A DNA stretch of 64,000 nt from Kiritimatiellia bacterium (GTDB lineage Bacteria; Verrucomicrobiota; Kiritimatiellia; CAIVKH01), in assembly GCA_025054615.1 (NCBI GenBank), contig JANWZO010000002.1, positions 109,786 through 173,785 of the forward strand. Direction: 5' to 3'. Positions 1 through 64,000 of this stretch are shown here, in pieces (within the stretch, counting starts at the first letter, position 1; each line of letters begins with the position of its first letter). The position numbers were made by a program, and so were the translations under genes. Below the pieces are notes generated by a model, which worked only from the letters and a program-made list of their open reading frames with translations, had not been told where the DNA came from and searched no databases.

Positions 1-759
1 GGTCAGATGGTTCAACGCGGCTGGTCCACCTTGCCCCAACAGCAGTCGCACGTAGGGCGGCTTGGGAAACATATGCCGAATTGAAAACCTACCCAGCAGA
101 CCGACCTTTGCCGCGCGGCGGCACAAGTAAAGAAAACCGCCCGCCTGGATAACCAGGGTCGCCGCAGCGATCCCCACAAAACCCATCGCCGGGACACCCA
201 GGCCTCCGTATATGAACCACGGGTCTAGAACCACGTTCGCCGCCGCGCCGATGGCCATCACGTTGCGGAGGGCGCGCGTGTCGCCCCCGGCGACGAGCCC
301 GGCGTTGGCCGCATAGCTGCCAATGAAGAACACGGCTCCCGCATAGATCCAGCGGATGTAGGTCACCGCCGACCGGAGATATTCTCCCTGCGCCCCAAGC
401 GCGGAGAAGAGTGGCTCAGCTGCAACCCACCCGACCACGCTCAGCGCCGCCGAGAGCGCTAGCCCGACCGAAAGCGCCTGCGCCGCCAGCATTCGAGCCT
501 CATCGCGGTCGCCGCGCCCTAGCGCGTTAGCGATGAGAGCCGTGGCGCCGGCCCCAAGCCCGGCACCCACCGCGATGATGCCGAAAAACAAGGGGAAGGA
601 GATTGAAAGCCCCGCAACCGCCCAGGTCGAGATGCGCCCAGCAAAAAATGTGTCCGTGAGGTTGTACAGCGTGTTGAAAAACATCCCAGCGGCCGCTGGA
701 ATTGCGATCCGGCGAATTTGGGATCGGATGGGCCCTGAGGTCAGGTCCTGCAGGTTCAT
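1..759 (-). CDS. MATE family efflux transporter, N-terminal part (cut by window edge)
   Basis: The reverse strand reads without a stop from ATG at 759 to base 1, about 253 residues. The start (MNLQDLTSGPIRSQ) is followed by successive hydrophobic segments, including IAIPAAAGMFFNTLYNLTDT and the glycine-rich GIIAVGAGLGAGATALIANA, then the loop GRGDRDEA. This is the usual N-terminal half of a MATE (NorM/DinF-like) exporter, which expels drugs or metabolites in exchange for Na+ or H+. The C-terminal half lies outside the window. Its start is about 40 bases from a two-unit palindrome array (799-847), so that array is in its 5' region. The substrate cannot be told from sequence. Confidence 0.9.
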   Translation of the reverse strand, partial: MNLQDLTSGPIRSQIRRIAIPAAAGMFFNTLYNLTDTFFAGRISTWAVAGLSISFPLFFGIIAVGAGLGAGATALIANALGRGDRDEARMLAAQALSVGLALSAALSVVGWVAAEPLFSALGAQGEYLRSAVTYIRWIYAGAVFFIGSYAANAGLVAGGDTRALRNVMAIGAAANVVLDPWFIYGGLGVPAMGFVGIAAATLVIQAGGFLYLCRRAAKVGLLGRFSIRHMFPKPPYVRLLLGQGGPAALNHLT

Positions 760-798
760 GGCAGCAGAGGGCTGGGCGCCGAATTCAATCGGGGAGAA

Positions 799-847
799 TT
801 TCCATGCGATGGAAGTCCGCGTGCGGCATTTTTCCATCGCATGGAAT
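799..847. repeat. Two-unit TTTCCAT/ATGGAAA palindrome array (array 1)
   Basis: Two 17-nt palindromes are centred at about 807 and 839, 32 bp apart: TTTCCATGCGATGGAAG and TTTCCATCGCATGGAAT. They belong to the same family as the arrays at 26885-27057 and 42013-42091. They lie between two leftward genes, 5' of the MATE gene. Confidence 0.8.
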
Positions 848-874
848 TGGCGCGGAGGTTGCCGAGCTGCAAAC

Positions 875-1279
875 TCACAACACGCCGAGCGAAAGGTCGC
901 CGTATATCTTGAAGGAGTGGCCGTCGCGGTCGACCCTTAGCTCTCGTCCGGGAAAGGCCTCGGGGAGCCAGCGGCGAAGCATATCAGCCACTTCCCGCTC
1001 CATCTGCTCTTGAACATCCGGCGGGACGTGGTCGAGCGTGGCCATTCGAACCTCGACAAGATAGCCGGGGCCGTGGAGCGAGGCGAATCCGGGCGAGAAG
1101 GCGGCCCCGATGTTGAAGAGGCCATCCATTTCAGGGTTCCCGGTCGATCCTCTCTCGGGTCGCGCGGGATGTAGGGAATAGAGCCGGCCGTAGCGGGCTT
1201 CCAACACGGAGTCGATCCGATCAAACACGCGCTTGAGCTGCTGTTCGAATTCGACCGCCCGCGCGTCGCGGAAGCTCAC
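875..1279 (-). CDS. Hypothetical protein, 134 aa
   Basis: I do not recognise a family. The protein has no signal peptide or membrane segment. The N-terminal half is charged and helical, with a regular pattern (FEQQLKRVFDRIDSVLEARYG), and the rest looks like a small mixed alpha/beta fold. It contains a run of polar segments around PPDVQEQMEREVADMLRRWL and ends in a basic segment with Asp-Arg-Asp-Gly. Its start overlaps the stop of the upstream membrane protein by four bases (ATGA, 1276-1279), so the two are almost certainly co-transcribed and translationally coupled. A cytosolic partner of that membrane protein is a guess only. Confidence 0.65.
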   Translation of the reverse strand: MSFRDARAVEFEQQLKRVFDRIDSVLEARYGRLYSLHPARPERGSTGNPEMDGLFNIGAAFSPGFASLHGPGYLVEVRMATLDHVPPDVQEQMEREVADMLRRWLPEAFPGRELRVDRDGHSFKIYGDLSLGVL

Positions 1280-1596
1280 GTGGTGGCCTCCCGATCGCGC
1301 TCATCCAGCAGCCGGATCATCTGGTGTGTCAGCGCCCATCGGTAAATCAGCACCGGTATCGCTAAGAAATAGATGAGCGCGGCGACGTACCGGTACGGCG
1401 CTGGGAGCCAGTAGATCACGGCGAGCATGGACAAGATAAGCGCCCAGCCCACTGCGCAGGCGCGAATCACGAATTTGCGCTCTCGCGGTCCCCGGGCATT
1501 GCGGATGTTTACATAGGACGCGTAGAGACCGCCGGCTAGGGCGACCCCAATCATGACAAATCCTATCAATGCAACTGCACTAATCATGGCATCCAT
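1276..1596 (-). CDS. Small integral membrane protein
   Basis: About 106 residues from the chosen ATG at 1596 (MDAMISAVALIGF). The open frame extends to 1665, but the extra 23 residues are polar and unlike a membrane protein start. Three or four hydrophobic segments are visible: AVALIGFVMIGVALAGGLYA, a central one around VGWALILSMLAVIYW, and YVAALIYFLAIPVLIY. The tail is charged (RLLDERDREATT). No family is recognised. The gene forms a tight operon with the 134-aa protein at 875-1279 through a four-base stop/start overlap. Confidence 0.6.
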   Translation of the reverse strand: MDAMISAVALIGFVMIGVALAGGLYASYVNIRNARGPRERKFVIRACAVGWALILSMLAVIYWLPAPYRYVAALIYFLAIPVLIYRWALTHQMIRLLDERDREATT

Positions 1597-1665
1597 TCTA
1601 TCGATGATCCGCCCGATTCCTGACAATGTGGTTGCCGACTGCCATCTCGGGCTGATCGCTGTCAT

Positions 1666-2113
1666 CCAATAATGAGGATTCGGCCGGTCCTCAAGCGCGA
1701 TCGAACACCCCTGCGGACGTCACCAGCGGCTGAAGACCGCCCGAGGAATACCGTTTTGCGTTCCTTGGTCAAGTTGTGGGGTCGTCGAGCCGGCGTTGTC
1801 CTGAGGTGTTCTTCTGCCGAACGGTGATAAATCCAAATCGTGTTCGAGGAGATCCTAAAGGGGAAGACGTTCATCGCGTATTCATGGCGCTTGAGGCCAG
1901 TCGAATCCCACGTGCACAGTCCGACCTCGAACCCTTGGGTTCCGGTGGGCAGGGCCGAAGGAGCGATCGTCGGGAACGTTTCCGGCGGATAGGCGTTGTC
2001 TCATCCGCAGCACGGGGATCTGCCTGAAAATGCCGGATACGAAGCAGCGCCCGACATCGATTCTGAATTCAGCCGGCCGCTGGCGGGATCTTTACTGATA
2101 TGGTGGTTTCGAT
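1666..2113. other. Intergenic stretch with no convincing gene
   Basis: Short open frames exist on both strands, but their translations are Arg- and Ser-rich without recognisable motifs, start context or coupling. It separates the leftward group at 1-1596 from rightward thrC and must hold the thrC promoter. I could not identify a clear -35/-10 pair. Confidence 0.5.
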
Positions 2114-3505
2114 ATGTTCCGGCCCATGCCCATCGTGCATTACATCAGCACGCGCGGTCAAACGCCGCCGATGTCGTTTGAGGACGCCGCTTTGGAAGGC
2201 CTCGCGCCGGATGGCGGGCTGCTCGTGCCGGACCGGATCCCGGACGTTCGTGACCAGCTATCCTTTTGGGCGCAACTCTCCTATCCGGACCTCGCCCTCG
2301 AGGTCTTCAGGCGTTTCGCCGACCTTCCGCAAGAAGTTTTGAAACATCTGGTAGCCAGGGCCTACAGGACGTTTTCCTCGCCCGAGGTGACCCCAGTGGT
2401 GCGCGTGGGTCCGCTTTGGGTCCTGGAGCTCTTCCACGGACCCACACTGGCCTTCAAGGATGTCGCGCTGCAATTTCTCGGCGCGTTTTTTGACTATGCG
2501 CTGGAAAAGCGGAACGCCCGGCTGAACATCCTCGGCGCCACCAGCGGCGACACGGGCAGCGCGGCCATCCACGGCGTCCGCGGGCAGTCTCGCGTGCACA
2601 TTTTCATCATGCATCCGCGCGGACGCGTCTCACCTGCCCAGGAAAGGCAGATGACCTCCGTGCTCGACCCAAACGTATTCAACCTTGCGGTCGACGGCAC
2701 CTTCGATGATTGCCAAAACCTGATGAAGTCCATCTTCCGCGATGTCGACTTCAAGCGCCGCTATTCGCTCGGGTCCATCAATTCCGTCAACTGGGCGCGG
2801 ATCGTCGCGCAGATCGTGTACTACTTTTACGCCGGGCTGCGCGTCATCGCGCAGACCGGCGCGCCGCAGGTGGCCTTTGCCGTACCGACCGGCAATTTCG
2901 GCGACATCCTCGCCGGTTGGTACGCCGCACGCATGGGGCTGCCCGTCCGCCGGCTGATCCTGGCAACCAATGAGAACGACATTCTCACGCGCTTTTTCAA
3001 CACGGGCGAATACAGCCTCGGGCAGGTTGTTCCGACCTTGAGCCCCTCGATGGACATCCAGGTGGCAAGCAATTTCGAGCGGTATCTGTACTACCGCTTG
3101 GGCGAAGACGCGGAAGCCGTCCGACGCATGATGGATCAATTCGGGCGGACGGGCCGTCTGCGCGTCGAAGGCAGCGACCCGCTGTTTCGCGCGGGCGTCG
3201 GCGGTACGGAGGAGGTCCTCGAGACGATCCGACGCTTCTTTGGGGCGCACGGCTATCTTCTTGACCCGCACACGGCGGTGGGCGTTTCCGTGGCCGAGGA
3301 GCACCTGGAAGACGGCGTGCCTGTCATCTGCCTGGCGACCGCTCATCCAGCCAAATTTGCCAACGCGATCGAGCGGGCGCTCGGCCGGAATGTGGCGCGG
3401 CACCCCGCGATCGATGCCCTGGAGGGCGCGCCAACACGGGTGTATCCGATCGCGAACGATGAACGGGCAGTGCGGGCATTTGTTGCCGAGCATGCCGCTG
3501 TCTAA
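2114..3505 (+). CDS. thrC: Threonine synthase
   Basis: This PLP enzyme converts O-phosphohomoserine to threonine, the last step of threonine synthesis. The 463-residue protein opens with the family start HYISTRGQTPPMSFEDA. It then shows the PLP-lysine motif TLAFKDVALQFLG (Lys near residue 115), the substrate loop GATSGDTGSAA (near 140) and the phosphate-binding GNFGD (near 262). Length and order fit the longer threonine synthase class. Two in-frame ATGs are possible, 2114 and 2126. A weak GGTGG seven bases before 2114 favours the first, while the family usually starts near the second. The DUF218 gene follows five bases downstream. Confidence 0.95.
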   Translation: MFRPMPIVHYISTRGQTPPMSFEDAALEGLAPDGGLLVPDRIPDVRDQLSFWAQLSYPDLALEVFRRFADLPQEVLKHLVARAYRTFSSPEVTPVVRVGPLWVLELFHGPTLAFKDVALQFLGAFFDYALEKRNARLNILGATSGDTGSAAIHGVRGQSRVHIFIMHPRGRVSPAQERQMTSVLDPNVFNLAVDGTFDDCQNLMKSIFRDVDFKRRYSLGSINSVNWARIVAQIVYYFYAGLRVIAQTGAPQVAFAVPTGNFGDILAGWYAARMGLPVRRLILATNENDILTRFFNTGEYSLGQVVPTLSPSMDIQVASNFERYLYYRLGEDAEAVRRMMDQFGRTGRLRVEGSDPLFRAGVGGTEEVLETIRRFFGAHGYLLDPHTAVGVSVAEEHLEDGVPVICLATAHPAKFANAIERALGRNVARHPAIDALEGAPTRVYPIANDERAVRAFVAEHAAV

Positions 3506-3510
3506 CCAGG

Positions 3511-4233
3511 ATGAACCGACTATTTGACCCGCTACGTCGTGCCCTTGATTTCACCCTCCGCATGCTAGGAGCTCTCTTCCTGTTGCTGTGGGTCAGCGCG
3601 GCGTTGGGCTGGCCGTGGCATGTCTACGGCTGGCTTGGGCGCGATCCGGGCGGATTCGAAGGCGCTCCGGACATCATTGTGCTGATGGGAGGCGGAGGTA
3701 TCCCTAGTGAGTCCGGGTTGATGCGGACGTGGCAGGCTGCGCGGGAAGCCTCCCGTTTTCCAAAGGCGCGTGTGCTCGTGGCGCACCCGATCGAAGCCGG
3801 CGAGAACGAGAAAATGCTCAACCCGGTCATCCAGGAACTGATTCTGCGGGGCGTATCGGAACGGCGGATCCTGCGCGAGGGCCGCGGGCGCAACACGCGC
3901 GAACAAGCCCTGCAAATCCGACAAATGTTCGAGGGCTCGCACGAAAGCCTGAGGCTACTGATCGTGACCTCGCCAGAGCACATGCGGCGCAGCATTCTTT
4001 CCTTCCGCAAGGCGGGATTCCGTCACGTGCGCGGCCGTTCGGTTGAACCCGTACCGGTGATGGCCGACCTCACGCGGACCTCGCAGGCCGGCGACCCCTT
4101 GTCTGCGTTGGATGACGCTGTAGGCCAAAGTCTGACGATCCGTTACCGGATCTGGGACAACCTCGGGCTTACTGTCCGCGTTTCGCGCGAACTCGCGGCC
4201 CTCGCGTACTACAAGCTCAAAGGGTGGATTTGA
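3511..4233 (+). CDS. DUF218 / YdcF-SanA-like membrane-anchored protein
   Basis: A 240-residue protein with one N-terminal membrane segment (residues about 12-32, LRMLGALFLLLWVSAALGW) and a DUF218-type Rossmann-like domain. The family core is visible: PDIIVLMGGGG near residue 50, ARVLVAHP near 87, the ERRILREGRGRNTREQA segment and LLIVTSPEHMRRS with FRKAGF near 150-175. Relatives such as SanA, ElyC and YdcF act in envelope integrity or polyprenyl-sugar handling, but their biochemistry is poorly defined. It sits five bases after thrC in the same direction, so it is probably co-transcribed, with no evident metabolic link. Confidence 0.85.
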   Translation: MNRLFDPLRRALDFTLRMLGALFLLLWVSAALGWPWHVYGWLGRDPGGFEGAPDIIVLMGGGGIPSESGLMRTWQAAREASRFPKARVLVAHPIEAGENEKMLNPVIQELILRGVSERRILREGRGRNTREQALQIRQMFEGSHESLRLLIVTSPEHMRRSILSFRKAGFRHVRGRSVEPVPVMADLTRTSQAGDPLSALDDAVGQSLTIRYRIWDNLGLTVRVSRELAALAYYKLKGWI

Positions 4234-4353
4234 CGCAGGCCCGCAGGGCTGAGCGACCGTATCTATTTGGACTGAGCCGATGATCGCGAATCAGCCGATC
4301 GGTATAAAGGATTGCCCGTTGAGAATGACGACGGTGCGGGTCTCGCGGCGCAG

Positions 4354-5136
4354 CTAAAATTTTTGCCACTCCGGCTTGTCGTCGTACACCCACTGGTAAT
4401 AGCTCGTGTTCTGCAGTAGCGAGGCGGCCTGGTGGTCAAGAAACACCTTGACAACGGGGTGCATTTGCAAAATCGACGCGGGCATCATCGCAGTGACGGG
4501 CCCTTCGATGGTTCGGGCGATGGCGTTGGCCTTCGCCTTCCCAAAGGCGAGCAGCATGCACTGCCGAGCTTCCATGATGGTGCCAAGGCCCAAGGTCATA
4601 ATATACTTCGGCACTCGGTCCTCGCCGCCAAACTGGGGCGCGAAGTCGCGGCGGGATCGGGGCGTAATGGTCTTGGTCCTCATCCGAGACCCGAGGGAGG
4701 AGGTAGGCTCATTGAAACCGAGGTGCCCCTCCGTGCCGATCCCCAGGATTTGCAAATCGATGCCTCCGGCCTGGCGGATGGCCTCCTCGTAGGCGCGGCA
4801 GTGCTCGGGAATATCGGGGGCCATGCCGTCGGGGACGTGGATGTTTTCCGGCCGGACGTTGACGTGGTCGAGGAAGTGTCGCCGGATGAACGTCGTATGG
4901 GATGCCGGATGGTTCGAAGGAATACCGACAAAATCATCCATCGTGAACACGGTGACACGGCTGAAGTCGATGTGTCCGTCCCGGTATTTACGCACCAGCT
5001 CGCTGTACAGCAGCAGTGGGGACTGCCCGGCAACCAGCCCGATGACCGCGTTGGGCTTTTCGCGGAGCAGGTGGGAGACCAAGCGGGCAGCGACGATGCT
5101 GGCCGAGTGCGCGTCCGGCTGGATGATCACTTCCAT
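4354..5136 (-). CDS. nagB: Glucosamine-6-phosphate deaminase
   Basis: This enzyme converts glucosamine-6-phosphate to fructose-6-phosphate and ammonia, feeding amino sugars from chitin or peptidoglycan into glycolysis. The 260-residue product has the family landmarks: GLVAGQSPLLLYSELV, the catalytic-aspartate motif FTMDDFVGIPSNHPASH and the active-site GIGTEGHLGFNEPTSSL. In the last motif the residue before GH is Glu where E. coli NagB has Asp; this position varies among homologues. The gene stands alone on the reverse strand between the DUF218 gene and rplT. It fits with the cell-wall recycling fusion at 29414-31279. Confidence 0.93.
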   Translation of the reverse strand: MEVIIQPDAHSASIVAARLVSHLLREKPNAVIGLVAGQSPLLLYSELVRKYRDGHIDFSRVTVFTMDDFVGIPSNHPASHTTFIRRHFLDHVNVRPENIHVPDGMAPDIPEHCRAYEEAIRQAGGIDLQILGIGTEGHLGFNEPTSSLGSRMRTKTITPRSRRDFAPQFGGEDRVPKYIMTLGLGTIMEARQCMLLAFGKAKANAIARTIEGPVTAMMPASILQMHPVVKVFLDHQAASLLQNTSYYQWVYDDKPEWQKF

Positions 5137-5264
5137 GTGTCATCATTATTTTTTTGTTAGAACGCTTGTCAATGGACATTCCGGCCCAGAGGGCTTCGAA
5201 ACGGGTGTAAACACGGGCATCTCGAGTGCGCTGGCGCAGCGGACCCGAGAGCAGCCGCAGCCGC

Positions 5265-5624
5265 TTAGGCCTTCAGGTGCGCCTTCGCGAGATCCACGAT
5301 GGACGCGAATCCCTGCGGATCGTGGATCGCGATTTCGGACAGCATCTTGCGGTTCAGCGCAACGCCGGCCTTGGTCAACCCCTCAATCAGGCGGCTGTAG
5401 GATAGCGAATGCGGACGGCAGGCGGCGGCGAGCCGAGTGATCCACAGGGATCGATACTCGCGCTTGCGTTCTTTGCGATGCTTGGTCGCCAGGACCATCG
5501 CGCGGTCAACGGCCTCGGTCGCCTGGCGGAACCGCTTGCTTCGGCCACCGTAAAAACCTTTCGCCAGCGCAAGACGGCGTTTGCGGCGTTTACGTGATGC
5601 AGGTGCGTTGGTCGCTCGCGGCAT
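5265..5624 (-). CDS. rplT: 50S ribosomal protein L20
   Basis: The 119-residue, strongly basic protein carries the L20 signature: RKRRKRRLALAKGFYGGRSK near the N-terminus, then RKREYRSLWITRLAAACRPH and YSRLIEGL. L20 binds 23S rRNA early in large-subunit assembly. The gene lies 18 bases after rpmI on the same strand, the usual rpmI-rplT order. The gene normally found before rpmI, infC, is absent from the window. Confidence 0.98.
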   Translation of the reverse strand: MPRATNAPASRKRRKRRLALAKGFYGGRSKRFRQATEAVDRAMVLATKHRKERKREYRSLWITRLAAACRPHSLSYSRLIEGLTKAGVALNRKMLSEIAIHDPQGFASIVDLAKAHLKA

Positions 5625-5642
5625 GGTGTCGGTCTCCTCGGA

Positions 5643-5837
5643 TCAGCCGCCCATCAGTGCGGACAGTTTGGTGGCAAACGGCGCGGGGACCAACGAGGGT
5701 TTCCGCAGTTGGCGTTTGCGCTTGCGCGACTTGCTCGTTGCAAGGTGGCTCTTGCCGCCGTTCATGCGCAACAGCTTTCCCGTCCCCGTGCGCCGAAATC
5801 GCTTGAGCACGGATTTTTTGGTCTTGTGTTTGGGCAT
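5643..5837 (-). CDS. rpmI: 50S ribosomal protein L35
   Basis: The product is 64 residues from ATG 5837 ([14 protein letters not shown]), the canonical L35 start. A longer frame reaches 5867, but its extra ten residues ([10 protein letters not shown]) are not part of L35. A GGAG lies just before the chosen ATG. The protein has the family pattern [16 protein letters not shown] followed by a basic run of [11 protein letters not shown]. It forms an operon with rplT. The 206 bases upstream, to the divergent deacetylase gene at 6044, contain no other gene and must hold the promoters. Confidence 0.96.
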
Positions 5838-6043
5838 CTTCTCCGCGTTCCTTTCTTTCTCTTGCATCCCCTACGCGGGGCGGCCGGATATCCGGTGCGA
5901 AGCGGCGTTATGTAGGAGATTCCCGACACGGCGTCCAGCATTTTCCACGCGGAAGACGCACAGGCGGGCGGCCCGCTACGCGACCGGCATCTGCATCGCG
6001 GTTTGTCGAACGGCGCTTCGGTTTGCTAACGTGAGGTCCGTCT

Positions 6044-7171
6044 ATGAGCGCGCGCATTCCGTTTGCCGAACAAAAATCTCCGCTGCGCGGGGCCGTCGAA
6101 CTGGCGTGCGGCGCCTATCCAGGGTTCATCTTCGGCCTGCCAGTCTCCCGGGACATTCTGCCGACATTCCATTTCCATGAGGTCACACCCGCTCTGCTGG
6201 AACCCGCCCTCGCGTATCTGCGGGAGAACGGATACCGCACCGTACTCGCGGACGACGTCGCTCGTTTTGTCCGCGGCAACGGACGTCTGCCGCCGCGCGC
6301 AGTCGCCCTGACGTTCGACGACGCGTGGGCCAGTGCGTGGACCGTGGCCACACCGCTGTTGCGGCGATACGAGATGCTGGCGATTTTGTTTGTTGCGCCG
6401 GGCCGCGTGCCGGAGGGCAGCGGGCTCCGACCCACGCTCGACGATCCTGGCGGCCCACCCGCCGATGTAGACCGTTCTGACACCCCGTTCTGCACATGGT
6501 CGGAACTCCGCGCGATGCGCGCGTCGGGGTGCTGGGACATCCAGGCGCACAGCTACGCTCACGCGATGATTTTCTTCGACAGCCGCGTGACGGGTTTTGT
6601 GACACCGGCCTATTCCCCCCATATCCATCTGTCGCCGAATGTGGGCAGCGCGCGATCGCCCCGGTTCTTGACGGCTGCCGATCTCGGCGCACCGCTGCAC
6701 CCGATGCGGTCTCGTCTTTCGGACGCGCTCCGTTATGACGACGAGGAGGCGCGGGAGGAGTGCCTGTCGCTGGTGCGCGCGGAGGGCGGCGCGGCGTTCT
6801 TCGAACGGCCGGACTGGCAGGCTCGGCTTGCCCGAATCGCCCGAAAGCGGCGCGGGCGAACGGAAACTCCCGCGGAGCGAAATGCGGCGATTCGCGAAGA
6901 CCTTGCCGCTGCGAAAGATATCTTGGAAAGCCGGCTCGGCCGAGAGCCGGTCCGCCATTTGTGTTTTCCCTGGACGATCGCCGGATCAGCGGCAGAGCGG
7001 ATCTCCGCAGAAGTCGGCTATGAGAGCGCCTACGCCGATGCACTGGGCTCGCTTCGCGCCCCGCGGCGCGGCGGGAACCCATACCGGATTATGCGCCTCA
7101 AAAGCAAATTCATCTTCAACCTGCCGGGCCGAGGACGGCGCAGTTTCTGGAGCCTTTTTTCAAAGCAATGA
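6044..7171 (+). CDS. Polysaccharide deacetylase (NodB-like) family protein
   Basis: A 375-residue protein with a NodB homology domain. Motif 1 is AVALTFDDAWASAW near residue 88, with the Asp pair that supplies the base and a metal ligand. Motif 2 is AHSYAH near 168, the metal-binding His pair. A later FPWTIAGSAAERI plus VGYESAYA fits the final strand. No signal peptide is obvious. Such enzymes remove N- or O-acetyl groups from cell-wall or extracellular sugars. The insertion between motifs 1 and 2 (about 60 residues, with PEGSGLRPTLDDPGG) is longer than in minimal NodB proteins. The substrate is not predictable. panC follows 31 bases downstream. Confidence 0.88.
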   Translation: MSARIPFAEQKSPLRGAVELACGAYPGFIFGLPVSRDILPTFHFHEVTPALLEPALAYLRENGYRTVLADDVARFVRGNGRLPPRAVALTFDDAWASAWTVATPLLRRYEMLAILFVAPGRVPEGSGLRPTLDDPGGPPADVDRSDTPFCTWSELRAMRASGCWDIQAHSYAHAMIFFDSRVTGFVTPAYSPHIHLSPNVGSARSPRFLTAADLGAPLHPMRSRLSDALRYDDEEAREECLSLVRAEGGAAFFERPDWQARLARIARKRRGRTETPAERNAAIREDLAAAKDILESRLGREPVRHLCFPWTIAGSAAERISAEVGYESAYADALGSLRAPRRGGNPYRIMRLKSKFIFNLPGRGRRSFWSLFSKQ

Positions 7172-7202
7172 CGCCGTCGACCCCCATTTGGAAGGAGCGA
7201 AC

Positions 7203-8048
7203 ATGAAACTCATCCATCAACCGGCCGAGATGCAAACCTGGGCTCTTGCGCAGCGCCAGGCGGGCGTATCCGTAGGTTTCGTGCCCACGATGGGCTATTT
7301 GCACGAAGGGCACCTCTCGCTCGTGCGGCTCGCCCGTGCCCGCGCGGATGTGACGGTCGTCAGCATATTCGTCAATCCGACGCAGTTCGGCCCCAACGAG
7401 GATTTTGACAGTTATCCGCGCGACCTTGAACGAGACGAGCGGTTGTGCCGGGAGGCGGGTGTCGACGTGGTGTTTGCGCCGGCTGCGGAAGACATGTACG
7501 CGGTGGATGCCAGCGTCAGCGTGACGGAGTCACGGCTGGCCTCCGGCCTCTGCGGCGCGTCGCGTCCGGGCCACTTTACCGGTGTCTGCACGGTCGTCGC
7601 CAAGCTCTTCAATCTGGTCCAGCCCTCCGTAGCGGTCTTCGGCGAAAAGGACGCCCAGCAGCTCCGTGTGATCCGCCGTATGGTGCGCGACCTGAATTTT
7701 CCCGTAGAGATTGTCGCCGGCCCGATCGTCCGCGAACCGGACGGCCTGGCGATGAGCTCGCGGAATGCGCGCCTGAAGCCCGAGGAGCGCGCCCAAGCCG
7801 TTTGCCTCCGGCGTGCGCTTGACGCGGTGGAGAGGGCCTTCGCGGCTGGCGAGCGCGACGCGGACGCGCTGAGAAAGATCGCGCGCGGAGTCATCGAGCA
7901 CGCGCCTCTAGCCCGCGTGGATTACATCGAGATTGTCGACGATGAATCCCTTGAGCCCGTCCTGCTAATCGAACGGCCCGCGCTTTGTGCGCTGGCCGTC
8001 CATTTCCCGTCCGCGCGACTGATCGACAATACCGTGCTCAAGGTCTAG
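7203..8048 (+). CDS. panC: Pantothenate synthetase
   Basis: This enzyme joins pantoate and beta-alanine using ATP, giving pantothenate for coenzyme A. The 281-residue protein has the nucleotidylyltransferase signature VPTMGYLHEGHLSLV (the HEGH form of HIGH), IFVNPTQFGPNEDF, RPGHFTGVCTVVAKLFN, FGEKDAQQL and the MSSRNARL segment that replaces KMSKS. The start is fixed by a good ribosome site (GGAAGGAG) seven bases before ATG 7203. The stop overlaps the end of the opposite-strand rsmI by four bases. panB and panD are not in the window. Confidence 0.97.
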   Translation: MKLIHQPAEMQTWALAQRQAGVSVGFVPTMGYLHEGHLSLVRLARARADVTVVSIFVNPTQFGPNEDFDSYPRDLERDERLCREAGVDVVFAPAAEDMYAVDASVSVTESRLASGLCGASRPGHFTGVCTVVAKLFNLVQPSVAVFGEKDAQQLRVIRRMVRDLNFPVEIVAGPIVREPDGLAMSSRNARLKPEERAQAVCLRRALDAVERAFAAGERDADALRKIARGVIEHAPLARVDYIEIVDDESLEPVLLIERPALCALAVHFPSARLIDNTVLKV

Positions 8049-8839
8049 TCCATCTCGTCCCCGGAGCCGGACGGTAGGTCCGCCTCATCGGCGTCCAGTT
8101 CCGGCCCTTCAGTCTCTGGCATCGGACCAGGAACGACAACGAGTGTCAGCTCCCCGCGGATCGAGCGACAACCCAACGCGGCGCGGAGTTCGGCGGGCGT
8201 TCCGACCAGGTGCTCCTCGAATCGCTTGGTCAGCTCTCGGCCTATATACACACGGGGGGCGCCCCACACGGCCTCGAGGTCATCGAGCAGCTTGAGCAGG
8301 CGGTGGGGCGACTCGAACAGCACAAGGGGTAACCCGGGCTGACCGAGCGTGGCGAGGGCGCGGCGGCGGGCGGCGGATTTCGCCGGAAGAAATCCGCCAA
8401 ACACGAAGCCGCGCGTCGCGATGCCAGCGGCGGAGACAGCGGCTGTCGCCGCAGAAGGCCCCGGCACCACGAAGACCGGAAAGCCGGCGGCGCGGCAGGC
8501 TGCAACGAGTCGCGCACCGGGATCGGAAACTGCGGGTGTCCCCGAATCGGTGACGAGCGCGACGGCCGCCCCGGCGCGCAGGCGGGCCAGCGCGCTGTCA
8601 ATCCGGGCCGCTTCGTTGAATTTGTGGGCGCTGAGCAGCGGCACACGGATCCCGTGTCGGTCGAGCAGAATGCGGGTTTGTCGCGTATCCTCCGCGAGGA
8701 TGAGCGATGCGCGGCGGAGCGTGTCGAGGGCGCGCAGCGTGATGTCCAGCAGATTGCCGATCGGCGTACCCACGACGTAAAGACCCGGCGCCAGCGCCCC
8801 GTCTTCGGCGCCCGTGTCCGCCGGCGCGCGCGCGGTCAT
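8045..8839 (-). CDS. rsmI: 16S rRNA 2'-O-ribose C1402 methyltransferase
   Basis: The 264-residue protein matches RsmI, a tetrapyrrole-methylase-fold enzyme that methylates C1402 in the ribosomal decoding centre. Motifs include GLYVVGTPIGNLLDIT, LILAEDTRQTRILL, LVTDSGTPAVSDPG, VPGPSAATAAVSAAG and the late EELTKRFEEHLVGTPAE-like segment. A Pro-Glu-rich acidic tail follows. The start overlaps the stop of the response-regulator gene by four bases, so rsmI is probably the last gene of the sensor operon. That is an unusual partner, and chance operon joining is the simplest reading. Confidence 0.95.
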   Translation of the reverse strand: MTARAPADTGAEDGALAPGLYVVGTPIGNLLDITLRALDTLRRASLILAEDTRQTRILLDRHGIRVPLLSAHKFNEAARIDSALARLRAGAAVALVTDSGTPAVSDPGARLVAACRAAGFPVFVVPGPSAATAAVSAAGIATRGFVFGGFLPAKSAARRRALATLGQPGLPLVLFESPHRLLKLLDDLEAVWGAPRVYIGRELTKRFEEHLVGTPAELRAALGCRSIRGELTLVVVPGPMPETEGPELDADEADLPSGSGDEMD

Positions 8840-9516
8840 GTGCCGACCCAGCGGATGGCGCTGCGCACCAGTTGCGCGGCAGTGGACAAGCCGAGCTTTT
8901 CCTTGATGTGCGCGCGGTAGGTCTCGATGGTCTTGACGCTGAGGTGCAGCATCTGGGCGATTTCGCGCGTGCTGTGGCCCTGGCCGATCAGCCGGAACAC
9001 CTCGAGTTCGCGATCGCTCAACAGTCGGATCGGCGATTCCTCCGGCGAAACGGCCCCGCGAACGGTCATCTCGTGGAGCAGCGACTGGCCGAGCTTTTCA
9101 TTCAAATAGATTTCACCGGCGAGCACCTTGCGCACGGCCTCGACGATCTTTTCGCCCACCTCCACCTTCATCAGATAGCCTTGCGCGCCGGCGCGAAGGG
9201 CGCGCTCGGCATAGAGGTTCTCGTCGTGCATTGACAGGACCAAGACAGGCAGCCGCTTGTCCTGCGCACGGACCCATTTGGTCAGCTCGATCCCATCGTG
9301 GCCCTTGAGCGAGATGTCCACGATGACGAGGTCGGGTTTGTGCTTCAGAAGTGCCTGCAGCGCCTCGCCGGCGGACTCCGCCTCCGCGCAGACCACCAAA
9401 TCTGGCTGCTGTTCCAGGAGCGCTCGTATCCCCTGTCGCACGATGGGGTGGTCGTCCACAATCAAGATGCGTTTTTTCGCCGTTCCGGACTCGAATTTTG
9501 GGCCCGCCGTTTTCAT
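8836..9516 (-). CDS. NarL/LuxR-type response regulator
   Basis: The 226-residue protein has a receiver domain (KRILIVDDHPIVRQGIRALL, phosphoacceptor Asp in LVIVDISLKG, conserved VLSMHDE and Lys in GYLMKVE). After a short linker comes a LuxR/NarL DNA-binding domain (LSDRELEVFRLIGQGHSTREIAQ, then LSVKTIETYRAHIKEKLGL). It is a transcription factor activated by phosphorylation. It overlaps the upstream PAS histidine kinase by four bases, which makes that kinase the obvious partner. Target genes cannot be seen. The neighbouring sugar importer genes, transcribed the same way upstream, are one possibility. Confidence 0.94.
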   Translation of the reverse strand: MKTAGPKFESGTAKKRILIVDDHPIVRQGIRALLEQQPDLVVCAEAESAGEALQALLKHKPDLVIVDISLKGHDGIELTKWVRAQDKRLPVLVLSMHDENLYAERALRAGAQGYLMKVEVGEKIVEAVRKVLAGEIYLNEKLGQSLLHEMTVRGAVSPEESPIRLLSDRELEVFRLIGQGHSTREIAQMLHLSVKTIETYRAHIKEKLGLSTAAQLVRSAIRWVGT

Positions 9517-10598
9517 GGCTTTGAAGGGACTGCGAGCGCCACGGGCCAGACGAGGCGGACCAACGTTCCGCGGGGAGCGCGCCGTTCGATGGCTAGCTCG
9601 GCCCCCAGGACGCCCGCACGATAGCGCATGATTTGAATCCCCATACCTGAACGTATCTGCCGGGCCTGAAATCCCCGACCATTGTCTTCGATCTCCAGAT
9701 GAATCTCATTAGCCGATCGGGCAAGTCGAATACAAATCTGTTTTGCGCCGCCGTGCCGGATGGCGTTATGGACAGCTTCCTGGGCGATGCGATAGAGATG
9801 CAGCGCGTGCGATTTATCGAGCGCGGGGAAGGATCCCCGGATCTGCACTCTGCATCGGATGCCGTAAAGCTGTCGGTTTGCAAGGGCTAATTCTTCGAGG
9901 GCCACCTGCAGCCCGCTGCGCTCCAACTCGACGGGGTAGAGCCCGTGTGCTTGCCGCCGCATGTCGTCGAGGATGCGGCCCATCATGCGGGCCAGCTCGT
10001 CCGCCTCCTCCGCCGCGGGGTGGGACTCGCGGGCGAGCCGGCCGTGCAGCGCCTTGGCCATCAATGCCAGGCCGGTCAACTGCTGGCCAAGCCCGTCGTG
10101 CAGCTCCTGGCCGAGCCGGCGGCGTTCCTCCTCGCTGACGCGGGCGATGGCTTCCGCGGCACGTTTGCGTTCTGTTATGTCGCGCACAATTCCGGTGAAC
10201 AGGCGCCGGCGGCCGATCCGCACCTCGCTAACAGCCAAATCCATCGGAAAGGTATCTCCGTTTTTGCGAAGACCCCGCACCTCGCGGCCGATGCCAATGA
10301 TGTGAGGCCGGCCGGTCCGCAGATAGCGCCGGATGTATCCGTCGTGGTGGCGCCGCCAAGGTTCAGGGATCAGGACGTTCACGCTGCGCCCGATCAAATC
10401 CTTGGCGCTCCAGCCGAAAATGCGCTCGGCGGCCGGATTAACGGATTCGATGATGCCGCGTTCGTCGATGGTGATGATGCCATCAACGACCGTATTGAAG
10501 ATCGCCGCCAGCTTCGCGGCGGATTCCGCGTCATCGCGGTTGGCGGGGCCGTGTTTCATCACGACGTTATTTTTGCGTGTAACTCGGGCTGTACCCAT
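9513..10598 (-). CDS. PAS-domain sensor histidine kinase (HisKA_3 / NarX-DegS type)
   Basis: About 361 residues with no membrane segment, so a cytosolic sensor. A PAS domain covers roughly residues 25-150 (GIITIDERGIIESVNPAAERIFGW, PMDLAVSEVRI, IVRDITERKRAAE). A HisKA_3 dimer helix has the phosphoacceptor His in EERRRLGQELHDGLGQQL. The HATPase domain shows LYRIAQEAVHNAIRHG and DNGRGF. The GFxPAxxRxxxGMGIQIMRYRA-like end is typical of the NarX/DegS class. The start could also be the Met at 10559; neither has a clear ribosome site. It is paired with the downstream response regulator. Confidence 0.93.
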   Translation of the reverse strand: MGTARVTRKNNVVMKHGPANRDDAESAAKLAAIFNTVVDGIITIDERGIIESVNPAAERIFGWSAKDLIGRSVNVLIPEPWRRHHDGYIRRYLRTGRPHIIGIGREVRGLRKNGDTFPMDLAVSEVRIGRRRLFTGIVRDITERKRAAEAIARVSEEERRRLGQELHDGLGQQLTGLALMAKALHGRLARESHPAAEEADELARMMGRILDDMRRQAHGLYPVELERSGLQVALEELALANRQLYGIRCRVQIRGSFPALDKSHALHLYRIAQEAVHNAIRHGGAKQICIRLARSANEIHLEIEDNGRGFQARQIRSGMGIQIMRYRAGVLGAELAIERRAPRGTLVRLVWPVALAVPSKP

Positions 10599-10628
10599 GG
10601 AAATCCGTCGCGTGCCAACGTGCCGCTG

Positions 10629-12329
10629 TCACCCTTTCATGCCGGTGAGTGTGACGCCTTGAATGAAGTATTTCTGCGCGAAGAAGAAGACCGCGATCAC
10701 GGGGAGGGTCATCAACACCGAGCCGGCCATCATCATGCCGAAGTTGCCGCCGGCCTGGACATTCAGTGCGTAAAGGCCGAGCGACAGCGGATACAGGCGC
10801 TGATCGCTAAGGTAGATCAGCGGCCCCATGAAGTCGTTCCACGTGCCCATAAAGGTGAAGATGGCGATGCAGGCGAGGGTCGGCCGGACCAGCGGGAGAA
10901 TCACATGCCAGTAAACCTGCCACGAGTTGCAGCCGTCGATGCGCGCGGCGTCCTCGAGGTCGCGCGGGATTCCCTTCATGAACTGCCGCAGCAGGAAGAT
11001 ATTGAACGCGTTGCCGAAGAAACTCATCGCCCAGAGCGGTGTCAGTGTGTTGTACCATCCGAGCGATTTGACGATCAGGAAATAGGGGATCATCGTCACC
11101 TGCCCGGGAATCATTAGGGTGGCCATCATCAAGCCGAAGCTGAGGTTCCGGCCCGGCCAGCGCAGTCGCGCGAACGCGAAGGCGACGAGCGAGCAGGACA
11201 GCAAAGTGCCCGCGATGTTCAGAGTCACGAGGAAAACGCTTGTCGCTGCATACCGCCAGAAGGGGATGTAATCCAGCGCGCCGCGATAGTTGCGCTGGAT
11301 TTTCGCCCACCATGCATCGAGCTGGTCGCTCTGGCGTAAAACAATCGTGAGCTTCACCTCATCGGGCGAATCAACAGCGGATACGGCGCCGCGCTGCTCC
11401 ACCAGCGGAATCCACAGACGGATTTTCGTCGACTCGTCGTCCGGACCGTAATCCTGCAGCGTGACCATCGTCCATTGGAAGTTCCCAAGGTATTCAGGAC
11501 GCTTGCCCCGGTAGACGCGGCCTTGCTTTTCGACCATGAACTCTAGCGCATGCCAGGAATCATCGGGTCGCAGGAAGAGCTGGATGCGGTGCAGCCGCTC
11601 AACGGGGAAGGGCAGCTTGAGGGTGGCGGACAGTCGAACTTCGCCGCCATCCGTGTGTGGAAACGCGTAGACCATGTCGGCGATCGCCGCTGCATCCTCG
11701 CGCCCATCGACCAGTCGTCCGCCCTCGACGGTCCAGAAGTCGGAGATCGGTCTGCCGGCGGTCAGGTCGATTTCCTGCAGGTCGTGGCTGCGCACGCGGA
11801 CGCCGGCGAAGCTCAGGCGGCGGTACACCTTGCGTACGGCCTCGTCGATCCATTCGGGCGTGACGCGCGCGGCAAGCTCTTGGGCGAGCGCTTCGTGCGG
11901 CAGTTGCCAGAGGGTCGCCGGCAGCGTGCCGCGCAGCCGCTGGAAAAGTCCCGGGGCGAGGATGTCCGCGGCTTGATCGGCGTTGGCGGCTAATCCGGGG
12001 ATGCGGTCGCGGTGGACGCGAATTGCCTCGCGAAGAATCGGCTCGGCAATCCGGTAGGCGTCCCCACCGACTTGCGGGAAATAGTTGGGGTCCAGATAGG
12101 GCGAGGCGCGCGCTGGCACAGGGCGCATCGGCCAGAACGTGATGCGTTCGCCAAACATCTCGCGATCCACCTTGAAGCTGGTGCCGATCATCCAGAGGAA
12201 CGGCATCGAAAACAGGATTGCGCCTCCGAGCAGCAAGCCGTAGACGACGAGCGCCCATGCGAGCCCCCGCAGCCGCCGCGCTCGTCGCGCTTCCGCCTGG
12301 TCCTCGGAATGGCGCGCCGAAGCGTTCAC
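10629..12329 (-). CDS. Carbohydrate ABC transporter permease (MalG type) with large periplasmic insertion
   Basis: The chosen start is GTG 12329, giving 566 residues. It overlaps the upstream stop as GTGA and has GAGGAGG just before it. The first membrane segment (LAWALVVYGLLLGGAILFSMPFLWM without its tail) is followed by about 280 residues with no membrane segment (PYLDPNYFPQVGG to LDAWWAKIQRN). This looks like extracytoplasmic domains and includes a beta-rich portion. The usual MalG-like core follows, with the EAA motif near EDAARIDGCNSWQVYWHVIL contacting the ATPase. Typical MalG proteins are about 280-300 residues, so the length is doubled by this insertion. No ATPase gene lies nearby. 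Confidence 0.88.
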   Translation of the reverse strand: MNASARHSEDQAEARRARRLRGLAWALVVYGLLLGGAILFSMPFLWMIGTSFKVDREMFGERITFWPMRPVPARASPYLDPNYFPQVGGDAYRIAEPILREAIRVHRDRIPGLAANADQAADILAPGLFQRLRGTLPATLWQLPHEALAQELAARVTPEWIDEAVRKVYRRLSFAGVRVRSHDLQEIDLTAGRPISDFWTVEGGRLVDGREDAAAIADMVYAFPHTDGGEVRLSATLKLPFPVERLHRIQLFLRPDDSWHALEFMVEKQGRVYRGKRPEYLGNFQWTMVTLQDYGPDDESTKIRLWIPLVEQRGAVSAVDSPDEVKLTIVLRQSDQLDAWWAKIQRNYRGALDYIPFWRYAATSVFLVTLNIAGTLLSCSLVAFAFARLRWPGRNLSFGLMMATLMIPGQVTMIPYFLIVKSLGWYNTLTPLWAMSFFGNAFNIFLLRQFMKGIPRDLEDAARIDGCNSWQVYWHVILPLVRPTLACIAIFTFMGTWNDFMGPLIYLSDQRLYPLSLGLYALNVQAGGNFGMMMAGSVLMTLPVIAVFFFAQKYFIQGVTLTGMKG

Positions 12330-14986
12330 ACGTCCTCCTCGTAGTGGACCCATCGTTTCGAGGTCCGCATCTGAAATGCCGTGATCAGTACAACGATCAG
12401 GAACAGGAACCACGCCATGGCGGCGGCATACCCCATGTGAAGGTAGCGGAAGGCGTTATTGAAGAGGTGGTAGGCGAAGAAGAGCGTCGAATTCACCGGG
12501 CCGCCCTGAGTCATGATGAAGGCCTGTGTGAAAATCTGAAAGGTGCCGATGAGGCCCATCACGAGATTGAAAAAGATATAGGGCGTCATCATCGGAACCG
12601 TGATGTAGCGGAACTGCTGCCACGCATTCGCGCCGTCGATCTCCGCCGCCTCGTAGTAACTTCGGCTGATGCCCTTGAGTCCGGCCAGCCAGATGATCAT
12701 GCCGCCCCCGGCCCCCCACAGGCCCATCAGGATCAGCGCCCATTTACTCGTGTCCTCGTCCTGCAGCCAGTTCGGTCCTTCGATGCCGAGCGCGGCGAGC
12801 GTCGTGTTCAAAAGACCGCTCTGCGGATTGAAGATCCAGATCCAAAGGATGCTCGAGGCGACTGCGGGCACGATGCTCGGCAGATAGAAAAGCGTCCGCC
12901 AGACCGCGATGCCGCGTACCTTGACGTTGAGCAGTAACGCCAGCCCGAAGCTCACTGCCATGCCGAGCGGAACACCGATCACCATGAACAGCGTGTTCCT
13001 CATCGACGTCCAGAACAGCTCGTCTCCGGTAACCATGAAGGCGTAATTTTTCAGGCCGACAAAAACCGCCGGGTTCAGCACGTCAAACCGGCAAAAACTG
13101 ATGACCACCGAAAACAACATCGGCCCGCCGGTGAAGATGATAAAGCCGAGCAGCCACGGGAGCGCGCACAGCACGCCGTCCCGCCATTCGGACCGGAAAT
13201 AGGAGCCCTTGCTCCCCTCGAGCGCAGCGGCGTCCGGTTTTTCCCCCGTAAAGAGCGCCGAGAGTGAAAAACGCGGGATCCGCCGCCGTTCGACAGGACG
13301 CGTCTCGCGCCAATAAACCCAAGCGGCTGTGGCGGCAATCAGCGCCACATACAGCGCGAAAAACCACGACCAATTTCGAATGACGATTCCACGGGGTGGG
13401 TTGAGGATTTCATCAAGATCGCGCTGCGCGATGGCTGTGTAATAGTCGAGAGCGGCCTGCGGCGTCTTTTTGCCAAAGATCGCGTCCTCCATCGCCCAGA
13501 TCTGGCAGTTCCAAAGTTTCTGCCCGACGGGCGTCACCGGCCGGTATCGCGAATGATCGAGCAGGTCGTTGAAAACGCGCATCGCCTCCTTGAATTTCGG
13601 CTCGAGGGCGGGGTTGGCCTCGACATAGGTGCGGAAGACCCACTCGTTTTGCGAGCGCTGAGGATATTGCCGCGGGATGAAGGGCCGGCCTTGGCTCATT
13701 GCGATGAAATTTTCGGACTCGCGCATGATCTCCATGGCTCGCTGGCTGGTCAGGAACCGGATCAGTTCCCACGCGCCGCGCTTTTCGCGCGCGGTCGATG
13801 GAATGGCGTATGCCCAGCCCGCAAGCCACGAGATGGGCTTGCGGCCTTTCGCGAGCTCGCGGGCCGGCATCGGGGCAGGCGCGGCGCCGAAATTCAGGTC
13901 GCGCCCGTAGAACGCGAGCGAAGACATGACCCAAACGCCGTCGATTTTCATCGCGACGCGGCCGAGGATGAACGGGTCCAATTCTCCGCCCTGAAATGTG
14001 GACTGGAACGCGTAGACTTCCTGGGCGCCGCCGAGCTTGTTGTAGATCCGCGTCATGAAGTCGAGCGCCTCGACGATCGGCGGATCGTTCAGGGTAACGC
14101 GGCGGCCGTCGGCGCTGAGGAACTCGCCGCCCGCCTGCCAGCCGTACATGTACAGCCACGAATTGCCGTAGTTGGGAATAAAACCAATCGTCCGAATTCG
14201 ACCACGCTCGTCACGCTCCGTCATCCGGACGGCCATCTCCTCAAGCTCCTCCCAGGTCCGCGGCGGACGCGCATCGCCGGATTCGTTCGTGTAGCCGTGA
14301 CGAATCAGAATGTCCTTGTTGTAGAGCAGCACGCGGTTGTCAGCGTCGGACGGGATGCCGTAGATCGCGGATTCGCCAGTGACTGGATTCCGATACACCG
14401 CCTCATCCCAGCAGGCGGCGTAAAAGTTCTCCGCGCGCAGCGGCTCAATCGCCGGTTGTGTGCGGCCACCCTGCGCGCGCGGCGGCTCCTCGGCCGCCCC
14501 GGGCCATGGCGGCAGGCCCTGTCGACCGCCCGACTCCCACATCGCCCATGCCTCGCGATCGCGCTGGATGAAGTCATCGAGCGGCGTAAACGCCCCGCGG
14601 GCCGCCCACTCGCTGATGGCAAAGCGGTCGAAATCGATCACGTCCGGTGGTGTCCCGCCGGCCAAACTCACTAAAAACCGCGTAGGGTCTTCCGTCTGGC
14701 CGCGGGAAGCATCCTGGCCGGAGACGACGCGGTAAATCGGGTAGGTCGGATCGACTGCATGGCGTTCCCGAGACAGGCGTTCAAATTCGCGGATGGCGTC
14801 TTCCAGCGCGCCCTGGATCGGGCCACCGCGCCCCATGTAGCGGATCTCAATAACCCCCTCCTCGACCTGCAGGGAGCGCTGCGGAGCGAGCAACCATAGC
14901 GCGGTGAGCAGCAGGGCGCCCCATAAACCGCCTTTGACCCAGTTCGGCACACCATGAGTCTGCCTCAACCGTTTCGGTGCGCGCAA
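12326..14986 (-). CDS. Fused extracellular solute-binding protein and MalF-type permease
   Basis: The 886-residue protein combines two importer parts. Residues about 15-35 are a membrane anchor (GGLWGALLLTALWLLAP). Residues about 45-510 match family 1 sugar-binding proteins: LAGGTPPDVIDFD, AFTPLDDFI, YGIPSDADNRVLLYNKDIL, PRTWEELEEMA and MKIDGVWVMSSLAF. After a membrane segment (NWSWFFALYVALIAATAAWVY) and a linker, residues about 600-880 are a permease with the EAA loop YYEAAEIDGANAWQQFRYI. A free binding protein is normally a separate lipoprotein, so this is a tethered version. The start is uncertain: TTG 14986 or GTG 14950, neither with a strong ribosome site. Partner permease at 10629-12329. 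Confidence 0.87.
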   Translation of the reverse strand: MRAPKRLRQTHGVPNWVKGGLWGALLLTALWLLAPQRSLQVEEGVIEIRYMGRGGPIQGALEDAIREFERLSRERHAVDPTYPIYRVVSGQDASRGQTEDPTRFLVSLAGGTPPDVIDFDRFAISEWAARGAFTPLDDFIQRDREAWAMWESGGRQGLPPWPGAAEEPPRAQGGRTQPAIEPLRAENFYAACWDEAVYRNPVTGESAIYGIPSDADNRVLLYNKDILIRHGYTNESGDARPPRTWEELEEMAVRMTERDERGRIRTIGFIPNYGNSWLYMYGWQAGGEFLSADGRRVTLNDPPIVEALDFMTRIYNKLGGAQEVYAFQSTFQGGELDPFILGRVAMKIDGVWVMSSLAFYGRDLNFGAAPAPMPARELAKGRKPISWLAGWAYAIPSTAREKRGAWELIRFLTSQRAMEIMRESENFIAMSQGRPFIPRQYPQRSQNEWVFRTYVEANPALEPKFKEAMRVFNDLLDHSRYRPVTPVGQKLWNCQIWAMEDAIFGKKTPQAALDYYTAIAQRDLDEILNPPRGIVIRNWSWFFALYVALIAATAAWVYWRETRPVERRRIPRFSLSALFTGEKPDAAALEGSKGSYFRSEWRDGVLCALPWLLGFIIFTGGPMLFSVVISFCRFDVLNPAVFVGLKNYAFMVTGDELFWTSMRNTLFMVIGVPLGMAVSFGLALLLNVKVRGIAVWRTLFYLPSIVPAVASSILWIWIFNPQSGLLNTTLAALGIEGPNWLQDEDTSKWALILMGLWGAGGGMIIWLAGLKGISRSYYEAAEIDGANAWQQFRYITVPMMTPYIFFNLVMGLIGTFQIFTQAFIMTQGGPVNSTLFFAYHLFNNAFRYLHMGYAAAMAWFLFLIVVLITAFQMRTSKRWVHYEEDV

Positions 14987-15089
14987 TCGGAATCCCGGAA
15001 GGGTACAAAAACGGATGTGCTCACAACCGGTAGAAGCTCCGTCAGCAAACCCGTTGAGGCCCGCATGCGACGCTCATAAAGTGTCTAAT

Positions 15090-15623
15090 ATGGCTAAAGT
15101 ACGACCCCCAGTCCCGCGCATTGCCAGAATCGTATCCGGCGGCCAGACGGGTGTCGATCGAGCCGCCCTCGATGCGGCCCTCGCGCTGGGTGTCCCGCAC
15201 GGGGGCTGGTGCCCGAAAGGGCGCCTGGCTGAGGATGGCGCGATCCCGCGGCGGTACCGCTTGCGTCAGGTGAAGTCTCCGGACCCTTCGGTTCGCACGT
15301 TGGCAAACGTCCGGGATTCGGACGCCACCCTCATCTTAGCGCGGGGTCCGCTGACTGGCGGCACGCGATATACCGCGGAGTGCGCGCGGGCGTTGCGGCG
15401 TCCGCTTCTCGTGGTGGATCCGACGGGGACTTCCGACCCCGTTCCGCGGATCCTTCGCTGGCTGGCGCGTGTGGCCCGGAACCGCCCGATAGTCCTGAAT
15501 ATTGCCGGCCCGCGCGCCTCGCAGGACGACCTGTACGGCCCGGCGCGACAAACAGTGGAACGGCTGTTGGCCGACTGCGCCGAGCGTCGGCGCCTGCCGC
15601 GTCAGTCCTCCGGCGCCGGCTGA
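15090..15623 (+). CDS. YpsA-like / putative molybdenum-carrier Rossmann protein
   Basis: About 177 residues from ATG 15090 (MAKVRPPVPRIARIV); the frame extends to 15015, but the added residues look non-coding. The domain begins with IVSGGQTGVDRAALDAALALGVPHGGWCPKGRLAEDG, the hallmark of the 'putative molybdenum carrier' family in the SLOG/YpsA nucleotide-binding superfamily. TLILARGPLTGGTRYTAECAR and VLNIAGPRAS complete the fold. Ligand and role are unknown; the family name comes from one structural study, not from proven function. The 3' end overlaps the convergent radical SAM gene by 22 bases. Confidence 0.85.
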   Translation: MAKVRPPVPRIARIVSGGQTGVDRAALDAALALGVPHGGWCPKGRLAEDGAIPRRYRLRQVKSPDPSVRTLANVRDSDATLILARGPLTGGTRYTAECARALRRPLLVVDPTGTSDPVPRILRWLARVARNRPIVLNIAGPRASQDDLYGPARQTVERLLADCAERRRLPRQSSGAG

Positions 15624-16537
15624 TCCAGGCGATGGAGACCCGCGGCTCGCACGGCGCGCACGGCCTCCAAGTATTCGCCGCGCGTGATGGGCCGTGAGAG
15701 GGACGGGTCCATGCGGGCGCAGTAGCACGGGTGATACTGCGCCATGACGTTGATATAGGTGTCGGGGGAAATTTCAGATGCAAGGAACCGCGCTATATCC
15801 GGGGTTCCGGCGAGGCCATTGGGAAGAACAAGGTGCCGGACGAGCAGTCCGCGGCGCGCCAGGCCGTCTGCGCCGATTTGGAGATCGCCGACCTGCCGAT
15901 GCATTTCGCGAACGGCGGCCCGATTGACGGCCGGATAATCGGGTGGACCGGACAGGCGGCGCGCAATCTCAGGATCGGCAAATTTCATGTCAGGCAGGTA
16001 GATGTCCACGACGCCGTCAAGCAGGTGCAACGCGTCGACCGAATCATATCCCCCCGTGTTGTACACAATCGGGAGACGCAAGCCCTGATCCACCGCGATC
16101 ACGAGGGCCTGGAGGATCGGCGCTATCACATGGCTTGGAGAGACAAGGTTGATGTTGCTACATCCCATCGACTGGAGTCGAAGCATGATCGCCGCGAGCT
16201 GTTCCGCGTCGACTTCCGGTCCCTCGTCCGCCTGGCTGATTTCGTGGTTCTGGCAGAACAGGCATTTCAAATTGCAGCGTGCAAAAAAAATCGTTCCGGA
16301 CCCGCCCCGTCCGACGAGGGGGGCCTCTTCGCCGAAGTGCGGTCCGTAGGATGCGACGCGCGCGCGCGAACCCGTCCGGCAACGCCCTAATTGCGCACGG
16401 CGACGGTCGATGCGGCATTGCCAAGGACAAAGATCACACGCCTGGAGCCTTTCGGCGGCTTGGCGTGCACGCTGTTCCAACTCATTCGCTTCGCGGAGCG
16501 CCAAATAGGCGGGAAGATGTTCGAATCGGCTGCGCAT
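15602..16537 (-). CDS. Radical SAM protein, pyruvate formate-lyase-activating-enzyme-like
   Basis: About 311 residues from ATG 16537, which has GGAG eight bases upstream. The longer frame to 16696 lacks family similarity. An N-terminal Cys group (CDLCPWQCRIDR, then GRCRTG) precedes the radical SAM cluster motif FFARCNLKCLFCQNHEIS (CxxxCxxC binding a 4Fe-4S cluster). NINLVSPSHVI, YNTGGYDSVD and DIYLPDMKFADPE follow, all typical of the PflA-like group of free-standing activase-like proteins. These generate a 5'-deoxyadenosyl radical, but the target is unknown and no glycyl-radical enzyme lies in the window. Confidence 0.88.
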   Translation of the reverse strand: MRSRFEHLPAYLALREANELEQRARQAAERLQACDLCPWQCRIDRRRAQLGRCRTGSRARVASYGPHFGEEAPLVGRGGSGTIFFARCNLKCLFCQNHEISQADEGPEVDAEQLAAIMLRLQSMGCSNINLVSPSHVIAPILQALVIAVDQGLRLPIVYNTGGYDSVDALHLLDGVVDIYLPDMKFADPEIARRLSGPPDYPAVNRAAVREMHRQVGDLQIGADGLARRGLLVRHLVLPNGLAGTPDIARFLASEISPDTYINVMAQYHPCYCARMDPSLSRPITRGEYLEAVRAVRAAGLHRLDQPAPED

Positions 16538-16625
16538 CCAAACCGCTCCGAGCATAGAAGATAACGAGCGGCCGGCTCGCGTGCGAGAACTCATCGAACA
16601 CGCAGCACCGATCGCTGAGATCAGA

Positions 16626-18527
16626 TCACGCCCGCGCGGCGACCTCGCGCCGACGGGCGAGGGGGGTGAGCACACCCGCAAAGAGCAACTCAGCAATCAC
16701 TGCCGCCCACAGCCCGGCAGCGGCTCCGGTGGTGAAACCGTAGGAATGCAGGCCCACGCCCAACAGGTTGACGCCAATCCAAGCGAACAGAACCACGATA
16801 ATGCCCAGCACGCTGCCTGCGGCGAGTCCAATGGGGCCGATCATTCCCGCCCACCGCGCATGGAACAGGATCGCGCACCACAATACGATCAGCAGCGCGC
16901 CGTTCTCCTTTGGATCCCACCCCCAGAAGCGACCCCAGGACTGGTCCGCCCATACGCCGCCGAGCATGGTACCGAGGAACGAAAAGATCAGGCCGAATGC
17001 GAGCAGCCCATAAATCGCGCGCTGCGCCGCACGCTGCCGCGGGTGGGATGCCGGCCATTTCAGCGCTTGGATGAGGTAGACGTGGCCCGCAATGCCCGCT
17101 GCGAGGACTCCGGCATAACCTACGGTGATCGCTACCACATGGGTGGACAGCCAAAAATTCGAGTCGAGAACAGCGATGACCACGCCCAATGTATCGCCCT
17201 GGATTTCGAAGCGTTTTGAAACCGTCAATAGCAACAGGCCGGCTGCCGCGCCGAGGAAGCCTCCCAGTCCGTTCCTCTGGAACCACTCGACGACGAATCC
17301 GAGCAGGACGCACGCCCACGAGACGAAAAGGAAGGTGGAGTATAGATTCGTCATCGGCGGCCGGCCCATGATTTGCATGCGCCAGATTAACCCGAGCGTG
17401 TGGGGGATCATGGCGATCGCGACGGCGGCGATCGCGGCGCGTCGCCACGCCGGCGTCCCACGCCAGAGGGCGGCAAGGCTCACGAGGAAGCCGATCCCGT
17501 AGAGCATCTGGGCGCGAAGAAACGGATTCAGACGATTGTAAAGCACCTCGAGGTCTAGATAGCGCAGGCCCCGCGATTCTTGCGCCCTCGCACGGACAGA
17601 ACGGGCGACGTCCTGAGCCGCCAATTTGAAATCGACTGTCCGCCCCTCGAGCCACGCCCGCGCCATATCCTGAAGACGGACAAGCTCGCGGCGAGAATCC
17701 TCATCCAGCCGGCCGAGTGCGAGATGATCCCAAGGACTGACCCACTGCTCCGTTCCGTGCGCGGAAACGGGCATCAGCGCGATGGGAAGTCCTTTGTAGT
17801 AGCGGTTCCAGTTGAACAGTGTCGAGGTCAACGTAAATAGTTCCGACTCCTCCGGCGACCACTCTTCCGGCGGAACGGCAGCGAGCCGCTGGACCTCCGC
17901 CGCGGTGGCGCCTGCACGTAAATAAATGTCGAGAAAACTGTGTGCGTTGGTTCCGTCTGGAGGCAGACCCAATCGGGCGCGGAGGGCCGGGTTGGTGACT
18001 GCGAAGTCAGGATGCGGCAATGCGAAGCGAAAACTGGCGGCCAGCGCGCCAAACGCCGAAAGGTTCTGATAGACCCGGATAAACTCGCGCTCCAGTGGCG
18101 TGCGGTCCTCCGACTTATGCTCCGCGGCCGCCCTCGCCAATTCCCCGAGCTTTTCCAGGCCAGGCCGAAGTTCCGCGTAGGAAAACCGACGTCCCCTCAA
18201 GTGGTCGAGCCCTATCGCCTCGAGAAGTTCGGAATTATTCACCAGAACGACCCGGTCGGTCTGCGCGGCGTTGGGGTCGAAGATTAGGCGGGCGAGCCAT
18301 TCCACCGCCGGCATTCCCTGGTAGGTGCTTCGACCTGAAAACTGAAGCAGCCGCAGCCGGGCGTAAGTGTCCATCGGCATGATGCGGCCGCCGTCCTGTA
18401 CAGGGATCCGAGAAAAGGCGTCATAGTCGGACACCTGCGCGCCTGCCGGGGCCGCCGCAAGAGCGAGCAGAACGGAGGCCGCTCCCACCACGCGGGCGAA
18501 ATGAGCGATTTGGGTCATGTTACGCAT
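16626..18527 (-). CDS. ccsA: Cytochrome c biogenesis protein CcsA/ResC with long N-terminal domain
   Basis: About 633 residues. A signal-like start (VVGAASVLLALAAAPAGAQ) leads into about 300 residues predicted outside the membrane (SDYDAFSRIPVQDGGRIMPMDTYARLR onward). The C-terminal half is multi-spanning and ends with the heme-handling signature SWGRFWGWDPKENGALLIVLW, the tryptophan-rich WWD-type motif that presents heme, and a late HSYGFTTG. With ResB it forms the System II heme lyase that attaches heme to CxxCH cytochromes. The start overlaps the resB stop by eight bases. The length and N-terminal domain resemble the long CcsA forms seen in Bacteroidota and related phyla. Confidence 0.92.
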   Translation of the reverse strand: MRNMTQIAHFARVVGAASVLLALAAAPAGAQVSDYDAFSRIPVQDGGRIMPMDTYARLRLLQFSGRSTYQGMPAVEWLARLIFDPNAAQTDRVVLVNNSELLEAIGLDHLRGRRFSYAELRPGLEKLGELARAAAEHKSEDRTPLEREFIRVYQNLSAFGALAASFRFALPHPDFAVTNPALRARLGLPPDGTNAHSFLDIYLRAGATAAEVQRLAAVPPEEWSPEESELFTLTSTLFNWNRYYKGLPIALMPVSAHGTEQWVSPWDHLALGRLDEDSRRELVRLQDMARAWLEGRTVDFKLAAQDVARSVRARAQESRGLRYLDLEVLYNRLNPFLRAQMLYGIGFLVSLAALWRGTPAWRRAAIAAVAIAMIPHTLGLIWRMQIMGRPPMTNLYSTFLFVSWACVLLGFVVEWFQRNGLGGFLGAAAGLLLLTVSKRFEIQGDTLGVVIAVLDSNFWLSTHVVAITVGYAGVLAAGIAGHVYLIQALKWPASHPRQRAAQRAIYGLLAFGLIFSFLGTMLGGVWADQSWGRFWGWDPKENGALLIVLWCAILFHARWAGMIGPIGLAAGSVLGIIVVLFAWIGVNLLGVGLHSYGFTTGAAAGLWAAVIAELLFAGVLTPLARRREVAARA

Positions 18528-19656
18528 GGCTCTTTCGGACCTGCTGTACCATCATCGCGACAAAATGCCAGGCCAACCCCGCCACAATGACGACGGTTGA
18601 CACGTAGGGAATCAATCGGCCGACGTTATACGTGACCGCAAACGTGGACCATTGGGTGCCATCCGACTCCTCGCGGTAGGAAGCCTGGTAGAGGGTGTAA
18701 CCCCGCTCGCGCAAAGGCTTGTTCATCGCAATGAGCACATTTCGTTCGACCCCTTCTGCGGAAACCGAAACGAAGCTCGAGAAGTGTCGAGCCATCTCGG
18801 TGCCCGGATGCATTTCACGGCGGAAATCGATCAGTCGCACGACGAAGGGCAAGGGCTCTCGCGCCCGACGAAGGCCGACCCGAAACGCCGTTCCGTTGCG
18901 CTCGAACGCGCGTGGGACTTCATCCTCGCCAAATAGAATGGCCCGCACCTCCGGCGCGTCATCCGGGCGAATCCTAAGGATTGCCCCCGCGATATTTTCG
19001 CCCGGTTCCCTAGCCGGTCGCGCGGGTCGAAGGGAGGTGATCCCCTGACGACTCAACGGTGGATTGGCGATAGGCGCGGTCGACTGGAAGGCGCGGGCGT
19101 TCCGATGATATTCCTCGACCTCGATCGTAAGGCCTGCCTCCTCGAAGCGGCGGACGTCGCCGGGCTTTAGCCCGTCCGCCAGATAGGCGACCACGTCGCG
19201 GGCGATGCCATCGCTCGACCAGACGGCAAGCTCCCAATGCTGGTAGGACGCGGCAGCGCTGCTGGCCTCGCCCTCCTTGAGCGTCAGTTGCGATTCGGAG
19301 GCAAACCAACGCGTCACCGCGCCGCCCAGTAGAAGCAGAAGCAGGCCGAGGTGCGTGAGCAAAAGGCCGAACGGCATCGCGCGTTGCGCAAGGAGCCTCG
19401 CGAGATAGACGACCAGATTGACCGCGAGGATGGTCAACACCAGTTGCGTGCCGGGAAAGGGGATCAGGCCCCCGATCCAGACGATCCATGAATCAAAGAA
19501 ACGCGACTTCGCCTGATACAGACCGTGTTCGACCTGATAGAGCGTTCCCCAGAATGTGAGCACCATCAACACGGAAAGCCCGTAGACGGTGATTTTCGCC
19601 GAGCCGAGCCACTCCAGGGAGAGGCCGCTGCGCAGGGATAGGGAGGAGCCCTTCAT
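18520..19656 (-). CDS. resB: Cytochrome c biogenesis protein ResB/Ccs1
   Basis: The 378-residue protein has the ResB layout: an N-terminal membrane segment (KITVYGLSVLMVLTFWGTLYQ with the conserved GTLYQ), two further segments near residues 45-110 (FGLLLTHLGLLLLLLGG), a large periplasmic domain of about 220 residues, and a C-terminal segment (IPYVSTVVIVAGLAWHFVAMM). GYTLYQASY is typical of the family. With CcsA it transports and delivers heme for cytochrome c maturation. It is coupled to neighbours on both sides by short overlaps: four bases with the lipoprotein upstream and eight with ccsA. Confidence 0.93.
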   Translation of the reverse strand: MKGSSLSLRSGLSLEWLGSAKITVYGLSVLMVLTFWGTLYQVEHGLYQAKSRFFDSWIVWIGGLIPFPGTQLVLTILAVNLVVYLARLLAQRAMPFGLLLTHLGLLLLLLGGAVTRWFASESQLTLKEGEASSAAASYQHWELAVWSSDGIARDVVAYLADGLKPGDVRRFEEAGLTIEVEEYHRNARAFQSTAPIANPPLSRQGITSLRPARPAREPGENIAGAILRIRPDDAPEVRAILFGEDEVPRAFERNGTAFRVGLRRAREPLPFVVRLIDFRREMHPGTEMARHFSSFVSVSAEGVERNVLIAMNKPLRERGYTLYQASYREESDGTQWSTFAVTYNVGRLIPYVSTVVIVAGLAWHFVAMMVQQVRKSHA

Positions 19657-20297
19657 GGCCTCAATGAGCGGCAGAGGGCGAGAAACGCCTCCTTCTGTTC
19701 CGCGATCAGCGCGCGAGGCGCCGTCAGTTTTACGAAAATCGTGTGCGTATCCGCAGGCAGAATCGCGGCGAGCATCGAGGGATCCGCCTCCGGCGCGACC
19801 GCCGCGAAGTCATAGACCAGGCAGGGGAACCCACCTTCCGTCTCAAATGTTTGAGGTGAGCGCGCGAAGCGGGCAAGTTCGTCGGCCGGGATCGATACAT
19901 TGATCTGGCCGGCCCAGCGCGCGAGATTGCCCTCCAATCCACCAACGGGACCTGGAAATGCGGTGAGCGTGCACTCCGCGCCGTTCGCACCGACCGCAAA
20001 GGTCATCAGACGCATCGGGTGACCCGGTTTCTCTACCCATCCTTCGGGAGAGGTCCATCGGACTGCGACAGGAGCGGCAGCAACAGTCGGGGCGCCCGGC
20101 GCGTCGCGGTCCGCAGGGGATGGCGCCGCGGACTCGGTCGGTTGTGCGCGAGCCATCGCCGCCACGTCCGCGAGGCGTTCAGTGCGGGTTGGGGCTTCGA
20201 CGAAGATTTCGCGATATCGCCGCGGCTGCAGGTCGTTTTCCCGAGTGCACCCGACCATGACAGTTGCCGCCACCGCGGCCAGGAATCGATTTTTCAT
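19653..20297 (-). CDS. Putative lipoprotein in the cytochrome c maturation operon
   Basis: The 214-residue protein starts MKNRFLAAVAATVMVGC, a short lipoprotein signal with the lipidated Cys near residue 17. After a Pro/Ala-rich spacer comes a compact domain (VRWTSPEGWVEKPGHPMRLMTF, ECTLTAFPGPVGGLEGNLARWAGQI, and a C-terminal helix with IAEQKEAFLALCRSLRP). The pattern of Trp-Pro-Gly-Trp followed by Cys-x-Thr-x-Phe-Pro-Gly resembles uncharacterised proteins often found beside cytochrome genes. I know no tested function. It overlaps resB by four bases, so a role in heme or cytochrome assembly at the membrane is an inference from position. Confidence 0.75.
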   Translation of the reverse strand: MKNRFLAAVAATVMVGCTRENDLQPRRYREIFVEAPTRTERLADVAAMARAQPTESAAPSPADRDAPGAPTVAAAPVAVRWTSPEGWVEKPGHPMRLMTFAVGANGAECTLTAFPGPVGGLEGNLARWAGQINVSIPADELARFARSPQTFETEGGFPCLVYDFAAVAPEADPSMLAAILPADTHTIFVKLTAPRALIAEQKEAFLALCRSLRP

Positions 20298-20335
20298 GTC
20301 CGCGGCAAACGTACTTTCGCAGAGCCCTAAGTCAA

Positions 20336-20379
20336 GGGATCCGAGATCCCGCTTGCTCGGACCAGCCTCTGGAGGCTGG
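20336..20379 (-). terminator. Two adjacent hairpins downstream of the GH57 gene (possible terminator)
   Basis: CCAGCCT at 20362-20368 pairs with AGGCTGG at 20373-20379 around a four-base loop. GGGAT at 20336-20340 pairs with ATCCC at 20346-20350. They lie just after the stop of the leftward GH57 gene. No T tract follows on the transcript side, so an intrinsic terminator is not proven. Confidence 0.3.
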
Positions 20380-20414
20380 CAAGGGGCCCGCCGGCGAATA
20401 GCGTAAAGCGAATG

Positions 20415-23400
20415 TCAGGGCAGCCGAACCCCAATGCGGTATACGCGCATCGGTTGAGTGTTGGTCACCGTAAAGGGGAAACTCGAGCCATTCGGCTGGC
20501 CGGACGCGTGGAAGCCCATCGGCACCCATTGGTCGTTGAGCAAATTGGTCGACCACCAGACCTCGTAGATGCGGCTGTTTGTCGTCGGGCTAGGCACCCA
20601 GATCTGCATTTCACTGGTTCCGGCGATGGCAGGAATGACCGGGATCCAGACCGAGAGCGAATTCGTCGGCACTGTGTCGGCGATGAATTCCTCAAGGTTG
20701 CTTGCGCCGTCGCCGTCAGAGTCGGCATTGGAGACTGCGCAGGTTGCGCACCCAAAGTGCGCGGTCTCCCATGCATCGGAGAGCCCGTCGCCATCCGCAT
20801 CGGAAATTCCAGGCAGCCGAATGATCGCCACCGTGGCACTCGTGCTCGACCCGCTTCCAGAGCCGGGGGAAGTAATGCGGAGGTCGTTGAGGAAGAAGTC
20901 GTAATCCGAGCCGGAGCCTGCGTTATAGTTCCATGCGCGGAAAAGGGCGGCCGTCATGTTTGCCTGGGGGACGAAATGGCCGATATTCGTGCGCGTGGAG
21001 CCGCCGAGCGGCGTGATCCGCGCGACCCAACTCGTCGGGCCGGTCAGCGTCAGTTCGATGTCGATACCGCCGGATGTCCAGCCGACGTCGGTAGAACCGC
21101 CGGAAATACTGTAGTTTTGGTCACCGCCGTTGAAATAAAACTCCCACAACAGATTGCTCTGGGCGTTCCACAGAGCGATTCCAACCCCGCCACCGTTGTT
21201 GATGAACCCGTTGTCCATTTTCACATGCAGCGTCTGGCCCGCGGAGAGCGGCACCGGCAGCGGCCGACGGACGTCGGCCACATGGCCGTTGTTGGCATAG
21301 AGACCCCAGGCGGGCGTGCCGATGTTGACCGCCGCGCTGGTGGCCATGAATTGGCCATTGCGGTTCGGATCCGATGAGCTGTTGTGGAAGGACCATGGCC
21401 CGAATCCGGAACCGCCATTGTCGCCGGCCTGCCATCCGTCTTGGTAGGCCGCATTTGCTCCGCGGTCAGCCGCGTTCGTCGTCAACGAAAAGCCGGAATT
21501 GGTGCCCGTGACGGTGATGAGGTTCGTCCCCACGGCTAGCGGGACATTCGCAATCGACCATTGCGACGCGTGCGAGAAAAGACCAGTCGCGCCATTCAGG
21601 CTGTTGCTCCAGCGGAGAAACCCTTGCAGATCCGGCCCCGCCGTACCCTGCACGGTGAACACGGTGACGTCGTAACTGACAGTCGTGGTGGCCGGAGGAT
21701 TTGTGATCACCAGGCCGTTGGGGATGGTCGGCGGGTTGCAGGGATTCAGCGCGAAGTGCCAATCCTGCCCGTTGTTGTTGTCCCAGACGCCGAGGCCGTT
21801 ATGGAACACCATGTTAATGTTTGTCCGGCTCGCCGGTGGCGTGACCGTGATGCGCCAGAGGTTGTTGGTGATCTTGGTCATCGCCTGGCTCTGGATGACG
21901 GTGCTCCATTGATTGTAGCCGAGGTGCAGAAACACCTGCGTCGCAGTTTGGAGTGGACCGGCATTCGGGTAATAGGAGATCGTCACCGGCTGGCACGCCG
22001 GCGCATTCGAGAAGACAACCGTCGACGGGCCGGTCGGCGCCTCACAGTCGCGAATCGAGGTAGAGTAGTTCGCCCCGTTGTTGTTGTCTGTCAGCGTGCC
22101 GGAGCTGTTCTGAAAATAGATCTGCAAAACGGGGGCGTTGTCCGGCACGGTGGCGAAGGTGTAGGTGGACGTGCCGCCGGACGTCGTCATCGTCACGGAG
22201 GTGAACGGACCGCTGTTTGAGAAGCGGCTCCAAAGGATCACCGGCGCCACATTGCTGAGCGGGCCTTCATTTGCGCGATACGTCACCGTGAGTGGTGCAC
22301 AATCTCGCGGATCGGCGGAAAAGGAAACTTCGGGTGCCGCGGGAGCGCCAGCCCCATCGTCCTCGACGAACACGTGCTGGATTTCCGACCTGTGGACATT
22401 GCCGCGCCCGTCAATCGCCTCGATGTAGTAATCGAGAAGCTTGCCGCGGAAACCCGGCACGTTGGCGTCGGTGATGCGCACGAAATAGTAGTCCGCGATA
22501 ATAGGGGACGGCCAGTAGGCCGGGTCAAACACGACATAATCGATCTCGCTGTTGGCGGCGCGCGCGTTGAGCGCTGAGCGGGTCTTCGGCAGTTCACGTT
22601 TCGTCATCGGAATCGTGTGCCACGAACCGACATCTGGCCCGCCGGCATAGGTTTCGTTATGGGTTGTCGCCATCGAATTGGTGCCGTCATGATCCTTGCG
22701 CACCTTGACGACGATGCTGGTGATCCCGCTCACGTCATACGCGTGCGTCCAGATATAGAACTCCGAGGTCGACATCTTCTTGAGGAAGTTCAAATTCGTC
22801 CCTGAGCCGAACCGGTTGAACCATCCAAACGTCCAGCCGCCGGGATTCCATGGAAAGCGCTGAGGCTTCAGCACGGTCGGCGGCGTCTGATCCAAATTAA
22901 TGTTCGCGTCGACGAACGGCTTGACCATCTGAATCGCGTTCTTCGTCGCCAGGCCCGGTTTCACCTCGTCGTCATTCCCAAGGCCGCCATAGTAATTGAA
23001 GCCGGAATCCAGACCCTTGAGGTAAATGTGCCAACCGAGCTCGGCGACGTTTGCGCCGGTCCAGGTCCCGTCCCAGTCGTAGGGCGCCTGAATCTTCCAC
23101 GCTTGGACAGAGTTGGCGCCGTAGAGCTGCTTGTGAATCTGCTCGGCGGTTTCCACCCAGTTCGCGCCGGCCATCAGCGGCGCATAGCTGAAAAACTTGA
23201 GCGAGAAGCCCGGCGTTTCGAAATCCGTGCCGGTGTTTGCAAAGCGATTCGTCGCGCCGGTTCCCAGCAGCGGCGGCTCGATCCATTTGAGGAAATAGGG
23301 TGAGCCATAATCCATTTCGGGAAAGATCCACGCGCCGTCCTCGATGTGAACGATTGGCGCTGCCGCGCCGAATTGGTTCACGAAATCCTGTGGCGTGGTC

Positions 23401-24569
23401 CGCTTGTAGCCCGCCGCCGCGCTGTCGTTGAAAAACTGCGGCGTCGCCTCCATCCAGGACGAGTAGCCGCCGCCCCACGCATTGTCGCCGTCCGTCGCCG
23501 GCATCACGATCACGGGCCGGGCCGAATTCGTGGCGAATGGCGAGATGAACGCGCCAATCTTGCCGATCCCCTCGTTCGCGTACCCATAGCGGTAACTCAG
23601 GACGTCATCCGACGGCACCATGATCATCGTCTTCTGCGCGCCGGTTTCCGGATTTATGTATTGCACGCGGTGGAGTTGGTAGGCATACGGCGCGACATTC
23701 CATGCCGCGTTCCCCGGGTTCGGCTCGGAATACCACCATCCTGTCGTCGGCGAAGGACCCAGAAGGTCGGCACGGTTCGGGGGACTGGAATAAATGTTCC
23801 ATGTCCCCGTCGGGTTCACGACGTTGAAATATGTCGGGCACGTGCGGCTCAAGTGGTGGCTCGCCACGATCACCCACTCGTAGCCCTCGTCGACCAACAC
23901 ATCCACCAGGTGCCGCGAAAACGCCATCTCCGTCGGGAAAAAACCCTTCGAGTGGTCACTGAGATTTGGGTTCCCATTCCACGCCTTCCACCAAGCCTGC
24001 TTGAATATCTGGATTTCCTTGCGCAACACCGGCTTGGGCAGCAGCGGCGCCAGCGAATGGTGGTAGGTGAACCCCACCAGGTCCAGCCGCCTCGACCCCG
24101 ACGGAGTCAGCCACGTCCGCGCCTCGCGATTCCCGTTCCACCAGCCACTGCTGTAGCCGAGATGGCCCCCCGCGCCCAGTTGGCGAACGTTGTCAATCAG
24201 CGACCCCGAGTAACTCAGCGCGAACCCGCCCTGGCTGCTGAACGTGGCGAGCGAATCGCGCGGCCGGTTCTGATAGGCGTTCCGGCGGTCGTCCAGGCCG
24301 AATATATCCGTGAGATTGTTTTCCGGATGTTGCTTGGTGCTCAGACCATTGAAATTCTGGGTCGGCTTCAGCACGATCGAGTCCCATGCATACTGCCCAC
24401 GATTCGTCTGAGATCCGTTCCGGTTCCAGTCCGGCCAGTACAAGGGCTGATGATTGTGCCAAAAGCGGGTGACATGCACATTCGGATTGGCCGCCGCTCC
24501 GGCAACCAGACCGACAAAAATGATGATACCTGCCCATGTATACTTTGCTGCCAACCGAGAATCGATCAT
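20415..24569 (-). CDS. Secreted GH57-type alpha-glucanase with starch-binding modules and calcium-loop C-terminus
   Basis: The 1384-residue protein begins with a signal peptide (TWAGIIIFVGLVAGAAA, cleavage near residue 27). The GH57 catalytic region covers about residues 30-560: FWHNHQPLYWPDW holds the HQP motif, GFFPTEMAFS the likely nucleophile Glu, and ATDGDNAWGGGYSSW the acid/base Asp. Two CBM25-like starch-binding modules follow near 750-850 and 853-960 (PLTVTYRANEGPL, PVTISYYPNAGPL, and WDNNNGQDW). A lectin-like domain comes next. Near residue 1250 the loops DADGDGLSDAWE and NADSDGDGASNLEEF are thrombospondin-3-like calcium motifs, and the protein ends in a domain finishing YRIGVRLP. 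It is probably an alpha-amylase or amylopullulanase acting outside the cell. Divergent from lysA. Confidence 0.88.
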   Translation of the reverse strand: MIDSRLAAKYTWAGIIIFVGLVAGAAANPNVHVTRFWHNHQPLYWPDWNRNGSQTNRGQYAWDSIVLKPTQNFNGLSTKQHPENNLTDIFGLDDRRNAYQNRPRDSLATFSSQGGFALSYSGSLIDNVRQLGAGGHLGYSSGWWNGNREARTWLTPSGSRRLDLVGFTYHHSLAPLLPKPVLRKEIQIFKQAWWKAWNGNPNLSDHSKGFFPTEMAFSRHLVDVLVDEGYEWVIVASHHLSRTCPTYFNVVNPTGTWNIYSSPPNRADLLGPSPTTGWWYSEPNPGNAAWNVAPYAYQLHRVQYINPETGAQKTMIMVPSDDVLSYRYGYANEGIGKIGAFISPFATNSARPVIVMPATDGDNAWGGGYSSWMEATPQFFNDSAAAGYKRTTPQDFVNQFGAAAPIVHIEDGAWIFPEMDYGSPYFLKWIEPPLLGTGATNRFANTGTDFETPGFSLKFFSYAPLMAGANWVETAEQIHKQLYGANSVQAWKIQAPYDWDGTWTGANVAELGWHIYLKGLDSGFNYYGGLGNDDEVKPGLATKNAIQMVKPFVDANINLDQTPPTVLKPQRFPWNPGGWTFGWFNRFGSGTNLNFLKKMSTSEFYIWTHAYDVSGITSIVVKVRKDHDGTNSMATTHNETYAGGPDVGSWHTIPMTKRELPKTRSALNARAANSEIDYVVFDPAYWPSPIIADYYFVRITDANVPGFRGKLLDYYIEAIDGRGNVHRSEIQHVFVEDDGAGAPAAPEVSFSADPRDCAPLTVTYRANEGPLSNVAPVILWSRFSNSGPFTSVTMTTSGGTSTYTFATVPDNAPVLQIYFQNSSGTLTDNNNGANYSTSIRDCEAPTGPSTVVFSNAPACQPVTISYYPNAGPLQTATQVFLHLGYNQWSTVIQSQAMTKITNNLWRITVTPPASRTNINMVFHNGLGVWDNNNGQDWHFALNPCNPPTIPNGLVITNPPATTTVSYDVTVFTVQGTAGPDLQGFLRWSNSLNGATGLFSHASQWSIANVPLAVGTNLITVTGTNSGFSLTTNAADRGANAAYQDGWQAGDNGGSGFGPWSFHNSSSDPNRNGQFMATSAAVNIGTPAWGLYANNGHVADVRRPLPVPLSAGQTLHVKMDNGFINNGGGVGIALWNAQSNLLWEFYFNGGDQNYSISGGSTDVGWTSGGIDIELTLTGPTSWVARITPLGGSTRTNIGHFVPQANMTAALFRAWNYNAGSGSDYDFFLNDLRITSPGSGSGSSTSATVAIIRLPGISDADGDGLSDAWETAHFGCATCAVSNADSDGDGASNLEEFIADTVPTNSLSVWIPVIPAIAGTSEMQIWVPSPTTNSRIYEVWWSTNLLNDQWVPMGFHASGQPNGSSFPFTVTNTQPMRVYRIGVRLP

Positions 24570-24769
24570 GTCTGCTCCGACTTAATTTGTTTAGTAAAAC
24601 GCTACACCAGCTTCAGTTCTACCGTAAAGGTAATTATAAAAAATTTTTTGCCATTTCTTGACCCAAACCGAAAAATTGGCATATCCAACGCCGATCCAAC
24701 ATGATCTGAAACAAAACCAACCGCCGTGTAAACGCCCGCCGGGCGCGGCGAACCTCGTGAACAAGGCCG
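24570..24769. promoter_or_regulatory. Divergent intergenic region between the GH57 gene and lysA
   Basis: Two hundred bases without a gene must hold promoters for both flanking genes. The 24590-24720 part is clearly AT-richer than its surroundings and includes AATTATAAAAAATTTTTTG. I could not choose a specific -35/-10 pair. Confidence 0.4.
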
Positions 24770-26020
24770 ATGAATCCCTTTGAATACCAGAATGGCGAAT
24801 TGCATGCGGATGAAATCCCCGTTGCGGCACTTGCCCGCGACTATGGCACTCCGCTGTTCATCTACAGCCGCTCCGCCATCCGCGAAAACTTCCGCGCCCT
24901 CCGCCGCGCCCTCGCCCCGCTCAACCCGTTGATCTGCTACGCGGTCAAGACCAACTCCAACCTCGCGGTCATTGCCACGCTCGCCCAGGAGGGAGCCGGC
25001 GCCGACATCGTCTCCGCGGGCGAACTCTTCCGTGCGCGACGAGCCGGCATACCGCCGGAAAAAATTTCCTTCGCCGGCGTCGGCAAAACCGCTGACGAAA
25101 TCGATGCCGCCCTTCGCGAGGGGATCCTCCTGTTCACCGTCGAATCAGAACCGGAATTGGACCGCATCTCAGCGCGCGCCGCGCGGATGGGCGCCACCGC
25201 ACGCATCGCCATCCGCGTCAATCCGGATGTCGACCCCCGCACCCACACCTACATCAGTACGGGCAAAAAAGAGAACAAATTCGGCGTCGACCTGCTTCGC
25301 GCGCGCGCCCTCTACGAGCGCGCCGCGCATTTGCCCGGCCTCGAAATAGCAGGACTTCACATGCACATCGGCTCGCAAATCCTGAGCTCCGAGCCGTTTG
25401 CCGAAGCCGCGCGAAAGGCCGCCGAACTCTGCGCCGAACTCAAGGCGCGCTATCCCACCTTTCGCCTGCTCGACATCGGCGGCGGCATTGGCATCCAGTA
25501 TCGGTCCGACCAGGTCCCTCTGACCCCAGAAGCCTACGCCGCCGCCGTCGCGCCCACTCTCGCCCCGCTCGGCCTGCAAATCATGATGGAGCCGGGCCGG
25601 TTCCTCGTCGGCAACGCGGGCCTACTCGTCACCCGAGTGCAGTACGTCAAAAACGGCCCCTCCAAAAAATTCATCATCGTCGACGCCGCGATGAACGACC
25701 TGATCCGCCCTCCACTTTATCAGGCCTACCATCACATCGAAGCTGTACGCCAGGCCGGTGGAACGGTCTTCGGCGATGTCGTCGGGCCCGTTTGCGAATC
25801 GGGCGATTTCTTCGCGCTGGACCGCGAGCTGCCCGCCGTGGAGGAGGGCGATCTCCTCGCCATTCGTGGTGCTGGAGCCTACGCCTTCTCCATGTCATCC
25901 AACTACAACAGCCGCCCCCGCGCCGCCGAAGTCATGGTCGAAGGCGGCCGCGCCGAGCTTATCCGCGCTCGAGAGACGTTCGACGACCTCATTCGGGGCG
26001 AACGGATCCCCCAGTGGTAA
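24770..26020 (+). CDS. lysA: Diaminopimelate decarboxylase
   Basis: This fold type III PLP enzyme decarboxylates meso-diaminopimelate to lysine. The 416-residue product has the PLP-lysine motif PLICYAVKTNSNLAV near residue 60, GADIVSAGEL, GKKENKFGVDL, LHMHIGSQI near 200, the phosphate-binding LLDIGGGIGIQY near 240, MMEPGRFLVGNAG and the active-site Cys motif GPVCESGDFF near 340. Length and motif order are normal. It is divergent from the GH57 gene. The nucleotidyltransferase gene follows 68 bases downstream and may be co-transcribed. Confidence 0.97.
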   Translation: MNPFEYQNGELHADEIPVAALARDYGTPLFIYSRSAIRENFRALRRALAPLNPLICYAVKTNSNLAVIATLAQEGAGADIVSAGELFRARRAGIPPEKISFAGVGKTADEIDAALREGILLFTVESEPELDRISARAARMGATARIAIRVNPDVDPRTHTYISTGKKENKFGVDLLRARALYERAAHLPGLEIAGLHMHIGSQILSSEPFAEAARKAAELCAELKARYPTFRLLDIGGGIGIQYRSDQVPLTPEAYAAAVAPTLAPLGLQIMMEPGRFLVGNAGLLVTRVQYVKNGPSKKFIIVDAAMNDLIRPPLYQAYHHIEAVRQAGGTVFGDVVGPVCESGDFFALDRELPAVEEGDLLAIRGAGAYAFSMSSNYNSRPRAAEVMVEGGRAELIRARETFDDLIRGERIPQW

Positions 26021-26088
26021 GGTCGCTGGGCTGAGCGCCTTTCCTTTCTCCCCTTTCGCCGCGCCGCCTCCGCAGATATAGTCCGCCC

Positions 26089-26808
26089 ATGCTTCCCGCG
26101 ATCCTCCTCGTCGGTGGGCTTGGGACCCGGCTCCGCGCGCTCTACCCGGACCGCCCCAAGGCCTTGGTCCCGGTTCGCGGCCGCCCGTTTCTTGAATGGA
26201 TGATCGGCTGGCTTCTCGCGCAAGGCGTCACGCGCATTCATCTGGCCGCCGGCTACCGCGCTCAGCAGATCCTCGACTGGGCCGCTTCTCGCCTGGGCGA
26301 CGGCCTCTCCGTATCGTGCGAGGAAACGCCGCTCGGCACAGGCGGCGGGCTCCGTTTCGCGTTAGACCACGTCCCGGGCGATGAAATCCTCGCGCTCAAC
26401 GGCGATAGCTTTCTCCCCGCCCTCGAGCTCGCCGCCTGGCTCCGCGAGCCCCTGTCACCAGACCTCGACGGCGAAATCGCGATCACCCGAATCGACGCCC
26501 CCGGCCGTTATGGAACGGTCGAATTCGATCCCGCGACCCGCCGGATCCTCGCTTTCCTCGAAAAAGCCGACCGCCCCGCCGGCTGGGTCAACGGCGGCGT
26601 CTACCGGCTCCGGCGCGCCGCCCTCGAAGCTCGCCCAGCCGGGGTTCCCTTCTCAATGGAAACCGACTTTTTTCCCACGCTGTCCGCCGCCGGCCGTCTC
26701 CGCGCGCGCCCCGTCGACCCGCCGCTGCTCGACATGGGCACACCCGACGGCCTCCAAACGCTCGAACGCTGGATGGCCGCTCACCCCGAACGGTTCCATG
26801 CTCGCTGA
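26089..26808 (+). CDS. Sugar-phosphate nucleotidyltransferase (HddC/RfbA-like)
   Basis: The 239-residue protein is a single nucleotidyltransferase domain. It has LLVGGLGTRLRALYPDRPKAL (the nucleotide-binding GxGTRL...PK signature) at residues 6-26, PFLEWMIGWL, the substrate-side ETPLGTGGGLRFAL near 85, the metal-binding LALNGDSF near 100 and VNGGVYRL near 165. The size and motif forms resemble D-glycero-D-manno-heptose-1-phosphate guanylyltransferases and related small enzymes making NDP-sugars for surface glycans. The substrate is not fixed by sequence. A half palindrome (TTCCATGCTCGC) spans its last codons, 70 bases before the array at 26885. Confidence 0.85.
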   Translation: MLPAILLVGGLGTRLRALYPDRPKALVPVRGRPFLEWMIGWLLAQGVTRIHLAAGYRAQQILDWAASRLGDGLSVSCEETPLGTGGGLRFALDHVPGDEILALNGDSFLPALELAAWLREPLSPDLDGEIAITRIDAPGRYGTVEFDPATRRILAFLEKADRPAGWVNGGVYRLRRAALEARPAGVPFSMETDFFPTLSAAGRLRARPVDPPLLDMGTPDGLQTLERWMAAHPERFHAR

Positions 26809-26884
26809 CCCGATCTCGCCAGCCCTTGAGCGACCCGTTCGCGAGGGAAAACCATCGCGTTCGCGGCGGAGGCGCCGCGCCGAA

Positions 26885-27057
26885 TTTCCATCGCATGGAA
26901 AATTCGCGGAAAAATTTTCCATGCCATGGAAAATCGGCCAAAAAATTTTCCATGCCATGGAAAATTCGCGGGAAAAATTTCCATGCCATGGAAATTTCGC
27001 CGAAAAAATTTCCATCGTATGGAAACATGCATGAGGAGGCTTTCCATGCTCTGTAAA
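26885..27057. repeat. Six-unit palindrome array with 31-bp period (array 2)
   Basis: Six 17-nt units are centred at 26893, 26924, 26955, 26986, 27017 and 27049, so steps are 31, 31, 31, 31 and 32 bp. Units 1-5 are near-perfect palindromes TTTCCAT-NNN-ATGGAAA with centres CGC, GCC, GCC, GCC and CGT. Unit 6 is TTTCCATGCTCTGTAAA, with a degenerate right arm. The linkers are 13-15 nt and themselves similar, around TTCGCGG followed by AAAAA. Unit 6 contains the start codon of the DUF2961 gene. No cas gene is near, and the linkers are not unique spacers, so this is not a CRISPR array. Confidence 0.95.
27034..27039 (+). promoter_or_regulatory. Ribosome binding site that fixes the DUF2961 start
   Basis: GAGGAG at 27034-27039, in the linker between palindrome units 5 and 6, lies six bases before ATG 27046. 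It is the only strong Shine-Dalgarno site here and excludes the in-frame ATGs inside units 2-5 as starts. Confidence 0.8.
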
Positions 27058-29403
27058 TTTCGCGGAGTGGACCTGAGCTCGGCTGTGGTGCGTCTGGCGT
27101 TGGCGCTGGCGGCAGCCCTGTCGGTGTCGAGCTGCGGGCCGCGCGCGGCGGCCCCGGAGCGGCCCTGGCGCGAGTTCCTGGCCGATACGACCAATGTGCT
27201 CCGGCTTGCGCTGGGCGATGCAGGAGGAACGCGACTGATTTCCACCGCCGACCCGCGCGGCGGCAATGACGATTTCAATCAATTCGCCGGGCCGGGCACC
27301 GAACCGGGATGGGTCACCATCGCCGAGCTTAGAGGGCCGGGCGTCGTGCGGCGGTTTTGGACAACGGGAGCCGACCCGGGCCACCGGTATCGTTTTTATT
27401 TCGACGGTGAGAAAACGCCGCGGATCGAGGGCGATGTGGATTCCGTGTTCGGCGGGCAGTTCCCGTTCCAGCCTCCGCTGGCGATGTACTTGAATTTGTG
27501 CTGGTTCAGCTATGTGCCGCTGACCTATCAGCGTTCGCTCCGGATCGAGACGCAGGCGCCAAATACGCATCCGTTTTGGGGACCGCGCCGCATTTTCTTT
27601 CAACTCAATGTGGAAGACCTGCCTAAAGGGACGAGGGTGGAAACCTTCCCGCGCGCGCTTTCCGAGGAGGATCGCGCTGCGTGGGCGCAGGTGGCCGCTG
27701 AGTGGAGGCGCGCAGTGGAATGGCCGGCGCCGGATGGAGAGCTCACGTGGGTCCGCGTTGACCCGGGGCAGGAGGTGGAGGTGGCCGCGCTGCAGGGTCC
27801 GGCGCTGGCGCAGGAATGGTTTCTGGACATTCGACCGGCGGAGGATAGCGGGTGGACTCAGGCCGAGCGCGAGGCGCTTCTGCAGGACGCGGTATTGCGG
27901 ATTCGATACGACGGCCGCTCCGCGCCCAGCGTCGAGTCGCCGGTGGGCGACTTTTTTGGGTGCGCGTGGCGGCGTCGCGACTACGGAGCTTTGCTGATCG
28001 GCGCGGGGCCCGATGCCTTCCGCTGCGGATTTCCCCTGGCCTTTACGGGATCCGCCTCGATCAGCGTGTTCAACGGCGCGGACCGCGTGATCCGGGCCGG
28101 CTTCCGCGCCGAGCCGCAGCCGTTGCCGCCTGGCGTAAAGCCGCGATATTTCCATGCGGAGTGGCGGCGGACCGGCCCCGATGCCGGGCTGCCGCACACA
28201 ATCGCGTCGTTCGCCGGGTCAGGATTGTTCGCGGGGGCGTTTCTCGGCGTGACCGGCGCGCAGGGAACGCCGCAGGACGATTCCTGGTGGCTGCTGGAGG
28301 GGGACGAGTCGATTTTTGTGGATGATGAGCCTAGACCTTCCTGGCGCGGTACCGGGCTCGAAGATTACTTCAACGGCGGATGGTACTACCGCTGCGCGGC
28401 GTTTTCTGCGTTTCACGGGATCTTCGACCGCGCGCCGTTCCGCGTCGCGCAGTACCGGCATCAGTTGGTTGATCCGGTCCGCTTTTCGACGTCGTTGCGG
28501 ATGGTGATTGAGCGCGGCGACCAGAATGTCAGCCGCGCGTGGTTTCAGAGCGTGGCGTTTGCCTATCTTGACGAGCCCGCGGCCGTACAGCCGGTTCCAG
28601 CGCGGCGAGAGGACCGCCGCGCAGTCCCGAACCGGTTCGAATGGGCGAACCTGATGCTGCAGCTTACGGAATTGGAGCGGATGAACAACCTATCGCGCGC
28701 CCGCGCGCTGATCGCCGAATATTTGGAGCGGTTTCCGGACGCGCTGGACCGCGGGGTCTACGCGCTGCGCGATCTCGAGTATCGGCGCCTGATGGGCGAA
28801 TCGGTGGCGGACGATGTGTTGGGCCCGTTTCTTGCGGGCGAACAGGGCGAGGAAGCGAAGCGGCAGGCCGAGCTGCTGGCCTGGTTTTACGCCGCGACGA
28901 ACCGCGCGCTCGTCGGCATCAATGCCAACGCGCAGGCCCAGCTTTGGTTCAACGGGCGGCTCGTGGCGCGGACCGATCATCCGATCGCCTGGCAGGTGGC
29001 GGGGGTGGAGCTGACGGGCGACACGGCCGTGGTTTGCGTGGACGCGACGATGGTGCGCCAGGAGCCGTGGGTCCAGTTCGGGCTACGCACGCATACGGGC
29101 TTTACCGGATCTGGACTGGAAACCAAGCGTGCCCGGCGCGTGTCCGGCGCGTGGAACCAGTTGGAGGGGGATACGACGGCCTGGCAGCCGATGCTGAACC
29201 GCGACCTGCTCCGGGGCACGCCGGATGCGCCGTTTATCGGCAGTGTGCCGAACGCATTCGTGTGGTTCGGCAGCAAGACCTTCTCGGGACGCGCCGAGGA
29301 TTGGGGCTATCACAAGGGCAGGGGGTATTTCCGGCAGGACATTCGGCTGCCCGTCAACGGTCTGCCCCCAATGGCGCCGCTGTTGACCGGCCTGCCGGAA
29401 TGA
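27046..29403 (+). CDS. DUF2961 (GH172-like) lipoprotein
   Basis: About 785 residues from ATG 27046. The signal segment VVRLALALAAALSVSSC ends in a lipobox Cys, so the protein is probably anchored to the outer membrane or surface. The DUF2961 domain follows over about residues 60-400 (ISTADPRGGNDDFNQFAGPG, RRFWTTGADPGHRYRFYFDG, and GTGLEDYFNGGWYY with the acidic residues typical of the family). DUF2961 proteins were assigned to glycoside hydrolase family GH172, whose known members act on fructofuranosides or arabinofuranosides. The C-terminal 150 residues look like a beta-sandwich. Translation starts inside the last unit of palindrome array 2, so array and gene are physically linked. Confidence 0.85.
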   Translation: MLCKFRGVDLSSAVVRLALALAAALSVSSCGPRAAAPERPWREFLADTTNVLRLALGDAGGTRLISTADPRGGNDDFNQFAGPGTEPGWVTIAELRGPGVVRRFWTTGADPGHRYRFYFDGEKTPRIEGDVDSVFGGQFPFQPPLAMYLNLCWFSYVPLTYQRSLRIETQAPNTHPFWGPRRIFFQLNVEDLPKGTRVETFPRALSEEDRAAWAQVAAEWRRAVEWPAPDGELTWVRVDPGQEVEVAALQGPALAQEWFLDIRPAEDSGWTQAEREALLQDAVLRIRYDGRSAPSVESPVGDFFGCAWRRRDYGALLIGAGPDAFRCGFPLAFTGSASISVFNGADRVIRAGFRAEPQPLPPGVKPRYFHAEWRRTGPDAGLPHTIASFAGSGLFAGAFLGVTGAQGTPQDDSWWLLEGDESIFVDDEPRPSWRGTGLEDYFNGGWYYRCAAFSAFHGIFDRAPFRVAQYRHQLVDPVRFSTSLRMVIERGDQNVSRAWFQSVAFAYLDEPAAVQPVPARREDRRAVPNRFEWANLMLQLTELERMNNLSRARALIAEYLERFPDALDRGVYALRDLEYRRLMGESVADDVLGPFLAGEQGEEAKRQAELLAWFYAATNRALVGINANAQAQLWFNGRLVARTDHPIAWQVAGVELTGDTAVVCVDATMVRQEPWVQFGLRTHTGFTGSGLETKRARRVSGAWNQLEGDTTAWQPMLNRDLLRGTPDAPFIGSVPNAFVWFGSKTFSGRAEDWGYHKGRGYFRQDIRLPVNGLPPMAPLLTGLPE

Positions 29404-29413
29404 GCGCTCTGCA

Positions 29414-31279
29414 TTACGTCTCGCACCACGCGCGCAGCGCGGGAAACCCGCCGGCGTGGCGGATGGCGCGAAGCATCATGCGTTTTGCCGCGGGGATGTG
29501 CGCGGCGAATTCCCGCGTATCGGGCTGTGATCCGAGTTTCGCAAAGGCGCCAAGCGCCTGAGCGAGGCGTTGAATCGCGGCGTGCCAGAACAGCTCGCGC
29601 ACCTGTTCCGGTTCCTGGCTGCGGCGGGCGTAGTCTTCGAGCAGCTCCCCGATGAGCGCCTCCGGTAGCTCGACGTACGGGTCGCACAGCAGAGAGGCGA
29701 CGTCGTAGGCCGCGGGTCCGAACCGCATACCCTGGTAGTCGATCAGCCAAGGGGCGCCGTCGCGAATTAGGATGTTGCTGGATTGCAGGTCCCGGTGGAC
29801 CAACACAGAAGATGCGCGCTGGAGGCGCCGGGCGATGCCGGCGAGTTCGCGCAGGATTTCCGCGATCCGTTCCGGCGGGAGTCTCTCCCGTTTTCGGAGC
29901 ATCTCCTCGGCGAAATATTCGCGCTCCCAGCGATACAGTCGCGGCCGGAAAGCCGGCATCAGCGGAATGCCTCGCTCCCGCGCGGCGGCCGCGCCGCGCC
30001 GATGAAATCTCTCCGCAATTCGCAGTATGCGCTGGTACATCCCGGCCACCTCGGACGGCGGACGTCCGCGTTGCCAGTCCAGCAGAGAACAATCGCCGAG
30101 GTCTTCAAACACCGCGATGCAATCGGCGGGCCGATCCACGAGCACACGCGGGACGGGAATTCGGAGGGCACGCAAAAAGCGGGTGTGCCGGGCGTGATAG
30201 GTGTTTTCGATTCGGGCCGGGTCGTACTGCACGAGAATCGCTGTTTCACGGCCGCGGGCGAGGCGTGTGAATGAGCGCGCCGAGCCCCTCGGGGAGAGCG
30301 GCAGCGCCGTGACCGTCGATGGATCCCAGCCGAGGGACTGGATCGCGTGAAGCGCGGGGGGATCGAATGCGTCCGCCGCGGGCAGAGCCATGCGGGGGAC
30401 GGCTACATCCACACGCGCGCGGGCGGCGACAATCGCGCCCTCGACACGGGCGCTGGGCCCCAGAATCGCGTCGGGTCCGATAATCGCGTTTCGGACGATC
30501 GCGCGCGGATGGATGCGCGCCGTGGGGTGCGCGTCCACGAAATCCGAGTCACCGTGTAGGGCGCGGGTGCAGGCGATCCATTGCTGGGGAGTGCCAATGT
30601 CCGCCCAGAATGAGCCGGGCGACTCCACCGCCGCCACCGTCCAGCCGTCGGCTTGCGCGCGCTGATAGGCGGAAATGATCGATTCGAACCGTTCATCCGC
30701 GGCGAGATAGCCCTTTGCGCGATCGAGCAGGCGGGGATTGACGAGCTGGACGCCGCAGAACGTAAAGGTGCCGGGCGAGCCTGGAGCGGTGGACGCAAAG
30801 TTCACGATCCGGCCTTCGCGGACCTCGACCGTTCGAGGGCCCAGCGCGCCGTGGACCCACGCCACGGCGATGGTGCGCGCGGGATCATATGCCGCGCAGA
30901 GTGGTGCGGGGTCGAGTTCCATCACAACATCGCCGTTGAGGACCCAGACCGGTTCGTTGCCGGCAAACCACCACTCGGCCCGGCGCAGCGCCCCGCCGGT
31001 ACCAAGAATTACCGGCTCGAACGAGAGCGCGATACGCAACCCGTCCGGTTTGCGCGCGCGGACATGCTCGAAGAGGCGGTCCGCACGATGGTGGAGGTTG
31101 ATGAGAACATCCCGAACGCCCCATCTCCGCAGCATGGCGAGCAGCCGCTCGAGGTTGGGCGTCTGTAGGACCGGGATGAGAGGTTTGGGGAGAGTCCGCG
31201 TCAGGGGCAGGAGCCGAGTACCAAAGCCCGCGGCCAGGATAAACGCTTTCGAAGGAAAACCGGACGGGCAAATCGACAT
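29414..31279 (-). CDS. Bifunctional MurU-type nucleotidyltransferase / AmgK-type sugar kinase fusion
   Basis: The 621-residue protein has two enzyme domains. Residues about 10-240 are a nucleotidyltransferase (KAFILAAGFGTRLLPLTRTLPKPL, PVILGTGGALRRAE, VWVLNGDVVM). Residues about 250-300 carry hexapeptide-like turns (ARIHPRAIVRNAIIGPDAIL). Residues about 310-620 are an aminoglycoside-phosphotransferase fold kinase with VLVHRDLQSSNIL (catalytic loop) and PWLIDYQGMRFGPAAYDVASLL (metal-binding Asp). In Pseudomonas, AmgK and MurU are separate and recycle N-acetylmuramate to UDP-MurNAc; here kinase and uridylyltransferase would be joined. That substrate assignment is by similarity only. It is convergent with the DUF2961 gene. 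Confidence 0.82.
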   Translation of the reverse strand: MSICPSGFPSKAFILAAGFGTRLLPLTRTLPKPLIPVLQTPNLERLLAMLRRWGVRDVLINLHHRADRLFEHVRARKPDGLRIALSFEPVILGTGGALRRAEWWFAGNEPVWVLNGDVVMELDPAPLCAAYDPARTIAVAWVHGALGPRTVEVREGRIVNFASTAPGSPGTFTFCGVQLVNPRLLDRAKGYLAADERFESIISAYQRAQADGWTVAAVESPGSFWADIGTPQQWIACTRALHGDSDFVDAHPTARIHPRAIVRNAIIGPDAILGPSARVEGAIVAARARVDVAVPRMALPAADAFDPPALHAIQSLGWDPSTVTALPLSPRGSARSFTRLARGRETAILVQYDPARIENTYHARHTRFLRALRIPVPRVLVDRPADCIAVFEDLGDCSLLDWQRGRPPSEVAGMYQRILRIAERFHRRGAAAARERGIPLMPAFRPRLYRWEREYFAEEMLRKRERLPPERIAEILRELAGIARRLQRASSVLVHRDLQSSNILIRDGAPWLIDYQGMRFGPAAYDVASLLCDPYVELPEALIGELLEDYARRSQEPEQVRELFWHAAIQRLAQALGAFAKLGSQPDTREFAAHIPAAKRMMLRAIRHAGGFPALRAWCET

Positions 31280-31326
31280 GGGGCAGATTGCGGGCGGATC
31301 GTCCAGTTTTAGAGCTCGAAGCGCAG

Positions 31327-31602
31327 TCAGGATTGCAGCGACGGATCGGATGGATTGCGGATCTTTTCTTTCAGGCGACGCTTGGCCTCTTCCGGCATTG
31401 GGATCCGCAGGGCGGGATCATCGTCCTGCTCATGATGGTGAAAATGGCGGGCCGCATCCTGCATCATCATCACGTCGCGATGGAAGCGGCCGCAAATGAT
31501 ACAGAGGGCGACGTGCAGTTTGAGCCCGACCCTTTTCGCCCACGGCAATTCCCAATAGTGGTATCGCGCAAGCGCATCAGCAACCTGTTTGCAGCGCCAC
31601 AT
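31327..31602 (-). CDS. Small zinc-finger anti-sigma-like protein
   Basis: The 91-residue protein begins MWRCKQVADALARYHY and has LKLHVALCIICGRFHRDVMMM. The arrangement of Cys near residue 4, then His and two Cys in LHxxLCxxCxRF, matches the zinc-binding anti-sigma domain (zf-HC2 type) that holds ECF sigma factors inactive. No membrane segment follows, so it would be a soluble regulator. Its ATG lies one base after the TAA of the ECF sigma gene, the standard sigma/anti-sigma pairing. His-rich HFHHHEQDDD adds possible metal ligands. Confidence 0.8.
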   Translation of the reverse strand: MWRCKQVADALARYHYWELPWAKRVGLKLHVALCIICGRFHRDVMMMQDAARHFHHHEQDDDPALRIPMPEEAKRRLKEKIRNPSDPSLQS

Positions 31603-31603
31603 G

Positions 31604-32203
31604 TTAGCGAGAGCCCTGATTTCTTCGGGTCCACTTGGCTTCGATACACGCCTTCAGTGAATTTCTTGCTCGATGCAACATAACCCAGAGATGATTCGGG
31701 GTGATTTTCAGCTCCTTACAGATGGTGTCCGTGTCCTGGTCTTCCAGCTCGCGGAGGGTGAATGCGAGGTGCTCGCGGGGCTTGAGCTTCATGAGGCATT
31801 CCTGGAATACCGCCCAAAACTCTTTCTGCTCGAAGGCGCGCCGGGGGTTGACGTGCCATTTTTCCGGTCGCAGAGTCGGGATGCCGGCCCACTGGAAAAG
31901 TTTGCTTTTTTCCAGCTCCAGCACTTCGGTTTGGTCCACGATGGTTTCCCGTACGGCGCGGCGGATGTGGTCAACCACCTTGTGTTTCAATATGCCCATC
32001 AGCCAGGCGCGCTCCGAAAGTCCCTCGCGAAAGCGCGGTGCGGATTTCATGGCGGCGAGGAAGGTTTCCTGAACGAGGTCCTCCGCGAGGCTGTGGTCGC
32101 GCACTCGGGTCAGGGCGTACCGGTAAAGGAAATCCGCGTGCTCATCCACCCATCGTTCAGGATTCAACCCGGTCGATTCAGTCATGCCGCTTTGGTAATC
32201 CAT
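31604..32203 (-). CDS. ECF-type RNA polymerase sigma factor
   Basis: The chosen start at 32203 (MDYQSGMTESTGLNPERWVDEH) gives 199 residues; 32185 is an alternative, and the frame extends further without support. Region 2 is clear (FLYRYALTRVRDHSLAEDLVQETFLAAMKSAPRF, WLMGILKHKVVDHIRR). Region 4 follows after a linker (LKPREHLAFTLRELEDQDTDTICKELKITPNHLWVMLHRARNSLKACIE contains the helix-turn-helix). It directs RNA polymerase to a small regulon under control of the anti-sigma-like protein that starts one base downstream. The signal is unknown. No ribosome site is evident for any start. Confidence 0.9.
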   Translation of the reverse strand: MDYQSGMTESTGLNPERWVDEHADFLYRYALTRVRDHSLAEDLVQETFLAAMKSAPRFREGLSERAWLMGILKHKVVDHIRRAVRETIVDQTEVLELEKSKLFQWAGIPTLRPEKWHVNPRRAFEQKEFWAVFQECLMKLKPREHLAFTLRELEDQDTDTICKELKITPNHLWVMLHRARNSLKACIEAKWTRRNQGSR

Positions 32204-32300
32204 CGCGCCGTCGTTTTGCAACATCGGGGAGGTCAAGATTTGGAACGTGCGGATCCTTTGGAAGCGACACCTGGGCGCCGTACGGTCGGTTTCGCACCGG

Positions 32301-33365
32301 TCACGCCGCGAGAATCGAACGCCAGCGGCCCTCAAAGTCCTGGCCGAGATAACGCGCAAGCCGTTGGTTCTGGCCTTCGACGATCGCCTGCCGGAGGCGG
32401 GAGTCGCGGGCGATCCGGCCGATGAGTTCGGCGAGAACCTCGTATCGTTTTTCGCGGAGGAGGATGCCGGCCCCGTCCATGGTTTCGGGGACAGCGGCTG
32501 CGGCGTAGGCGATTACAGGGATGCCATGCGCCATCGCTTCGATGAGCGGGATGCAAAACCCCTCGTGTTCGCTGAGGCACAGGAAGACCGTCGCCGACTG
32601 GTAGTATGCGCGCAGGGCGGCGGCCGGGATAGAGCCGGCGAAGACCACGTTGCGCAACTGGAGTTCGGCGAGCCGCGCAAGCAGCAGGGCATGATACCGC
32701 TCGAGTCCGGCGAAGGAACCGGCGTGGATCAGCCGAGCGTCGGGGTCGACGTAGTTCTGGACAAAAAAATGTGCGAGTAGCAGATCCTCGATCCGTTTGT
32801 TCGGGGCGCCGCGTCCGACAAACAGTACGTTGGTCCTGCCATCCCGAAAACGGCGGAGGACGGAGGGGTCCGCGGGTCCCTCCCACTGAGCGCGGTCCAA
32901 TCGCATCGGCATCACGCGGACGTCGCGGTAGCCCATCGCCTCCAGCTCGCGCGCGTTGAAGGCGCTGACTGCAAGGTTGATGTCGGCTGCATTCCGGAGG
33001 GCGCGAATCTGTTCCAGCCCGCGCTTCAGGTGCGACTCGATCTCGGGCTGGATGCCTCGAAAAAAATCCGGCGGGGTGATGTTGTGGTAAAGGATTACTT
33101 TTCGGCAGGCTAGTTGTGCGAAGGCCTCATTCGCAGGCGAGCCGATGGACAGGTGGAGGATGACTGTATCGCCGGGTTGAACAGCGGACCGGAGCTCGGC
33201 GAGGTCGCGCGCGTCGCGGCGTAACTCGGGGAGGGTGCGCCGGGTCTCGCAGAAGATGTCGGATGGCGCGCCCCAGGAACGGAACATCGCCCGCAGCACG
33301 CGCGCCTCGTTGCTGATGGCGTCGCCGTTGGCGTATCCCGCTGTAATCTGGTGGATGCCGCGCAT
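32301..33365 (-). CDS. Family 4-like glycosyltransferase
   Basis: The 354-residue protein has a GT-B fold pattern. The N-terminal acceptor half (HQITAGYANGDAISNEA, DTVILHLSIGS, KVILYHNITPPDFF) leads to a C-terminal nucleotide-sugar half with TNVLFVGRGAPNKRIEDLL and FLCLSEHEGFCIPLIEAMAHGIPVIAY. The E-x7-E type motif (EHEGFCIPLIEAMA) is typical of GT4 enzymes retaining the anomeric configuration. It is third in an operon with a coiled-coil protein and another glycosyltransferase, nine bases after the latter. The probable role is building a surface glycan. Confidence 0.9.
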   Translation of the reverse strand: MRGIHQITAGYANGDAISNEARVLRAMFRSWGAPSDIFCETRRTLPELRRDARDLAELRSAVQPGDTVILHLSIGSPANEAFAQLACRKVILYHNITPPDFFRGIQPEIESHLKRGLEQIRALRNAADINLAVSAFNARELEAMGYRDVRVMPMRLDRAQWEGPADPSVLRRFRDGRTNVLFVGRGAPNKRIEDLLLAHFFVQNYVDPDARLIHAGSFAGLERYHALLLARLAELQLRNVVFAGSIPAAALRAYYQSATVFLCLSEHEGFCIPLIEAMAHGIPVIAYAAAAVPETMDGAGILLREKRYEVLAELIGRIARDSRLRQAIVEGQNQRLARYLGQDFEGRWRSILAA

Positions 33366-33374
33366 GCGGGCGGG

Positions 33375-34559
33375 TCAGGGTCGGTCCAGCGCCTCGAACA
33401 GGCGGCGTTCGACGGCAGCCCAACTGTATTCCCGCAGGACATAAGCGCGGCCGGCTTCTCCGAGCGCGCGTCGGAGAGGTTCGTCGGCCAGCAGGCGGGA
33501 GAGGGCCTCTTCGAAGTGAGCGTAGTGTTTGAACCACAGGCCGCCATTCGAGCGGCGGACGTGATCCCGAAGCACCTCGCTCCGCGCGTGGACCAGCGCG
33601 GGCGTGCCGGCCAGCCACGCCTCCAGCAGGACGATCCCGAAGCTTTCGTTGACTGATGGGTGGATGAAGACCGCCGCGCCCGCCATCGCGTCGTGTTTCT
33701 CCTTCTCCGAGACAAAACCGAGATCGTGGATCACGGGGCGGAGCGATTCGGGCGCGTCGATCGGCCCGCTTCCGGTGAGGACAAGGTGCAGGTTGATGCC
33801 GGTTCGCTCGCGGAACACGTTGAGGTATTCACAGAGCAGGGGCGTTCCCTTCAATGGTTCTCGGCGGCCGGAATACATGGCGTAGGGCGCGCGAATTCCC
33901 AGTGTTTCCGCCGTGGCGCGTGGGTCGCTGTCGAAGGGATCCAGTCCCATGCCGACCACCGAGGTTTTGGCGAGGTCAATGCCGTAAAGGCGCGCGGCAA
34001 GCGCCCGCTCCGGCGCGGAATTGAACATGATCCCGCGCGCGGCGAGGAACATCTTTTTCATGATGCCGAGATACGCAAAGGGCTCGTCATGGAGGCAGGG
34101 GACGAGGATCGCCTTGTCCGCATACCGCATGACTGCCGACCACGTAATTCCAAACAGATAGGGTCCGGCGACGATTCGATCGTACCCGGAGGCATGCGCC
34201 GCCAAGTGATCCATCAGCGCGCGGCTGTTGACGCTGTTCGTGATCCACAGGCGTTCCTCCTCGGGCGAGAGGGGGACACCCTTGTCGATCGCCGCCTGGA
34301 TTCGCAGGAATGTCGCCACATCGCGGTCTTCATTGACCGGGAAGAAGTGGATAGTTACGCCGTTGACGGTTTTTACGCCGGCCGGGCGGTCGTTTTTCCA
34401 TGTGAAATGGTCGCTTGCACAGGTGGTTAGCAGGTCGACCGATCGGCCCGCCCGCGCGCAACGCTCAGCGAGGGCGCGAAGAAGGGTTTCGGCACCGCCG
34501 ATGGTACCTTTCTCTGAATACCGCGGCGCGAGGAAGGCGAGGCGTCGCGCTTCCGTCAT
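33375..34559 (-). CDS. Family 4-like glycosyltransferase
   Basis: The 394-residue GT-B protein shows an N-terminal YSEKGTIGGAETLLRALAERCARAG glycine/aromatic start, YDRIVAGPYLFGITW, and a donor half with PYAMYSGRREPLKGTPLLCEY, LHLVLTGSGPIDAP and VFIHPSVNESFGIVLLEAWLAGTPALVHARSEV, the classical GT4 E-x7-E motif. It overlaps the upstream 152-aa gene by four bases and precedes the second glycosyltransferase by nine bases. All three are likely one transcript for synthesis of a cell-surface polysaccharide or glycolipid. Donor and acceptor sugars are unknown. Confidence 0.92.
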   Translation of the reverse strand: MTEARRLAFLAPRYSEKGTIGGAETLLRALAERCARAGRSVDLLTTCASDHFTWKNDRPAGVKTVNGVTIHFFPVNEDRDVATFLRIQAAIDKGVPLSPEEERLWITNSVNSRALMDHLAAHASGYDRIVAGPYLFGITWSAVMRYADKAILVPCLHDEPFAYLGIMKKMFLAARGIMFNSAPERALAARLYGIDLAKTSVVGMGLDPFDSDPRATAETLGIRAPYAMYSGRREPLKGTPLLCEYLNVFRERTGINLHLVLTGSGPIDAPESLRPVIHDLGFVSEKEKHDAMAGAAVFIHPSVNESFGIVLLEAWLAGTPALVHARSEVLRDHVRRSNGGLWFKHYAHFEEALSRLLADEPLRRALGEAGRAYVLREYSWAAVERRLFEALDRP

Positions 34560-35014
34560 GGGGCCGCTCGGGTCCCGACCCGCGCCTCGAGTTCGGCAAT
34601 GCGCGCTTCAAGCCGTGCGATCCGCTCGCGGTATTGTTCGTCGAGACTTTCAATCCCGGTGACCAGCAGGCCGTTGACGGTGTTCTGCTGGGACCAGAGC
34701 CGATAGGTGTAGAATTTAAGCAGTTTCCAGATCAGCTTTTTGAGCGCAACAAGCAGAGGCGCCAGCGCGGCCCGCCGTTCTCGGATTTCGAAGTCGTTGA
34801 TGTCGACAGCGGCGGCCTCGCGGAGCGAGCGGAGAAAGAAGCCGAAGAACTCCTCATCGCCGCGGAGGTTGGCCAGGTTGAATCGCTCCGCCCGAGCCAC
34901 ACGCGGATCGGCGTAGGCGCCCTCGGCGGCCTTGCGCGAGACCGCCTCCTCGATCTCGGCCATGATTTTTTCGACGTCGACGCCGGGTGCATGGATTTCG
35001 ACCGGGATGCTCAT
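34556..35014 (-). CDS. Hypothetical coiled-coil protein of the glycosyltransferase operon
   Basis: The 152-residue protein has no signal peptide. The middle has a helical amphipathic segment (APLLVALKKLIWKLLKFYTYRLW), and the end has a short coiled coil with regular leucine/isoleucine spacing (YRERIARLEARIAELEARVG). This layout resembles small proteins encoded before methyltransferases and glycosyltransferases in O-antigen-like clusters, where a C-terminal coiled coil can act as a length or scaffold element. That comparison is inference. It overlaps the first glycosyltransferase by four bases. Confidence 0.7.
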   Translation of the reverse strand: MSIPVEIHAPGVDVEKIMAEIEEAVSRKAAEGAYADPRVARAERFNLANLRGDEEFFGFFLRSLREAAAVDINDFEIRERRAALAPLLVALKKLIWKLLKFYTYRLWSQQNTVNGLLVTGIESLDEQYRERIARLEARIAELEARVGTRAAP

Positions 35015-35273
35015 GGGTGCAGTATCGGAAACCGCCGTTCCCCCGTCAACCGTGGCCAGTGCAAGGGAGGCGCGGGTCGGGCCACCGTCAAAAATAGTTG
35101 CAGATTCTTGTTGTGAGACGGGCGGGGCTGTGAGACAAAGGATCCGTCCGTTGTGAGATTGTCAGCGTGATGTGGCAGGCCTGCGCGTGCTTCGCGTGAA
35201 GCGGTGAGGGTTCTTCGTCCGAACAGTTCGGGACAATCACGGGATTCTCGCCGGCAATGAAGGAAAACGAAGC

Positions 35274-35579
35274 ATGACAACAAAACTCTACGTGGGGAAT
35301 CTGTCGTTCCAAACCACCGAGGAGGAACTAAAACAATTGTTCGCGGGACAGGGTGCGGTGGCGAGCTGCCACCTGATTACCGACAAATTCACAGGCAAAT
35401 CCCGCGGGTTCGCGTTCGTCGAGATGCAGACCGAGGCCGACGCGCGAAAGGCCATTTCGGCGCTGCACGGTCGGTCGTTTGAAGGCCGGGCCTTGACGGT
35501 CAACGAGGCCAGGCCGAAGGAGGATCGGCCCCGCCACTCGGAATTCAGCCCCCGCCGCGGCGGCAAGCGCGGCTGGTAA
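35274..35579 (+). CDS. RRM-type RNA-binding protein
   Basis: The 101-residue protein is one RNA recognition motif. RNP2 is KLYVGNLSF at residues 4-12 and RNP1 is KSRGFAFVEM near 43-52, with the basic tail RPRHSEFSPRRGGKRGW. These single-RRM proteins in cyanobacteria and PVC bacteria are often cold- or stress-induced and bind single-stranded RNA. ATG 35274 follows AAGGAAAACGA. The gene stands alone, divergent from the glycosyltransferase operon, and is closed by a strong terminator at 35605-35633. Confidence 0.95.
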   Translation: MTTKLYVGNLSFQTTEEELKQLFAGQGAVASCHLITDKFTGKSRGFAFVEMQTEADARKAISALHGRSFEGRALTVNEARPKEDRPRHSEFSPRRGGKRGW

Positions 35580-35604
35580 GAAGCTCCGCGTCATCTCAGT
35601 TCGA

Positions 35605-35633
35605 AAAGCCCCGTCTCCCGACGGGGCTTTTTT
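35605..35633 (+). terminator. Intrinsic terminator after the RRM gene
   Basis: An 11-bp perfect stem, AAAGCCCCGTC at 35605-35615 paired with GACGGGGCTTT at 35620-35630, has loop TCCC and runs into a T tract to 35633. It is 25 bases after the RRM stop codon. Confidence 0.93.
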
Positions 35634-35681
35634 CTTCGTCCGCGCACTTTCCAAACCCGGGCGATTTTCGATAGGTATGAA

Positions 35682-37949
35682 ATGGTGAATGCAGGGATTT
35701 GTCCCGTCCGGCAACTGGCGGACAAAATTTCAGAGCGCGAGGATATTCGCGCGGTCTTTCTCGACGCCCGCGCGAAGAAAATCTCAATCGCGCGATTGCC
35801 GGGTCCCGAACGCGGCTCCGCGCAAAGCGAGGTCCGGGCCATCGCCGGGGATCTGGAGCCGGACCAGATTGCTCGTTGCGCGCAGCCCCCATGGAAAGGC
35901 TCGTGCGAGCGTTGTGGTCTGGGACCGCCCCCGGCGCCGCCAAAGGGCATCCGACTGGTTTACCTCCCAGACCGAGGTTTGCTGATCGAGCGCGAATCTT
36001 GCGCCACGGCGCCGAGATTCTGGCGATGGAGCCAGTTTCCCTGGGTCCGCGTGCAACCTCTCGCGACCGAATCGATCGGCACCCATCCCTGGAAGCTGCC
36101 GATGGCGCTGGCGGTTGCCTGCGGCTTGTGCACATTGGCCGGTTGGTGGGTGGAACGGATCGACCCGGATCGCGCATGGCTTGCGCGGCTCTTCTATGCA
36201 GCAGGCTACGTGGCCGGCGGCTGGGACGCGGCGGTCGACACCCTGGCACTGCTGCGAAAGCGAGTGCTCGACATCCATTTCCTTATGCTCGCTGTTGCCG
36301 CCGGAGCGGCGGCCATCGGCCACTGGTGGGAGGGAGGCGTGCTGCTCTTCCTCTTTTCGATCAGCGGCGCGCTGGAGGACCTCGCGCAGCAACGGACGGA
36401 GCGGGCGATCAGCAGCCTTTTCAAGGAGGCGCCGAAGACCGCCACGGTCCTTGAAAACGGCGCCGAGCGCGAGATTCCGGTCGATGACCTACGGCCCGGA
36501 ATGCTGCTTGCCATCCGGCCGGGCGACGTGGTGCCGGTGGATGCCCAGGTGGTCCACGGTCGTTCAGCGGCCGATGAATCGAATCTCACCGGCGAATCGA
36601 CGCCAGTGGACAAGGAGCCCGGCGACACGGTGTTTGCTGGAACCATCAATTTGTGGGGCCGGATGGACTGCCGCGTTCTCCGCCCGGCTGCTGAAAGCGC
36701 GCTGGCCAAAATCATCCGAATGATCCAGGAGGCGCGCGAATCCAAGGCGCCGGCCCAGCGGTTTACCGACCGATTCGGCAGCGGCTACACCATCTCGGTT
36801 CTGGTTGTTTGCACCGCGATGTTTCTGATTTGGCACTGGGCAGCGGCGCTGCCCTGGCAACAGGCCTTTTATCGGGCGATGACCCTGCTGGTGGTCGCCT
36901 CGCCCTGCGCGCTGGCGATTTCGATTCCTTCCGCTGTGTTGGCGGGCATCGCCGCAGGGGCGCGGCGGGGCATCCTGTTCCGCGGCGGGGCCGCGCTTGA
37001 GAAACTTGCCAGCATCCGCCGCGTCGCGATGGACAAGACCGGTACGCTCACCAGCGGAACCCTGCGGGTGGTGTCCGTTGAACCCTGTGGGAAAACAGAC
37101 GTGCGGGAGGCGTTGCGTGGCGCGGCCGCGCTGGCCTCCCACGCGAACCACCCGGTTTCCTCCGCCATTCATCGGCACGCGCTCGATGCGCAACTCGAGC
37201 TGCCGCCGGTCGACGGATTCCGAGCTCTAGCGGGCAGCGGCGTGATGGGGGTCATCGAAGGCCGTGAGGCGCGACTGGGGCAGCGCCGTCTGATGGGGAC
37301 TTGGGCCTCCGCCTATCCGGTACCGCCCATCGGCATGACGGAATCGTTTTTCGAGTGGGGCGAGATCCGGGCGCGCTTCCTGCTGCAGGATGAGATTCGA
37401 CGCGCCAGCAAACCGCTCCTGGAACGCCTCCGCCAGCATGGCCTCGCGGTCGCCATGTTGACGGGCGACCGCCCCGAGGCCGCCCGGGCGGTGGCCGATG
37501 AGGTGGGGCTCAGCGAGGTCCACGCGGGCCTCGCGCCCGAGGACAAGGTGCGGCGGATTCGCGAATGGTCCGAACGTGGCGAACGCCCTGCGATGATTGG
37601 CGACGGTGTCAATGACGCGCCCAGCCTTGCGGCGGCCTACGTGGGCGTCGCCATGGGCATGCGCGGCGCCGACGCCGCGCTCGAACAGGCGGATGTGGTG
37701 CTGATGAAGGACCGACTCGACCGGTTTGCCGTCGCCTACGAACTGAGTCGGGCAGCCAACCGCATCATCAAACAAAATTTGGCGATCTCGCTGGGCTCCG
37801 TGGTCTTGCTCTCCATGGCGGCCTTTGCTGGGGTGATTCCACTGACCGTCGGAGTCATCGGCCACGAGGGCAGCACGCTACTCGTGGTCCTCAACAGCCT
37901 TCGCCTGCTGTTTGTGCACCTGCCCTCGGACCGAGACCACGCCGCGTGA
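35682..37949 (+). CDS. P1B-type heavy-metal-transporting ATPase (P1B-4-like)
   Basis: The 755-residue pump has an N-terminal domain with a CERCG pair and no classical GMTCxxC motif. Membrane helices follow, then the actuator loop DESNLTGESTPV, the SPC metal motif in VVASPCALAISIP and the phosphorylation site AMDKTGTLTSG. The nucleotide-domain HANHPVS (conserved His-Pro) and the hinge MIGDGVNDAPSLAAA come next, with HEGSTLLVVLNSLRLL in the last helix. SPC together with the HEG[G/S]T motif marks the P1B-4 group, linked to Co, Zn or Fe export. The direction is presumably efflux. No metal-responsive regulator is adjacent. The mrp operon follows 72 bases downstream. Confidence 0.92.
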   Translation: MVNAGICPVRQLADKISEREDIRAVFLDARAKKISIARLPGPERGSAQSEVRAIAGDLEPDQIARCAQPPWKGSCERCGLGPPPAPPKGIRLVYLPDRGLLIERESCATAPRFWRWSQFPWVRVQPLATESIGTHPWKLPMALAVACGLCTLAGWWVERIDPDRAWLARLFYAAGYVAGGWDAAVDTLALLRKRVLDIHFLMLAVAAGAAAIGHWWEGGVLLFLFSISGALEDLAQQRTERAISSLFKEAPKTATVLENGAEREIPVDDLRPGMLLAIRPGDVVPVDAQVVHGRSAADESNLTGESTPVDKEPGDTVFAGTINLWGRMDCRVLRPAAESALAKIIRMIQEARESKAPAQRFTDRFGSGYTISVLVVCTAMFLIWHWAAALPWQQAFYRAMTLLVVASPCALAISIPSAVLAGIAAGARRGILFRGGAALEKLASIRRVAMDKTGTLTSGTLRVVSVEPCGKTDVREALRGAAALASHANHPVSSAIHRHALDAQLELPPVDGFRALAGSGVMGVIEGREARLGQRRLMGTWASAYPVPPIGMTESFFEWGEIRARFLLQDEIRRASKPLLERLRQHGLAVAMLTGDRPEAARAVADEVGLSEVHAGLAPEDKVRRIREWSERGERPAMIGDGVNDAPSLAAAYVGVAMGMRGADAALEQADVVLMKDRLDRFAVAYELSRAANRIIKQNLAISLGSVVLLSMAAFAGVIPLTVGVIGHEGSTLLVVLNSLRLLFVHLPSDRDHAA

Positions 37950-38021
37950 GCGTGTGACTGTGCCGGATGCCCGGCCAGTCATCGTTGACAATCCCGTTCA
38001 CCGCCCTAACGTGTAGCGCGC

Positions 38022-38552
38022 ATGATCGATCGGGCGCTAAACTCACAAGGTTCGAGCACGTCCGCAGCGTGGTTGCGGCGGACAGCGATCTTTGCTGCGC
38101 TGTGGTGGATATTGGACGAGGGTCGGCTCAGTGGCTGGTGGTTTGCGCCGGCCATCATCGCGGGCGCGCTCGCGATAGCGGCCCTCATTCCCCAGGCGCC
38201 TTGCGCCTGGCGGTGGCGGCCAGCCGGCTTGGCGCGATTCGTGCCGTATTTCCTCCGAGAGTCTATCCGAGGCGGCTGGGACGTTGCGCGCATTGCTCTG
38301 CGGCCTGACATGCCACTGGACCCACGGCTGATCGAGTATCGGCCTCGTCTCCAGCACCCCACCGCTCGGCTCTTCTTCACGCATGTGATCAGCCTGTTGC
38401 CCGGCACCCTTTCGGCGGATTTGCGCCGCGACGTCATTGTTGTGCATTCCATCTCCGGTTCCGAAGAGGAGCTCCTCGACGCGACCGCAGGGCTTGAGCG
38501 CCGGGTGGCGGACTTGTTCGGCGAACCGCTCGCCGGGGGCGACGCCCGATGA
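38022..38552 (+). CDS. mrpE: Mrp/Mnh cation:proton antiporter subunit E
   Basis: This first gene of the antiporter operon encodes 176 residues. Hydrophobic segments cover about residues 20-60 (FAALWWILDEGR, WWFAPAIIAGALAIAALIP). The conserved MrpE features follow: FVPYFLRESIRGGWDVARIALRP, the loop of LDPRLIEYRP, and THVISLLPGTLSADL with the HSI that is typical of the family C-terminal domain. MrpE is a membrane subunit of the multi-protein Na+/H+ antiporter needed for full activity. No clear ribosome site precedes ATG 38022. The stop overlaps mrpF by four bases. Confidence 0.93.
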   Translation: MIDRALNSQGSSTSAAWLRRTAIFAALWWILDEGRLSGWWFAPAIIAGALAIAALIPQAPCAWRWRPAGLARFVPYFLRESIRGGWDVARIALRPDMPLDPRLIEYRPRLQHPTARLFFTHVISLLPGTLSADLRRDVIVVHSISGSEEELLDATAGLERRVADLFGEPLAGGDAR

Positions 38553-38827
38553 CGGCGTTCGGCTACGGCCTCTGCCTGTTTCTCCTCGCCAATCTGGCCG
38601 CGGGGCTCTTGGTCGTGTTCCGTGGGCGCGTGGAGCCGATCTGGATGTTGGGCATCCAGATCTTTGGAACAACCGGCACCGCAATCCTGTTGCTGCTGGC
38701 CGAACTGCAGCAGCAGCCGCCTTTGCGCGACGTGGCGCTTATCTGCGCCTTGCTGGCCGCTGTGACGCTCGTCGGTTATGCGCAGCGAATCTGGGCTCGC
38801 CCCGCCGGCGACGAGGAGGAGCCATGA
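38549..38827 (+). CDS. mrpF: Mrp/Mnh antiporter subunit F
   Basis: The 92-residue protein has three membrane segments: YGLCLFLLANLAAGLLVVF, WMLGIQIFGTTGTAILLLLAEL and DVALICALLAAVTLVGYAQRIW. This is the usual size and topology for MrpF. The GxxxTGTAILLLLA segment is characteristic of subunit F. It overlaps both mrpE and mrpG by four bases, showing tight coupling. Confidence 0.92.
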   Translation: MTAFGYGLCLFLLANLAAGLLVVFRGRVEPIWMLGIQIFGTTGTAILLLLAELQQQPPLRDVALICALLAAVTLVGYAQRIWARPAGDEEEP

Positions 38828-39126
38828 CAGCGCTTGAACTGGTCGCGGCAGCCCTCATGGCAGTAGGCGGATTCTTCTTTTTCGCTGGTACCGTTGGGTT
38901 TCTCCGGTTTCCGGACTTTTACACGCGGCTCCACGCGCTCACGAAGGCGGACAATCTCGGCTTCGGACTAACCGGAGCTGGCCTGGCTCTGCTATCCGAA
39001 TCGTGGGTGGTGGCGGCGAAAATCTTGTTGATCTGGATCCTTCTGCTGATCAGTGCGTCGGCCTGCAGCCTGCTAATCGCCCGCGGCGCGCTGCGGAACG
39101 GCATCAAGCCGTGGAGAAAGCCATGA
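38824..39126 (+). CDS. mrpG: Mrp/Mnh antiporter subunit G
   Basis: The 100-residue protein from ATG 38824 has three membrane segments and the subunit G signature VGFLRFPDFYTRLHALTKADNLGFGL near residues 25-50, followed by AAKILLIWILLLISAS. Earlier in-frame starts are ruled out because they lie inside mrpE and mrpF. Overlaps of four bases on both sides place it firmly in the operon. Confidence 0.95.
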   Translation: MTALELVAAALMAVGGFFFFAGTVGFLRFPDFYTRLHALTKADNLGFGLTGAGLALLSESWVVAAKILLIWILLLISASACSLLIARGALRNGIKPWRKP

Positions 39127-39383
39127 CGTTTCCCTGGATTTTCGATTTGCTGCTTTGCGCGCTGCTGGTCGGACTGGCTGCGCGGGCGCTGTTCAGCCGG
39201 ACCCTCTTCCAAGGCGTCATGTTCTTTGTGGTGTTCGGCTTGGTCATGGCGCTTGCCTGGGCGAGATTGCGCGCGCCGGATATCGCGCTGGCAGAGGCTG
39301 CCCTCGGGGCAGGGATCACCGGAGCGCTGTTGTTCAGTGCGGTGCGCGCGTTGCGGGACCGCGGCGACGAGGAGGAGTGCTAA
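39123..39383 (+). CDS. Mrp antiporter DUF4040 subunit (MbhD-like; equivalent to part of MrpA C-terminus)
   Basis: The 86-residue protein has three membrane segments and the conserved FVVFGLVMALAWARLRAPDIALAEAALGAGITGALLF, which matches the DUF4040/MbhD module normally found near the C-terminus of MrpA. Here it is a separate gene, as in archaeal Mrp and membrane-bound hydrogenase operons. It overlaps mrpG by four bases. The next gene starts one base after its stop. Confidence 0.9.
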   Translation: MTFPWIFDLLLCALLVGLAARALFSRTLFQGVMFFVVFGLVMALAWARLRAPDIALAEAALGAGITGALLFSAVRALRDRGDEEEC

Positions 39384-39384
39384 C

Positions 39385-40119
39385 ATGTCCGCCTCGCGCG
39401 CCTACGCGCCCCTGCCCATCCGGATTGCCCTGGCGCTGGGACTTCTCCCGCTGTTGGCCGCACTACTTCACGCCGTAGGGTCCATTCCACCCCGGCCGCC
39501 CGATCTGTCGGCGGCGTTGATGGCGCGGATGCCCGAAAGCGGCGTCGAACACCCGTTGACGGCGGTTCTGCTCAATTTCCGCGGATATGACACGCTGCTG
39601 GAAATGACGGTGCTGTGGTTGGCGGCGCTGGGCGCCCTATCGCTCGCCTCCGGCCCCTCGGCCCGCCGCCGAAGGCCGCATGCCGCTCTGGTCGGTCTGA
39701 TCAGGATTTTGGCGCCCGCGCTCGTCATGAGCGCCGGCTACATCCTATGGGCGGGGGGCTTTCGCCCCGGTGGCGCCTTCCAGGCCGGATCGGTTCTTGG
39801 GGCCGGCCTCGTGCTCGCTTCGTTGAGCGGAATAGTTGCCGTCCAGCCGGGCGTGGCGTTGAGTGCGGGCCTCGCGCTGGGCACGACCGTGTTCGCCGGT
39901 GTGGCGGCATGGTCGTGGGCGTTGACCGGCGAGCTGCTGCATTTCCCGGCCGCTACGGACAAGTGGGCCATTCTCGCGATTGAGAGCGCGAGCGCGCTGT
40001 CAATCGCGTTGATCCTCCTCGCGCTTTTCGATCGCTTGACCGCCTCGGCGGACCCGGCCGAATCCAGCCGTGGCGGGGAGATGCCAAAGGCCATAGACGG
40101 GGAGGCGTCCGGACGATGA
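39385..40119 (+). CDS. mrpB: Fused MbhE-like and MrpB antiporter subunit
   Basis: About 244 residues from ATG 39385, which follows GGAGGAG. Residues about 8-95 match the MbhE-like end of MrpA, with HPLTAVLLNFRGYDTLLEMTVLWLAALGALSL. Residues about 105-225 match MrpB/MnhB: ALVMSAGYILWAGGFRPGGAFQAGSVLGAGLVLASLSG. So the last MrpA module is joined to subunit B. It overlaps mrpC by four bases. The membrane topology is about seven or eight segments. Confidence 0.88.
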   Translation: MSASRAYAPLPIRIALALGLLPLLAALLHAVGSIPPRPPDLSAALMARMPESGVEHPLTAVLLNFRGYDTLLEMTVLWLAALGALSLASGPSARRRRPHAALVGLIRILAPALVMSAGYILWAGGFRPGGAFQAGSVLGAGLVLASLSGIVAVQPGVALSAGLALGTTVFAGVAAWSWALTGELLHFPAATDKWAILAIESASALSIALILLALFDRLTASADPAESSRGGEMPKAIDGEASGR

Positions 40120-40499
40120 GCACTGCTCAGCTTTATCTGTCCACAGCGGTGTTTCTCCTGGTCATGGGCCTCTATGGCGTTCTCGTCCGGCCGCATCTGT
40201 TGAGGAAGATCACCGCGCTGAATGTGATGAGCGCCGGCTTGTTTCTGATTTTTGTCGCCGTGGCCTACCGCGGGCCGGAAGCGCCGCCGGACCCCGTGCC
40301 CCACGCGATGGTCCTCACGGGCATCGTGATCTCTGTCAGCGCGACCGCGTTCGGGCTGCTGTTGATTCGTCGGGTGCTGGAAGTGACCGGCCGCGCCGAG
40401 CTTGCCGTGGAGCCTGAGGAGCGAACTGCGGCGAACAGGCAGAGCGTGACCGGCAAACGCCCCTCCCCTCGAACGGAGCAACGGGACGCGAGGCCATGA
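40116..40499 (+). CDS. mrpC: Mrp/Mnh antiporter subunit C (NuoK-like)
   Basis: The 127-residue protein has three NuoK-like membrane segments (YLSTAVFLLVMGLYGVL, LNVMSAGLFLIFVAVAY, ALVLTGIVISVSAT-like AMVLTGIVISVSATAFGLLLIRRV). The conserved segment DPVPHAMVLTGIVIS is diagnostic. A charged tail of about 35 residues extends beyond the usual length. It overlaps mrpD by four bases (ATGA). Confidence 0.93.
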   Translation: MSTAQLYLSTAVFLLVMGLYGVLVRPHLLRKITALNVMSAGLFLIFVAVAYRGPEAPPDPVPHAMVLTGIVISVSATAFGLLLIRRVLEVTGRAELAVEPEERTAANRQSVTGKRPSPRTEQRDARP

Positions 40500-41992
40500 A
40501 CGAGACCCTCCGCAACGATGCGTGGCTGGCTGCGCCGATCCTCCTGCCGCTTCTTACGGCGCTGATCGCGTCGCTCCTGCCGGATCGCGCGCGCGTGCGG
40601 GCCTCGCTGGCCGGCGCGACGGCCACCTTTGTCGCCTCCGCGGCCGTCATCGCAGGGGTCGTACGCGGCGGTCCCGGACGCCACCATCTCGGCGGATGGG
40701 GCGCTCCACTGGGAATTGATCTGTATGCGGACGGCCTCACCGCGCTGATGCTCGCGATGACCGCGGTCCTCGGCGCAGCGATCAGTGTGTACGCGACGGG
40801 CTATTTTCATACCGCGCGTGAGCGTCGCTGTTTCTGGCCGCTGTGGTTCGTACTCTGGACGGGATTGAATGCGCTCTTCCTGACAGCCGATTTGTTCAAT
40901 TTCTATGTCACGCTCGAGGTGGTCGGCCTGTCTGCGGTCGCCCTTGTCGCGATGGAGGGCGGACCGCTCGCGCTGACCGCTGCGGCGCGCTACCTGTTCG
41001 TCGCGATGATGGGGTCGCTCGTCTATATGGGGGGCGTTGCCCTGATTTATTCCCAATACGGAGTACTCGACCTTACCCTGCTGCACGGGCGGCTGGGGGT
41101 GGGTCCGGTGGGCCGGGCCGCGCTCGCGCTGATGGTCGTTGGCCTGCTCGCAAAAACCGCGGTGTTTCCTCTTCATCTGTGGCTGCCGCCCGCCCATTCG
41201 AGCGCGCCGGCGCCGGTGAGCGCCGCGCTCTCCGGCCTCGTCGTGAAGGGCTCCTTTTACATCCTGCTCCGCACCTCGTTCAGCTCGTTTGCGGACAGCG
41301 CGCTCGCTGCGATCGGCCCGTTCCTCGGCGTGCTCGGCGGGTTGGCTGTCCTCTGGGGCTCGCTCCAGGCGCTTACGCAAGATCGTCTGAAACTGATGGT
41401 GGCCTACTCGACCGTCGCCCAAATCGGCTACCTTTTCTTGTTGTTTCCGGTCGCCATGCCCGGTGCGGGCGACGCCGCGTGGCAGTCCAAGGCCTACATC
41501 GCCGGCATCTTCCACGCCCTCTCGCACGCGGCGGCCAAGGGCGCGATGTTCATGGCCGCCGGCGCAATTCTCCACGCGGTCGGACGCGACGACAAAAATT
41601 CGCTGCGCGGTTTGGGTGAAAAGCTGCCCGTCGCCACCAGCGCGTTCGCGGTGGCGGGTGTCTCGATCATGGCCCTGCCGCCCAGCGGAGGCTTCATCGC
41701 CAAATGGATGATGCTCGTCGCTGCGGTGCGCACAGGCCAATGGTGGTGGGCGCCGTTGATGATCGGCGGCGGCCTGCTCGCGGCCGCCTACATCTTCCGC
41801 ATGGTGAAATTCATGTTTTTCCAACCGCCGGCGAGCGCCGCAGAGCTTCATCCGATCCCGCGGCGGTTGGAATTCACCGCGCTCGCCCTCGCGCTGACCG
41901 CTCTGGCGCTCGGCCTCGCTTCGGTGTATCCCCTCGCCGTCGCCGCCATCGGCGCGCCTTTTCCGTCCAACTGGTTCACGGAGTCCTTCTAA
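40496..41992 (+). CDS. mrpD: Mrp/Mnh antiporter subunit D (NuoN/NuoM-like), first copy
   Basis: The 498-residue protein of about 14 membrane segments belongs to the proton-translocating NuoL/M/N superfamily. The key charged residues are present: Glu in NFYVTLEVVGLSAVALVAMEG, Lys in LLAKTAVFPLHLWLPPAHS, SAALSGLVVKGSFYILLR and HALSHAAAKGAMFM. It carries out cation/proton exchange with the other Mrp subunits. Its stop is 21 bases before palindrome array 3, after which a second antiporter subunit begins. Confidence 0.94.
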   Translation: MNETLRNDAWLAAPILLPLLTALIASLLPDRARVRASLAGATATFVASAAVIAGVVRGGPGRHHLGGWGAPLGIDLYADGLTALMLAMTAVLGAAISVYATGYFHTARERRCFWPLWFVLWTGLNALFLTADLFNFYVTLEVVGLSAVALVAMEGGPLALTAAARYLFVAMMGSLVYMGGVALIYSQYGVLDLTLLHGRLGVGPVGRAALALMVVGLLAKTAVFPLHLWLPPAHSSAPAPVSAALSGLVVKGSFYILLRTSFSSFADSALAAIGPFLGVLGGLAVLWGSLQALTQDRLKLMVAYSTVAQIGYLFLLFPVAMPGAGDAAWQSKAYIAGIFHALSHAAAKGAMFMAAGAILHAVGRDDKNSLRGLGEKLPVATSAFAVAGVSIMALPPSGGFIAKWMMLVAAVRTGQWWWAPLMIGGGLLAAAYIFRMVKFMFFQPPASAAELHPIPRRLEFTALALALTALALGLASVYPLAVAAIGAPFPSNWFTESF

Positions 41993-42012
41993 GGAAGACG
42001 GCGCTTAAGAAA

Positions 42013-42091
42013 CTTCCATGCCATGGAAAGCCTGTGTGAAAATTTTACAGACCATGGAAAATTTTCCGGTCCTTTTTCCAGAGCATGGAAA
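42013..42091. repeat. Three-unit palindrome array with 31-bp period (array 3)
   Basis: The units are centred at 42021, 42052 and 42083, exactly 31 bp apart. Unit 1 is CTTCCATGCCATGGAAA. Unit 2 is TTTACAGACCATGGAAA and unit 3 TTTCCAGAGCATGGAAA. In units 2 and 3 the left arm is degenerate and reads CTGTAAA or CTGGAAA on the other strand. That is the same variant as the last unit of array 2. The array lies between the two mrpD-type genes, ending 51 bases before the second. Confidence 0.92.
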
Positions 42092-42142
42092 ACGCGCCGC
42101 GCCTCGATATCGCCGTGCGGAAGGCAGGAGAACTGAACACCC

Positions 42143-43660
42143 ATGACCTCCTTCGACTCCCTGCTGCCTCTGCTGGTGCTGATGACCTCATTGGTCACCG
42201 CAGTGATCATTTTCGCGCTCGGGGAGGACCGAATTCGCGCGCGTACGTTCGTGAACCTGCTGGGCGCGGTCGCGAAGCTGGCGCTCGTGGGCTACATGAT
42301 CTGGGGCTTATCGCAGGGCCGCCTGTTCGAAACGCGCTGGCCGTTCATGCCACAGCTCGATTTTGTGCTCCGCGCCGACAGCATGACGATCCTGTTTTCA
42401 ACGCTCTCCGCGGGGCTTTGGTTGCTGACGACGATTTACGCGATCGGCTACCTCGAAGGTTCGCCGAACCGGCGGCGTTTTTTCGGCTATTTTTCACTTT
42501 GCGTGACGTCGACGATGGGCATCTCGCTCGCCGGCAATCTGATCACGTTCTTCGTGTTCTATGAGCTGCTCACGCTGACGACCTACCCGCTGGTGGTGCA
42601 TCGCGGCACCGAGAAGGCCGTGCGGGCGGGATCGATGTATTTGCGGTATACCCTTGCCGGCAGCGCGTCGATGCTGGCGGGCATGCTGTGGCTCTATGTA
42701 ATCGCCGGACCGTTTGATTTTCGCGCCGCGGGCGTGCTCGCCCCGCTCGGGGACTCGCACAGGCCCCAACTAATCGCCATCTTTGCCCTACTGGTCGGCG
42801 GGCTCGGCGTCAAGGCGGCCATCGTTCCTCTGCACAAATGGTTGCCGACCGCGATGGTCGCGCCCGCGCCAGTCAGCGCGCTGCTCCATGCGGTGGCCGT
42901 CGTCAAGGCGGGCGCGTTCGGTATTGTGCGCGTGGTCTACGATGTCTATGGCGCGGAACTGGCGCGCGACCTCGGCGTGCTGACGCCACTCGCCGCCTTT
43001 GCGGCCATCACCATCCTCTATGGATCCCTCCGCGCGCTCGCGCAGGACGATTTCAAACGACGACTCGCCTTTTCCACGGTGAGCCAGGTTTCCTACATCA
43101 CGCTCGGGGTGAGCCTGTTCGGGCCGATGGCAACCATGGGCGGTCTTGTGCATCTCGTCCACCAGGGGATCATGAAAATTACGATGTTTTTCGCCGCGGG
43201 CAACGCGGCAGAGGCGCTGGGTGTACACAAGATTAGCGAGCTTGACGGGGTGGGGCGCCGTTTGCCCGGCACGATGGCTTCGTTCACGATTGCCGCCCTC
43301 GGCATGATCGGCGTGCCGCCGCTGGCGGGCTTTGTGAGTAAGTGGTACCTCGGCTGGGGAGCGGCCGAGGCCGGACAGTATTGGGCGCTCGGCGTTCTGG
43401 CCGCCAGCAGCCTTCTGAACGCGGCGTATTTCCTCCCCATCCTCTACCGCGCCTGGTTCAAGCCACAGCGGCACCCGTGGCCGCATGAGCATCCCCACTC
43501 TGGCCGACTCGAAATCTCGTGGTGGTTGCTATTCCCACCGGTGGCGACGGCGGCGCTCGTGCTGATCGCGGGACTTTTTGCCGGCCACCCCTTCAGCCCG
43601 TTGAGCTGGGTGCAGATCATCACCCGCCAGGAGTACCCGGCCCCCGGGCTGTCTGATTAG
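42143..43660 (+). CDS. Mrp antiporter NuoL/M/N-type subunit, second copy
   Basis: The 505-residue polytopic protein has FYELLTLTTYPLVVHRG (conserved Glu), GLGVKAAIVPLHKWLPTAMVAPAPVSALLHAVAVVKAGAFGI (two Lys and the HK pair), FSTVSQVSYI and HQGIMKITMFFAAGNAAE. These are the proton-channel residues of MrpD/MrpA/NuoL. It lacks the C-terminal MrpA modules, which are encoded separately upstream (39123-40119), so it may stand for the antiporter part of MrpA. ATG 42143 follows GCAGGAG. The gene lies between palindrome array 3 and the non-coding island at 43661-44796. Confidence 0.9.
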   Translation: MTSFDSLLPLLVLMTSLVTAVIIFALGEDRIRARTFVNLLGAVAKLALVGYMIWGLSQGRLFETRWPFMPQLDFVLRADSMTILFSTLSAGLWLLTTIYAIGYLEGSPNRRRFFGYFSLCVTSTMGISLAGNLITFFVFYELLTLTTYPLVVHRGTEKAVRAGSMYLRYTLAGSASMLAGMLWLYVIAGPFDFRAAGVLAPLGDSHRPQLIAIFALLVGGLGVKAAIVPLHKWLPTAMVAPAPVSALLHAVAVVKAGAFGIVRVVYDVYGAELARDLGVLTPLAAFAAITILYGSLRALAQDDFKRRLAFSTVSQVSYITLGVSLFGPMATMGGLVHLVHQGIMKITMFFAAGNAAEALGVHKISELDGVGRRLPGTMASFTIAALGMIGVPPLAGFVSKWYLGWGAAEAGQYWALGVLAASSLLNAAYFLPILYRAWFKPQRHPWPHEHPHSGRLEISWWLLFPPVATAALVLIAGLFAGHPFSPLSWVQIITRQEYPAPGLSD

Positions 43661-43847
43661 GGGTTTGAAACACGAAACGTCTGACAACCCTGCTGGGCTA
43701 CACGAAGTTCCGGCGCCTACAGCAGGAGAACACCGTGGCGGCTGTTTTTACTCCGACTCATGCGAGGCGGTTCATTGTGCGCGAACTAAGAAAGTCGAGA
43801 TGATTTTTTGTAACTCAAATCTGGTATAGATCTAAGAGTTGCCGAAA

Positions 43848-43863
43848 TTTCGAATATTCGAAA
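43848..43863. promoter_or_regulatory. 16-nt perfect palindrome with outer GCCG/CGGC arms
   Basis: TTTCGAATATTCGAAA is fully self-complementary. GCCG at 43841-43844 and CGGC at 43864-43867 add a second, slightly asymmetric inverted pair. It lies about 190 bases after the second antiporter gene. It could be an operator for a dimeric regulator. It does not belong to the TTTCCAT repeat family. Confidence 0.5.
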
Positions 43864-44099
43864 CGGCGGTTGTGTAAATCGAGGAAAGTGAGTGTTTTTC
43901 CGATAGCGCGGACCCGGCTAGAAGTAGGGCTCTAACAAGCTCCTTCTCCTTTGACCGAACGGGGCGATTTGATCTCCGGGTGGTAGGCCCAAACGGCTCA
44001 AATTCTCTGTGAAGGGCTGAGTTGCTAAGGATCGTTGAAACTATTTATAAAGTCCCTCTCAGGGTAAGAGGAGTGCGTGGGCACGGCCTACCATCTGGG

Positions 44100-44465
44100 G
44101 GTCGGCTATCACGCCGACCTTCGGAAGGACAGGTTCTGGCCTGCTGCAAAGGGGCCCGCGTGGAAGCGGGCTCTCCAAGGAAGGGATGAATTTGGCGCCG
44201 GTGGAACGGCGCTCTCCACAAAAGGTGCGGAATGAACATCGCCCTTCAACGCGTTCGGATGTGGAAGTCCGAATTCCAACCCGCGCTCAATTTTTGAAGG
44301 GGCGAGTTCTACCTCGCCTTATTATTTTTGTAAAAGCTGGTCCCGCCCCGCCTGGAATCGCGAAGGGGCAACTTCCACCTCGTCCGCCAATCGTGGAGTT
44401 GCAAAATTCACCCTTTTCCAGCCCCAAACGCGCACCTGATCAAGGGCGCACGGTCATGTGCGCCC
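44100..44465. repeat. Cluster of stem-loops with a conserved hexaloop (GTGGAA-type)
   Basis: Five perfectly paired hairpins lie here, plus one with a terminal G-T pair. GGTCGGC/GCCGACC with loop TATCAC is at 44100-44119, GCCCGC/GCGGGC with loop GTGGAA at 44154-44171, and GCGCCG/CGGCGC with loop GTGGAA at 44195-44212. TTCGGAT/GTCCGAA with loop GTGGAA is at 44254-44273, GGCGAG/CTCGCC with loop TTCTAC at 44301-44318, and GGGCGCAC/GTGCGCCC with loop GGTCAT at 44444-44465. A degenerate one has loop TTCCAC at 44373-44378. Stems differ in sequence while loop and size stay similar, and TTCCAC is the complement of GTGGAA, so units occur in both orientations. TCTCC follows two of them. Confidence 0.85.
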
Positions 44466-44796
44466 AAGGAGAGTAAGCGGATGAATAGATCAGGACTCTG
44501 AATCCAGCATTTCAGAGATTGCGTGGCCTCGTTGGGAATTGGATCACGCAGACTCCTACATGTCTGACCTCTGTGTGCCGATCCGCGTCACCGCTGCTTT
44601 CGTGATCTGTATCTTCTGAAGAACGGTGTCTTGACCTTCAGCCTCGTTCGCCTGTTTTAACGCCTTCAAAGTTGTCCGCTCACAGCGTTGCGCCCTCCTC
44701 TGCCGTGGATCATTACCTACGGATGTGCAAGGAGACATTTTCAGAGCGTGATGAGAACGCGGATCTTGAGGATTTGACTCGCGGTACGGGTCGTTT

Positions 44797-46563
44797 ATGT
44801 TTGCGGGCCTTGGTGCCCGCGGGGCTATGATAGGTTCAGAATTGGTCAATCACGGTTTGCTTGCCTTGGCGCTGGTTGCGCCGCTACTGGCCGCGGCCGC
44901 GCCGCGAGCGACGATTTTCGCCGCGCTCGCGCCACTCCCCACGATCGGCCTGGCGTTTGCGGAGCCGTTTGAGGTCGGTTTCCGCGAACTCCTGCTGGGG
45001 GCGAGATTCGGCGTGAGTACGGTCAACGCCCCCTTTCTGCTGATCGCCGGCTGCCTCTGGACCGCCGCTACGTGGTTCGCGCGGCACTACATGGCGCACG
45101 ACGGGCACGCGAATCGCTATCATGTGTTCCACCGGCTTGCGATGGCCGGAAATATCGGCCTGATCCTCGCGCAGGACCTTGCCACCTTTTACTTCTTTTT
45201 CGCGCTGATGAGCCTCGCGTCGTATCCGCTGGTGATCCACGACGGGCGTACCATTTCGCGTCGGGCCGGTCGCGTGTACCTTGCGCTCGCCCTGCTGGGT
45301 GAGGTCGTTCAGTTTGCAGCGTTTTCGGTCATCGCCTCTCAGGCGGGCGGATGGACGTTTCCGGCCGCGCGTTCGGCGTTGACGGAATCGCCCTACCGGC
45401 CCTGGTTGCTCGGGATGGTGATCGCGGGATTCGGCATCAAAGCCGCACTTGTACCGCTGCACGTCTGGCTGCCGCTCGCGCATCCGGTCGCGCCGACTCC
45501 GGCCAGCGCGGTGTTGAGCGGCTCGATGATTAAGGCCGGCCTTTTGGGTTGGCTGAATCTGCTCCCACTTGGAGGAATGGCGGCACCCGCATTGGGAGAG
45601 GGGCTGATGGTTGCCGGCTTATTGGGTGTGTTCGGCGCGGCTCTGGTGGGCGTCACGCAGCGGCAGCCGAAGACGGTACTCGCTTATTCGAGTATCAGCC
45701 AAATGGGGCTGATGATCCTCGCAGTAGGAATCGCCCTCGCAAGTCCGGAGGCGACGCGCTACGTCCTACCTGCCGTATTTCTGTATGCGCTTCACCATGC
45801 GCTCGCAAAGTGTGCGCTGTTCCTAGGCGTCGGCATGGCCGCGAGCGCTCCCCGCGCCAACATCGGGCGCATCGCGTTATGGATCGGACTGGCGATCTGT
45901 GGGCTGGCGCTGGCGGGCGCCCCGCTCACGAGCGGAGCGGTCGCGAAGGTTTTCCTGAAAGCGGTGGCTGCGGCTGCGCCCGGCGAGTGGCCCGATCGCC
46001 TTGCCTGGCTGCTGCCCTGCGGAGCCGTGGGCACGACCCTGTTGATGGCGCGGTTCCTCTGGACATTGAGGGCAGCGATCGACTCGACTCCGGATTCCCA
46101 TCATGCTGCGTCGAGATCTATTTGGATGCCGTGGACGGCCCTGTTGGCTCTGGTCATCCTGCTGCCGTGGTGGTTCGCGCAGGCTCTCCATGCGGAGAAA
46201 ACCGCGCAGGCGCTCTCGATGAAGTACGCCGGAACGCTCGCTGTGCCTGTGGTGGTTGGCGCCCTGGCCGCGATGGCTGCTCGCTATGCCTTCTCTAGCC
46301 GCGCGCCGGAAATTCCTGCGGGCGATGTTCTCGCGATACCTGCGTGGGCGGTCTCCAGGCTGACCAGCTTTTACCGACTTCAGCGGCCTTCGCTGGGCCG
46401 TGGAATCCGTGCGGCCGAGGAGGCGCGTTCGCTCGCGCGCGATGGGATGAAGGGAGCGCTCCGCGGATTGGCGGGCGCCGAGCGGTATCTGCGGACTCTC
46501 GCCGTGGCCGGTTTTGCCCTCGCCCTGCTCGCGGCCCTGACGATCTGGCGCCTGGCCCCCTGA
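44797..46563 (+). CDS. Mrp antiporter NuoL/M/N-type subunit, third copy with extended C-terminus
   Basis: Up to 588 residues; ATG 44827 is an equally good start (MIGSELVNHGLLALAL) and neither has a clear ribosome site. It has the antiporter core: FFFALMSLASYPLVIHDG (Ser-Leu-Ala where others have a Glu), GFGIKAALVPLHVWLPLAHPVAPTPASAVLSGSMIKAG, and ALHHALAKCALF. The Glu of the first helix bundle motif is not evident, unlike in copies 1 and 2. The last 90 residues form an amphipathic arm plus a final membrane helix (LAVAGFALALLAALTIW), which recalls the NuoL lateral arm. It is separated from copy 2 by the 1.1-kb island. Confidence 0.85.
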   Translation: MFAGLGARGAMIGSELVNHGLLALALVAPLLAAAAPRATIFAALAPLPTIGLAFAEPFEVGFRELLLGARFGVSTVNAPFLLIAGCLWTAATWFARHYMAHDGHANRYHVFHRLAMAGNIGLILAQDLATFYFFFALMSLASYPLVIHDGRTISRRAGRVYLALALLGEVVQFAAFSVIASQAGGWTFPAARSALTESPYRPWLLGMVIAGFGIKAALVPLHVWLPLAHPVAPTPASAVLSGSMIKAGLLGWLNLLPLGGMAAPALGEGLMVAGLLGVFGAALVGVTQRQPKTVLAYSSISQMGLMILAVGIALASPEATRYVLPAVFLYALHHALAKCALFLGVGMAASAPRANIGRIALWIGLAICGLALAGAPLTSGAVAKVFLKAVAAAAPGEWPDRLAWLLPCGAVGTTLLMARFLWTLRAAIDSTPDSHHAASRSIWMPWTALLALVILLPWWFAQALHAEKTAQALSMKYAGTLAVPVVVGALAAMAARYAFSSRAPEIPAGDVLAIPAWAVSRLTSFYRLQRPSLGRGIRAAEEARSLARDGMKGALRGLAGAERYLRTLAVAGFALALLAALTIWRLAP

Positions 46564-46667
46564 CTTGCCGAAGCTGCTCGGGACGCACTCAAGGTTAGGT
46601 TCTTCGGGCATACGGTCAGTCTCGTTTCCGGCGTGCGGGCTTCGGCGCGATATGGCATAGTTTTATT

Positions 46668-47672
46668 ATGAATGCGTTGCCTATCCGCCCCCGCCGCAAC
46701 CGGACGAGCGAGGCGATCCGCGCGTTGGTGCGTGAAACGGAACTCACACCCTCGCATCTGGTGTGGCCTATTTTCGTATGCGAGGGGAAAAATCGCCGTT
46801 CGCCAATCTCGTCCATGCCGGGGTGTTACCGAATGAGCCGCGACCTCGTCGTGAAGGAGGCCCGCGCCGCGTTCCGCCTCGGCATTCGCGCCGTCGCGCT
46901 GTTTCCGGTGATTCCGCCCAAACTCAAGGACCCTCTGGCGACCGAGTCGGTCAACCCGGACGGGCTCCTTCAACAAACGGTGCGCGCATTAAAGCAGGCG
47001 GTCCCTGAACTGTGTGTGATCACCGATGTGGCGATGGATCCCTATTCCAGCGAAGGCCACGATGGGTATGTGGATGAGAAGGGCCGCATCGATAACGACA
47101 CCACGCTCGACATCCTTGCCGAGATGGCCGTTGCGCAGGCGCGCGCAGGTGCGGACATGGTGGCGCCGAGCGACATGATGGACGGGCGGGTGGGGCGGAT
47201 CCGCTCCGCGTTGGACCAGGCGGGCTTCTCGTCGGTTGGGATTTTGTCCTATGCGGCGAAATATTGTTCGTCGTTTTACGGTCCCTTTCGCGACGCGCTC
47301 GATTCCGCTCCAAGATTCGGCGACAAGAAGACCTATCAGATGGATCCGGCGAACGCGCGCGAGGCTCTCCGCGAAGTGTTGCTCGATGTCGCCGAGGGCG
47401 CCGACATCGTGATGGTCAAACCGGCATTGCCCTATCTGGACGTCATTCGCGCCGTGCGGGAAGCGGTCCACCTGCCAGTGGCTGCCTACCAGGTGAGCGG
47501 AGAATATTCGATGATCATGGCCGCCGCCCGTCGCGGGTGGCTGCAGGAAGAGGCCTGCATCGTGGAATCGCTCACGGCGATTCGGCGCGCGGGGGCCGAC
47601 ATCATTTTCACGTATTTTGCGCCAGTTGCAGCACGGCTCCTGCAGGGACCCCGAAAGGCGTCCGCAAGTTGA
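46668..47672 (+). CDS. hemB: Delta-aminolevulinic acid dehydratase (porphobilinogen synthase)
   Basis: This enzyme condenses two 5-aminolevulinates to porphobilinogen in heme synthesis. The 334-residue protein has RLVRE-like N-terminus, LVWPIFVCEGKNRRSPISSMPG, the metal site DVAMDPYSSEGHDGYVDE (Asp form, not the Cys-rich zinc site), SDMMDGRVGRIR, the Schiff-base lysines in SYAAKYCSSFYGPFRDA and ADIVMVKPALPYLD, and VSGEYSMIMAAARRGW. The Asp metal site implies a magnesium- or potassium-dependent rather than zinc-dependent enzyme. Heme made here would be used by the ResB/CcsA system. Confidence 0.97.
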   Translation: MNALPIRPRRNRTSEAIRALVRETELTPSHLVWPIFVCEGKNRRSPISSMPGCYRMSRDLVVKEARAAFRLGIRAVALFPVIPPKLKDPLATESVNPDGLLQQTVRALKQAVPELCVITDVAMDPYSSEGHDGYVDEKGRIDNDTTLDILAEMAVAQARAGADMVAPSDMMDGRVGRIRSALDQAGFSSVGILSYAAKYCSSFYGPFRDALDSAPRFGDKKTYQMDPANAREALREVLLDVAEGADIVMVKPALPYLDVIRAVREAVHLPVAAYQVSGEYSMIMAAARRGWLQEEACIVESLTAIRRAGADIIFTYFAPVAARLLQGPRKASAS

Positions 47673-47703
47673 CCGACCCTTTGCGCCCTGCGATACTGGC
47701 TGC

Positions 47704-48393
47704 ATGAACGCGGCGATTTTTGCGCGGCTGTGGCGCCGGGCGGCTCTGGGGATCCTTCTTTTCGGAACCTGTGGCTGTTTCCATGTGAGGCAGATGATTT
47801 CCCTTCACGCGGATGGCAGCGGTGAATTCCACGCCTTTTACTCCGCGCCCCTCGAGGTCATTCGGGCGATTGAGGAGCAGGCGGGGTCGGAGGCAGGAGA
47901 GGGCGAGGGTCCGGTTCAATTCTCGTTCGATGAGTCTCAGATACGGGAGGATTTTAAAGATTATGAGGCTCAGGGTATTAGACTGGAGCATGTCGCGGTC
48001 CGCGAAACAGAGGGCCGCAAGGAGGTTGAATTGAGGATTTGGTTTGAGTCGCTCAACGCCCTTGCACGCACCGAGTTTTTGTCGGATCGACAGATTCTTT
48101 TGCGGCGCCTGGAAGACGGCTCCATGGAGTTCGCGCAGATTGCGCCGCCCATCCAGCCGGCCGCGCTGGATCTGCAGGAGTCGCTCCGGGAGGCCTTGAA
48201 AGGTTTCCGGGCGGAACTGGCGGTGGAGACGCCGGCAGACATTCTGGAGGCAAATGCGGACCGGATGGAAGGTCGCCGCGCCGTCTGGATGTTTGACGTC
48301 GATCGGGACCCCGATGCGTTGCGCCGGGTGCAGCTTTTGAATTTGCGGGTCCGTTTTGCGGCGGTGAACCCTCCAATGCGCGAATTTCCCTGA
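47704..48393 (+). CDS. Putative lipoprotein, unknown family
   Basis: The 229-residue protein from ATG 47704 has a lipoprotein signal (RRAALGILLFGTCGC, lipid Cys near residue 25). The mature part begins FHVRQMISLHADGSGEFHAFYSAP. It continues with charged helices, including a Glu/Gly-rich segment EQAGSEAGEGEGPV, then EVELRIWFESLNALAR and LLNLRVRFAAVNPP. The opening resembles secreted proteins that begin with a beta-strand carrying D-G-S-G, but I cannot name a family. It lies 31 bases after hemB and 56 before the sigma factor, on the same strand. Confidence 0.75.
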   Translation: MNAAIFARLWRRAALGILLFGTCGCFHVRQMISLHADGSGEFHAFYSAPLEVIRAIEEQAGSEAGEGEGPVQFSFDESQIREDFKDYEAQGIRLEHVAVRETEGRKEVELRIWFESLNALARTEFLSDRQILLRRLEDGSMEFAQIAPPIQPAALDLQESLREALKGFRAELAVETPADILEANADRMEGRRAVWMFDVDRDPDALRRVQLLNLRVRFAAVNPPMREFP

Positions 48394-48449
48394 AACCATG
48401 TCATCGAACGTGGCCAGCGGGAACTGGGCAGCAGTGTGATCGAGCGGTC

Positions 48450-49502
48450 GTGGGCAGTTCTGAACAACTTGCGAGCCTCGTCGCCGAACTTCGCGCGCTA
48501 GCTGACAACCTTCCTTTTCCGGTCATCGAGCAGCCGGAATTCAGGGATCCGAAATTCGTGCCCCCGTGTGTGCGGCAGCCGCGAACCTACGTTGATCCCG
48601 ACAAATCGATGCAGGCGGTCGGCCGCTTTCTCGTGGAGCGCGGCACCGTGGAGCTACTTGGGGCTGAGCAGACGCAACAGTTGTTTGTCGAAATCCACTG
48701 GTGCTGTTCGAGGATCCGCGCGTTGAGCCGAAAACGGTATAAGACGGCCGCAGCCGCCCGAGCGGCCCTCGTGGAGGCGCGACGTCTGATCTCGCGGATT
48801 GAAGCGGCGGAGGAGGAGCTGTTCATTGCGAACCGACGGCTCATCGTCAACTGCATCAAGCCGTATTTCTGGATCGGGTCGGTGTGGGTTTCTGACTTTC
48901 TGCAGGAGGGCTCCAAGGCGCTAGCCAACGCGGTGCGCAAATTCGACTACACGCGCGGGACCCCGTTTTATTCGTACTCCCAGAAGGCGATCCAGAACCG
49001 GCTTCGCAATTTTTTCCGGGACCACGTTCGGTCGGGCAGTTTTGGCATCCGGCCCAGCCGGGAGATGCAGTTGGTGAAAAACATCATCGACACGTGGAAA
49101 CGGGACTATGGGGAGATGCCGTCGGACGAGGTGGTTGCGAAGATCGCGGACCTGCCGGTCGAGCGAGTCGCTAAGGTTCGGATGTACGTGTCCCAGTGGG
49201 AGCGGATGCCGAATCAGCCGGTTTCCCTCGACGCGCTGATGACGGAGGACGGGGGAAGTCTGTATGAAGTCGTAGAGGACCCCTTGGCTCCTGAAGCCTC
49301 GCAGGGCGCGGAGGTTTCGGAGGTTTGGAAAGCGATGGAGAAGCTGCCCGAGCGCGCGCGCTATATTATGAAGCTTCGGTTCATCGAAGGTCGCACCTTG
49401 GAGGAGACCGGGCGCCTGTTGAACCTGACGCGCGCCCGGATCAAACAGATCCAAGACGCCGCCCTCAAAAAATTGCGAGCACTGCTGAAAGAAGGCTCGT
49501 GA
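48450..49502 (+). CDS. Sigma-70 family RNA polymerase sigma factor (RpoD/SigA-like alternative)
   Basis: About 350 residues from GTG 48450. Region 2 is strong: EEELFIANRRLIVNCIKPYF, VSDFLQEGSKALANAVRKFDYTRGTPFYSYSQKAIQNRLRNF. Region 3 follows (KNIIDTWKRDYGEMPSDEVVAKIADLPVERV). Region 4 ends with LPERARYIMKLRFIEGRTLEETGRLLNLTRARIKQIQDAALKKLR, where the helix-turn-helix contacts the -35 element. An N-terminal 120-residue part with a region 1.2-like segment is present, but no primary-sigma region 1.1. It is probably a stress or lineage-specific group 2/3 sigma factor. Confidence 0.92.
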   Translation: MGSSEQLASLVAELRALADNLPFPVIEQPEFRDPKFVPPCVRQPRTYVDPDKSMQAVGRFLVERGTVELLGAEQTQQLFVEIHWCCSRIRALSRKRYKTAAAARAALVEARRLISRIEAAEEELFIANRRLIVNCIKPYFWIGSVWVSDFLQEGSKALANAVRKFDYTRGTPFYSYSQKAIQNRLRNFFRDHVRSGSFGIRPSREMQLVKNIIDTWKRDYGEMPSDEVVAKIADLPVERVAKVRMYVSQWERMPNQPVSLDALMTEDGGSLYEVVEDPLAPEASQGAEVSEVWKAMEKLPERARYIMKLRFIEGRTLEETGRLLNLTRARIKQIQDAALKKLRALLKEGS

Positions 49503-50013
49503 TTCCCAGCCCATCGGGTGCAATTCATCAGGAGCGCCCGTCAAAAATTCTCGGAGAACTCGCGGAAAGCACGCGGAGAAATCTTCGACAAGTAAGCCCT
49601 CAGCTAAAGTTTATAGCCTGTTGGAGTCAAATTTGGGACAGAGTGCGAAAAGTTTCAATCGGATCACTACCTCTTGATGCTACTCTTGTAACCTACAAAT
49701 CGGTTCGCGAGTTAAACCCAATGATATTCAAAAAAGGTTATGACCAGGAGATCCCTTATTTTTTTTGTCGTGTGTGATTCAACCAGAATGGCTGGTTGAT
49801 GTCGATCCAACTGACCCTGAAGAGCATGACGGTAACACCGATCTGGCAGAGGGTGACTCACCAAATCGATATCATGCCGCCATATCCCGGGGGAACCCTC
49901 TGTCTATGACCTTTACGTCAGCTGTTTTGGGACACCAGTGGCCGCGGACAAATCCAGCGTCCCTCGCGCGAAGCTCGACCCTTTGAGCAATGTGTCATCG
50001 TGATTAATACAAT

Positions 50014-50041
50014 GTCTCCCCGCTCGCGCGGGGATCGACCT
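50014..50041. repeat. Single type I-E CRISPR-repeat-like hairpin
   Basis: The 28-nt element starts GTCTCCCCGC and ends GGGGATCGACCT. It has a perfect stem CCCCGC/GCGGGG (50018-50023 and 50028-50033) around TCGC. The GTyyCCCCGC...GCGGGGATnnACC layout is that of type I-E repeats. No second copy is found at a spacer distance on either side, and no cas gene is in the window. Confidence 0.35.
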
Positions 50042-50275
50042 CTGTTTTTTAAAACACGCGCAAATCGAATCTGATACACATAAAAGACTTTCCCTGATGA
50101 AAAAAGGATCTACGCCTTCTTCGCTCAAAATGGGCTGGAGAGGAGGATTCTAGCGGCCTAGCCATGATGTATTTTCAGCGCATCTGTCTTGTGGCAGCGT
50201 TCCAGAAGTATTACTTATGCCACATGCGTATGAAACGCCTTACAGAGACGTTTGAACCATCATGACAACACATCA

Positions 50276-50303
50276 TTAACAAGATGTTTAGTCACAATAT
50301 TCT
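50276..50303 (+). promoter_or_regulatory. Possible promoter of the CorA-like gene
   Basis: TTAACA at 50276-50281 and TATTCT at 50298-50303 are separated by 16 bases, 30 bases before the start codon. Similar AT-rich matches occur by chance in this stretch. GGGGA at 50321-50325 provides the ribosome site. Confidence 0.3.
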
Positions 50304-50332
50304 GTTGATAATTCTTATAGGGGATCAAGACA

Positions 50333-51292
50333 ATGAAATCATCCTACATCATCTCAAACGGGAATCTGGAGGCGGCCGCCATCGAACAGGCCGTGATTAT
50401 TCACTACAACAACCCATCCGAGATAGAGCGCACCGAACTCGTAGCTGAATGGAATTTAGAACCCGAAGAGGTCGATGCAATATTTGATCCAGATGAAGTA
50501 CCTCGAATCGATTATTCACCGGAACGCACTTTCATTATCTGGAAAAGACCCGACAATGTGTCGCTGGCCGGGGTCATCCAGTTCGAGGTGTCCTCTATCG
50601 GATTGATCCTTAAGAAGGACAAAGCGGTGGTAGTGACCCCAAAATCAGAGCTTTCTCTCATGGGGAAAGAATTCAGGCGGATGTCAAGCCCGCTCGATTT
50701 CTGCCTCCATGTGATGCTAAGCACGATCCACCATTATCATGGGCATTTGAAGACGATTAAGATGATGGCGAATGACCTGGAAAGCAAACTGATGCATTCG
50801 ATGGAGAATCGATATCTTCTACAGATGTTTGCCATCGGTGAAAGCCTTGTTTATTATCTCAACGCTTTAGAGAGCAACGACACGATTCTTCATAAAATGC
50901 GCGCGATGGCGGAGAGGCTGGGATTCAATTCGAATGAAATTGAGAAGCTTGAGAATGTGATGATTGAAAATCAGCAGGCCGCCAAACAGGCTCGTATATA
51001 CAGCTCTGTATTGTCTGGGCTCATGGATGCTCGCGGGACTATTATTAATAACAATATGAACGTTCTTCTTAAAAATTTAACGATAATTAATGTAGTATTT
51101 CTCCCGCTGAATCTTATCGCGAGCATCGGCGGTATGTCCGAATTTACAATGATGACGGAGGGCATCGACTGGCGCATTTCGTATTCTGTCTTCATGCTTG
51201 CGATGATCGTTCTCGGCCTTCTAACGTGGCTATGGTTGGTGAGGGCGATCGATCGCTGGGGAAATATGAATAAACGCCGATTCAAGTCGTAA
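50333..51292 (+). CDS. CorA-like divalent cation transporter with altered GMN motif
   Basis: The 319-residue protein has a CorA-like cytosolic domain (residues 1-250: ERTFIIWKRPDNV, DFCLHVMLSTIHHYHGHLKTIKMMANDLESKL with long helices). Two C-terminal membrane segments follow (INVVFLPLNLIASIGG and SYSVFMLAMIVLGLLTWLWLV). CorA proteins carry a GMN selectivity motif at the first helix end; here it reads GMS within IGGMSEFTMMTEGIDW, so the invariant Asn is missing. It would import Mg2+ or related ions, or may have changed function. Base composition is lower in GC than in the flanking operons, a possible sign of transfer. Confidence 0.85.
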   Translation: MKSSYIISNGNLEAAAIEQAVIIHYNNPSEIERTELVAEWNLEPEEVDAIFDPDEVPRIDYSPERTFIIWKRPDNVSLAGVIQFEVSSIGLILKKDKAVVVTPKSELSLMGKEFRRMSSPLDFCLHVMLSTIHHYHGHLKTIKMMANDLESKLMHSMENRYLLQMFAIGESLVYYLNALESNDTILHKMRAMAERLGFNSNEIEKLENVMIENQQAAKQARIYSSVLSGLMDARGTIINNNMNVLLKNLTIINVVFLPLNLIASIGGMSEFTMMTEGIDWRISYSVFMLAMIVLGLLTWLWLVRAIDRWGNMNKRRFKS

Positions 51293-51470
51293 CGCAGAGG
51301 TCGGATCCTATCGCCAGGATGATACAGGTTGGACGCTTGAGTGTATGATGGATCTAGTTGCCACGTAGCTCGGACGGGCCGTCGGCAGGCCGGCAAATGT
51401 TCCGCCTTCAACCGCTCAGGTGCTTGGATTGAGTGTGACGTATTGTGATAAGTTGATAATGCGCTTTCCC

Positions 51471-51484
51471 AATATACGTATATT
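51471..51484. promoter_or_regulatory. 14-nt palindrome in the upstream region of the lipoprotein gene
   Basis: AATATACGTATATT is fully self-complementary and sits 40 bases before ATG 51524, downstream of TTGATA (51453-51458). It may be an operator or part of a promoter. Confidence 0.35.
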
Positions 51485-51523
51485 ATTGTGGAATACTCCT
51501 GATATTTGTACCGGGCAGTTATC

Positions 51524-51955
51524 ATGAAAACTATAATTCTTAGAACAATTGCTATGCTGATGGGTATAGCGGTGCTCTTCGCGGTATCAGGGTGCGAGGA
51601 CAGCGATGATTCGGCTGACGAACGGGATTATCTACCCAGGCCGGGTGATGAAGAGCTCACCAAAGGACCTGTTTATATCAACTCCGCCGATCTGTTGATG
51701 CTCAAGACATATCCGCCCAAATATAACGTCCTAATCAAAGGCGCACTGCCGACGCCTTGCCATTCATGGCGCGCTGTCGTTAATCCGCCAAATGAGGCAC
51801 AGAAAATCGATGTCGATGTCTATAGCCTGGTGGATCCCAACGTTGTTTGCATCCAAGTCCTCGTAAACTTCGAAGGGAGTGTTGAAATCCCGAATCCTCC
51901 GCCGGGGCGATACGAGGTCCGCGTCAACGGTAAAAGCGCCGGTTTTATCGAGTAG
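51524..51955 (+). CDS. Small lipoprotein with a conserved two-Cys beta-sandwich domain
   Basis: About 143 residues from ATG 51524. The signal LRTIAMLMGIAVLFAVSGC has a lipobox, and an acidic linker EDSDDSADERD follows. The domain (PVYINSADLLMLKTYPPKYNVLIKGALPTPCHSWRAVVNPP, VVCIQVLVNFEGSVEIPNPPPGRYEVRVNGKSAGF) matches a widespread extracellular module with the pattern 'LPxxC...C...F...GxYxVxVNG', where the two Cys probably form a disulfide. The function is unknown. It is encoded in the AT-richer stretch just before the decayed gcvP. TTG 51506 is an alternative start but less likely. Confidence 0.78.
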   Translation: MKTIILRTIAMLMGIAVLFAVSGCEDSDDSADERDYLPRPGDEELTKGPVYINSADLLMLKTYPPKYNVLIKGALPTPCHSWRAVVNPPNEAQKIDVDVYSLVDPNVVCIQVLVNFEGSVEIPNPPPGRYEVRVNGKSAGFIE

Positions 51956-52264
51956 CGGTGACTCGATGTCGAGTATTCAGCTATAGAATTCTATGCTTTT
52001 TTTCGTTTCGATGATGTTGGGAATCTAATTCAAAATCTAGTGTCTATTGCCGTCAGATCCGTCATCGATTGGAAATTGCATCCAAACAAATTCGAATACC
52101 ACCGGCCTGGGCTACAGAAAACACGGAGACCGCCAATGATTCCGGCACTATAATTAGATTGGTGGGCTCCGTTGGCCTTGCATAAAGCAAATAAGCCATC
52201 AATGAGGCGAAAGGATCGGATCTAACGCCGTCACTTTATTGACAATAAATCTGGGATTGAGACG
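51956..52264. other. Non-coding stretch before the gcvP relic
   Basis: All frames contain frequent stops. A decayed glycine-cleavage gene such as gcvH or gcvT would be expected before gcvP, but I could not recognise any of their motifs (for example the lipoyl-Lys region of GcvH). It is probably relic or intergenic DNA. Confidence 0.45.
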
Positions 52265-53905
52265 CAGTCTATCGACAAGTACGTATCTCGTCTCGATTAT
52301 ATGCGCGGCGCAATATCGGGCCGCGACTACAAGACATCGATGAGATGCTAAGGGCCGTCGTGGTCTCTTCATCGATCAATTCATTTAGGAATCAATTCCA
52401 GAATCGATTCGATGCAAATAGCCCATTCGCCCAAACTCGGGTGAGTCGGAAGCAACATAAATTGCGCGGCTTTATCAGCGCCGCCCAAAAACATTTTATA
52501 TCCCTCCTACATGCGACTCGGATACTACGGCACGGTCACTCTGCCGGTCATCCTGCGCTGCGTGCTGTCAAATCCGAGTTGGTTACATCTAACGCCGCAC
52601 CAGTCCGAAATCGCGCTATGGCGCCTAGTAGCGCGGCTGAATTTTCAAATGAAAATATGCGACATAACCGGCATGAAGGTCGATAATGCTTTATTGCTCG
52701 ATGAATGTACGGCCGAGCAAAAGCAATGGCGAAGCTGCATCGCATTCATCAGCGTAAGTCAGGGGAAGAAATGGGCCGCCGATTTTTTGTTGCGGATACG
52801 GTGTTTCCCATGACTCTGGATGTCTTGCGAGGCCGCGCGGTATCGTTGGTCATTGAGCTGCTGGTCGGCGAATTCCGAACAGCGGAACTCGATCGCAGCG
52901 CGTTTGGCGCGATGGTCGAAACGGACCCGATGGGCTGAAATCAATAGCCTCAGACAGAAATCACAAGACACGAATCCTAAACTTCGCGGCAAAATTTAGG
53001 ATTTGTGAATGCGAAACCGTATTTCTTTAGCACCCTCTTTATCCGTTCCGCAGGGCGTCGATCCGGACCGAATTTATCGGGCGTCCGCAAAGAGAAAAAT
53101 CAATTTCAGTTCAGCAGATCGGAAGAGGGTATACGCGTCGCATTCGATGAGATGATTTCGCTCGATGACGTGAAGGATGTGGTGGATGCGCCCGCAGAAG
53201 ACTTTAATTGACTTATGATCGATATCAAAAGGGTCGAGATTTCACAAGACCTTGCATTCCAATAAAATCTGATTCGATCGTCGCCGTTTATTCGGCATCC
53301 CGTCTTCAATTCGCATCGGTCCGAAAACGCGATGAAGCGCCTACATCAAGTCGCTGGAAAAGAAGATGTAGGGCTTGAACGCGCGATGATTCCGATTGTT
53401 ACGTGCACGATGAAATTGAAATCCGCCGCGGAAATGCCCCCGATTACGCGGACGGAATTCGCAGCGCTGAATCCATTCGCCCCTGTGGATCAAGCAGAAG
53501 ATAATGCAAGAATCTTCGACACGTTGGAGCAGCTCTATCGGAAATTACAGGGGGGCCATACGCCAATCGTATCGTGGCCAGTTCCCGGTACGATGATGAT
53601 CGAGCCCACCGAGAGCGAAACCAAAGAGGAACTCGATCGTTTTTGCGACGCGATGATCGCGATCCGCGGCGAAATTATAACGAGAATCGAGCGCGAAATG
53701 ATCGGCAGGACACTCCGCTGAAACACGCGCCGCACCCGGCCGCCGCGGTCAGCGCGATCACTCGCTGGATCGATATTCGCGCGAGCAGTCCGCGTATCCG
53801 ATCGAGAGCCTGCGGATCCGAAAATTTTGGCCGGCGCTTGGCTGAGTTGACAATTCGTAGGCGATCGACGCCTCGTGTAAGCGTGTCCCGATTTGGCGAC
53901 ATAGG
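52265..53905 (+). pseudogene. gcvP: Decayed glycine dehydrogenase (glycine cleavage P-protein) gene
   Basis: Recognisable GcvP pieces occur in order but in all three forward frames. IGPRLQDIDEML and, in another frame, ESIPESIR lie at about 52310-52400. RLGYYGTVTLPVI, LNFQMKICDITGMKV and LLDECTAEQKQ lie at 52511-52720. FFVADTVFPMTLDVLRGRA with VGEFRTAEL is at about 52780-52900, FDEMISLDDVKDVVDA near 53150, and [28 protein letters not shown] and [15 protein letters not shown] at 53296-53500. [22 protein letters not shown] is at 53581-53650, and YSREQSAYPIESLRIRKFWPA at 53770-53840. Intact GcvP is about 950 residues; this copy is 1.6 kb, with several stops and frameshifts and a missing central part that held the PLP lysine. 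It cannot make an enzyme. Confidence 0.9.
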
Positions 53906-54227
53906 CCGCGGCGACGTGAAACGCACGGTCGCCCTCACACCCCCGTTAGAAACGCGCTACGGAAATGTGCGCAGGGCTCCTCTCGGCGCAAGTTCGCGCG
54001 CAACACTGTGTCTATGCAGCGAGTTATGACGAATGCTTCGAAGCAGGCCAACGAGTATATCTGTCTGCGGCCGTCTCCAAGGAAGTAATGAGGGCTAAGG
54101 AGCGGTCACGCCGTGGATGGCCCGGCACATTACCAAGAGACCCGCAAGGACCGATTTTTGCCGTTTTTGCTTCGCAGCAGAGGATCAAATAGGTATTAGA
54201 TAATCCGATCATTTGCAGGGGGCATTC
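53906..54227. other. Intergenic stretch before the GH13 gene
   Basis: About 320 bases with no gene I can support. It should contain the promoter of the GH13 gene. No clear -35/-10 pair or regulatory palindrome stands out. A GC-rich segment around 54105-54135 reads as ordinary sequence. Confidence 0.45.
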
Positions 54228-57200
54228 ATGAATTTATTTGTGCGCTGGTGGATCATTCTCGGATTGGCGATCGCGACGCATACTGCGCAGGGCGAGTTCG
54301 TACGAGGCGAAATCAATGGGTGGACAACCAATAGCCCAATGTTTCTCGATTCAGCGTTCGGGAATATTTTTACCGCGACAATTCCGGCCTACACCAACGA
54401 CGCTTCAGCAGAATTCAAATTTGATCGCTTCGGCGATTGGACCTTCGCGTGGGGTCTTGCGGCCGGCGGCTCGAATGCGGTGAAAAATGAGGCGCCGGGC
54501 CTGGCAAAACATAACGGCGGTGCGAACGCGAATCTTTCCTATGCGAATCAGTCGAACGGCTTTTTCTACACCTTCCGGCTCGGCGGCGAACCGACCTGGT
54601 GGGATCGGCCGTTTGTGGTGATGGAGACGGCAGCCAACCCGGTTTCGATCAGCAACGTCTTCGACAATTCGAAATCGGCGTCAACCGGTTCGGTGTCCAT
54701 CTCGATCCAGCTTTCATCCTCACCCAGCGCGCAGGAGTCGGTCTGGGTCCGTTTTGCCACGAACATGGTCTTCACCCCGAGCTTCCTCGTTCCTGCGACG
54801 GGCAGCGGGACAAATTACGCGGCCACGATTCCCCAACAGGCGGACGGCACGCGCGTGAATTATTACGTGCTCACATCCACGATGCCGTCGAATGTGATCA
54901 CCGGCAATTTCGACCTTTGCACCTTGCGCGGGCGCAAGTCCGGCGCGACGAATTTTGGGTATCGCGCGGGCACCATGAACGTCTGGCATTTCCCCTCAAA
55001 TGCCGAGCCAACAGGCGCGTTCATGCGAAATCCAAGAACAAACGGGGTGCCGCCGAATGTGAATGTGTTCTTCTACATCGGCAATCAATTCGCGGGCGCC
55101 GGCGGGAATACCTCGGATATGTCGAGCATGCGGCTGATTCATCGCCTCGCCGGCGTCGGCACATGGACAACCAATATCGGCACCTTCGATTCTACCGAGG
55201 GCAACAATAAATATTGGGTGGCCGTGATCACCGGCAACACTTACGCAGCGACCAACGAAGTGGAATACTACTTCCGCGCAACCGCGACCGATCACAACAC
55301 GACATGGATCGGCACGACGAACAATGGCGTCGGCAACGTTCGTTTCCTCAACGAAGCCGATGCGCAAGCCGCGCCGTTCCGATTCACCTACGGCGGATTT
55401 GCGGCCAATCTCGGCAATAGCTGGCACATCCCGTCGAACAGCGAACCGCCGGGGGTCACAATGCGCAACCCGCTCAACGACCCGGCAACCAATCTCGGCG
55501 TGTTCATCTATAACGGAACGCAGTTCCAGGGCGGACCGCAGGCGAGCGATCAATCGGGCGGACAGGTTATTTATCGCCGAGTTGGCGATACGGCATGGTT
55601 CACAAACAACATGGTCTTTAACTCGGAATCCGGCGAGGTCGGCAACAACAAGTACTGGCGTGGCGTGATTCCGGCCAACACGTTTGGGCCGACCAATGAA
55701 ATCGAGTATTTCCTCCGCATCACCTACACAGATCGCGACACCACCTTTCTCGGCACCACCAACAACATTTTCAGCACACGCTACGCGACCGATGCGCAAG
55801 CGCGCACCAACACCTTCAAATTCCGATACGATGCGGCGACGGGCCAGGCCGCGGCCTTTCTTTGGCACAACAACAATCGTGTGGTCCTTGGCGGGTCGAA
55901 CGTACAGTTTTGGGTCAAGATCGGCTACGCCGAAGGAACCGGGTCAAACCGTTTCGTCGATTTTGCCCACGTTTATCTGACCACAGACGGGTCGAATCCA
56001 CACGGCTCATATGGGACATCGACAAACGCCACGGTGATCCCGATGAGTTTCAGTCACATGGAATGGGACAGCTATCCAGGCGGCGATGCGATGTGGTGGG
56101 TCGGTGTTGCGAGCAATTTGCCGCAATTCACGCAAATCAAATACCGCATCGGTGCCTACAAGAACACGAACAGCATCGAGCGCTTCGCGGATTACGGCAC
56201 TGCCGGCACCAACAACAACACCTTCAGTTTCATGCTCGGGACCGTTGGCGCGCAGGTGCTGACTGTGAATGGACGCAACGCGGATTACACGACCACGAAA
56301 TTCTTCGTCGATGAAATCGCAGGTGACCAACACGAAATCATCGTCCGATACACACCCGGAGTCGCGGCGACCAATGTCGAAGTCTTCAGCAATCTCGACC
56401 GCCGCGATCTGGTGGACATCGATTACACCAACCAGTGGATTTCCGGCGACGGCTATCCGGACGGCATCCATCCCCCGAACGGAAACTTGATCACGATCGC
56501 GGACACGGGCGCCTATTTCCGCGCGTGGACCATGGCGCCGTCGACGAATGCCGGGGAATACATCTGGACCGGCAAAGTGTCCCGCACCGGCGCCTATCGG
56601 CTCACTGCGCGCTACCAGATTGCCGGCAACACGAACTATTTCTGGTATACCGGCGGCGGACGCCGCGACCACGCCATCGTCGTCTCGCCGAAGAAGGCGC
56701 TCGACATGACGCTGTATGAACTCAACACGCTGACGACCGAAGCCACGGCTCCGACGTTCGCCGGCCGCAGCACTTTCCGCGATCTATTGAGCACAAATAA
56801 TGTGGGCGGCGACGACGACGCGTTCGATCCGTTCAATCTCGAATACCTCAATTTCCTGCAAGTGAATTGCCTGTGGTTCCAGCCGATCCATCCGAACGGC
56901 TTTGAACGCGCGGAAAATGATCCGAATACCGGCGTGCCGTACTCGCCCGGCAGCCCGTATGCGACAAAAGATTATTGGGCCGTCATGCCGGTCATGGGTT
57001 CCGCCAATACGGAGGCTAGCGCCTTCGCGGAATTCACCAACTTTGTCGCGCAATGCGACGCGTACACCGGTTCCGTCGGCTCGATTCACATCATGCTCGA
57101 TGGTGTCTTCAACCACACCTCGTGGGACGCTGTCATGGGCCAGGGCGGTGTGGATCTCGGCTTCTCGCCGACGCCGACCAATCGCATCGGACATCTTCGC

Positions 57201-59234
57201 CCGCAGTGGTACGCGCGGATCACGGACTACGGGCTGCCCGCCACGTTCTACACCAGCGCGTATCTGAACGACTTCGCTACTGCGCCGGACCGCGGCGATT
57301 TCGGCAAATGGAACGACGTGGCGGAATTATATTTCGGAAAATACTCCGCCCTCGTGCGCAACAATCCAGAGCGGAACGGCGATTACCTCAACGAAGATGA
57401 CATTTACGACTTCGCGGGAATGACCGCCGACATCAAAGATTTGTGGCGCTATTTTGCGTATTACCCCGAGTACTGGCTCCTCAAGACCGGCCATCCCGGT
57501 TCCAACACCTGGAATCTTGCGCAAGACGACAAGGGCATCGACGCCCTCCGCTGCGACTTCGGACAGGGCCTTCCGCCGCAAGCCTGGGAGTACATCATCA
57601 ACCGCACGCGCTCGAAGAAATGGAACTTCGTCTTCATGGCAGAAACGTTGGACGGCGGCAAACCGGGGTATCGCTCCAACCGCCATTTCGACATTTTGAA
57701 TGAAAACCTCGTCTTCCAGTTCACGCAATCGAAGATCAACGATTCCTCCGCGCTGTCGTATGCGTTCTATATCCGCAATCTCTCGTACGACGGCGGCGCG
57801 ATCCTCCTCAACGTGACCTCGCACGACGAGGTGATGCCGGACAATGACGGCTGGATCACGCTCTCGCGCTATGCGGCGATTTCATCGATGGCGGGGCTGC
57901 CGATGATCTTCTATGGGCAGGAGCGCGGCATCGGCCTGTTCGATCCTTCGAATCCCAACAATCCGCTCGACGGATTTGCAGATCACGAGTTGAACTTCGG
58001 CAAATGGGTCCCCCACTTCAAGCGTTGGAACCAACTGCAAATTTGGACCAATCCGCCGCCGTTCACCGCCGGCATGGATACGCTATACGGCCGCATCAAC
58101 TATGCGCGGCTCAACAGCCCTGCGCTGCGTAGCCGCAACCATCGCGTGCTCGCGACGATGAGCGGGCCGGAAGATCCGCGCATTTTTGCGGTCGCCAAAT
58201 GGGAAACAGCCGGCGCCGGGCCCGCCACGTCCGATGTCGTGCTCGCCTTTACCCGCTTCATGGAGCACGGAGGCGGGCATACCGTCGCGGCGAACAGCTT
58301 CAACTTGCAACCCGTCTGGAATCAGCTCGGGCTTTCGACGAACAAGCTCTATACCGTGCGCAATCTGGCCTCTAGCAATCCGAACGCGCTCTTCACCAAC
58401 GGCTGGCCGCGCACGGGACTGGATCTGTATACCAACGGGATCTACGTCGAGCTCCGCGTGGACGTGGGCCAGCCGATCACCAACGACGGCGCGATTGTGC
58501 AATACCTGAAGCTTGTCGAGCTCTCCGCGCCGAATCAACCGCCGGTCATTTCTCTGCCCGGCCCGCACATCCTGGCCGTTGGCGCGAGCACGAGTTTCCC
58601 GGTGAGCGTCACGGACGCGGATGGCGATCCAGTTATCACGAATTTCGTCAGCGGCCCGGCGGGTTCAACCTTCAGCGGAGGCGTGTTCTCGTGGACAGCA
58701 CTGCCGCCGAGCGTGGCCGGATCGACAAATCTGATTGTCTTTGTCGCCGACGATCAAAAAGGCCAAACGAACAGCGTAGTCACCAACACCACGACGATCG
58801 TGGTGCCCAAAGATATAGACGCCGATGGCATGCCGGACGATTGGGAGTGGACGTATTTCGCCACGCTGACCAACGCGCCTGGCGGAGACGTCGACGGCGA
58901 TGGCATGCCGAATTTCGCCGAATGGATATCGGGCACCAGTCCCGCCAATAGCAACGATTACTTCCGTGTGCAGACCGTCGCGGGCGCGGGCGGCCCAAGC
59001 CGGCTCATCACGGTTCCGACCGTGTCGGGTCGCCTTTATCGAATCTTCTACACCGATGCGAACTATACCAACGGCGTCACATGGCTGCCGTTTGCGAACA
59101 CGAACATCGGCTTCGGCGCGTGGTATGAAACCAATGCGGCTGGAACCCGCACATTTACGGACGACGAGGGCACCAACAGCACTTTCGGCCCGCCCGCCAC
59201 AAGGCACCGCCTCTATCGTGTGACGGTCGAATGA
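54228..59234 (+). CDS. Very large secreted GH13 alpha-amylase-family enzyme
   Basis: The 1668-residue protein from ATG 54228 has a signal peptide (WWIILGLAIATHTAQG). Residues about 20-130 form a first module. Three related beta-rich modules follow at about 245-395, 400-535 and 545-675; the first two start with WHFPSNAEPTG or WHIPSNSEPPG and contain NKYW and GTTNN. The GH13 catalytic domain is at about 825-1370. Region I is IMLDGVFNHTS near 954, region II GIDALRCDFGQ near 1102 (nucleophile Asp), region III VFMAETLDG near 1135 (acid/base Glu) and region IV VTSHDEVMPDNDG near 1197. Ig-like and calcium-loop modules (DIDADGMPDDWEW, DVDGDGMPNFAEW) precede an end finishing YRVTVE. It likely degrades alpha-glucan outside the cell, with the adjacent debranching enzyme. 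Confidence 0.92.
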   Translation: MNLFVRWWIILGLAIATHTAQGEFVRGEINGWTTNSPMFLDSAFGNIFTATIPAYTNDASAEFKFDRFGDWTFAWGLAAGGSNAVKNEAPGLAKHNGGANANLSYANQSNGFFYTFRLGGEPTWWDRPFVVMETAANPVSISNVFDNSKSASTGSVSISIQLSSSPSAQESVWVRFATNMVFTPSFLVPATGSGTNYAATIPQQADGTRVNYYVLTSTMPSNVITGNFDLCTLRGRKSGATNFGYRAGTMNVWHFPSNAEPTGAFMRNPRTNGVPPNVNVFFYIGNQFAGAGGNTSDMSSMRLIHRLAGVGTWTTNIGTFDSTEGNNKYWVAVITGNTYAATNEVEYYFRATATDHNTTWIGTTNNGVGNVRFLNEADAQAAPFRFTYGGFAANLGNSWHIPSNSEPPGVTMRNPLNDPATNLGVFIYNGTQFQGGPQASDQSGGQVIYRRVGDTAWFTNNMVFNSESGEVGNNKYWRGVIPANTFGPTNEIEYFLRITYTDRDTTFLGTTNNIFSTRYATDAQARTNTFKFRYDAATGQAAAFLWHNNNRVVLGGSNVQFWVKIGYAEGTGSNRFVDFAHVYLTTDGSNPHGSYGTSTNATVIPMSFSHMEWDSYPGGDAMWWVGVASNLPQFTQIKYRIGAYKNTNSIERFADYGTAGTNNNTFSFMLGTVGAQVLTVNGRNADYTTTKFFVDEIAGDQHEIIVRYTPGVAATNVEVFSNLDRRDLVDIDYTNQWISGDGYPDGIHPPNGNLITIADTGAYFRAWTMAPSTNAGEYIWTGKVSRTGAYRLTARYQIAGNTNYFWYTGGGRRDHAIVVSPKKALDMTLYELNTLTTEATAPTFAGRSTFRDLLSTNNVGGDDDAFDPFNLEYLNFLQVNCLWFQPIHPNGFERAENDPNTGVPYSPGSPYATKDYWAVMPVMGSANTEASAFAEFTNFVAQCDAYTGSVGSIHIMLDGVFNHTSWDAVMGQGGVDLGFSPTPTNRIGHLRPQWYARITDYGLPATFYTSAYLNDFATAPDRGDFGKWNDVAELYFGKYSALVRNNPERNGDYLNEDDIYDFAGMTADIKDLWRYFAYYPEYWLLKTGHPGSNTWNLAQDDKGIDALRCDFGQGLPPQAWEYIINRTRSKKWNFVFMAETLDGGKPGYRSNRHFDILNENLVFQFTQSKINDSSALSYAFYIRNLSYDGGAILLNVTSHDEVMPDNDGWITLSRYAAISSMAGLPMIFYGQERGIGLFDPSNPNNPLDGFADHELNFGKWVPHFKRWNQLQIWTNPPPFTAGMDTLYGRINYARLNSPALRSRNHRVLATMSGPEDPRIFAVAKWETAGAGPATSDVVLAFTRFMEHGGGHTVAANSFNLQPVWNQLGLSTNKLYTVRNLASSNPNALFTNGWPRTGLDLYTNGIYVELRVDVGQPITNDGAIVQYLKLVELSAPNQPPVISLPGPHILAVGASTSFPVSVTDADGDPVITNFVSGPAGSTFSGGVFSWTALPPSVAGSTNLIVFVADDQKGQTNSVVTNTTTIVVPKDIDADGMPDDWEWTYFATLTNAPGGDVDGDGMPNFAEWISGTSPANSNDYFRVQTVAGAGGPSRLITVPTVSGRLYRIFYTDANYTNGVTWLPFANTNIGFGAWYETNAAGTRTFTDDEGTNSTFGPPATRHRLYRVTVE

Positions 59235-59285
59235 AGGACACGTGGATCGATGCCGCACGCGTTCGCATCCGACGGCGAAATTCGA

Positions 59286-61565
59286 TTATTTGAAGCGGCC
59301 GGATTCGATGATGCGCTGCAGATAATGGGCACGGAGTAGTGTAGGGAATCGTCGGTTCACGGGGGGCGTCGCAAATCGAAGGGGGCGCGGCACTTTGAGG
59401 GGTACAGCGCGAATATCTCGAATCGGTCGCCCCTTTGATCCGATGGTTCCACAAGGTCCCTCAAAGACCAGCGTGACCGATTCTCCGTCCCGTATTTGGA
59501 AGGCTGCCCGGTGGCGCCAGCTCTGGGTGTCGTGTTGCACGTCGATCTCGAGAGGCTGACCCGCGTGCCGCAGTTGGAGCATCAGGATGTCTTTTCCCGC
59601 TTCCCGAAGGAACAGCATGTCCAAGGAGCTGTCGGTTGCGAAGGGGAGGACCGCGCGAAGGCGTCGCCATTCTTCAGGGATGTGCGGGCGGAGGATCAGG
59701 CGGTTCTCCATAAGGCGCGGACGAAAGCCCGCAAAGTCTTGGTAGGCGGTTCTCGCGAACTCCGCGGTGCTCCACGCCTGCTGCCAGGTGCCCGATGGCG
59801 TGATATTTCCTTTTGAGTCCGGAAGTGCGTCGAGCAGTTCGCTCATTCCGCCTCGGCATCCGAGGTTCAGGATCTGGTCGGCCAGATTCCGCGCAAGCGC
59901 CCAGGCGCATTCGATCTGCCGGTGTCGGCAGAGGGCCGTGATCGTGAACCCTGCATTCCAGCCCCAGATCGTGCCGTTGTGGTAGGCGGCGTCAAAGTGC
60001 CAGAGGTCGTCGCGATGGTGGTAGGGGTGGAAATACGAGTGCCGCGGGCTCAGCGAGCAAATGCCATATGGAAAACATAGTTCTTCAAACGCGTTTTTCA
60101 GCACCCTCGCCTCGATGTCCGGCGGAAGGAGGCCGTCATCGAAAGGGATGGATAGCAACATCAACTGGTTGGGCCGCGGTTTGAGGTCCCTGGTGCCGTC
60201 TGGCCGTAGGCGATCGGCGAGCGCTTTTTTTCGCGGATCCCAGAAGGCGGGGTGGAAATTCGAGGCCAGTTTTTCCGCACGCGCGCGCCATCGGGGGATG
60301 GCGGTTCGCCGCCCGATCCGGCGCGCCGCGGCGATGCCAACGCCGAGCGCGGCGTGCCAGAGGGCCTGAATGTCGTTCGCCCGGTTGCCGCGCGCGCTCC
60401 ATGGGGCCTGACCATTAATTCGGGCATCCATCCACGTGTCGGCGTCGTCATGGGTGACAAACCCATAGCGGTCCCCGAATTTTTTGAATGTGCCGTCGAT
60501 TGCGCATTCGATTATTGGAAATAGGGTCGCTTCGAAGTTCGCATCGCCGGTGTATTGCACATACTCGCCGATTTCGCGAATGAGCCACGGCGTGCCGTCG
60601 GCCGTGTTGTAGATGACCTCCCCTTCGCCGGAGACGCGGTTGGGAACGCGGCCGTAGACCGGGGATTTCGGGTCCCTGTCCTGGCGGCCGGCAAACACCT
60701 CGATGACTTCGCGGGCGTCACTGAATTGGCCGGTGACCAGCAGGGTTCCGGGCAGTGCGATGAAGGTGTCGCGGCCCCAGTTGTCCTTGAACCACGGCAG
60801 ACCCGCCCAGATGCCCTTGCCGTATTCCTCCGTCACGAGGAACAGGCTGCTGAGTTTTGCCCATCGGACAGCCTTGGTGTACTCCGAGTGGTCGTTTTGC
60901 AGATCGCTCCGGGTTAGCAGATCGAAGATCCGCTTTTTGTGGTGCTCGACGCCCTGTTGATCGCGCAATCGGGCCGCCTTGGCAGCCGCCTCTTGGACGG
61001 ATTTGCCGAAGGCCAGATAAAGGGTGAATTCGCGCAGGGGGTCCCGCGAGCGGAAGATCGGCGCGTTCCGGCCGGTCTCTCGAGCCTGGCCGGCATAGCT
61101 GAAGGGATGGCTGGCGCTAACGCCGACGTGATAGTGCGCACCCGGCACTCGAAGGACCCATGTGTCGCCCGCCGGCTCGACTGTTGCCAGACCTTCGGCC
61201 TCGAGCAGCGGCGCGACTGCCAGCGGCTGCGCCCGGCGACTGACCACGCGCAGAGCGATGGCCTGTTGGCGGCCCAACAGCATTCCTTCCTCCCATGTCT
61301 GCAGCGCAAACGTGTGGCGCACGCCGTAGGGATAGATTGCCGCCTCCTCCGCGCGCTCGCGGTCGTTCATGCGGGATCCGCACCAGGTCATAAAATCCCG
61401 AAAGACGACCTGCCGGCTTAGCAGATATCCGGTACCCTTCGCATAGGAGTGGGTGAATCCCTCCCAGTAGCCCTCCACGTTGTCGCCGTAAAAAAATTGC
61501 GCCCGGCCGCCGGATTGGATTCGGATCGCCATTTCCTCAAAAAACGCGTCGCGAGCAGGATTCAC
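59286..61565 (-). CDS. Glycogen debranching enzyme, amylo-alpha-1,6-glucosidase (GH133-like)
   Basis: The 759-residue protein from GTG 61565 has no signal peptide. The N-terminal 250 residues are a beta-domain ([43 protein letters not shown]). Residues about 255-690 form an alpha/alpha barrel with [60 protein letters not shown] and [17 protein letters not shown], where catalytic acids of this fold lie. It would remove alpha-1,6 branches from glycogen or imported branched dextrins inside the cell. It is convergent with the GH13 gene, whose products it could process. A C-terminal beta-sandwich ends the protein. Confidence 0.88.
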
Positions 61566-61631
61566 GGCACGACTCTAGATGATCCTGTGTTGAATTCGCA
61601 ATTCGCAGCGGTCGTGGTATCGTACCCAAGA

Positions 61632-62198
61632 ATGGCTGCGCCCGCTCATCTGTTTTGCACGTTGGCTTTTACTGCGCTGTTTGCGGCAGACCGGGCGCCG
61701 GCCCGCGAGGGTGATTCCATGACGAGTACCAATCGAATTCTCGTGTATTCAGCAGCCGAAGGGCGGATGGTCGAAGTCGAGCGGCTGCTACTTTCCGACG
61801 AGGAATGGAAACGGCGCCTCACGCCAGCCCAATTTTACGTGCTTCGCCAGCACGGAACTGAGCGCCCTTTTACGGGCCAGTATTGCGAAAAACCCAAGGA
61901 GGCAGGCATTTTCAAGTGTGCCGGCTGCGGGACCGACCTCTTTGTCGTCGCCACAAAATTTGAATCCGGCACCGGTTGGCCGAGCTTTTACGAACCCGTT
62001 CACCCGAACAACATCGGAACCTCGTTGGATCGGAGCTATGGGATGATTCGCACCGAGGTGCACTGCGCGCGATGCGGGGGCCACCTCGGCCATGTGTTTG
62101 ATGACGGCCCGCCTCCCACGGGGCTGCGATATTGCATCAACAGCGCCGCCCTTGTGTTCGAGCCGTTCCGAACGAACCAAAAGCGGCCTGAAGAATGA
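61632..62198 (+). CDS. msrB: Peptide-methionine (R)-S-oxide reductase with signal-like N-terminus
   Basis: About 188 residues from ATG 61632. A hydrophobic N-terminus ([19 protein letters not shown]) suggests export or a membrane anchor. The MsrB domain has zinc-binding CAGCG and CARCGG pairs, [40 protein letters not shown] (catalytic Cys in RYCIN). It repairs methionine-R-sulfoxide, probably in the periplasm if the signal works. tpx follows 78 bases downstream, so the two form an oxidative-damage pair. The gene is divergent from the debranching enzyme. Confidence 0.94.
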
Positions 62199-62276
62199 GG
62201 CGCTCCGTTTTCCCAAGTTGATGTTGAAGAGAAATAGCGATTCCGTATAGTGGCGGCCTAGCATTAGAGGAGCCTC

Positions 62277-62783
62277 ATGGCGACGATCACATTCAAAGGC
62301 AATCCCATTCACACGGCGGGAACGCTGCCCGCGGTCGGAACAGTCTGCCCGGATTTCAAACTTACCGGCAGCGATCTAAGCGATGTGACGCTCGCGAACT
62401 TCGCGGGCAAAAAAAAGGTCCTGAACATCGTGCCCAGCCTCGACACCGGTGTATGTCAGGCCTCGGCCCGGCGGTTCAACGCGGAAGCCGCCGCTCGCCC
62501 GGATACTGTGGTCATCAATATTTCGGCGGACCTCCCTTTCGCGCAAAAGCGGTTTTGCGACTCGGAGAAATTGGACCGCGTGGTCAACCTCTCCACGATG
62601 CGCTCGCCCGATTTTGGAAAAGTCTTTGGCGTGGCCATCGTCGATGGGCCGTTGGCGGGGCTGATGAGCCGAGCGGTGCTGGTCCTCAACAAGGACAACA
62701 TCGTCGTGCATGCGCAGCAGGTTCCCGAAATCGTCCAAGAGCCCGACTACGCGCAGGTCCTCGCCGCGCTGGACAAGACCTGA
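62277..62783 (+). CDS. tpx: Thiol peroxidase (Tpx, atypical 2-Cys peroxiredoxin)
   Basis: The 168-residue protein reduces hydrogen and alkyl peroxides using thioredoxin. It has the Tpx start ITFKGNPIHTAGTLPAVG, LNIVPSLDTGVCQASARRFN with the peroxidatic Cys near residue 61, and FAQKRFCDSEKLD with the resolving Cys near 95, forming the typical intramolecular disulfide pair. The end VPEIVQEPDYAQVLAAL is standard. TTAGAGGAG precedes ATG 62277. The length is normal. Confidence 0.97.
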   Translation: MATITFKGNPIHTAGTLPAVGTVCPDFKLTGSDLSDVTLANFAGKKKVLNIVPSLDTGVCQASARRFNAEAAARPDTVVINISADLPFAQKRFCDSEKLDRVVNLSTMRSPDFGKVFGVAIVDGPLAGLMSRAVLVLNKDNIVVHAQQVPEIVQEPDYAQVLAALDKT

Positions 62784-62924
62784 TCTATTGGTTGCTTTTC
62801 GCCGGCGGACCCCTCGGCTCGGGCTTATTAGCAGGGTGGGTTGTATCGTCGATGAGTAGCGGGCGGTCCGCCGCTAGCGTTGGCCTGACGCCTCGGCGCA
62901 TGGCTGGACGCGGCTGCGGATCTT

Positions 62925-64000
62925 GTGAATGGTAGCGAGGTGTCGCCAGCTCTTTCCATGCTGCGGAATTTGAGCATCGAGGCCGATTGGCTCGATGAGT
63001 CGTCTGTATTGGTTTGGGCGGTTGATGCCGAGGGGCGGCTTGTTTACGCCAACCGGGCCTTTCGCGAATTGACCGGCGCGGCGCTCGGCGAAGGAAAGCA
63101 CTCCGTTTGGGAGGATTTCGTTCATCCGGAGGATGCAGAAGCTTGTTTCGGCTCCATGCGAGCTGGCTCGACTGCATACCGGCCTGAGGTTCGCCCCATC
63201 CGGTTGAGAAGGCGAGACGGCGAATTCCGGCGCGTCGCCACATCAATCACGCCTATTCAGGATCCGGAGGTCAGAACCGCGTTGTTTTTCGGCACGGGCC
63301 ATATTCTTTCGGAGGGTGAGGACTTCGCCAGGACCGGAAGTTGTGGAGCCCGCTTTTTTCAAGCGGTCCTGCACGCGCTGCAAGAGCTGGTGTCGACGGC
63401 CGAGCCGGAGCGGCTGCTCCCACAATTGCTGGGGGAGGTGGGCGGCGCCCTGGACAGCGATCGATGCTACGCGTTCCGTATTTACCTCGACGAGGAGACC
63501 GGCATTCCGTTCGCCTCGCAAACGCACGAATGGTGTCGGGACGGGATTCCTCCTCAAATCGACAACCCGGCGCTCAAACGGCTTCCCCTCTCGCCGACCT
63601 ATACCGATTTTTTTCTCCTATTAGAGCGAGGTGAGGTCATCGCAAAGCTTCAACGAGACCTGTCGGGGGATGCGCGAGAGTTGCTGTCATCACAAGGCGT
63701 GCAATCTGTCCTCATCGCGCCGGTGTTTGTCAAAGGCCGGCTTTGGGGGCTGTTGGGTTTCGATGCATGCCGCGAGGCCCGCGTTTGGACCACTCAGGAA
63801 ATATCTGCCCTGCGGGCGATCGCGTGCAGCCTGGGCACCGCCCTTGCCCGATGCGATGATGAGCGACAGCTCGACGAGCGGGACAGGCTCCTCCGCGGGC
63901 TGGCGCAGGCGACACGCGAACTAATTTCCTCCACGGACCTGGACCACGCGTTCTCGAAAGCCCTTGCGCTTATTGGCGAGGCGGCAAAGGCCCGACGCGT
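62925..64000 (+). CDS. PAS-GAF sensor protein, N-terminal part (cut by window edge)
   Basis: The open frame runs from 62889 to the window end. GTG 62925 is the likely start, with ATG 62958 an alternative. A PAS domain covers about residues 20-135 (VLVWAVDAEGRLVYANRAFRELTG, FVHPEDAEACFGSM, RRRDGEFRRVATSITPIQD). A GAF domain follows at about 150-300 (RCYAFRIYLDEETGIPF, SVLIAPVFVKGRLWGLLGFDAC). A second GAF-like start (LAQATRELISSTDLDHAFSKALALIGEAA) is cut by the end. It is probably a sensor histidine kinase or diguanylate cyclase whose output domain lies beyond the window. Confidence 0.85.
   Translation, partial: MNGSEVSPALSMLRNLSIEADWLDESSVLVWAVDAEGRLVYANRAFRELTGAALGEGKHSVWEDFVHPEDAEACFGSMRAGSTAYRPEVRPIRLRRRDGEFRRVATSITPIQDPEVRTALFFGTGHILSEGEDFARTGSCGARFFQAVLHALQELVSTAEPERLLPQLLGEVGGALDSDRCYAFRIYLDEETGIPFASQTHEWCRDGIPPQIDNPALKRLPLSPTYTDFFLLLERGEVIAKLQRDLSGDARELLSSQGVQSVLIAPVFVKGRLWGLLGFDACREARVWTTQEISALRAIACSLGTALARCDDERQLDERDRLLRGLAQATRELISSTDLDHAFSKALALIGEAAKARR

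Follow-up and report, generated by a model that had tools for sequence, protein, structure and literature searches.

Palindrome arrays in the window

The window, which is the whole 64,000-nt stretch of DNA that was analyzed, contains three arrays of a 17-bp palindrome, TTTCCA-N5-TGGAAA, with eleven units in total (Table 1). Sites with at most three mismatches numbered seven, compared to 0.04 expected in shuffles. The last unit of array 2 (27041-27057) reads TTTCCATGCTCTGTAAA, as the initial annotation had recorded, and its ATG at 27046-27048 is the start codon of the DUF2961 gene, so that the right arm of the unit falls in codons 2-4. Also borne out was the presence of a CTGKAAA arm in units 2 and 3 of array 3, where the minus strand reads TTTCCATGGTCTGTAAA at 42044-42060 and TTTCCATGCTCTGGAAA at 42075-42091. 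A short tandem repeat (39993-40047, period 27, 2.1 copies) lies within the Mrp-like gene cluster of the window.

Table 1 Palindrome arrays and adjoining features, in window coordinates
Feature	Position	Strand	Description
Array 1	799-847	.	Two units, 799-815 and 831-847, spacing 32; each one mismatch from TTTCCATNNNATGGAAA
Array 2, units 1-5	26885-27025	.	Exact TTTCCATNNNATGGAAA at 26885, 26916, 26947, 26978, 27009; spacing 31
AGGAGG ribosome-binding site	27034-27039	+	In the spacer between array 2 units 5 and 6; read directly
Array 2, unit 6	27041-27057	+	TTTCCAT-GCT-CTGTAAA, spacing 32; the DUF2961 start codon lies within it
DUF2961 protein gene (PF11175)	27046-29403	+	Downstream of array 2; lipoprotein-like leader (by eye)
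Array 3	42013-42091	.	Units at 42013, 42044, 42075; spacing 31, 31; variant is the left arm in units 2 (TTTACAG) and 3 (TTTCCAG)
Mrp/NADH-dehydrogenase-type antiporter subunit gene (PF00361)	42143-43660	+	Downstream of array 3

A second form of the arm across the genome

The genome to which the window belongs comprises 2.48 Mb in 51 contigs without order. Exact copies of TTTCCATNNNATGGAAA were found at 107 sites and the variant form, TTTCCATNNNCTGKAAA, at 33 sites, while the reversed control gave 0 in both cases. Arrays were read from 65 stretches around exact and variant sites as well as from the window, giving at least 68 arrays with at least 225 units and 2-8 units per array in this genome. 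The set consists of arrays that hold an exact or a CTGKAA site, and 100 of the 102 exact-site rows were used, so two may be missed. Frequencies of CTGKAA over all 68 arrays are inflated because the 33 such sites helped to choose the stretches, and counts were therefore also made on the 46 arrays with at least one exact unit, a subset found without using the variant. Within the arm, C as the first and T as the fourth base co-occur far beyond chance, both over all arrays (p = 8e-28) and in the 46-array subset (p = 2e-9), indicating that the CTGKAA arm acts as a real second half-site form and is not the product of random decay. One arm carries the variant in 48 units, and both arms carry it in 1 unit.

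Helical spacing of the units

Weak units in the array reading were accepted at fixed offsets only, and the spacing is therefore argued from a count of TTTCCA-N5-TGGAAA sites in which up to one mismatch was allowed and to which no distance rule was applied. All 120 neighbors within 140 bp in this count lie at 16 (9), 17 (7), 22 (1), 31 (53), 32 (39), 47 (2), or 48 bp (9), and the mean of the 31- and 32-bp spacings is 31.45 bp, or 10.5 bp per turn at three turns. The neighbor distances in relatives were 31 (32), 32 (26), 22 (1), and 33 bp (1). We take these spacings as half or whole turns of the helix and, as such, as the strongest sign of cooperative binding by a putative protein. Two-turn steps of 22 bp, rare elsewhere, are contained in the arrays of two genomes, G087 and G101 (L140:2982-3200, L142, L143).

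Variant arms at array ends and at the half-turn junction

The initial annotation had proposed that the units nearest the gene share the variant arm and, as a check, had asked whether this arm is always gene-proximal. Within the window, the variant is the right arm in array 2, toward the gene, while in array 3 it is the left arm, away from the plus-strand gene at 42143. Genome-wide, in gaps between genes of the same direction and with frequencies inflated as described above, variant units accounted for 18 of the 49 units at the proximal end, 14 of the 49 at the distal end, and 6 of the 63 in between, with no significant difference between proximal and distal (p = 0.52), and the arm pointed toward the gene in 21 cases and away from it in 16. 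Variant arms unrelated to the gene-proximal end, which had been set beforehand as the refuting outcome, are what this count showed. Variant units in these arrays are instead enriched at the ends compared to the inside (p = 0.0006), and the 46-array subset gave 5 of 31 proximal, 5 of 31 distal, and 0 of 51 internal units. The variant is a mark of array ends and not of the gene side.

The further claim that the arrays have a polarity, unlike a random repeat, stood in part, as the polarity is real, with variant arms facing the half-turn junction, but its direction is not set by the gene. For arrays that have a single half-turn junction (16/17 bp), each of the 21 CTGKAA arms is oriented toward this junction, with the variant on the right in all units left of the junction (9/9) and on the left in all units right of it (12/12), and in the 46-array subset the result is 10/10 (left 5/5, right 5/5). 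Under a looser arm definition (C1 or T4), 28 of 30 face the junction, the remaining two being units left of the junction that carry the variant on the far side. All eight junction-free arrays with at least two CTGKAA units keep them on one side. Spacers are more alike within an array (7.0 of 14 bases identical) than between arrays (4.3), which makes tandem duplication possible in part; it could explain some of the one-sidedness and regularity, but not the mirror arrangement about the junction.

Placement of the arrays and their neighboring genes

Genes were called with a simple hexamer gene finder, the calls being weaker in relatives (76% coding). In this genome, 229 of 5502 array bases (4%) lie in predicted genes, compared to 87% of all genome bases. 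Gaps of at least 100 bp that contain arrays were 43 tandem, 9 convergent, and 10 divergent, while those without arrays were 46, 8, and 29, respectively, indicating that divergent gaps are avoided in this genome (10/62 vs 29/83, p = 0.014). This avoidance was not seen in the relatives (14/49 vs 13/64, p = 0.38), in which gaps with arrays were 28 tandem, 7 convergent, and 14 divergent and those without were 42, 9, and 13. The arrays are intergenic and without promoter preference. The preference for promoter-bearing (divergent) gaps that would be expected of a classical repressor operator regulon was not seen, such gaps holding fewer arrays here and showing no difference in the relatives. A preference for 3′ ends was not significant in this genome, with arrays nearer the upstream stop in 33 of 49 cases (Wilcoxon p = 0.08).

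The proteins encoded beside arrays are mixed housekeeping proteins, including RuvA, RuvB, DNA ligase, phosphoglucose isomerase, citrate synthase, dihydrouridine synthase, and the Mrp subunit. No common theme was found among the 50 flanking proteins scanned against Pfam, of about 136 flanks, and a regulon of shared targets was rejected on this ground. No neighbor family recurred beside arrays in more than two of 18 genome groups. An array sits between the genes of RuvA and RuvB in this genome, and 6 of the 28 other genomes read (families f1, f22, f4, and f21; two of 30 gave no true RuvB) have one immediately upstream of ruvB, compared to a chance rate estimated at 5-10% from array density with shared descent ignored. 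This recurrence hints at a gene-specific function in at least one place. At the ruvB loci (L045:3025-3196, L170, L172, L175, L176, L177, L186), the array lies upstream though the preceding gene differs.

Distribution and lineage-specific inner bases

Phased pairs, as defined by a wider pair pattern, are present in 79 of 288 Kiritimatiellia genomes, with up to 589 pairs in a genome and 0 in the control, and whole families of the class had no such pairs among the same 288 genomes. The exact T-type site is narrower in range and rare beyond a few Kiritimatiellia, as 21 of 288 phylum genomes have any and five have six or more. The named matches were Kiritimatiellae bins and uncultured-bacterium bins. 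The arrays are a feature of the class Kiritimatiellia, in many but not all of its genomes.

Across lineages, TTTCC/GGAAA is constant and the next inner bases vary by genome. In one genus, position 7 is T or C in G239 (60 arms of 30 units, no A), A only in G253 (38 units) and G323 (23 units), and A in 91% of arms in G303 (39 units). An orthologous gap in this genus, with flanks about 70% identical, holds seven units in G239 (T/C), five in G303 (A), and none in G253. The retention of an array in this gap, with inner bases that follow those found elsewhere in each genome, may reflect co-evolution with one putative DNA-binding protein. The orthologous-gap loci concerned are L090:2839-3042 and L144:3186-3327, the third genome (L145) being without an array. 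For a stretch of G012 with three arrays, the loci read from three genomes of the same genus showed a remnant next to an orthologous flank in the case of the third array alone. Most arrays tested are not conserved in position even within a genus, indicating high turnover. In one array of the bin-1020 genome (L005:3484-3596), inner bases of the T type and of the A type occur together, which looks like a meeting of two specificities.

Proposed role of the arrays

On balance, we favor the reading that the palindrome at this locus is one unit of chromosome-wide intergenic arrays that serve as sites for a putative phase-dependent, cooperative DNA-binding protein. Each unit would bind a protein dimer. 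Dimers separated by three turns would share the same side of the double helix and touch one another, and a 16/17-bp junction would place a further dimer on the other side. As an alternative half-site, the CTGKAA arm may direct the complex toward the junction. The putative binder probably acts chromosome-wide, and the complexes would most likely not serve as operators for the adjacent gene but as platforms for chromosome structuring or silencing. A wider proposal, which we offer tentatively and regard as possible rather than probable, is that Kiritimatiellia have their own chromosome-wide packaging or addressing system, consisting of phased arrays with strong arms outward and CTGKAA arms junction-ward, in a code that is rewritten by lineage and co-evolves with one putative DNA-binding protein.

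Operator clusters of one global Lrp/AsnC-like regulator, each controlling the adjacent gene or operon, are a rather doubtful alternative. Lrp/AsnC (FFRP) proteins are described as cooperative dimers that can wrap DNA and whose site clusters have a centre-to-centre spacing of two or three turns (PMC2995911; BarR, PMC10201364). The arrays resemble such sites in being clusters of short palindromes with spacings of 22, 31, and 32 bp, to which the 16/17-bp spacing is added. In hand-picked sets of 30 array-rich (at least 25 pairs) and 30 array-poor genomes (0 or 1 pair), a match to AsnC_trans_reg was found in 30/30 and 24/30, respectively, and the Lrp/AsnC protein of array-poor G279 and G081, the two members read (L258, L259) of family f12, which is without arrays, lacks the DNA-binding part. 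The recurrence of arrays upstream of ruvB is also in favor of such a regulator. However, a closely similar full Lrp is carried by array-poor genomes such as G071, G038, and G171, and a cognate Lrp that tracks array presence was rejected because of the matches in array-poor genomes and the closely similar HTH in array-free G071 and G171. Nor does the helix sequence of Lrp covary with the inner base, in a comparison for which position-7 letters came from the genome-by-genome reading of inner bases or from units near ruvB or lrp and five genomes had none, and most arrays lie away from lrp. Known Lrp/AsnC clusters serve particular promoters, whereas the arrays here lack a regulon theme, include nine in convergent gaps, and, where tested, are mostly not position-conserved within a genus. 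Tests of presence, autoregulation, and covariation did not single Lrp out, and it is possible, but not supported, as the binder.

The arrays could also be repeats of the REP/BIME type, whose spread or maintenance would depend on a RAYT (Y1) transposase and whose palindromes would be by-products, a reading that we consider improbable. REP/BIME elements are described as extragenic many-copy palindromes that also occur in a Verrucomicrobia genome (PMC3733652). The arrays are likewise extragenic, palindromic, many-copy, and lineage-specific in sequence, and Y1_Tnp matches were found in 52 of 60 genomes, but these comprise 23 of the 30 array-poor genomes as well as 29 of the 30 array-rich ones. There is no match in array-rich G148 and a single weak one in the genome of the window, compared to 17 in array-poor G183 and 14 in array-poor G038, so a RAYT-dependent presence was rejected. 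The phased spacing also differs from REP/BIME, in which helical quantization is not expected, and no common GTAG/CGTC tag, the defining mark of REPs in that work, was seen by eye at the foot of the palindrome in the 68 arrays. When the flanks of these arrays were compared with one another, a single pair of 47 bp was all they had in common, and a larger mobile element was also rejected on this result. Less probable still are RNA hairpins, terminators or processing sites, transcribed from the gaps. A unit has the potential to form a hairpin with a 7-bp stem and a 3-nt loop, and arrays here often follow gene ends, but there is no RNA reason for a spacing quantized in half turns, TTTCC/GGAAA is fixed across lineages though a stem would tolerate compensated changes, no Rfam family was found in the window, and arrays also occupy divergent gaps. 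Just as little credence can be given to operator arrays in which a modified half-site at the proximal end sets a polarity toward the gene downstream, the reading of the initial annotation, since array 2 alone of the window fits it and array 3 points the opposite way; terminal units do carry the variant more often than internal ones, but gene-distal ends carry it as often as gene-proximal ends, and the genome-wide count refutes a gene-ward polarity.

Phased arrays bound by a putative cooperative protein across the chromosome can be compared with two other known systems. NrdR boxes are two 16-bp palindromes with a 15-16 bp spacer, or 31-32 bp from start to start, and are bound best at integer helix turns (PMC12051234). 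The same 31/32-bp repeat is present here with a 17-bp palindrome and a 14-15 bp spacer. Unlike NrdR boxes, which occur in pairs, or up to four, upstream of ribonucleotide reductase operons, the arrays have 2-8 units and lie by unrelated genes, and the 50 flanking proteins that were scanned, out of about 136, included no ribonucleotide reductase. The NrdR consensus probably also differs from the array unit. For Noc, about 70 palindromic sites scattered round the chromosome nucleate large complexes (PMC4331003). The roughly 70 arrays found here are similar to the sites of Noc, and also of SlmA, in being scattered palindromes that are not tied to a regulon. Depletion near the replication terminus is a further trait expected of sites of this type. 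The Noc site sequence as usually given has no 5-bp gap between half-sites, and to our knowledge 31/32-bp phased multi-unit arrays are not known for Noc sites.

No prior description of these arrays was found among the results listed by full-text searches on Kiritimatiellia or Verrucomicrobia palindromes or repeats, or among the titles listed by a broader search. If the arrays are bound as proposed, they would provide a natural series of one site in dozens to hundreds of copies per genome, with the spacing fixed and the inner bases varying between close relatives. It would then be possible to test directly how a global DNA-binding protein and all of its sites co-evolve, and the arrays would give a first handle on chromosome organization in a class known mostly from metagenomes.

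Arrays on viral contigs

In a viral collection, pieces of three contigs carry arrays. Ten ORFs on the array-bearing contigs included a terminase, a Mu-like protein, and DUF5681, and no DNA-binding candidate was found among them. The contig with the terminase and Mu-like genes carries a six-unit array (L101:2785-2947) with spacings of 31, 31, 22, 31, and 31 bp.

Follow-up and report, generated by a model that had tools for sequence, protein, structure and literature searches.

Fixed-loop, variable-stem hairpins in a Kiritimatiellia genome: probable REP-type elements associated with one branch of RAYT transposases

The 1.1-kb gap between two co-directional proton antiporter genes of a Kiritimatiellia bacterium is occupied by an array of short hairpins, and the question is whether these hairpins act as a regulatory RNA or are copies of a repeat. 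At positions 44100-44465 of the window, which is the whole 64-kb stretch of DNA analyzed, there are n = 5 hairpins whose loop has six bases and whose Watson-Crick stem pairs perfectly over at least 6 bp. Dinucleotide shuffles of this segment (n = 2,000) contain 0.13 such hairpins on average and 2 at the maximum, and nowhere else in the window do three of them fall within 366 bp. The cluster is real and strongly non-random. A reading made from the sequence only had described perfect paired stems under a constant six-base loop, with GTGGAA in three of the hairpins, and both points hold. It had also called the stems unrelated, which they are not, since a GG/CC foot is common to them, as is a CTCCA tail that adjoins the stem on its 3' side.

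The array (Table 1) is a worn example of its family, with two clear units, two diverged units, and others that are weak. The hairpins starting at 44100 and 44444 score only 11.3 and 12.7 bits with the family model, against 27.7 to 40.5 bits for the four best units. Family membership of the 44444 hairpin is uncertain; its loop has no central GG and it has no CTCC tail. Stems of the GGTCGGC type are found again elsewhere in the genome, as is the stem of the first clear unit, for example at locus L052. Just upstream of the array lies a separate 19-nt inverted repeat (43971-43989 / 44085-44103, 79% complementary, 95 nt apart). Just downstream is a hairpin CTCTGAA/TTCAGAG with an eight-base loop (44496-44517), which is outside the GTGGAA family.

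Table 1. Hairpin units of the array and the genes on either side, in window positions
Feature	Position	Strand	Details
Upstream flanking gene, Mrp/complex-I-type proton antiporter subunit	42143..43660	+	PF00361, E 2.3e-57
Worn unit	44090..44123	-	stem GGTCGGC/GCCGACC 44100-44119; loop GTGATA; tail CCCAG replacing CTCCA; 11.3 bits
Clear unit	44149..44183	+	stem GGCCCGC/GCGGGCT 44153-44172; loop GTGGAA 44160-44165; tail CTCCA 44173-44177; perfect core GCCCGC-gtggaa-GCGGGC from 44154; 40.5 bits
Clear unit	44190..44224	+	stem GGCGCCG/CGGCGCT 44194-44213; loop GTGGAA 44201-44206; tail CTCCA; perfect core GCGCCG-gtggaa-CGGCGC from 44195; 38.1 bits
Diverged unit	44250..44284	+	stem TTCGGAT/GTCCGAA 44254-44273, T-G pair closing the loop; loop GTGGAA 44261-44266; tail TTCCA; 27.7 bits
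Reverse unit	44289..44323	-	stem AGGCGAG/CTCGCCC; loop GTAGAA 44312-44307; tail CTTCA; perfect core, plus-strand reading, GGCGAG-ttctac-CTCGCC from 44301; 31.5 bits
Worn reverse unit	44355..44389	-	broken stem GGACGAG/GTTGCCC; intact loop GTGGAA 44373-44378; tail CTTCG; 8.4 bits
8-bp perfect hairpin GGGCGCAC/GTGCGCCC	44444..44465	.	loop GGTCAT; 12.7 bits on the minus strand
Downstream flanking gene, another proton antiporter subunit	44797..46563	+	PF00361, E 5.6e-38

The unit consists of GG-N5-GTGGAA-N5'-CC followed immediately by CTCCA, which on the opposite strand is TGGAG, stem, TTCCAC, and stem. A DNA search of the genome to which the window belongs (2.48 Mb, 51 contigs) finds partial copies that are scattered. 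A covariance model (R1) of 23 units, four from the window and among them the unit at 44149..44183, gives 70 matches at E<=1 in this genome (G000). They form ~23 clusters, several of which are at contig ends, and both orientations are common. Further copies with the same loop are present, and of the 64 ungapped copies 51 have GTGGAA. Most tails are CTCCN, and the base preceding TGGAG can be any of the four. A set of stems recurs, including GGACGCC, GGCGCGG, GGCGCCG, GGCCCGG, GGTCGGG, GGACGGC, GGACAGG, and others, and some units resemble hybrids of two stem types. Much the same stem set is present in relatives and in other phyla, with the same loop and tail. When the 70 copies are aligned, all seven stem pairs have matched changes on both sides, and 94.7% of the alignment cells pair, compared to 63.5% in shuffles. 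The covariation score is 0.715, compared to 0.182 in shuffled alignments and at most 0.136 when the partner column is slid. Of the two points proposed earlier, paired change in both arms is strongly supported by these numbers, and a family of small structure-based repeats is confirmed. As palindromic repeats of 20-40 bp with many copies, inverted dimers, and clusters, the units have the size and copy number of REP (repetitive extragenic palindromic) elements.

Among the PVC bacteria, in which the sequence-only reading had proposed a search, relatives of the units are present in Kiritimatiellae, Verrucomicrobia, Lentisphaerae, and Planctomycetes. The family is present in 47 of 193 sampled Kiritimatiellae genomes and is patchy even inside genera. 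An exact pattern scan of species genomes gives at least 104 stretches. Among the matches listed are Kiritimatiellae, Sumerlaeia, Lentisphaerae, Verrucomicrobia/Opitutia, Thermogutta (Planctomycetes), and some others, and cultured Pelagicoccus and Pontiellaceae are included. Odd hosts such as Deltaproteobacteria and Anaerolineales are metagenome bins and may contain stray contigs. The pattern occurs in only two putatively viral contigs, both IMG/VR entries (L234 and L235).

Inverted neighboring units are common and have set spacings of 38, 37, 29, 26, 47, 32, or 22 bases. In four genomes, none of the 66 inverted neighbors shares its stem with its partner, whereas ~11 would be expected, and no homotypic long hairpin is found among them. 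Per genome, the stem-shuffle expectations are 2.9, 3.2, 3.2, and 1.7, with P values of 0.043, 0.026, 0.017, and 0.12, respectively, in which the copies of one dimer are non-independent. A preference for heterodimers has also been reported in other REPs; according to that account it has no obvious explanation, and an escape from SbcCD is suggested (PMC3733652). One dimer of genome G022 is missing at the matching site of its congener G045, where the flanks are ~90% identical. The dimer-less site of G045 (L309:2100-2300) carries a different palindrome-rich repeat, TTTCGACTCGCCC...GGGTTCTGTCGAAGC, which may belong to another repeat family that uses these sites too.

The first Y1 transposase loci examined had no units beside them, which directed attention to one specific branch of the RAYTs (REP-associated tyrosine transposases). 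In about a dozen genomes, the units flank genes of this branch or sit in frame within them. At loci L149 and L152, the open frame that contains the units reads as a Y1 HUH transposase. Against the NCBIfam model NF047646 (REP_Tyr_transpos, cut-off 80), four of the open reading frames score 78.8 (L149), 84.7 (L222), 86.9 (L163), and 74.2 bits (L152), and a profile of these four (A4) matches the solved TnpA-REP of E. coli, 4ER8. In-frame units are located between the HUH (PDHIHLF) and Y (EYVRxNPVR) motifs in L149, L222, and L152, and also at the N-terminus; homologues without units have just a few residues at this position.

Further RAYT members were found with the A4 profile. In a tree of 30 RAYTs, 16 have units within ~1.5 kb, compared to 1 of 50 other Y1 transposase loci, which has one single unit; these counts include the four RAYTs of the profile, which had been found through adjoining units, and some genomes chosen for carrying units. 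When only RAYTs outside the profile and genomes not chosen by their units are counted, the numbers are 7 of 17 and 1 of 30 (hypergeometric P ~0.002). The presence of units clusters on the tree, with 6 changes compared to 10.3 in shuffled labels, and 2 of 500 shuffles are as low. The loop type differs by RAYT and can be GTGGAA, ACGGAG, GTGGCA, CGGGAG, GAGGAC, or GGGGCC, whereas the GG/CC foot and the CTCC tail are constant across all of these loop types.

Across genomes, A4-type RAYTs and GTGGAA units are not tightly correlated. The A4 profile finds no cognate RAYT in the assembly that holds the window (G000), whose only Y1 gene is of a different type, is cut by a contig end, and has no units beside it. 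In genome G050, a RAYT is present, and the 1.5 kb on either side of it are free of units. No RAYT is found with PF01797, A4, or NF047646 in G028 (36 units), G067, and G071; SCGC AH-151-A22, which appears to be of the same genus as G028 judging from coordinates that match (G073 and G114), has a long open frame that contains three RAYT matches. PF01797 fails to recognize the RAYT of L149 and also missed that of G050, and therefore absence by PF01797 alone is not evidence. A conclusion drawn from PF01797, that repeat-rich genomes lack a RAYT, was given up in part for this reason; G028 stays negative with the three profiles.

At L152:57-5419, a protein with an FGE-sulfatase domain (PF03781) and a reverse transcriptase (PF00078) adjoin the RAYT; the locus has the look of a diversity-generating retroelement, and units are within both of these reading frames. 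Locus L277 (G073:C7:12061-13401) is an open frame of 1396 aa with three successive RAYT matches and units between them, and it looks as if RAYT and units had been amplified together in frame. The RAYTs at L149:3939-4598 (an Anaerolineales bin) and L222:1185-1892 (a Verrucomicrobiia bin) are 83% identical and differ by whole in-frame units, a likeness that may come from recent transfer or from mis-binning. The 4.8-Mb genome G035 has 62 Y1_Tnp (PF01797) matches, far above any relative.

The hairpins are very probably copies of a REP-type, non-autonomous mobile element that is moved by a RAYT. In this RAYT-associated REP family, the foot is atypical, the hexaloop is fixed, and the stem is nearly free, and the loop and foot are common across phyla. 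RAYTs are Y1 HUH single-strand endonucleases. A unit that becomes single-stranded, for example in the lagging-strand template, would fold as 5'-TGGAG-GG(N5)-TTCCAC-(N5')CC. The RAYT would recognize the loop and the TGGAG/GG-CC foot, cut, and rejoin, by which units and inverted pairs would be copied or moved; we infer the recognition and cutting of a single strand, and the choice of the strand to be cut, for this element. The inner stem would be checked for pairing and hardly for sequence, and could drift through matched changes. Inverted partners with unlike stems would persist because two partners with the same stem would make up a long palindrome, which replication and repair would presumably remove. 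Stem drift and the loss of long palindromes would together lead to many stems and unlike partners. Such a readout, with loop and foot taken by sequence and the stem by pairing, would agree with the assayed group-3 TnpA-REP enzymes, whose activity requires particular bases in the loop and an unbroken stem but withstands many stem swaps (PMC8266576).

With its worn copies and no cognate RAYT found in its own genome, the array in the window is probably an immobile remnant, or else the RAYT falls in a gap of the assembly. A REP can persist after its RAYT is gone. Given this and the gaps in the assembly, the missing RAYT weakens the claim of current mobility and not that of kinship. A more far-reaching proposal, which is plausible though somewhat short of an even chance, is that one RAYT branch reads only the loop and the foot and is blind to the stem, so that one enzyme mobilizes an open-ended range of stems, and that avoidance of palindromes drives the stems to diversify.

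An RNA element had been suggested for the window, namely transcribed hairpins whose GGA hexaloop is bound by a CsrA/RsmA-type protein, either as a sponge or as a leader regulator. GGA does occupy loop positions 3-5 as in CsrA sites, and the stems covary. However, a search for CsrA (PF02599) is negative in all eight repeat-bearing genomes tried, which are the genome of the window and seven relatives, and positive in control genomes, and the sponge was rejected on this ground. The orientations of the units are mixed, and other RAYTs go with loops without GGA such as GTGGCA and GGGGCC. Stem mismatches are G-T in 22 cases and A-C in 17; since the two are similarly rare, there is no G-U strand bias and neither strand is favored as RNA. 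Rfam gives no match for the window at gathering scores and only tRNAs for 14 repeat loci at E<=0.5. The earlier statement that no named family fits is correct as far as Rfam is concerned, but the units behave as RAYT-associated REPs. All this makes the RNA reading highly improbable. An H-type pseudoknot between the loop GTGGA and the tail TCCAC was also considered and rejected: the stem of 6-7 bp directly precedes the tail and leaves no linker that could span it, and loop and tail are no longer complementary in GTGGCA with CTCCC and in GGGGCC with CTCCA.

A different possibility is that the units persist because they serve the host, at the DNA or the RNA level, through functions such as bidirectional attenuation, protection of mRNA 3' ends, or binding of gyrase or nucleoid proteins, and that the spread by RAYT is only historical. 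Such functions have been proposed for REPs and BIMEs. They would suit the genomes that have many perfect units and in which no RAYT is detected, G028 most of all, and one unit followed by a T-rich stretch has a terminator-like score (44299-44320). Near the array, though, there are 3 terminator-like sites compared to 1.6 +/- 1.3 in shuffles, which is no excess, and the patchy distribution even inside a genus, the worn state of the copies in the window's own genome, and the units within coding frames make a host function an unlikely reason for their upkeep. The units could still have a secondary effect on transcripts. Mutation bias alone could also be invoked, in which template switching perfects imperfect palindromes with no selection on the hairpin. 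Quasipalindrome correction is an established mutational process, and the units that look like two-stem hybrids would suit it; it may still be a source of stem variants. As a full explanation it is highly improbable, because correction of the arms does not explain the constancy of the loop, the GG/CC foot, and the unpaired CTCC tail over phyla, and the units are linked to one RAYT branch.

The mobile-element reading bears on the selection of repeats by RAYTs and on the preference of REP dimers for unlike partners. The assays of PMC8266576 covered only three RAYT-REP pairs. The present family offers hundreds of natural substrates with fixed loop and foot and varied stem, beside RAYTs with differing loops, and the specificity between loop and enzyme is thus directly testable. 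It accounts for a hairpin that recurs in Kiritimatiellae and other PVC genomes and could be taken for a regulatory RNA, and it makes clear that RAYTs of the L149 and G050 kind escape Pfam PF01797. If the stem-blind branch is real, it would be a natural selection experiment in several phyla that separates the readout of loop sequence from that of stem shape.

When compared to known systems, the family resembles in many features the GTAG-tagged REPs (PMC3733652), which include those of the verrucomicrobium Opitutus terrae. Both have short palindromes that form clusters and inverted dimers of the outer-tag and inner-tag type, in-frame copies within genes, association with RAYTs, complementary stem changes, and a preference for heterodimers. 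In contrast, the GT[AG]G tetranucleotide that marks the hairpin foot of the GTAG/GTGG superfamily is not found here; the tag is TGGAG at the foot of the stem, and the base before it is not a fixed G. The loop has six bases, whereas the GTAG loops mostly have 2-4 bases. Moreover, the inner stem is nearly free in one genome while the loop and foot are common between phyla. From the GTAG families of O. terrae, the present family is set apart by the tags given for them in the text of PMC3733652, GTAG or GTGG, rather than letter by letter.

The TnpA-REP subclass 2.4, or RAYT group 4 REPtrons (PMC6006769), shares the in-frame REPs between the HUH and Y motifs of the transposase, the patchy multi-phylum spread, the G-C pairs at the stem bottom, the WQ motif, and a Y motif of the Y-x-x-N-P type. 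It differs in the HUH motif, which is DH[IVL]H here and NH[IFV]H as reported, the group-4 motif being compared by its description, and the REPs here, which are short hairpins, lack the GT[AG]G foot. The class 3 Y1 transposases that go with CnGA-foot hairpins, such as those of Solibacter (PMC6006769), are similar in the atypical foot and the high copy number, but their Y motif is Y----Q and their foot is CnGA rather than TGGAG. In Pseudomonas, the GTAG-1 dimers of P. putida and P. entomophila are mostly homotypic, according to PMC3733652. As in the Pseudomonas REPINs (PMC3116915), inverted REP pairs are the likely mobile unit of the present family; unlike those GTAG-1 dimers, all inverted pairs counted here are heterotypic.
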